From a virus, in the IMG/VR virus record IMGVR_UViG_3300017971_000841, positions 1 to 21,238 of that record: a stretch of 21,238 bases of DNA; one strand, written 5' to 3'. This document shows positions 1 through 21,238 of the stretch, piece by piece; the first letter of the stretch is position 1, and every line of letters begins with the position of its first letter. Under the pieces are notes generated by a model. The model worked only from the letters and a program-made list of their open reading frames with translations, searched no databases and was not told the origin of the DNA. The translations under genes and the position numbers were made by a program.

Positions 1-1119
1 GAGCGTGTTAATAAATATGGAACAGTTAAATTAAAAGCTATTTATAGAAATAATGAAGAGGAAGATTTCAAACAAGAGTATGAACTTTATTATATTGATG
101 AATCAATTTCTTATTTTCCTCTTGATTTGATTAGGAGTTGTGTTTTTGAAGATGAAAATACTTTAATATTAGAAGGTAATATTGATCCTGATGAATTCAG
201 AGTTGGTTGGTCTCCTTTGAAAGGAGATAGTGGTTTAATAGTTCCTGATACAATGATGAATTTATATAGAAAAGATGATATTAATTGGTATTGTGAATTG
301 GCTCAGTATTATGATTCAGATATTATTATTGAATTGATTGAACAAATGGTTGATAAACTTCTCGTCAGGATGCAGGTAGGACAATTTGGAAGAAATCTTT
401 TGTTTGGGATGGATATTGGTAGAAAAAGAGATAGTTCTGAGATTTCTATTTTTGAAGAAGTTGAATTAGATACTCATAATTTACATGTGGAGAGATTAGG
501 TATTGAGTTAATTAATGTTCCTTTCAGAAAACAAAAAGAAATTATTAAGTTAATTCTTACAAAACTTCCTATTACTAAAGCCAATATTGATGGAACTCAA
601 GGTTCTCACGGTGCTGATTTAGCAGAGCATTTTGAATATGAATTTCCACAGATAGTAGAAGCTATTCAGTTTGATTTGGAATCTAAAGCGCGTATGGTTA
701 AGAACTTCAGATTTAGGCTAGAGGATAGAGCAATCGCATTGTACAATGATTCGCATTCGATAAAGCAGATTCATAGTATAAAAAGGACAGTAACTGAGTC
801 TGCTAATATTAAGTATGGTGCAGATAAAACAAAAAAACATCATGGAGATAAATTTTGGGCTAGAGCATTAGCAAGTATTGGTGGAAATGAGTATGACAGA
901 GATAGATTATTGAGTACAAATAATATAATTAGATTGGGAAATATAAGAAAATATAATGAAGGTATTAAAGGTAAAGGCAATAACATCATAGGTATTTCAA
1001 ACAATTCTATTGTTGCAAAAATAAATGCTTCTAAAGGTAAACGTAATATTGGAACTCCAAGAGTAGGTATGTTTAATTCAATGAGTGGCGTCTTTAATGA
1101 TATGACGTATTACGGTTAA
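1..1119 (+). CDS. terL: Terminase large subunit, C-terminal nuclease part (5' partial)
   Basis: This is the C-terminal half of the DNA-packaging motor. The reading frame is open from the first base of the window, so the ATPase domain lies upstream. The visible part matches the RNase H-like nuclease of TerL, which cuts concatemeric phage DNA. Three acidic signatures are in the expected order: GMDIGRKRD (Asp codon at 412), NIDGTQGSHG (Asp codon at 589) and the late HGDKFWARALA (Asp codon at 847), the equivalent of the usual D-x-x-W/F-A-x-A metal-binding motif. The tail of about 90 residues is basic and Asn/Gly/Ile-rich, with no recognisable fold. The portal gene follows after 12 bases. The TTG at 127 is not a start; it is internal to the open frame. 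Family assignment rests on motif recognition only. Confidence 0.88.
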   Translation, partial: ERVNKYGTVKLKAIYRNNEEEDFKQEYELYYIDESISYFPLDLIRSCVFEDENTLILEGNIDPDEFRVGWSPLKGDSGLIVPDTMMNLYRKDDINWYCELAQYYDSDIIIELIEQMVDKLLVRMQVGQFGRNLLFGMDIGRKRDSSEISIFEEVELDTHNLHVERLGIELINVPFRKQKEIIKLILTKLPITKANIDGTQGSHGADLAEHFEYEFPQIVEAIQFDLESKARMVKNFRFRLEDRAIALYNDSHSIKQIHSIKRTVTESANIKYGADKTKKHHGDKFWARALASIGGNEYDRDRLLSTNNIIRLGNIRKYNEGIKGKGNNIIGISNNSIVAKINASKGKRNIGTPRVGMFNSMSGVFNDMTYYG

Positions 1120-1131
1120 AAGGAAACTGAA

Positions 1132-2760
1132 ATGCAACAGAAACATGTTGTTAGAACACCAATGCCACGTAAAGAAGAGATTAAAGCTCTTCCTTCTGTT
1201 GCTCAAGATATGCTTGGTTTTTTTGAAAATAAAATAGATATTGTAGACTACAAAAATCTTGCACGTGGAATGGTTGATGCAGCTAATGGAAAAGTTCCTA
1301 ATTTTGGAAAAGGAACTATTCGATATGAGAATCCTAATCTAAGAAAACAAGCACAATTATATTCTCAAATTGGTGAATATAATCCTGATAAAATTCCGAT
1401 TGCTACTTATGAGAAGATGCGGTTAGATCCTACTATTGCGTTGGCTACATCTTTTATTGAACTTCAAATTTTAGCTCAGAATTTTAGAATTGAGTGTGCT
1501 AATCCTCGTATTGCAGCTGTAGTCCACGCAATAATTAGGCCTATTTATAGAAAAACAGTCAAATCTATGCTCCGAGCTGTGCAGTTTGGATTTGCTGTTG
1601 GTGAGAAAATTTATAAAAAAGTAAAGCTTAAAGTTATTATTGAAGATGATAGTGGTAATAGTAGAATCATTCACAATAAATATACTGTTGTTGTTGATAA
1701 GGTGAAATTTGCTCATCCTGGATCTATAAAAATTGAAAGAGATAAGAAGACTGAAGAAATTAAGTATGTTATTCAGAAACAAGATTACTTTAGTAATATT
1801 ATCAATATAGAACCTAAAGTAAAGATTGGAAAATGTATTTGGTTTTCTCATGACGAGGAATATGGAAATTTTTTTGGAAGCGCTAGGTATAAGGCTGCTT
1901 ATCAGCCTTGGTATTTTGGTCAAATTGTTTTGCAATTTATGCTTCGTTATCTTGAAAGACAGGGTGCTCCAGCCGCAAAAGGTCGTGCTCCTCTTGGTAA
2001 TTCAACCACAAGTGATGGAGAGAAAGTCGGCAACATTGATGTTATTCTTGAAGCAGCCAATGCGCTCGTTTCAAACTCTGCTGTTGCTATTCCTAGTCAG
2101 TACGACAAGAATGGAAATCAACTTTGGGATGTTGAGCTTGTTGAAGATGAACAGCGTGGAGAAATGTTCCTCGAAGTTATTCGAGCACTTAACCTCTTGA
2201 AGACAAGAGCACTTTTCGTTCCTGATAAAGTTGGTGTTGCTGAAGGTAGTTCTACTAATGCAACTGCTGAATCTCATCTTGATGTTCACCTTCTTGCTGA
2301 AGAAGCTTTAATTCAAATGATTGAAGATTGTTTAAACACACAATTAATTCCTGATATTATGCAATTTAATTTTCCTCCGTCTAAGCAGATTCCATGTTAT
2401 ATAAAAATAGAGAGATTGAATTATAGTAAACGTACTCTCTTAAGAGATGTTTTACTTCGGATGCTTATGTTTTATTCAAGTTCGATGCGTGATGGTAATT
2501 GGCCTAATTGGTTACCATCTGTTAAAGAAATCTCTAAGTTTCTTGAAGTTCCTGGTTCTGAGAGTCCTAAATTATTCTTGCCACCTTCAGTTACTGATGA
2601 TAAAACAGATGAATCCTCTGATGACGATGATTTCAATCCTGATGATGACAATGATGAAGATGAATTAGATAAAGAACAAAAAATAAAAGATCGTAATAAA
2701 GATGCAAATAAAAGAAAAGAAAGAACACGTAGAGATAGACGCTCTCGTGAACGTGTTTGA
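1132..2760 (+). CDS. Portal protein (DUF935 / Mu gp29-like)
   Basis: The portal is the ring at the capsid vertex through which DNA enters and leaves. The protein has 542 residues, normal for portals. Signatures are YEKMRLDPTIAL around residues 93-104, matching the 'DP.ia.al' segment of DUF935-type portals, and FGFAVGEKIY at 152-161, matching their 'yGfsv.E' motif. A YLERQGAPAAKGRAP segment is also typical. The C-terminal 60 residues are low complexity: an Asp/Glu run followed by a Lys/Arg-rich tail ending RRSRERV. The ATG has an AAAGGAA Shine-Dalgarno. It sits between terL and the protease, the standard portal position. The central third uses more CGT, CTT and GCT codons than the ends. Confidence 0.82.
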   Translation: MQQKHVVRTPMPRKEEIKALPSVAQDMLGFFENKIDIVDYKNLARGMVDAANGKVPNFGKGTIRYENPNLRKQAQLYSQIGEYNPDKIPIATYEKMRLDPTIALATSFIELQILAQNFRIECANPRIAAVVHAIIRPIYRKTVKSMLRAVQFGFAVGEKIYKKVKLKVIIEDDSGNSRIIHNKYTVVVDKVKFAHPGSIKIERDKKTEEIKYVIQKQDYFSNIINIEPKVKIGKCIWFSHDEEYGNFFGSARYKAAYQPWYFGQIVLQFMLRYLERQGAPAAKGRAPLGNSTTSDGEKVGNIDVILEAANALVSNSAVAIPSQYDKNGNQLWDVELVEDEQRGEMFLEVIRALNLLKTRALFVPDKVGVAEGSSTNATAESHLDVHLLAEEALIQMIEDCLNTQLIPDIMQFNFPPSKQIPCYIKIERLNYSKRTLLRDVLLRMLMFYSSSMRDGNWPNWLPSVKEISKFLEVPGSESPKLFLPPSVTDDKTDESSDDDDFNPDDDNDEDELDKEQKIKDRNKDANKRKERTRRDRRSRERV

Positions 2761-2774
2761 GATAGGAGTTTCAG

Positions 2775-4763
2775 ATGCCAGTTAAAGTTGAACGTTGTGT
2801 GAAAGATCTACTTAAAGATTCGAAATTTAAGCCAAATCTTCCACAAAAGAAAAGAGAACAATCAGCTTGGGCTATTTGTCAAGCTTCTCAGAATAAGAAA
2901 AATGCCGATCAAATTTTCAGTACACTATATGATCTTCCTTGTAGCGTTTCAATTGAATGTGACGAGAATGGATTTGTTACTTTGGGTGAGAATGAAGAAG
3001 TTGAAGATCAAGTTTTTTCAGATGATGGTGAACTTGATGAATTAAATTTTGATTTGTATTTTGATGAAAATGGTGATTCTGATAAGTTAAAAGGTTATTC
3101 TATTTTCAAAGAAATTAAATTAGAAGATGAAAAAGAAAAAAAGAAAGTAGAAGCTGAAGTTGAAGTTGCTACTGAATATATTCCTGTTTCAACGAAGCTT
3201 GAACTTTTACGTCAAGGAAATTATAAACATCCTTGGTATGGAGAAATTGTTTTTGATAAGAAATATTTTGTTAGTTGTATTCAGAACTTTGTAAATGATG
3301 TTGTTCAACGAGAGATTTCCTTTGATGCTCAACACATGCCATGGCTTGGTGCTGTTGCATGGCTCAAGAAGTTGATGCTCCGACGACGTTCTTTCAAGAA
3401 TGATGTCAATCGTTGGGTCCTTCTTGGTAAAGCAGACTTCACAGAAGATGGAGAAGAAATGATCCGTAAGAAGCGGTTCAAATATTTCTCCATTGAAGTT
3501 CATGATAATTTTACTGATAGAGAAACAGATGAGGAATACGGCCCTACCGTGATGGGTGGTAGCGTTACTAATAGACCATTCATTCCCGGTATGTTACCGG
3601 TTGAATTGAGTGAGGATGCTTTCAGTGCTAGGGAAACAGAGCCCGGTGGAACTGGTAATGGAAGTATCGTCATGGATGATATTGGAAAACAGGAGGTGGA
3701 AAACAGGAAAGAAATTCAAGCGCTCATTCATGAACTGGATGAGATAATAAAAGAACAACAAGAAATTGATTCTACTGAGTTGCAAATTAAGAAAAAAGTA
3801 CCTGACAGTAAGCTGCCTGATATGGCGTTCGCCCTTGTAAAAAAGGACAGGACAGGAACAGTGTTGAAGCGTTCTTTGCCTCACCATTATTCCGATGTCA
3901 AGTCACCTACGGAAAACAGTTCCGTTGACATAGGGCGGCTCCGTAATGCTTTGGCACGCTGGAATCAAGTAACTGGATTTTCCTCCTCCGAAAAAGCCAA
4001 GGCACAGAAGCATCTTGAGGCGCATGCCAAAGATTTGCTGAAGACCCATAAAAAGAAGCAAGCCGCACCAGCGGTTGAGACATTAACAGAAAAAGGAGTC
4101 GGAAACATGGATATCGAACTGATGATCTCTGATCTTCAGAAGAAGTTCGACGCCTTGGATGACAAGAGTTCCGACCTTGCCAAGGCGTATTCTGAGCAGA
4201 TCAAATCTTTGACTGAAGCTCACGAAGCTGCAGTCAAGACTGCTGCTCAGCAGAAGGAAATGGCTGAGAAGACTGCACAGGAGCAGTCGAAGAAGTTCGA
4301 GGAGCAGGAAGCAAAACTGAAGTCTCTGGAAGAAGCTAATGCAAAGCTCAATGAGCGTTTTGCAGAGGCTGATGAGGAACGTCGGCAATCCAAGATTCAG
4401 CTTTTCTGTGATCGTATGGAGAAGGCTGATCACTTCCCTGCAACCATCGAGGTTGCAAAGAAGTTCCTGCTTGCTTCCAAGAACGAGTTCTCTGTCACTA
4501 CCAAGCTTTCGGAAGATGGTGAGGACGAGAACTACGATCTCATGAAGATCTTCGAGGAATTGCTCAACACTATTCCTAGTGAAAAGCGTGTCATGCTGAC
4601 GCAGACGCTAAAGCAGGAAACAAGTGTTGAGCCTGAATCTCCCACCAAGCCTGGTGAGAAGAAGGTGAAGCTCGAGGATGGCGAGGTCGATATCATGGAC
4701 CCGAAGCGTATCGCTCGTGCAGCGAGGCGCAACAAGTTCAAGACCAAGACTGACGTCCAGTAG
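2775..4763 (+). CDS. Fused prohead maturation protease and scaffold
   Basis: The 662-residue protein appears to join the protease that matures the prohead to the scaffold that shapes it. Residues 1-40 form a small Lys/Cys-containing N-terminal module, followed by an acidic stretch. Residues about 140-285 resemble the Mu gpI-type protease region: SFDAQHMPWLGAVAWLKKL (His187), then a core strand KYFSIEV (Ser239) and GGSVTNRPFIPGMLPVEL, the 'LTN.P' landmark. His187 and Ser239 are my candidates for the catalytic pair, by inference. Residues about 343-425 carry the common phage module LPDMAFALVKK...LRNALARWNQVTGFS. Residues 445-662 are a Lys/Glu/Ala/Gln-rich coiled coil typical of scaffolds. A strong internal start lies at residue 445. 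Composition becomes GC-richer from about position 3300-3540, inside the protease domain. Confidence 0.8.
   Translation: MPVKVERCVKDLLKDSKFKPNLPQKKREQSAWAICQASQNKKNADQIFSTLYDLPCSVSIECDENGFVTLGENEEVEDQVFSDDGELDELNFDLYFDENGDSDKLKGYSIFKEIKLEDEKEKKKVEAEVEVATEYIPVSTKLELLRQGNYKHPWYGEIVFDKKYFVSCIQNFVNDVVQREISFDAQHMPWLGAVAWLKKLMLRRRSFKNDVNRWVLLGKADFTEDGEEMIRKKRFKYFSIEVHDNFTDRETDEEYGPTVMGGSVTNRPFIPGMLPVELSEDAFSARETEPGGTGNGSIVMDDIGKQEVENRKEIQALIHELDEIIKEQQEIDSTELQIKKKVPDSKLPDMAFALVKKDRTGTVLKRSLPHHYSDVKSPTENSSVDIGRLRNALARWNQVTGFSSSEKAKAQKHLEAHAKDLLKTHKKKQAAPAVETLTEKGVGNMDIELMISDLQKKFDALDDKSSDLAKAYSEQIKSLTEAHEAAVKTAAQQKEMAEKTAQEQSKKFEEQEAKLKSLEEANAKLNERFAEADEERRQSKIQLFCDRMEKADHFPATIEVAKKFLLASKNEFSVTTKLSEDGEDENYDLMKIFEELLNTIPSEKRVMLTQTLKQETSVEPESPTKPGEKKVKLEDGEVDIMDPKRIARAARRNKFKTKTDVQ
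4107..4763 (+). CDS. Nested scaffolding protein from an internal in-frame start
   Basis: An ATG at 4107 is in frame with the protease-scaffold gene (codon 445). AAAAGGAG at 4091-4098 stands 8 bases before it, as good a ribosome site as any in the window. Starting here gives a 218-residue product MDIELMISDLQKKFDALDDK... that contains exactly the coiled-coil scaffold (residues about 1-105) and a basic C-terminus ending KRIARAARRNKFKTKTDVQ. This is the arrangement known for lambda C/Nu3 and for many fused phage proteases, where the short form is made in large excess as the scaffold. What is seen is the ribosome site, the frame and the domain boundary; separate expression is inferred. Confidence 0.6.
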   Translation: MDIELMISDLQKKFDALDDKSSDLAKAYSEQIKSLTEAHEAAVKTAAQQKEMAEKTAQEQSKKFEEQEAKLKSLEEANAKLNERFAEADEERRQSKIQLFCDRMEKADHFPATIEVAKKFLLASKNEFSVTTKLSEDGEDENYDLMKIFEELLNTIPSEKRVMLTQTLKQETSVEPESPTKPGEKKVKLEDGEVDIMDPKRIARAARRNKFKTKTDVQ

Positions 4764-4811
4764 GTAGTGAGACCCTACCTGCTTTGAAGTAGAGTTGATA
4801 AAAAGACTCTA
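4759..4811 (+). promoter_or_regulatory. Two hairpins between scaffold and decoration genes
   Basis: The 79-base gap before the decoration gene can fold into two stem-loops. The first, 4759-4783, spans the scaffold stop codon: AGGTAG/CTACCT with extra outer pairs and a 7-base loop. The second, 4790-4811, pairs TAGAGT with ACTCTA around a 10-base A-rich loop. Neither is followed by a T tract, so they look more like mRNA processing or protective structures than terminators. The segment 4798-4816 recurs, with small changes, before the capsid gene. Confidence 0.35.
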
Positions 4812-4842
4812 GGAAAAACCTCACGGTCATTGGAGGAAAAAG

Positions 4843-5277
4843 ATGCGAAATGACGTGATTGGCTATCACAGCTATGATGGTACGGGTCTCACTGAAGAGA
4901 TCCTTGCCTCCATGGAAGGTCTGATCGAAATCTCGATCACGATCGATTCGACTTGTCGTGATACAGCGAATGCCACGACAACAGATCTTCGTCGTGGTTT
5001 GGTGCTCTGGCCTGATACTGCAGTTACCAACGACAACTACACGCAGTTTGATGCTGCTGCGAAGTCTGCTGGTGCTGGTGGTCAGGCGGTTGTACTTGCG
5101 CATCCTGTCGATATCAGCGCTGGTGTCAATATTGTAGCCAAGGCCTACAAAGGATGTGTTCTGAAGCCTGACAAACTCATCGACGACAGTGGTTATACAC
5201 TGACACATTTCGATGCGACGGAGCAGGCGAAGGCTAAGGGTATCATCGTGATGGACAAGAGCACCAACATCCCATAG
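4843..5277 (+). CDS. Head decoration-like protein (lambda gpD-type family)
   Basis: This 144-residue protein lies directly before the major capsid gene, where head decoration (capsid-stabilising) proteins usually lie. The layout TTTDLRRGLVLWPDTA...YTQFDAAAKSAGAGGQAVVLAHPVDISAG...KGCVLKPDKLID follows the decoration-family pattern: a 'G.vL' strand, a 'y..yda.a.dG' turn, then 'a.gil...vd..aG....v...g.v'. No signal peptide or membrane segment is seen. The start is supported by TTGGAGGAAAAAG just upstream. Codons are C/G-ending (ATC, CTC, GAC, AAC), as in the capsid gene, which suggests high expression. The family call comes from pattern and position rather than a diagnostic motif. Confidence 0.65.
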   Translation: MRNDVIGYHSYDGTGLTEEILASMEGLIEISITIDSTCRDTANATTTDLRRGLVLWPDTAVTNDNYTQFDAAAKSAGAGGQAVVLAHPVDISAGVNIVAKAYKGCVLKPDKLIDDSGYTLTHFDATEQAKAKGIIVMDKSTNIP

Positions 5278-5303
5278 GGGTATGGAGTTCGATCCCTGAA
5301 GCC

Positions 5304-5331
5304 ATAAAGAGTTCTAGGAAAGGAGAACCCA
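5304..5331 (+). promoter_or_regulatory. Capsid gene leader with Shine-Dalgarno in a hairpin loop
   Basis: GTTCT (5311-5315) can pair with AGAAC (5324-5328). The loop AGGAAAGG exposes the Shine-Dalgarno just before the ATG at 5332. The segment 5304-5321 (ATAAAGAGTTCTAGGAAA) resembles 4798-4816 (ATAAAAAGACTCTAGGAAA) in the decoration-gene leader. Presenting a ribosome site in a loop could favour initiation or protect mRNA; this is inferred. Confidence 0.4.
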
Positions 5332-6579
5332 ATGGACGACCTGATGAACCACGAACTCCTTCAGCCCCGATACATTTCGAAGGTGCTGGACGAGATCATT
5401 CCCGATACATCGGAATATGCGTTAACGCAGGAAGTTCCGATGGTGACGCAAGATACCGAGCAAGTGATTGTCGATGTTCGTGATAACATCGGCGGTATGA
5501 CCCAGGCTGTTGCTGCTGGTGCTGAGTCACCTACAGTTGAACAGCGTGGACGTAGTCAGTTTCAATTCACGCCTGCTGAGTTCCGTGAAAAGACATTACT
5601 CAGTCGTCGTGACCTTCAGTGTATTCGCAAGATCGGTACTGCCTCGGAGCTGGAAAGTGCTGAGGAGCGTGTGGCCGAGATTGTGGGTGGTCTCCGCTAC
5701 CGTCTCGAGACAAGGATGGAGTGGTGCCGTTGGCAGATGCTCTTCGGAGAACTTGAGATCAATCAGGAAGATGTGCAGTTTACAGTGGACTATGGTATTC
5801 CATCTGACTTCACACCTACCCTGACTGGTACGGATGTGTGGTCCGATCTTGCCAACTCCGATCCCATTGATGATATGCTGGAGTGGGTCTTCCTGTACAG
5901 GCATGAGGGAATCGATCCTGATTACTTCATGATGAACAGAGCTGTCGAAAAGCTCCTGCTTCAGAATGAGCACATTCGGGAACTGGCTGAGGCGCATTTC
6001 ACCAACACCGGCAACACTGAGATGAACACAGCTCGTCTCAATGACATGTTGAAGACATTTGCTGGTTACCCATACAAGACCTACGACAAGGGCTACTACT
6101 TCAAGATGAAGTTAGAGACACCCATCACGCCTGCGAGCACCAGCTTCATCGTGAGCGAGAATACAGGTGTCGAAGCCAGTGACGTCGTGACTGTCGTTCA
6201 CAAGAATGGCTCGCGATATGGTCAGGTGAACATCACTGTGACTCCGACTGGTCTTTCTTTCGCTCACTCCGCAATCGGCGGAACCATGACCTTCCCGGCT
6301 GGTTCCACTGTGCGCATCAAGAAGCAGTTCATCCCTGATGACATCTTCATCGTGCGCGGCAGAATTCCCCCTGGAACTACCGGTGGTACGAACTTTGGTG
6401 AGTTCGTGTCGGTGCCCAGCGAGTACAATGGTGGCTTGCTGAACCCACAGCCTGGTCCGTTTGGGAAGACTGTGATTGATGACGACGGTGATCCACCCAA
6501 GGCTTACATCTTGGCGGGTATCCGTGGTTTGACGGTGCACTACTTCCCAACATGTAACGTGGTTGCTACCGTCGACTAG
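5332..6579 (+). CDS. Major capsid protein (lambda gpE-like family)
   Basis: The 415-residue protein forms the capsid shell. The N-terminal half shows the E-family pattern: LLQPRYISKVLDEIIPD, then a beta region ending FREKTLLSRRDL (residues 84-95), then a long helix with RYRLETRMEWCRWQMLFGEL. Later come a conserved-looking DPIDDMLEWV helix and MMNRAVEKLLLQN. Residues about 260-333 look like an inserted beta-rich domain (ITPASTSFIVSENTG...VRIKKQF) between GYYFKMK and the closing IPDDIFIVRGRIPPG segment. It follows the decoration gene by 54 bases and has a strong AAAGGAGAA site. Its GC-rich, C-ending codons suggest very high expression. A strong hairpin follows the stop. Confidence 0.88.
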   Translation: MDDLMNHELLQPRYISKVLDEIIPDTSEYALTQEVPMVTQDTEQVIVDVRDNIGGMTQAVAAGAESPTVEQRGRSQFQFTPAEFREKTLLSRRDLQCIRKIGTASELESAEERVAEIVGGLRYRLETRMEWCRWQMLFGELEINQEDVQFTVDYGIPSDFTPTLTGTDVWSDLANSDPIDDMLEWVFLYRHEGIDPDYFMMNRAVEKLLLQNEHIRELAEAHFTNTGNTEMNTARLNDMLKTFAGYPYKTYDKGYYFKMKLETPITPASTSFIVSENTGVEASDVVTVVHKNGSRYGQVNITVTPTGLSFAHSAIGGTMTFPAGSTVRIKKQFIPDDIFIVRGRIPPGTTGGTNFGEFVSVPSEYNGGLLNPQPGPFGKTVIDDDGDPPKAYILAGIRGLTVHYFPTCNVVATVD

Positions 6580-6608
6580 TAGCGGGGTAGTACCAGAGAT
6601 TCTCTCAG

Positions 6609-6640
6609 AGGTTGGGGTAGCGGAAACGCTACCCCTTCCT
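6609..6640 (+). terminator. Strong GNRA-capped hairpin after the capsid gene
   Basis: GGGGTAGCG (6614-6622) pairs perfectly with CGCTACCCC (6627-6635) around a GAAA tetraloop. AGG (6609-6611) and CCT (6638-6640) can add three pairs beyond a TT/TT internal loop. The following TTCCTTT is only a weak U tract, so partial termination or mRNA 3'-end protection is likelier than full termination. It sits 34 bases after the capsid stop, the usual place for a terminator that separates the abundant capsid mRNA from genes downstream. Confidence 0.75.
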
Positions 6641-6686
6641 TTGAGGTTCTCATAGAAGATAAAAACCCCGAACAAGAGGAAGTACA

Positions 6687-7064
6687 ATGGCAAAGAAACT
6701 TGATGATTTCGCGGTCGAGATCAACCTTAATGGTTGGTACAACAAAAAAGACAAGAAAAGCTATCGAGCTGGACAGAAGTTCAAGGGTGCTGAAATCACT
6801 GAGCGCATGGTTGAAGCTGTGGAATCTGATGAGTCTTTTTTCAGCAAGAAAACTGGCAAGACTCATCTCGTTGTTGAGTTGCTTGGTGGTGGTTCAGCTT
6901 CTGAGTTGAGAACAGCTTTTGATGCTTATGAACCTGAAAAAGCGAAACCAGAGCCTGTTCCAAAGGCTAAGGTTGAAGAATCTGAACCAAAGAAGAATGA
7001 AGAGAAGAAAACAGAAAAAAAAGAAAAGAAGCCAGTGAGGCGTGCTCGTCCCAGTGATGACTAG
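6687..7064 (+). CDS. Unknown small protein with charged tail
   Basis: I do not recognise this 125-residue protein. Residues 1-80 look like a compact mixed alpha/beta domain (DDFAVEINLNGWYNKKDKKS...HLVVELLGGG). From residue 87 the chain becomes a Pro/Glu/Lys tail (EPEKAKPEPVPKAK...EKKPVRRARPSDD) that is probably disordered and ends with a basic patch. No membrane segment or signal peptide is seen. The ATG follows AAGAGGAAG. The place after the capsid gene is where head-completion, head-fibre or connector accessory proteins are often found, but nothing in the sequence decides its job. Confidence 0.75.
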   Translation: MAKKLDDFAVEINLNGWYNKKDKKSYRAGQKFKGAEITERMVEAVESDESFFSKKTGKTHLVVELLGGGSASELRTAFDAYEPEKAKPEPVPKAKVEESEPKKNEEKKTEKKEKKPVRRARPSDD

Positions 7065-7065
7065 G

Positions 7066-7103
7066 AGCAGCTTCCTTTCTATTCAAAAATAAAAGGAAGT
7101 GCT
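7066..7103 (+). promoter_or_regulatory. Long hairpin burying the Shine-Dalgarno of the 7106 gene
   Basis: AGCA-g-CTTCCTTT (7066-7078) pairs with AAAGGAAG-TGCT (7092-7103): 12 pairs with one bulged G and a 13-base loop. The 3' arm contains the only good ribosome site (AAAGGAAG) for the ATG at 7106. Translation of that gene should be reduced unless the stem is opened, for example by a ribosome ending the preceding gene at 7064 or by a protein. No T tract follows, so it is not a classic terminator. Confidence 0.6.
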
Positions 7104-7105
7104 TC

Positions 7106-7453
7106 ATGGAAAATATAAAAGAAAAAGAAGAAATAATCAGAACACAATACTGGCTTGATGGAATCGATGAAAAGGTTCACGATCAAGTCATAGAAGGTTT
7201 CTTTAGAACGCAAGAAAAAAAGGTTGCTATTTTTCTCAAAGCACGTGGCTATCCAGTTCGTGGTCTGGAAAAGAAAATGATTCGTGTAAGTGGCAACCAT
7301 AAAAAGAAAATTCTTGCATTCTGTTTTGATAGCTGTGTGCGTAGTGCATTTCTTGAATTGTACAATTATGATGATCCAAAACATTTCAATGTAAATGCAA
7401 AAAGAATGCTTGATGCAACACAAGATATTAGTTCAATGATCATCAATTTTTGA
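7106..7453 (+). CDS. Unknown 115-residue protein
   Basis: I do not recognise this protein. It is predicted to be mostly helical, with alternating charged segments: KEKEEIIRTQYWLDGIDEKVHDQVIEG, a basic centre (LKARGYPVRGLEKKMIRVSGNHKKKI), then CFDSCVRSAFLELYNYDD. No membrane helix or signal peptide is seen. Two cysteines are four apart in CFDSC. Translation probably depends on opening the upstream hairpin that holds its ribosome site. It ends 11 bases before the holin-like gene and could belong with it or with head completion. Confidence 0.7.
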   Translation: MENIKEKEEIIRTQYWLDGIDEKVHDQVIEGFFRTQEKKVAIFLKARGYPVRGLEKKMIRVSGNHKKKILAFCFDSCVRSAFLELYNYDDPKHFNVNAKRMLDATQDISSMIINF

Positions 7454-7464
7454 GGGAGAGAACA

Positions 7465-7776
7465 ATGGACCAGATCATTCCAGTTAGTCAAGTAGTCACG
7501 TTGCAAAATCTTGTTGTCATTTTGGTGATTCAAGGTGTGCTCGAGGCTATTAAGGCTACTCTGAGAAAACTGAAAGTGTTGGACAAGAAGGGTATTCAAA
7601 TTATTCTTCCATACTCACCAATGCTTCTTGGTGCAGCTATTGCATTTATTCCTGGTGCGTTGGTTGCTGATAGTCTTGGAGCACGCATCATGCTCGGTGT
7701 AGCGCTTGGTGCTATTGGTGGTCAGGTGTGGAAGATTTTCCATACGAAGATAAGTGTCCTTAAAGGGAAAGTTTGA
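7465..7776 (+). CDS. Holin-like small membrane protein
   Basis: This 103-residue protein has two or three membrane helices: about residues 10-28 (VVTLQNLVVILVIQGVLEAI), 45-66 (QIILPYSPMLLGAAIAFIPG) and 73-90 (ARIMLGVALGAIGGQVW), with basic ends and a Lys-rich C-terminus. Size, topology and charge fit phage holins, which open the inner membrane for lysis. I chose the ATG at 7465, with GGGAGAG before it, over the in-frame TTG at 7450 that would overlap the preceding stop. Its stop shares bases with the next start (TGATG at 7774-7778), coupling it to the spanin-like genes. No endolysin gene is in the window. Function is inferred. Confidence 0.6.
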   Translation: MDQIIPVSQVVTLQNLVVILVIQGVLEAIKATLRKLKVLDKKGIQIILPYSPMLLGAAIAFIPGALVADSLGARIMLGVALGAIGGQVWKIFHTKISVLKGKV

Positions 7777-8132
7777 TGTCCTTCAGTTTGATAGTCAGCT
7801 GGATCAAGACCAATGCAGTCAAAATACTGCTAGTAGTTTTGCTTGTTCTCACTCTTGTGTTGGTGGCTTGTGCTTGGTGGCTTAAGATAAAGGGTTTTAA
7901 GGTTAGTGATTTACTTCTTCGTTTGCAGGTGGCTAATGCGAAGAATGAAATGAATCACCTGCAAACGAAGAAGGCAGTTTTAGAAACAAAAAAGAATTTT
8001 ACTAAAGAACAAATGCAAGAAATTGAGAATGAAATCAAAGAAGAGCATAAGAAGATTGAAAGAGGTAAGATGAAGATAGAGGGGATGAGTGATGATGAAG
8101 TTGCTCGCCGTTTTACTGAGCTTGGCTTTTAG
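7776..8132 (+). CDS. Membrane-anchored coiled-coil protein, candidate inner-membrane spanin
   Basis: The 118-residue protein has one N-terminal membrane helix (about 16-37, VKILLVVLLVLTLVLVACAWW). A long charged helix follows (about 45-100, rich in Lys, Glu and Gln), the layout of Rz-type i-spanins. The ATG at 7776 overlaps the previous TGA. The next gene starts out of frame inside this one (8092) and overlaps it by 41 bases, reminiscent of Rz/Rz1 nesting. The coding region contains a perfect 18-bp inverted repeat at 7914-7973 that encodes part of the coiled coil. The spanin role is inferred from topology and neighbours; other membrane coiled-coil virion proteins would look similar. Confidence 0.55.
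   Translation: MSFSLIVSWIKTNAVKILLVVLLVLTLVLVACAWWLKIKGFKVSDLLLRLQVANAKNEMNHLQTKKAVLETKKNFTKEQMQEIENEIKEEHKKIERGKMKIEGMSDDEVARRFTELGF
7914..7973 (+). repeat. Perfect 18-bp inverted repeat with 24-nt loop, inside a gene
   Basis: CTTCTTCGTTTGCAGGTG (7914-7931) is exactly reverse-complementary to CACCTGCAAACGAAGAAG (7956-7973), separated by 24 bases. It lies wholly inside the reading frame of the 7776 gene. A match this long is far beyond chance for a window of this size. In mRNA it would be a very stable stem-loop, and in single-stranded DNA a hairpin. Two similar elements occur at 11932-11995 and 13777-13827. Confidence 0.95.
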
Positions 8133-8535
8133 TCAAGTAGTATTTGCGGCAGAAAAATGTACGAATACTGAAGGTGAAGAGTTAATTTGTTTTAAACCTG
8201 ATAAAGCAAAAGAATTATTAGCAGTTGTTCAAGAAGAAAAACCAAGTTTAGAAAGACAAATTGAATTATTAAAGAAAGAATTAAAATTACAAAAAGAGTT
8301 AACAGAACATACTGAAGAACAATTGAAAGTTGAAAGAGAAGAAAATGTACAATGGAAACGAAATTATGAAGATGCGTTGAGAGATGTTGAAGATAAAAGA
8401 AGGAAAGTTGATTTTAGAAAAGATATTGGTATTTATACTCATCTTGGTATGTTTGTTTTAGGTGCTGCAATTGGTGGAGTAGTAATGTATTGTTCTTCTT
8501 TATTATTGTCTAACACACTACAGAAAGGTAACTAA
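8092..8535 (+). CDS. Exported coiled-coil protein with C-terminal membrane helix, spanin-partner candidate
   Basis: The 147-residue protein starts with a clear signal peptide (MMKLLAVLLSLAFSQVVFA, probable cleavage before AEK). Cys23 and Cys33 follow and could form a periplasmic disulfide. Residues about 40-105 are a Glu/Lys/Gln coiled coil, and about 117-137 is a membrane helix. There is no lipobox, so it is not a classic Rz1 lipoprotein. The ATG at 8092 has AGAGGGG upstream; GTG 8089 and ATG 8095 are alternatives. It overlaps the preceding gene out of frame by 41 bases, as spanin pairs often do. Coiled coils on both partners would allow complex formation. The function is inferred, and the C-terminal anchor argues for caution. 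Confidence 0.55.
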   Translation: MMKLLAVLLSLAFSQVVFAAEKCTNTEGEELICFKPDKAKELLAVVQEEKPSLERQIELLKKELKLQKELTEHTEEQLKVEREENVQWKRNYEDALRDVEDKRRKVDFRKDIGIYTHLGMFVLGAAIGGVVMYCSSLLLSNTLQKGN

Positions 8536-8536
8536 A

Positions 8537-9202
8537 ATGGCTAAGGAAGAACTTGGAGTTCTCAGAGATAGAGCACAAAAATATAACAATCAGATCGATG
8601 GTGACGATCTAACTACTCAAAGAACTACTGGTAGTATTCCAACTGCTGGTTTTAGAAGAGTAGATGTGGCTGTCAATTTTGTTAGAAATGTTGTTGATAA
8701 AATTACAATTGGACATTTATCAAGTAGTCATATTGAACAAGTTCTTGATGAATCTGCTTTGCCAGTGCTTGAATTGAAAGATGTTTCGTATGAGAAAAAT
8801 GTAACTGATAGTACGTTATTTAAATTTGGAATGGATATAAATGCTGAGAGTACAACATTTACTTTTGACGCATTAAGTGCTGCTGTTGAAGCAACTGTTT
8901 TTTCTGGTGTTGGTCTTGATGATGCTACTTCTGGGGGCACTTTTTCTGGTTCAGAACCTACTGAATATCTTGTTGAGATTGATGGTACAGGCACTCCTGA
9001 TACTTTTAAATGGTCAAAAAATGGTGGTTCTACTTGGGAAGCAACAGGAGTAAATATTACTGGAGCTGCTCAAACACTTGATAGTGGAGTTACTATTACG
9101 TTTACTGCTACTACTGGTCATACAAGTGGCGATCAATGGACAATTAAAGGTGGTTATGGAAGTGTAACTGATACTATTACAGTCGATGTTTTCTTAAGAT
9201 AA
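8537..9202 (+). CDS. Beta-rich virion protein, probable fibre or baseplate component
   Basis: The 221-residue protein has an N-terminal helix-containing part (MAKEELGVLRDRAQKYNNQ...) and a beta centre. Residues about 133-206 form a domain that recurs in phage tail proteins: GGTFSGSEPTEYLVEIDG, then TFKWSKNGGSTWEATGVNITG, TLDSGVTITFTATTGH and SGDQWTI. This has the look of a carbohydrate-binding or structural beta-sandwich repeat. It ends in a short strand TITVDVFLR. It begins one base after the preceding stop. The role as a fibre or decoration protein is inferred from domain type and from the following run of similar genes. Confidence 0.65.
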   Translation: MAKEELGVLRDRAQKYNNQIDGDDLTTQRTTGSIPTAGFRRVDVAVNFVRNVVDKITIGHLSSSHIEQVLDESALPVLELKDVSYEKNVTDSTLFKFGMDINAESTTFTFDALSAAVEATVFSGVGLDDATSGGTFSGSEPTEYLVEIDGTGTPDTFKWSKNGGSTWEATGVNITGAAQTLDSGVTITFTATTGHTSGDQWTIKGGYGSVTDTITVDVFLR

Positions 9203-9229
9203 TCTTTTGTTAGGAATTCGGAGGCTGTT

Positions 9230-9568
9230 ATGACATGTGATGCAACAACACTAGAATACTATATTAGTGATAGATTGCCTGAAATACAGGTTACTTATTA
9301 TTATTATGATGATAATGATGAGAGACAACCAGTAGATCTTACTAGTTTCCAAGCTTTTGAACTTCATGTAAATATGGAAACTGCTCCTAAATCTCAAGCT
9401 GGAACAGTTGTTGTTGCAACTGAAGGAACTTTTAAATTTCCATTTGATTCTGGTTTCTTTGATGAAGCTGGTATATTTGATAGTGAGATTATGATTCGTG
9501 ATGATAATGGTCTTGAAATTACTTATCCATTTGTTCAGTTTGATGTTAAGGAGAGGATTTATCCTTGA
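9230..9568 (+). CDS. Small Ig-like baseplate/fibre protein (BppU N-terminal-like)
   Basis: The 112-residue protein matches the pattern of the N-terminal domain of baseplate upper proteins. An opening strand with charged turn (QVTYYYYDDNDERQPVDLTSFQAFELHV) is followed by GTVVVATEGTFKFPFDSGFF. The third part, GIFDSEIMIRDDNGLEITYPFVQFDVKE, is the 'G.y..ei...d..G.....p....v.V' strand set. It is a single domain with no extension. The ATG at 9230 follows TCGGAGG. The end overlaps the next start (TTGA at 9565-9568), so the two products are probably made together and may bind each other. Confidence 0.65.
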   Translation: MTCDATTLEYYISDRLPEIQVTYYYYDDNDERQPVDLTSFQAFELHVNMETAPKSQAGTVVVATEGTFKFPFDSGFFDEAGIFDSEIMIRDDNGLEITYPFVQFDVKERIYP

Positions 9569-10185
9569 CGATTGAGATAACTAAGGGACCAAACAACATT
9601 GAACTTACAAGAGGACATATTTCAGTTAGTATTCCTCTTCGTAGTAGTTCTGTTGAATTGGCAAAAGGAGACAATGAGGTAACTGTATCTAGACCTAACT
9701 TTGAAGCTGATGTATTTAAAAATAATGATGATCAATGTCTTGTTAATTTAATACCTGCTGAAGTTCCAGCAGTAGATGTTGCGAGAGCAGAAAATGATAT
9801 ATCAATTACTAGAGAAGAATTACATGCTGATGTAAGTAGACAGTGTAATAATTTAGAAATAGTAAGAGATTATCCTGAATATTTATTACAATTACAATCA
9901 GCTGTTTATTCAAGCAGTACTACTGAAAATCAAAAATTCAATATAGAATTAATTGGAACTAAAGATGGTTCAAATAGAGTTTTTACTACTCCAGATTTTT
10001 TTATTGTTGATACAATTCGTTTTTATAGAAATGGTGTTAGACAAATGATAGGAACTGGTAACGATTATACTGTTTCTGAAAGTGGAGGACCTGGGACTGG
10101 ATACGATACTTTAACGTTTGAATCTTCTTGCCCAGCTCCATTATCTTGGGAAAATTTGGTGTCAGATTACATCGAGGAAACCTAA
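9565..10185 (+). CDS. Fibre-like protein with three 21-residue repeats
   Basis: The 206-residue protein probably starts at TTG 9565, since AAGGAGAGG lies 8 bases upstream and the start overlaps the previous TGA. Residues 3-23, 30-50 and 70-90 form three repeats of pattern [IV]-[ED]-[ILV]-[TA]-[KR]-x-x-x-N-x-[IV]-[ETS]-[LVI]-[TS]-R, each a likely pair of beta strands. Residues about 120-205 resemble the 'KDG.N..F.T......t...y.NGvrq..G.dYtv' domain common at the ends of phage fibre proteins. A role in fibre assembly or attachment is inferred. Confidence 0.65.
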   Translation: MTIEITKGPNNIELTRGHISVSIPLRSSSVELAKGDNEVTVSRPNFEADVFKNNDDQCLVNLIPAEVPAVDVARAENDISITREELHADVSRQCNNLEIVRDYPEYLLQLQSAVYSSSTTENQKFNIELIGTKDGSNRVFTTPDFFIVDTIRFYRNGVRQMIGTGNDYTVSESGGPGTGYDTLTFESSCPAPLSWENLVSDYIEET

Positions 10186-10209
10186 CGGTAGAGGAAAGGG
10201 AAAAAAGAA

Positions 10210-11820
10210 ATGGGCAGAACATTCATTCGTCAGGACGCACAGATTAGGGAGAGTGTTACATACACAGATTCAAGAAGTCCTAGTCTTGCAAATTATGAAA
10301 CAAATGCTTCAGATCTTGAGTATGATCTGAATAGTATTCGTTCTCAGCTTCAGAACTTTCTGAATAGGAATGGTGCAAGTTTTCCGACTGACAATTGGTA
10401 TGATGATATTACTCAGCCAACTACGCTTGAAAATGGTACGATTCGTGGTATTGATGCAATCAATGGTGCGCTTCATGTTGTAGAAAAGAAGCGTGTTCTT
10501 CGTGATGTAGCAAAGGTTGGAACCGATGTTTCAGTTCCTGCTACTCAAAACTTTTTTGTTTTAGGAGCTGGTGAGCTTCCTTCAAATACAACAGGTGCTA
10601 TTGGTGCAGTGACAACACTTGGCACTGTTGTCGCTTACCATACTGGAACATTTGGTACCCATTCTTTGGATGAAGTTGCTGGTACAAATGCTCTGAGTCC
10701 AAAGAACTTGATGCCTATCGTGGATGCAGATACTGGCGATCCAATTCTTTCAAGTGGTCGTCAGGTGTGGGGTCTGTTCCAGTCTGAGTCGAACACAGAT
10801 GGTTTTACAATGACTGGTACGACACCAACTCGTGTCCAGATCAGTTTTGTGAGACCAAACAGCACTTTCGACGATCTTGAAGCATGTCCAGTTGCTGATA
10901 TTGAAAGTACTGACATTAATTATACAAGTCGTGAACGTGTCAGACTTGAGGATTTGAATGAGCAAGATTTCTTGAAAGGAGCAGTTATTGACACACCTGC
11001 TTCTGCTTCTGTGACTCGTCAGTCTGCATATGATGGTCAGGGAACGACTCCTGTTGACTTAACAACGAATGCTACTCTTGATCTTGAGGGAGCAGGACTT
11101 GTTTGGGCTATTCGTGATGATGCTGAGGCAACTCTTTTCAGCATTACAGAAGGTTCGTCTGGTAGCACAAGCACTGTTACAGTTGCAGCTGATGTCGATA
11201 ACTTTGATGTCGATGCTGTTGACAATGATTTTCTAAATGGTGCTAGTTTCGATACAGGTGCTGCTGGAACAACAATTAATGTTGGTGTTACTGCCAATCA
11301 AATTGACAGTGGCGGCGCATTGACTGTTGCTTCTGGTGGAAGTGCAGATTTGACACTGAACGCTTCGAATGAGTTCAGTTTCATTGATACAAACAAAAGC
11401 GGTTCTACTTATTCTGGCAATCTCAAGTTGTCTGATTCGAGTGGGGAATGGGATAACTACGAGACAGAGTTTGGTGAGGTTTCACTTCTCAACGCTATTG
11501 TTCAAGCAAAGACGACAGCATCTCGTGTTAAGGGATATGCGACTCTTCAAAACAATGTTGCTGCTGACACAGATGTTGATGCCACTACATCAGGTAATCT
11601 TGATGTTGACCTTCCTGACTATTCTGGTGTCAGTAGTTTCGTTACTGATTGTGATGTTTACCTCAATGGTGAACTTCTTCGGAACGGAGCTGATGCTGCT
11701 GCCAATCACGATGTCTATCCTGGAACAACACCGAGCCAGGGTATGCTGAAGTTTGAGTTTGCACTCCTTGGTACAGGTTCAAAGCCTGACCAGTTGTGTA
11801 TGATTGTTTGGGGTGGTTAG
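10210..11820 (+). CDS. Large tail fibre-like structural protein
   Basis: The 536-residue protein has an N-terminus (FIRQDAQIRESVTYTDSRSP..., NASDLEYDLNSIRSQLQNFLNR...NWYDD) of the kind seen in many phage fibre and receptor-binding proteins. There a short helical trunk follows an attachment segment. A beta region resembling a virion domain spans residues about 85-260. A Gly/Ser/Thr/Asp-rich repetitive section follows (about 270-390), then a C-terminal DVYLNGELLRNGADAA.. unit of the same class as that in the preceding gene. The ATG follows AGAGGAAAGGG. Codon use is more C/G-ending than in its fibre neighbours, suggesting a more abundant virion protein. Confidence 0.75.
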   Translation: MGRTFIRQDAQIRESVTYTDSRSPSLANYETNASDLEYDLNSIRSQLQNFLNRNGASFPTDNWYDDITQPTTLENGTIRGIDAINGALHVVEKKRVLRDVAKVGTDVSVPATQNFFVLGAGELPSNTTGAIGAVTTLGTVVAYHTGTFGTHSLDEVAGTNALSPKNLMPIVDADTGDPILSSGRQVWGLFQSESNTDGFTMTGTTPTRVQISFVRPNSTFDDLEACPVADIESTDINYTSRERVRLEDLNEQDFLKGAVIDTPASASVTRQSAYDGQGTTPVDLTTNATLDLEGAGLVWAIRDDAEATLFSITEGSSGSTSTVTVAADVDNFDVDAVDNDFLNGASFDTGAAGTTINVGVTANQIDSGGALTVASGGSADLTLNASNEFSFIDTNKSGSTYSGNLKLSDSSGEWDNYETEFGEVSLLNAIVQAKTTASRVKGYATLQNNVAADTDVDATTSGNLDVDLPDYSGVSSFVTDCDVYLNGELLRNGADAAANHDVYPGTTPSQGMLKFEFALLGTGSKPDQLCMIVWGG

Positions 11821-11864
11821 AAATAGCTAGCTTGAAAAAGTATAAAAGAAAATAAGAGGAAACC

Positions 11865-12425
11865 ATGAATCCAGAGAAGTCAAAACTGAAGATAATGATT
11901 GCTAATGATTTTGGTGTGTCGATAGAAGATCGCTTGGAAGGAGAGCTGAAGGCTGCAAATGAATTGGCAGGTGCGTCTTCAGCTCTCCGCCAAGCATCTA
12001 AAAAAGTTCCTTTGGAACTTTGTGCAAAAGTTAGTGAAGAATTTGAAAAAGGAGAAATTAAAGACGGGATGCAATCACATCATATTGCACAACTTGTGAA
12101 AAAATATTTAATTCGAGCTGGAGATTTTCTAAATCATCTTGCTGATGTTGAACAACAGAAAGCTGTTTCTCAATTTGGGAGAGCAGCTGGTCTTCAAGAA
12201 GCTGTCAAGATGATAAAGAAAGTACAAGAAGAAGAAAATGAACGTCTTCAAGGATTTTCGTCTGTTTCTGATGATAAACTCAGGACAGCATCTTCAATTG
12301 CAAGAGCCGAGCATGGTACGGCAGCTGAAAGAAAAAAAATCGCTGAAGATAAAAAGAAAAAAACAACAAAAAAGAAAACTACTAGAAAGAAGACTTCCAA
12401 GAAGAAAGTAAAACTGAATGACTAG
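11865..12425 (+). CDS. Unknown helical protein with Lys-rich tail
   Basis: I do not recognise this 186-residue protein. Residues 1-140 are predicted to be almost entirely helical (DRLEGELKAANELAGASSALRQASKK, HIAQLVKKYLIRAGDFLNHLADVEQQKAVSQFGRAAGLQEAVKMIKK). The last 30 residues are a Lys/Thr run (KKKTTRKKTSKKKVKLND) like a histone H1-type tail, which suggests nucleic-acid contact. The gene begins after AAGAGGAAACC. An 18-bp inverted repeat lies at 11932-11995, 67 bases after the start codon. The end overlaps the next gene by 8 bases. A DNA-binding or assembly-chaperone role would be speculation. Confidence 0.75.
   Translation: MNPEKSKLKIMIANDFGVSIEDRLEGELKAANELAGASSALRQASKKVPLELCAKVSEEFEKGEIKDGMQSHHIAQLVKKYLIRAGDFLNHLADVEQQKAVSQFGRAAGLQEAVKMIKKVQEEENERLQGFSSVSDDKLRTASSIARAEHGTAAERKKIAEDKKKKTTKKKTTRKKTSKKKVKLND
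11932..11995 (+). repeat. Near-perfect 18-bp inverted repeat with 25-nt loop, inside a gene
   Basis: GCTTGG-AA-GGAGAGCTGAAG (11932-11951) pairs with CTTCAGCTCTCC-G-CCAAGC (11977-11995): 12 plus 6 perfect pairs broken by an AA/G internal loop, around a 25-base loop. It encodes part of the helical N-terminus of the host gene. It has the same architecture as the perfect repeat at 7914-7973. Confidence 0.93.
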
Positions 12426-12903
12426 TGGTATTAGAGGCGAGACAGTTGATGAAATTCTTTGGTTGGAACAAACTAGTTCTCCAACCGAAGAAGGTATGAC
12501 TAGATATGTAAGTGGGAGTTTTGAATTTGTAGATAGCAGTGGTGTATTCGATCCTAGAACTGGTGGTGGTGGAATTTCAGAAGCACAACATAAAGTGCTT
12601 CGACAGCTAATACACTTTATTGATGATGGACCAGCAGAAGGTTTTACTAGTGGAGCATATAAAGAAACAACTCCTACAGGATCTCTTTTCCCAACAGCAG
12701 AAGTTTGGTATACAGATTCTGGTAAAACAGATAAAATAGTTGAATTATTAACAACATGGACAGCTATTAATCCTACACAAGAAAAATGGAAAATATATGA
12801 TACAGATGGATCTACTGTTTTATGGACAATTACTGATGCTATTTCTTATTCTGGCGTTGTTGAAACAAATAGAACTAGAACTATAACATCTGGTGATGCA
12901 TAA
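12418..12903 (+). CDS. Fibre/receptor-binding-like protein
   Basis: The 161-residue protein contains a block I associate with phage fibre proteins: SEAQHKVLRQLIHFIDDGPAEGFTSGAYKETTP, residues about 54-86. A beta domain follows (FPTAEVWYTDSGKTDKIVELLTTW, then KWKIYDTDGSTVLWTITDAISYSGVVETNRTRTI). No signal peptide is present. It overlaps the previous gene by 8 bases and the next start by one base (TAATG), so the three are likely translated together. The precise role (fibre subunit or adaptor) is not shown by the sequence. The mRNA can fold into hairpins at 12457-12490 and 12580-12620. Confidence 0.68.
   Translation: MTSGIRGETVDEILWLEQTSSPTEEGMTRYVSGSFEFVDSSGVFDPRTGGGGISEAQHKVLRQLIHFIDDGPAEGFTSGAYKETTPTGSLFPTAEVWYTDSGKTDKIVELLTTWTAINPTQEKWKIYDTDGSTVLWTITDAISYSGVVETNRTRTITSGDA
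12457..12490 (+). other. Eleven-pair hairpin (one G-U) near gene start
   Basis: CTTTGGTTGGA (12457-12467) pairs with TCCAACCGAAG (12480-12490) with one G-U pair and a 12-base loop. It begins 40 bases after the ATG of the 12418 gene. The G-U pair suggests selection at RNA level, if it is functional. Confidence 0.45.
12580..12620 (+). other. Two mutually exclusive hairpins
   Basis: GAAGCAC (12580-12586) pairs with GTGCTTC (12595-12601). Alternatively ATAAAGTG (12590-12597) pairs with CACTTTAT (12613-12620). Both use 12595-12597, so only one can form at a time, as in an attenuator-like switch. Both stems are perfect but short (7 and 8 bp) and may be coincidental. Confidence 0.3.
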
Positions 12904-14363
12904 TGGCTAAATCACCTGCATCTGTTATTGTTGATTACACTACTCCAGATAATAAAGCTGGAGTTAATTCTAGTGGCCAGTTATCTATTCAGAATCCACC
13001 TAATTTAGATGCTGCTATCTCAACGAGAGCGACTGAATCAACACTTTCATCAGTATTATCGCAACTTGATATTACATTAGCTCAACTGAGAGATGCTATA
13101 CGAGGAACTAGCGATAAAACACTAACTGATCTTGAAACAACTCTTGATTCAATTAAAGATGATGGAATCAAAAAAATTACTGATCAATTGCCTGCTGGTA
13201 CTAATGAGATTGGTTTAGTTGCTCAAGGTACTAAAGCTTTAACAACAGCTGCGTGGCCAATAACATTACAATCTCGTACTGATGGCGATGATGTAGTAAT
13301 GGATGAAGGCACGGCTTTAGGTTCAGCTCGTCCAGGTATTGTTGTACAACATTGCGATCTTGATGGAAATGCATCTATACCAAAAGCTTCATCTCTTGAT
13401 ACAGGTAATAGTTCTACAGCTCAGCTTAATACTGATGCTGCTTTTATTGGTACAGGTGTTGATTGTATTGGTTATTCATCTGTAGCCATTACAATACATT
13501 CTGATAAAGATAGCGCTGTAGATGGTATGAAATTTCAATTTTCAATGGATAATACTAATTGGGATGATAGTTATAATTTTAATTTGGAAGCCAGCAGTTC
13601 TCAAACAAGACGTTTTCAATTTCCAATTTGTGCTAGATATTTTAGGTTTAATTATACTAATGGTTCAGAGACTACTACTGAATTTCGTGTTCAAACAATT
13701 CTTCATAGACAAAATATTTTAACATCAATTCATCGTGTCGAGAATGTTGTTAAGGAAGATCGAAGCGCACAACTTGTGAAGTCTGTACTTATCGCTCAGC
13801 GTGAAGGAGCTGTTAGTACAGACTTCAATCCAATTTACGCTGATGTTAGTGGTAATCTTAAAGTTACAACGATTGGTACAGATATTCCATCAAATCCATC
13901 AGACCTTGTACTTGAATTTCTTGAGAATGGTGGTAGTGAAAATATGCTAGTTGATGGAACAACGCCTGTTTCTTTTAAAAGTGGACCGACAATTACTGAT
14001 GAAGTTTGGTCTATTCGTGAATTATTATTAACTTTTTCTGCTGATGATTTTACATTTGATGGCTTATCATTTGGTCCAAATGCGAAACTTACTAATGGTT
14101 TTGTTGTTGAAGTAGTTAAAGATTCAGTAACAACTGAAGTTTTTTGTGTCAAACAAAATGAAGATTTTCTTCGTGTTCCTGGTCGAACTCCTCTTGTAAA
14201 TAATACTGGTCCAAAAGATATTCTTGGAGCAGGACTTGCATTTCAAGGACTTGTTTTAAATGAAGCTACTAGTGATGTTGTACAAATAAGAATTAGAGAT
14301 AATCTTACGTCTGTTAAGTATAAATATCTTACAGCTACATTGTTTGCTGTTAAGGTGTCATAA
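12903..14363 (+). CDS. Large fibre-like protein with C-terminal recognition domain
   Basis: The 486-residue protein starts with a short virion-docking segment and a helical linker (LDAAISTRATESTLSSVLSQLDITLAQLRDAI) of the type that links fibre domains. A beta-sandwich at about 185-270 (DCIGYSSVAITIHSDKDSAVDGMKFQFSMDNTNWDDSY...ARYFRFNYTN) resembles galactose-binding or fibre-head domains. The C-terminal 165 residues (VLEFLENGGSENMLVDG...IRIRDNLTSVKYKYLTATLF) form a domain that appears shared with the next gene. The start overlaps the previous stop (TAATG). The 13777-13827 inverted repeat lies within it. Confidence 0.72.
   Translation: MAKSPASVIVDYTTPDNKAGVNSSGQLSIQNPPNLDAAISTRATESTLSSVLSQLDITLAQLRDAIRGTSDKTLTDLETTLDSIKDDGIKKITDQLPAGTNEIGLVAQGTKALTTAAWPITLQSRTDGDDVVMDEGTALGSARPGIVVQHCDLDGNASIPKASSLDTGNSSTAQLNTDAAFIGTGVDCIGYSSVAITIHSDKDSAVDGMKFQFSMDNTNWDDSYNFNLEASSSQTRRFQFPICARYFRFNYTNGSETTTEFRVQTILHRQNILTSIHRVENVVKEDRSAQLVKSVLIAQREGAVSTDFNPIYADVSGNLKVTTIGTDIPSNPSDLVLEFLENGGSENMLVDGTTPVSFKSGPTITDEVWSIRELLLTFSADDFTFDGLSFGPNAKLTNGFVVEVVKDSVTTEVFCVKQNEDFLRVPGRTPLVNNTGPKDILGAGLAFQGLVLNEATSDVVQIRIRDNLTSVKYKYLTATLFAVKVS
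13777..13827 (+). repeat. Perfect 13-bp inverted repeat with 25-nt loop, inside a gene
   Basis: TGAAGTCTGTACT (13777-13789) is exactly reverse-complementary to AGTACAGACTTCA (13815-13827), with 25 bases between. Inside the loop CAGC and GCTG can pair to extend the structure. It lies in the fibre gene at the junction between its middle and C-terminal domains. It belongs with the elements at 7914 and 11932 by architecture. Confidence 0.9.
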
Positions 14364-15346
14364 TGGGTTATAATAAAGATTCGTCTGGTAATCCTATCTA
14401 TGCTTCTCCGATTCGGGTGCCCGCTCGTGTTGCTTTCAAAAGAACCGATAATGGCAGTGAGTTGATGAATATTGATGGTGAAGCTGGAGGAACACCAACG
14501 ATAATTTGGGATGGAGAAGGTACTTATTGGACGCCAGGTGGGACTGGTTCAGCAACAACTGGATCTAAACATACTGGGACTTATGGTTGGGATACAGGTT
14601 CTACCATTAAAGATAATACTACTTATTGGGATTATGGCTCAGATCAAGATATCAGTGCTTATGCTACATTGACATTTTGGATGCAACCAAAAGCTTTTCC
14701 TACAGATAGCGAATTTCAGATCTTTTGGAAAACAAATGCTGGCGTTGTCCATGGGAGTACTCTTCAAGTTGAAGATTATGTTAGTAATATGGATTTAGAT
14801 GTTTGGCAACAGGTTACAATTCCAATTGAAGATTTTAATTTAGTTTCTAATGTTGCTGAACTATGGTTCAAATATACTAAAAAAGATGGTCAACAATTTT
14901 GGTTTGATGAATTAAGTCTTAATACATCTGGTGGTGGCGGTCCATTCACATTTCGTGTTGAGGCTCCAGAAGGTTATATTTATCATACATCTGTTATTGT
15001 CTTGTTGATTGCTGGCACGTCTTCAGGATGGGATCACGATGTCTTTGGCTCGCTCAGTAGTGCTTTAGCTAATGGATTACTCCTACGTCAACGTCGATTG
15101 TCGACATCAGAAACTTTGTGGTCTATTAATGCTAAAGATAATATTGAATTGTTTGGTTTATATCATCCACAAGATGATGTGACATTTGCTGATTCAATAT
15201 TGCTATTAGGATTTATGGTTAAGCCAAGTAAAGATTCTATTTTGATTACTGATGATGATGTATTGGAATATGTTGTGAGAGATGATTTGAGTAGCTTAAA
15301 TACAACACGAGCCTTCGTCCATGGTGGTAAGGAGGCTGTGTCATGA
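14363..15346 (+). CDS. Fibre protein with carbohydrate-binding-like domain
   Basis: The 327-residue protein has a short docking segment (NPIYASPIRVPARVAFKRTDNGSELMNIDG). Residues about 50-190 form a jelly-roll-like domain similar in pattern to carbohydrate-binding modules: TGTYGWDTG, the core ISAYATLTFWMQPKAFPTDSEFQIFWK, DLDVWQQVTIPIEDFNL and QQFWFDELSL. A Gly-rich hinge (SGGGGPF) follows. The C-terminal domain (residues about 197-325) parallels the C-terminus of the previous gene. The start overlaps the previous stop (TAATG) and the end overlaps the next start (ATGA). Binding of a cell-surface glycan is a reasonable inference. Confidence 0.72.
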   Translation: MGYNKDSSGNPIYASPIRVPARVAFKRTDNGSELMNIDGEAGGTPTIIWDGEGTYWTPGGTGSATTGSKHTGTYGWDTGSTIKDNTTYWDYGSDQDISAYATLTFWMQPKAFPTDSEFQIFWKTNAGVVHGSTLQVEDYVSNMDLDVWQQVTIPIEDFNLVSNVAELWFKYTKKDGQQFWFDELSLNTSGGGGPFTFRVEAPEGYIYHTSVIVLLIAGTSSGWDHDVFGSLSSALANGLLLRQRRLSTSETLWSINAKDNIELFGLYHPQDDVTFADSILLLGFMVKPSKDSILITDDDVLEYVVRDDLSSLNTTRAFVHGGKEAVS

Positions 15347-16215
15347 GTATTAATCTTAAATATTCTCCTGAATCTACTTATGGTCATCCTCTTGTTGAAA
15401 GATCGCCGTTAGCAGGTAGTAAGACTAATAAGATTTCTCCTAATTGGTGCAATAAAACTACTTGGTATTCTGATTCTACACGGAATACAGATATTACTAT
15501 GACAGATTCTGGTGACCATACAACTTATAATCTTCCTACACCTGGATATTGTGTTGATGTAAAAAATGGCGAATTGACACATGAGAATTCTCTTGTTTCT
15601 ACATATGGATATGTTTGTAAAGTTAATGATGTTGAAAAGACAGAAAATTCTCCTGGTACCACAGATGGAGATTATTCTGTTAACTATGCAACAGGGGCCG
15701 TTACTTTTAATGAAGCTCTTGTAGGAACTGAGACAGTTACATCTACACATAGCAAAGTTGGTAATAGTGAATGGAAAGTCGAACCTATGTCAGGAAAGGT
15801 TCTTAGAATTGCAGAAGTGGAAGTTCAATTGTCGGCTGATTTAGTGATGAGTGATTCTATTGAATTTATTGCTTATGCAGAAGTTGGTAAATTTCCTCCA
15901 TTCGAACCTTATCGTCAAGCTAATGGTGGTCCTTATCCAGATGGTACAAATCTTCCTATTAGAAGTCTTGAATATAAGACAATTAGAGACTTTATCAATG
16001 AAGCTAATGGAGCTTATCCAGCTATTATTGCATTTGGTGGAACTAATTGGCGCGCATTGGAAGAAGATATGTATATTTTTAGATGGGCCTATCAAGCTTC
16101 TGAAGATATTAGAAGTGATTGGGGAATGTATCTCACGATTGGTCTTAAAGACGATAATGAACAAACTGGTTCCTTTGCTTACACAACTCTTTATTGCTTG
16201 AGTGATGATTTGTAA
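15343..16215 (+). CDS. Virion beta protein of the fibre cluster
   Basis: The 290-residue protein starts INLKYSPESTYGHPLVERSPLAGSKTNKISPNWCNKTTWY, a segment I associate with phage structural proteins near fibres. A beta domain then carries an LTHENSLVSTYGYVCKVNDVEKTE...DYSVNYATGAVTFNEAL hairpin set (residues about 80-130), and a second beta domain follows (about 145-290). No membrane helix is present. Its ribosome site AAGGAGG (15329-15335) can be partly paired with CCTT at 15312-15315. It overlaps the fibre gene before it and the patatin gene after it, so it is part of the same translation unit. Confidence 0.65.
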   Translation: MSINLKYSPESTYGHPLVERSPLAGSKTNKISPNWCNKTTWYSDSTRNTDITMTDSGDHTTYNLPTPGYCVDVKNGELTHENSLVSTYGYVCKVNDVEKTENSPGTTDGDYSVNYATGAVTFNEALVGTETVTSTHSKVGNSEWKVEPMSGKVLRIAEVEVQLSADLVMSDSIEFIAYAEVGKFPPFEPYRQANGGPYPDGTNLPIRSLEYKTIRDFINEANGAYPAIIAFGGTNWRALEEDMYIFRWAYQASEDIRSDWGMYLTIGLKDDNEQTGSFAYTTLYCLSDDL

Positions 16216-17006
16216 TGGATGTTGTTGGCGCAGGTTGTGGAGCTAATTACGGTATTATTGCTGGTGCATTAGCTCGTTTGTTAGATGATGGTCTTGAACC
16301 TTCTTCATATATAGCTACATCTGGTTCTTCAATAGTTTTATCTTTTTTAGCTGATGGTAGGTTACCATCAGATTTTTTGAAAATTGCTCAAGATTATACT
16401 CCTATTAAACTTATGAAACCAAATAGAATGTGGCCTATTATTCCTGGCTTGGTTGTGATGAATGGAATTGCTGATGCAATGGATCCATATATTCCAAGAA
16501 CTTTTGCTAAATGTAAAGTACCTTTGACAATTGTTGTAACTGATTCTGATATGATGAAACCTTATTATTTTTCTTCAGCTATGACACCAAAAGTTAGCGT
16601 AGCACGTGCATTGCAAGCAGCAATTTCAGTACCTTGGCTTGCTCGTCATGTGGTAATAAATGGTATTCGTGCTACTGATGGTGGAACTACTCATCATTTT
16701 CCTATTGATTTACCTGAGAAACCTGCTCTTGGGATTCGTGTGCAAGGAGCAGATAGCGATCCTAAACCATGGAGATGGTGGGGTACTTATAGTTTAAATC
16801 ATTTTGGTGCTATGCTTAGAGCACATGAAAATGCTCATATAAAAAATGCTTTATGGAAGAAATCAAAAATTCTTACAATACCTTCAATAATTAATAGTTC
16901 AGATTATCGTCTTGTTGATGGTGCAATGTTAAAACAATTGTATTCAATTGGTTTTCAATATACAGATGAGAAACTCTCTTCAGGATGGACGTGGAGAACA
17001 TTATGA
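16215..17006 (+). CDS. Patatin-like phospholipase
   Basis: The 263-residue protein shows the patatin fold signatures. A Gly-rich oxyanion loop opens the chain (VVGAGCGANYGIIAGALARLLDDG, residues 3-26). The nucleophile elbow is IATSGSS with Ser36, departing from the usual G-x-S-x-G. SVARALQAAISVPWL (128-142) and the catalytic Asp155 in ATDGGTTHHFPID follow. Patatins hydrolyse acyl chains of phospholipids. There is no signal peptide, so it would act from the cytoplasm, from the virion, or after holin action. The gene is joined by TAATG to a fibre-cluster gene and by ATGA to the receiver gene. A phospholipase among structural genes may help membrane damage at entry or lysis; that role is inferred. 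Confidence 0.82.
   Translation: MDVVGAGCGANYGIIAGALARLLDDGLEPSSYIATSGSSIVLSFLADGRLPSDFLKIAQDYTPIKLMKPNRMWPIIPGLVVMNGIADAMDPYIPRTFAKCKVPLTIVVTDSDMMKPYYFSSAMTPKVSVARALQAAISVPWLARHVVINGIRATDGGTTHHFPIDLPEKPALGIRVQGADSDPKPWRWWGTYSLNHFGAMLRAHENAHIKNALWKKSKILTIPSIINSSDYRLVDGAMLKQLYSIGFQYTDEKLSSGWTWRTL
16240..16275 (+). repeat. 8-bp inverted repeat with 20-nt loop in the patatin gene
   Basis: GAGCTAAT (16240-16247) is reverse-complementary to ATTAGCTC (16268-16275), 20 bases apart, near the start of the gene. It may be a short member of the long-loop family seen at 7914, 11932 and 13777, or a coincidence. Confidence 0.35.
16351..16377 (+). terminator. Terminator-like hairpin inside the patatin gene
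   Basis: CTGATGGTA (16351-16359) pairs perfectly with TACCATCAG (16363-16371) around a GGT loop. It is followed by ATTTTTTG, giving six T residues. The form matches an intrinsic terminator but lies in coding sequence, so active translation would normally suppress it. It could make expression of the downstream receiver gene depend on translation of the patatin. Confidence 0.45.
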
Positions 17007-17506
17007 AGGTTTTGGTTATTGAAGATGATAACACTATTGCTCGTGCGATTACAATTACATTATCAAAATATGGTCATGAATATTTACATGTACGTACTTT
17101 AAAAGAATTTAAAGAAGAATTTGATGAATATTTTCCTGATGCAATTATTTTAGATCTTGGATTACCAGATTCGTTTGGTGTTGAAACTGTAATAAACGTT
17201 AAAAATGTGATTTATCCAGAAACTTTGGTTATAATATATACAGCTAATGATTATGTGTTCAATGAAGTTATGGATATTGGTGTTGATAATTTTTTAGTAA
17301 AAGGTCATTTTAAACCTAGTGATTTACCTAATATTCTTAATATGGCAAAAATTAATCATAAATTTCATAATGTACTTAATAAACATAAAAAAATGATGGA
17401 TGGAGAAGAAACTACTTGGCCTGGTAAATCAATAGATACAGACAAGATTGGTGATGGTTTAATATTGTTAGCTCAGGAGTTAAAAACTGTGGTGGAAAGT
17501 GGGTAG
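17003..17506 (+). CDS. Stand-alone response-regulator receiver domain
   Basis: The 167-residue protein has a complete CheY-like receiver domain. The acidic pocket is Glu7-Asp8-Asp9 (MKVLVIEDDN), the phospho-acceptor is Asp51 in AIILDLGLPDSFGVE, and the switch residue is Thr80 in VIIYTAND. Lys100 lies in DNFLVKGHF, and the fold spans residues 1-118. The C-terminal 50 residues are charged and probably helical, with no DNA-binding or enzyme domain. I chose ATG 17003, overlapping the patatin TGA, with GTGGAG before it, over ATG 16985 within the patatin gene. All key residues are intact, so it can probably accept phosphate from a host kinase. Its target may be the neighbouring patatin or the membrane protein, by inference. 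Confidence 0.85.
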   Translation: MKVLVIEDDNTIARAITITLSKYGHEYLHVRTLKEFKEEFDEYFPDAIILDLGLPDSFGVETVINVKNVIYPETLVIIYTANDYVFNEVMDIGVDNFLVKGHFKPSDLPNILNMAKINHKFHNVLNKHKKMMDGEETTWPGKSIDTDKIGDGLILLAQELKTVVESG

Positions 17507-17509
17507 AAA

Positions 17510-17980
17510 ATGCCTCCAAGTATCAATCAAGAATTATTAGGGAGGCTTGCTCAAGGTCTCGAAGAAAGTGGTCATGCGCTGAAGGCTCAAAGTGCTAAGC
17601 TTACACAGATTTGTGTTCAAGTTGGTAGTATTGAAACTCAATTAGTAAGTGCTCATGCTCGTTTGAAAAAGCTTGAAGAAAAGATTGATGGAAATGGAAA
17701 TCAAGGATTACGTACAGATATTGCACTTGCTCGTAAAGAGATTAGTGGTATATCAGAAACATTAAAAGGTCTTCAAATTTGGCGTAGAGAACTTGGTGAT
17801 AAAAAGTTTAATGAATTGAAAACTGAAGCTCGTCAAGATAAGAATTTAAGATGGATGGTTGTTCTTGCATTAGCATCTATGTTAATCGCATTAGGATCTC
17901 TTGTTGGAACATGTGGTCCAAAATTACTTAAAGCTATTGGAGATGAACCGCCAGTTATTACTCAACCAATCAAACCTTAA
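17510..17980 (+). CDS. Coiled-coil protein with C-terminal membrane helix (XhlA-like layout)
   Basis: The 156-residue protein has an N-terminal helical region and coiled coil (residues about 5-60, SAKLTQICVQVGSIETQLVSAHARLKKLEEKIDGNGN). A second helix spans about 68-112, a membrane helix 114-134 (RWMVVLALASMLIALGSLVGT), and a short Pro-rich tail follows. This order (coiled coil, then terminal membrane helix) resembles XhlA-type phage membrane proteins and other small virion or lysis proteins. It starts 3 bases after the receiver stop. It could tether the receiver or patatin to the membrane, but that is speculation. A candidate promoter follows the gene. Confidence 0.7.
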   Translation: MPPSINQELLGRLAQGLEESGHALKAQSAKLTQICVQVGSIETQLVSAHARLKKLEEKIDGNGNQGLRTDIALARKEISGISETLKGLQIWRRELGDKKFNELKTEARQDKNLRWMVVLALASMLIALGSLVGTCGPKLLKAIGDEPPVITQPIKP

Positions 17981-17987
17981 TAAGGGA

Positions 17988-18016
17988 TTGAAGAGATATA
18001 TAATATAAGTTATGAT
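17988..18016 (+). promoter_or_regulatory. Candidate sigma70-type promoter
   Basis: TTGAAG (17988-17993) and TATGAT (18011-18016) are separated by 17 bases. They match four of six and five of six consensus bases. The 64-base gap is one of the longer ones in the accessory half and stands before the connector gene. In such AT-rich DNA chance matches are common, so support is moderate. Confidence 0.42.
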
Positions 18017-18044
18017 GTTCACTCAGCAAAGTTAGGAGAAAACA

Positions 18045-19241
18045 ATGGCATGGGTTAGATTAACAATCTACATTGAAGATATTGATGATGTCTGTGAAGA
18101 TTATGATTTTATCGATATTTGGCGTGCTGAAACACGTTATGGAACTTATACACAATTAACAAACAGAAATACTCGTCTTAGAATTTGTGCTGATACTCAT
18201 TATTATGATTATGATGACGAGAATGGATCTGAATTCTATTGGTACAAGTGGAGATATACAACTAGTAATGGTCCTATCAGTGAGTTCTTTGAGCCTGTTC
18301 AAGCTTATACTCCATACATTATTTATTGTGGATTCGAAGATGTGAGAAGAATTCTTCGTGCAAAAAAGTATGAAGGTCGTATTCGTTTTTCTGATAGCTA
18401 TCGTAACTTAAGAAAAGGTGATGATACTCAAGATATTTCTTTAGTTGCTCTTTCGATTAGTCCGAAGTATTCTGGAACCGAAGAATATACAATTACATTT
18501 ACAAGTGCTACTGATTTCAAAGTAGAAGTTGGTGAAGAAGCTGCAATTGCAAAGAGACAAATTGGAACAGGTAATATTAGTTCTGATTTTACTTCAGATG
18601 ATAATGTTATTAGAATCAATAGTGATGATTGGTCTGGTACTCCAGTTGCTGATGATACTATTATATTTGAAACAGATAGTCATATGTCGATTCAAGATGC
18701 TCTTTTTTTCATTAGAGATGCAGAAACTCTTGTTGATGTTATTCTTGAAGAAAATCTTGGGTATACGACAGCAAAAGATGATGAGCGTCGATTTGATCGA
18801 GACAGTGTTCCAAAAGCAGTGAGAGCATCTACAGCTCGTTTTGGTGCATTCCTTATTTATACTACAATTTATCAAGAACAAACTATTGCTGGTTTGCCTG
18901 GGAATTTGAATGACATTACAAATGTTACAAATATGAGAGGTGATGATATTTCTACAGTTTCAAAACAAGCAATGCGATACCTACAAGGTTATATAAATAA
19001 ATATAAAGAATTCTTTGATCCAGAAAGCGGTGATGCACTTACAACTGCACCCAAGTGGCTTAAGATTGAGCCAATGTTTGATGCAATGGGTGTTGCGGGT
19101 GTTGGTGAAGGTGTCAAACTTCCATCTATGGATACTTTTTTTGATAGAGCAAATATGTCTTATGCTGGGTTATTAGATTGGGATTTGCTTGGTCTTTCGA
19201 AACTTGAAGTAGAGATGTCGGATAATTATAGCAATGATTAA
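18045..19241 (+). CDS. Head-tail connector-like protein with N-terminal Ig/FN3-like domain
   Basis: The 398-residue protein begins with a beta-sandwich resembling fibronectin type III (residues 1-88, RLTIYIEDIDDVCEDYDFIDIWRAETRYGTYTQLT...FYWYKWRYTTSNGPISEF). Then IIYCGFEDVRRILRAKK resembles the 'Y.t.eDvr..L' start of connector/adaptor proteins of the gp6/gp36 type. A beta insertion (about 130-215, EYTITFTSATDFKVEVG...DDWSGTPVADDTIIFETD) interrupts the helical part. Helices then resume (MSIQDALFFIRDAETLVDVILEE...YLQGYINKYKEF). The position, first in a row leading to the tail tube, supports a neck role. The call is inferred from order and a short motif. Confidence 0.6.
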   Translation: MAWVRLTIYIEDIDDVCEDYDFIDIWRAETRYGTYTQLTNRNTRLRICADTHYYDYDDENGSEFYWYKWRYTTSNGPISEFFEPVQAYTPYIIYCGFEDVRRILRAKKYEGRIRFSDSYRNLRKGDDTQDISLVALSISPKYSGTEEYTITFTSATDFKVEVGEEAAIAKRQIGTGNISSDFTSDDNVIRINSDDWSGTPVADDTIIFETDSHMSIQDALFFIRDAETLVDVILEENLGYTTAKDDERRFDRDSVPKAVRASTARFGAFLIYTTIYQEQTIAGLPGNLNDITNVTNMRGDDISTVSKQAMRYLQGYINKYKEFFDPESGDALTTAPKWLKIEPMFDAMGVAGVGEGVKLPSMDTFFDRANMSYAGLLDWDLLGLSKLEVEMSDNYSND

Positions 19242-19848
19242 AATTGATATAGATACTGACAAAATAAATAAAGGAATTAAGGCTGCAGAACTTGCGTTTA
19301 ATGCTATAGAAAATGTCTTAGGAAAGGAAGGATTTGAAAAGTTTTATTGGCCAAAGTTGAGAGAAAGAATTAAAGAATACTTAATTAGAAACTTAGGTGA
19401 TTTAGGTGATGTTCCAACAAGCAGAAGATGGAGGGGAATCAAAAGAGAATTGATGGGGCGTCCAGCTTCTGAATATCGCAAATTATTTGCTAGGTTAGGA
19501 TATGAAGGTTATACAACTCAAAGATATATTGGTGGAGAAGATCTACAAATCATTACAGATGAAAGTTGGCATGCAACAGGAACAATGGAAGATGTTATTA
19601 AAGAAAGACTTGGAGCTGATCAAGGAACAATAAGAGGAACTGCAGATGTTTTTTCTGCTGAATTAAATGTTTCTGTTTCTGATTTAGTAGATCAATATCC
19701 ACTTATTGTTGATGAACAGATAATGGAAAGATCGGGCGGAGAAAAAGGAATTATGAGATTGTTCGCTAAGCAACAAGATGAAATTGTCGAAATGTTGATT
19801 CATGAGGGTGGAAATCTCTCAGAAGAACTATTTCGTGGGAACAAATAA
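19234..19848 (+). CDS. Tail-completion/neck protein (HK97 gp10 or Mu gpG-like position)
   Basis: The 204-residue, mainly helical protein sits between the connector and the terminator-like gene. That is the usual place of gp10/gpG-type proteins, which cap and join head and tail. Features are an N-terminal IDTDKINKGIKAAELAFNAIENVL helix and EGFEKFYWPKLRERIKEYLIRNLGD, followed by a basic stretch RRWRGIKRELMGRPASEYRKL. No membrane or signal segment is present. The start ATG 19234 overlaps the previous stop by 8 bases and the end overlaps the next start (TAATG). I see no diagnostic motif; the call is positional. Confidence 0.55.
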   Translation: MIKIDIDTDKINKGIKAAELAFNAIENVLGKEGFEKFYWPKLRERIKEYLIRNLGDLGDVPTSRRWRGIKRELMGRPASEYRKLFARLGYEGYTTQRYIGGEDLQIITDESWHATGTMEDVIKERLGADQGTIRGTADVFSAELNVSVSDLVDQYPLIVDEQIMERSGGEKGIMRLFAKQQDEIVEMLIHEGGNLSEELFRGNK

Positions 19849-20366
19849 TGCATTCTCAAGATCGCCCAAATGAGCACATAATTCAAACAGATAACTATTT
19901 TCACGATTCAGTGGAAAATGTTTGTGAGTTGTTGAGAAGAGAACAAAGAGAAGATACGGATCAGAAGTTAAAGTATATCAGAAGATTGACTAGAGTTGAG
20001 AACGATGATTTAATTATCATTCCAAAACCACCATGCATATGTGTAGCATTTTCAGACTGGACAGAAGAAGTACACACTATTGGGCAGCGACATCCAGTAA
20101 CTGTAGAACTTGCGATAGAACTAAATGTATTTTATTATCATGCTGAAGTTAAAGATAAGATAAGAAAACACGAAATAAGAGACGCCTTGTGGGAGATTGC
20201 TAGGATTCTGAGACGCAATTCGGACTTAAACGGGCTCAGTTCGAAAGGCGCTATTATCAGATCTGGTGAACTCATCTATAGGGCGAGGAACGAGAAGCTG
20301 TATGAGGGTGGGCTCATCAGATTAACTGTGCCTATTCTCATAAAGACCCGAAGGGGTGTAACCTAA
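19848..20366 (+). CDS. Tail terminator-like protein
   Basis: The 172-residue protein has the layout of tail terminators, which form a ring that stops tube growth. It has an N-terminal helix (DSVENVCELLRREQ), strands NDDLIIIPKPPCICVAFSDWTEEVHTIG and HPVTVELAIELNVFYYHAEVK, and a helix IRKHEIRDALWEIARILRRNSDLNGL. A closing strand pair RNEKLYEGGLIRLTVPILIKTRRGV follows. The tail-tube gene comes 15 bases later, as expected for a siphovirus. From about 20180 onward the gene becomes GC-richer, like the tube gene that follows. Confidence 0.65.
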   Translation: MHSQDRPNEHIIQTDNYFHDSVENVCELLRREQREDTDQKLKYIRRLTRVENDDLIIIPKPPCICVAFSDWTEEVHTIGQRHPVTVELAIELNVFYYHAEVKDKIRKHEIRDALWEIARILRRNSDLNGLSSKGAIIRSGELIYRARNEKLYEGGLIRLTVPILIKTRRGVT

Positions 20367-20381
20367 AAAAAGGAGTAATCC

Positions 20382-21238
20382 ATGGGCACATTCGGACGTA
20401 TTGCCATCGGTGCCCGTGGTCAACTTTCCTATGGGGAAGAGACCACGTGGGGCGAGGCAGTCCCGCCTACCCAGCGGATCGAGTTCAATACAGAATCTTT
20501 CAACAACGAGATTGGTGCGCTCATTTCGGAAGCGCTTGATCCGTCTCGTGGCAGATCGAAGCAGGTCCAAGGTGTTTCCAACATCTCGGGTGATGTCGCT
20601 TTCGAGCAGAATACTGAAGGGTATGAAACTCTTTATAAACATGCTCTTGGCGATTCCGTAACCATCAACAAGTGCGACGGTGGTATCCGTGCGCAAGTCA
20701 CAAGTGCTTATACAGCAAGTGGCACTAGTTTAACGACTAATGCTACTGATGCTGATTGGTTTGGTATTACTGGTGGTCCTGGTGATGCTGAGGTCGTGGC
20801 TGTCTACAAAGATTCCACAACAGGTCTTTTGACAGTTGCTTCTGGTGAAGCCTACGATGGGCTTTCCAGTGGTGTTTTCGATCTCACAACCAATCAGTTC
20901 AGTGTTGATCTTCCTGTGGGAGCTTGGGTCTTCCAGGGCAATGGACACGCAACTGAGTGGCAGAATGTCTATACCCACTATATCGAGGCTGCAAGAGATC
21001 TTCCTGTTGGCCTCAGCTGGGAAGTGGGTCGGGACATTGCTTTCTTCGTGTACAGTGGTTGCAAGGTCAACACTGTTGAAAATACCTTCACAGCTCAAGA
21101 GATCCTCCAGGGTACTTTCTCTTTCCTCGGGAAGACAGAGTATGCCGGTGCTGATCTTCTGAATGCTGAGGCGATTGGTTCGACAACGCTGGAGCTGACG
21201 AATTACACCGCTCAGTACAGCGACATCGACTATGCCTA
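20382..21238 (+). CDS. Major tail tube protein (3' partial)
   Basis: The frame is open from ATG 20382 to the window end (285 codons) and continues beyond. The start follows AAAAAAAGGAG. The N-terminus (MGTFGRIAIGARGQLSYGEETTWGEAVPPTQRIEF) and the core strands fit the tail-tube family (Phage_tube_2-like): ESFNNEIGALISEALDPSRGRSKQVQGVSNISGDVAFEQ, then LPVGLSWEVGRDIAFFVYSGCKVNTVENTFTAQEILQGTFSFLGKTEYA. A loop at residues about 108-165 is enlarged by a Gly/Ser/Thr/Asp beta insertion (TASGTSLTTNATDADWFGITGG...). Codons are C/G-ending as in the capsid gene. No sheath gene precedes it, which argues for a non-contractile tail. Confidence 0.83.
   Translation, partial: MGTFGRIAIGARGQLSYGEETTWGEAVPPTQRIEFNTESFNNEIGALISEALDPSRGRSKQVQGVSNISGDVAFEQNTEGYETLYKHALGDSVTINKCDGGIRAQVTSAYTASGTSLTTNATDADWFGITGGPGDAEVVAVYKDSTTGLLTVASGEAYDGLSSGVFDLTTNQFSVDLPVGAWVFQGNGHATEWQNVYTHYIEAARDLPVGLSWEVGRDIAFFVYSGCKVNTVENTFTAQEILQGTFSFLGKTEYAGADLLNAEAIGSTTLELTNYTAQYSDIDYA

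Follow-up and report, generated by a model that had tools for sequence, protein, structure and literature searches.

In E. coli the patatin gene rssA adjoins rssB, a response-regulator gene whose product carries an output domain and plays a known part with sigma-S; the pair comes without a membrane coil. In phage WO of Wolbachia, genes for a patatin, an ankyrin protein and a ‘holin-like’ protein of fewer than 150 residues (with an N-terminal transmembrane helix and a charged C-terminal coiled coil) lie immediately upstream of the tail module, and have been proposed to form a lytic cassette (PMC9203015); that role is itself a proposal and unproven, and an earlier one was that the patatin serves entry or exit (PMC3173496). 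Signalling domains have also been described in phages or as targets of phage proteins: the cREC domains of jumbo phages are divergent, receiver-like and linked to NAD+/ADPr enzymes (PMC7824862), whilst the phage protein PIT4 binds host histidine kinases, with a suggested role in infection exclusion (PMC10714779). In bacterial MshEN domains, finally, two copies of the motif RLGxx[LVI]2xxG[LVI]2xxxxLxxxLxxQ stand in tandem, each of 24 residues, with a 5-residue spacer (PMC5013675).

Here we describe a phage locus that invites comparison with these. The window (the whole stretch of DNA analysed, its 21,238 bases making up an entire IMG/VR record) is a linear fragment covering part of a phage genome; inside its late structural region, just 5' of the tail genes, genes for a patatin, a receiver and a membrane coiled-coil protein stand side by side (Table 1).

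Table 1. Features of the window discussed in the text; coordinates are those of the window.
Feature	Position	Strand	Size and remarks
Overlapping small membrane genes (three), putatively holin/spanin-like	7450..8535	+	108, 119, 148 aa
Overlapping fibre-like genes (three)	12418..16215	+	directly upstream of patatin, translationally linked
Patatin-like phospholipase	16215..17006	+	263 aa; Pfam PF01734
CheY-like receiver, single-domain	17003..17506	+	167 aa; Pfam PF00072
Coiled-coil protein with one C-terminal transmembrane helix	17510..17980	+	156 aa
Conserved anchor gene, head-tail adaptor-like by position only	18045..19241	+	

The gene order of the window runs from terminase and a Mu-type portal, through a 662-aa protein, the major capsid protein (phrog_29), the three small membrane genes and the fibre-like genes, to the trio and then to the genes at 18045, 19234 and 19848 and a tail tube gene (Phage_tube_2 match, 6e-16). 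The three genes of the trio are real and intact, and their frames and junctions are those given in the preliminary description: the patatin ATG shares bases with the stop codon of the fibre-like gene before it (TAATG), the patatin TGA (17004-17006) overlaps the receiver ATG (ATGA; a longer open reading frame starting at 16985 was set aside), and 3 bases separate the receiver stop from the third ATG. That description also called the upstream genes ‘receptor-binding’, which is plausible, their sole domain match being a weak, sub-threshold one to F5/8-type-C in 12903-14363; the TAATG link itself stands, and in two relatives, G001 and G011, related fibre-like genes likewise lie upstream of the patatin. 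Placement among structural genes suggests that the trio is expressed late. Promoter and terminator scans did no better than shuffled sequences; a terminator-like hairpin does lie inside the patatin frame (16351-16371; 9 pairs, T-rich tail, z -2.92), a stem as long being reached in 29/300 synonymous shuffles. Across 3500-7000 of the window, G+C climbs over the capsid gene, from about 0.33 to 0.52, before falling back.

Relatives were reached through two conserved anchors, the capsid gene and the gene at 18045. Searching with the capsid protein yielded ten related IMG/VR loci, to which an alignment added two; some of these records overlap at 100% (G004 with G005, G002 with G010, G011 with G012), and seven distinct phages (the window, G001, G005, G007, G009, G010 and G011) show the site that lies 5' of the 18045 homologue. 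These fall into five lineage groups, G001 and G010 being about 77-83% identical over aligned DNA and G007 and G009 mostly 91-93%. The 18045 gene, 43-59% identical in five aligned relatives and found also in G011/G012, has a cassette directly 5' of it, between it and the fibre-like genes, in all seven contigs. The window has patatin, receiver and coil/membrane protein, in that order, and G005 has receiver, coil/membrane protein and patatin. In G001 and G010 a membrane/coil protein (117-118 aa) is followed by an MshEN-like protein and patatin; G007 and G009 share the first two of these, followed by a 117-aa non-patatin gene, patatin being absent from the site; and G011 has two membrane/coil genes, an 83-aa basic protein and patatin, with no recognisable sensor. 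Gene order and sensor type are shuffled between groups, yet a small coil protein, its membrane helix clear or probable, recurs in 5/5 groups, with patatin at the site in four of the five and a signalling-domain gene likewise in four. The preliminary description would have counted its model refuted if the three genes never occurred together in other phages; they do so in G005, which carries orthologues of all three at the same site. The trio is no chance grouping, and its position and conservation give good support to the view that it is a real, conserved, late and membrane-linked cassette.

Judged by profile, fold and catalytic dyad, the window patatin belongs to its superfamily despite a variant nucleophile elbow. 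It matches the Pfam Patatin profile at 7.7e-11 (43 bits; curated cut-off 27.7), with no matching family in PHROGs, and its predicted dyad comprises Ser36 (in ATSGSS, a variant of GxSxG) and Asp155 (in DGG). Both S36 and D155-G156-G157 are invariant across five phage orthologues, the elbow reading ATSGS in the window, GVSGS in the sister phage G011 and GxSAG in the other relatives; the window copy lacks both glycines of the canonical motif, which weakens the case for its activity. In an AF2 model (pLDDT 76.9, pTM 0.81) Ser36 sits between a strand (31-35) and a helix (38-46), and the best fold matches in the PDB are PlpD (E 3.2e-13, TM 0.75), CapV and CapE. What is shared with these proteins and with RssA is the catalytic Ser/Asp pair and the overall fold; unlike PlpD and CapV/CapE, the phage patatins come without a barrel or a nucleotide-sensing cassette partner. 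Those at the site share 30-45% identity with the window protein and form one clade in a small tree, apart from both a Fermentibacteria MAG patatin and a distant phage patatin (L055). A hydrophobic export or membrane segment was sought in the window patatin and none was found.

Between G010 and G001, dN/dS by a simple NG86 calculation is 0.162/1.04 for patatin, 0.105/0.80 for the MshEN-like gene and 0.288/0.86 for the coil gene, a pattern that indicates purifying selection on all three in this pair. A single-sequence patatin search of IMG/VR found nothing, nor did tblastn of the window patatin and coil protein against annotated phages, and further scans, with alignments of the patatin and of the coil, brought in no additional member of the family. 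The distant patatin mentioned above lies at an unrelated site (L055/L056): L055 is a 126 kb contig from a different large phage, in which, at 4748-5813, the gene follows directly on that for a 62-aa protein with hydrophobic stretches, within a replication/metabolism region.

The second gene of the trio encodes a receiver (Pfam Response_reg, 1.8e-13, 51.1 bits; cut-off 30.2), whose PDB matches are receiver domains of OmpR-type regulators. Its orthologue in G005 is 38% identical, and both keep the canonical phosphorylation residues (D8, D9, D51, T80 and K100) and have in common a conserved C-terminal extension of ~45 residues (GEExTxPG...GDxLxxxAxE), in which no DNA-binding domain was found. The window encodes no cognate kinase, making this an ‘orphan’ receiver. 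It resembles cREC in being a phage-encoded receiver-like domain, but has canonical residues where cREC is divergent, and its partners are a patatin and a membrane coil; a patatin gene beside a response-regulator gene is likewise what the window shares with rssA-rssB. Matches to the receiver by tblastn in a phage collection were left unused, identity being low and several lying in bacterial-looking records labelled as phage. Two records named ‘Acinetobacter phage MD-2021a’ (CAKLQH020000002.1 and CAKLQF020000003.1) contain rssA, qseB and creB-type genes and look like bacterial DNA.

In G001/G010 and G007/G009 the sensor slot is filled not by a receiver but by a domain of the MshEN (cyclic-di-GMP-receptor) type. 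Against NF053729 (cut-off 38 bits) the proteins of G007 and G009 score above the threshold (48.5 and 44.3) and those of G001 and G010 slightly below it (36.7 and 36.3), and a profile of the phage proteins matches PilF (5.2e-9) and cyclic-di-GMP-bound MshE (5htl, 4.4e-6). Set against the tandem 24-residue motif of MshEN, they retain most of the L, G and Q positions but have lost both motif arginines and have a spacer of 6 residues; they also differ in being small and free-standing. Binding of cyclic-di-GMP may nevertheless be possible, because changes to Arg9 and some other charged MshEN residues shift affinity by no more than fivefold (PMC5013675). No GGDEF domain was found in the records of these phages, which are fragments, and HATPase matches, in G005 and G011, were all below cut-off; any signal would therefore be derived from the host. 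Exchange of one sensor for another at a phage locus is not described in the part of the literature on phages with MshEN, receiver or patatin that we covered.

The third protein of the trio matches no Pfam family. A transmembrane segment (residues 117-135, mean hydropathy 2.25) is followed by a short tail, with the coil predicted from hydropathy and flanking charge to be cytosolic; AF2 gives an all-helical model (helices 7-62, 65-109 and 113-144), of low confidence and too weak for a fold search. The G005 orthologue is 37% identical, and the transmembrane segment is clear in the window, G005 and G011, whilst the call is weak in G001, G010, G007 and G009 (hydropathy 1.16-1.43). As a set, these have the look of proteins anchored in the inner membrane, the coil lying in the cytosol.

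It is to phage WO that the layout is strikingly alike, with a patatin beside a small coil/membrane protein at the head of a tail module. An 85-aa protein of G011 resembles the WO holin-like protein in layout; the 117-118 aa proteins of G001/G010 have a weaker hydrophobic segment, and the window protein is longer and has its transmembrane helix at the C-terminal end. The third gene also differs, being ankyrin in WO and a receiver or MshEN-like domain here, and WO is without a canonical lysis system, whereas the present relatives have endolysins. None of the tblastn searches with three of these patatins against annotated phage records led to phage WO, which may or may not be among those records. 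We therefore compare the two by layout, and suggest that the cassette may work like that of WO without claiming it as a member of the same family.

A Peptidase_M15 endolysin is encoded in six records of relatives and an Amidase_2 in G004 (and hence in the phage it shares with G005), though none was seen in the 21,238-base fragment itself. Since the relatives encode ordinary endolysins, the patatin would not be needed to cut the wall and would be at most an accessory in lysis. The cluster of small membrane genes near the capsid gene has orthologues in G003, G004/G005, G007, G009 and G010; hydropathy, and weak matches of its second gene to Rz-like spanins, hint at a possible holin/spanin-like role.

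Bringing these findings together, we propose that the locus encodes, in a family of large, uncultured tailed phages, a late phospholipase cassette tethered to the inner membrane, with an exchangeable signal input, that acts in the infected cell and most likely assists lysis; we give this a probability of about 0.42, such that the lysis role is our first choice at less than even odds. In such a model the cassette would be made together with the structural proteins, and the coiled-coil protein would lodge in the inner membrane of the host, its coil facing the cytosol. Host state would be sensed, through phosphoryl transfer or cyclic-di-GMP, by the receiver or, in sister phages, by the MshEN-like protein. 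The patatin would be recruited to the inner leaflet, where it might cleave phospholipids late in infection and so contribute, together with an ordinary holin/endolysin system, to weakening the membrane. The membrane-acting module with signalling input that the preliminary description envisaged is a reasonable model, because patatin is present in four of the five groups and MshEN replaces the receiver in two. A strict three-part machine fits less well, given that coil and MshEN persist without patatin in G007/G009 and that patatin and coils occur without a sensor in G011. That the sensor might gate the patatin is an attractive thought; its stronger form, in which host signalling state, read by an orphan receiver or a cyclic-di-GMP-type sensor, would gate a membrane-tethered phospholipase and tune membrane attack or lysis timing, strikes us as unlikely on present evidence.

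The persistence of coil and sensor at the site in G007/G009 can also be read in terms of interference with host signalling, or superinfection exclusion. Here the receiver and MshEN-like proteins would be membrane decoys that titrate phosphoryl groups or cyclic-di-GMP, altering motility, pili or the envelope, with the patatin a separate membrane modifier. Coil/sensor pairs do behave as a unit of inheritance, the homologues of MshEN are pilus ATPases, and PIT4 offers a precedent (PMC10714779); PIT4 is an early gene, however, whereas the cassette sits in a late structural operon, and patatin stays beside the pair or the coil in four of the five groups, leaving this reading rather unlikely but worth keeping in mind. 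The recurrence of the same kinds of protein bears also on whether the genes are simply unrelated cargo, without joint function, at a tolerant insertion site between fibre and tail genes. Variable order and partners would fit that, as would the grouping of the window patatin with that of G011 when capsid identities place the window closest to G001/G010, but receiver and coil orthologues are adjacent in two phages and, with purifying selection in the G010/G001 pair, make mere cargo improbable.

The preliminary description had left the time of action as either lysis or genome entry. Of the two places of action, the interior of the cell has better support than the point of entry, because the patatin has neither an export nor a membrane segment and the coil proteins resemble proteins of the inner membrane whose coil faces the cytosol. 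A virion-borne enzyme, packaged with its partners or fixed close to the head-tail junction, and injected so as to break through the inner membrane, would suit a cassette that always adjoins the adaptor-like gene and is translationally linked to fibre-like genes, and the earlier proposal for WO allowed for entry (PMC3173496); neither a transmembrane coiled-coil protein nor a soluble signalling domain is usual in a virion, however, and shuffled order and loss of patatin from the site in two relatives are unlike a structural component, so that we hold this to be unlikely. Least probable of all, we consider, is an effector recruited from CapV/CapE-like defence phospholipases and turned against co-infecting phages or host defence: CapV and CapE are fold neighbours, and PADLOC weakly matches the patatins of G005 and G010 to effectors, but not that of the window (the window proteins having no defence assignment beyond weak matches), the cassette is without a cyclase or other defence gene, and its position is late.

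The timing of lysis is usually ascribed to a clock intrinsic to the holin. Were the late, membrane-tethered cassette that we favour to operate as outlined, some phages would read the phosphorelay or cyclic-di-GMP state of their host when acting on the membrane. These phages are also a second group in which a patatin heads the tail module, one for which no link in sequence to phage WO was detected, and the WO proposal thereby becomes testable outside an uncultivable endosymbiont. Regarding the host, a search for the anchor gene in 42 genomes of the Candidatus Fermentibacteria phylum found nothing; one genome record, MAG contig L049 of Candidatus Fermentibacteria, is 100% identical to the G002 record, which in turn shares 7.6 kb of identical sequence with the G010 phage, a carrier of the patatin. 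This link comes from binning only and is a weak hint at that host.

Two further features were seen near the endolysin genes of the relatives. The endolysin appears to have been swapped at one locus, the Amidase_2 gene of the G004/G005 phage (L024, 7554-8363, minus strand) having on either side homologues of the neighbours of the Peptidase_M15 gene of G011 (L047, 7521-7997, plus strand). Adjoining the former is a gene for a pyruvoyl-dependent arginine decarboxylase (L024, 6983-7540, minus strand; PF01862, 7.4e-56), an unusual metabolic gene for a phage, of which G011 (L047) carries a 64% identical homologue.
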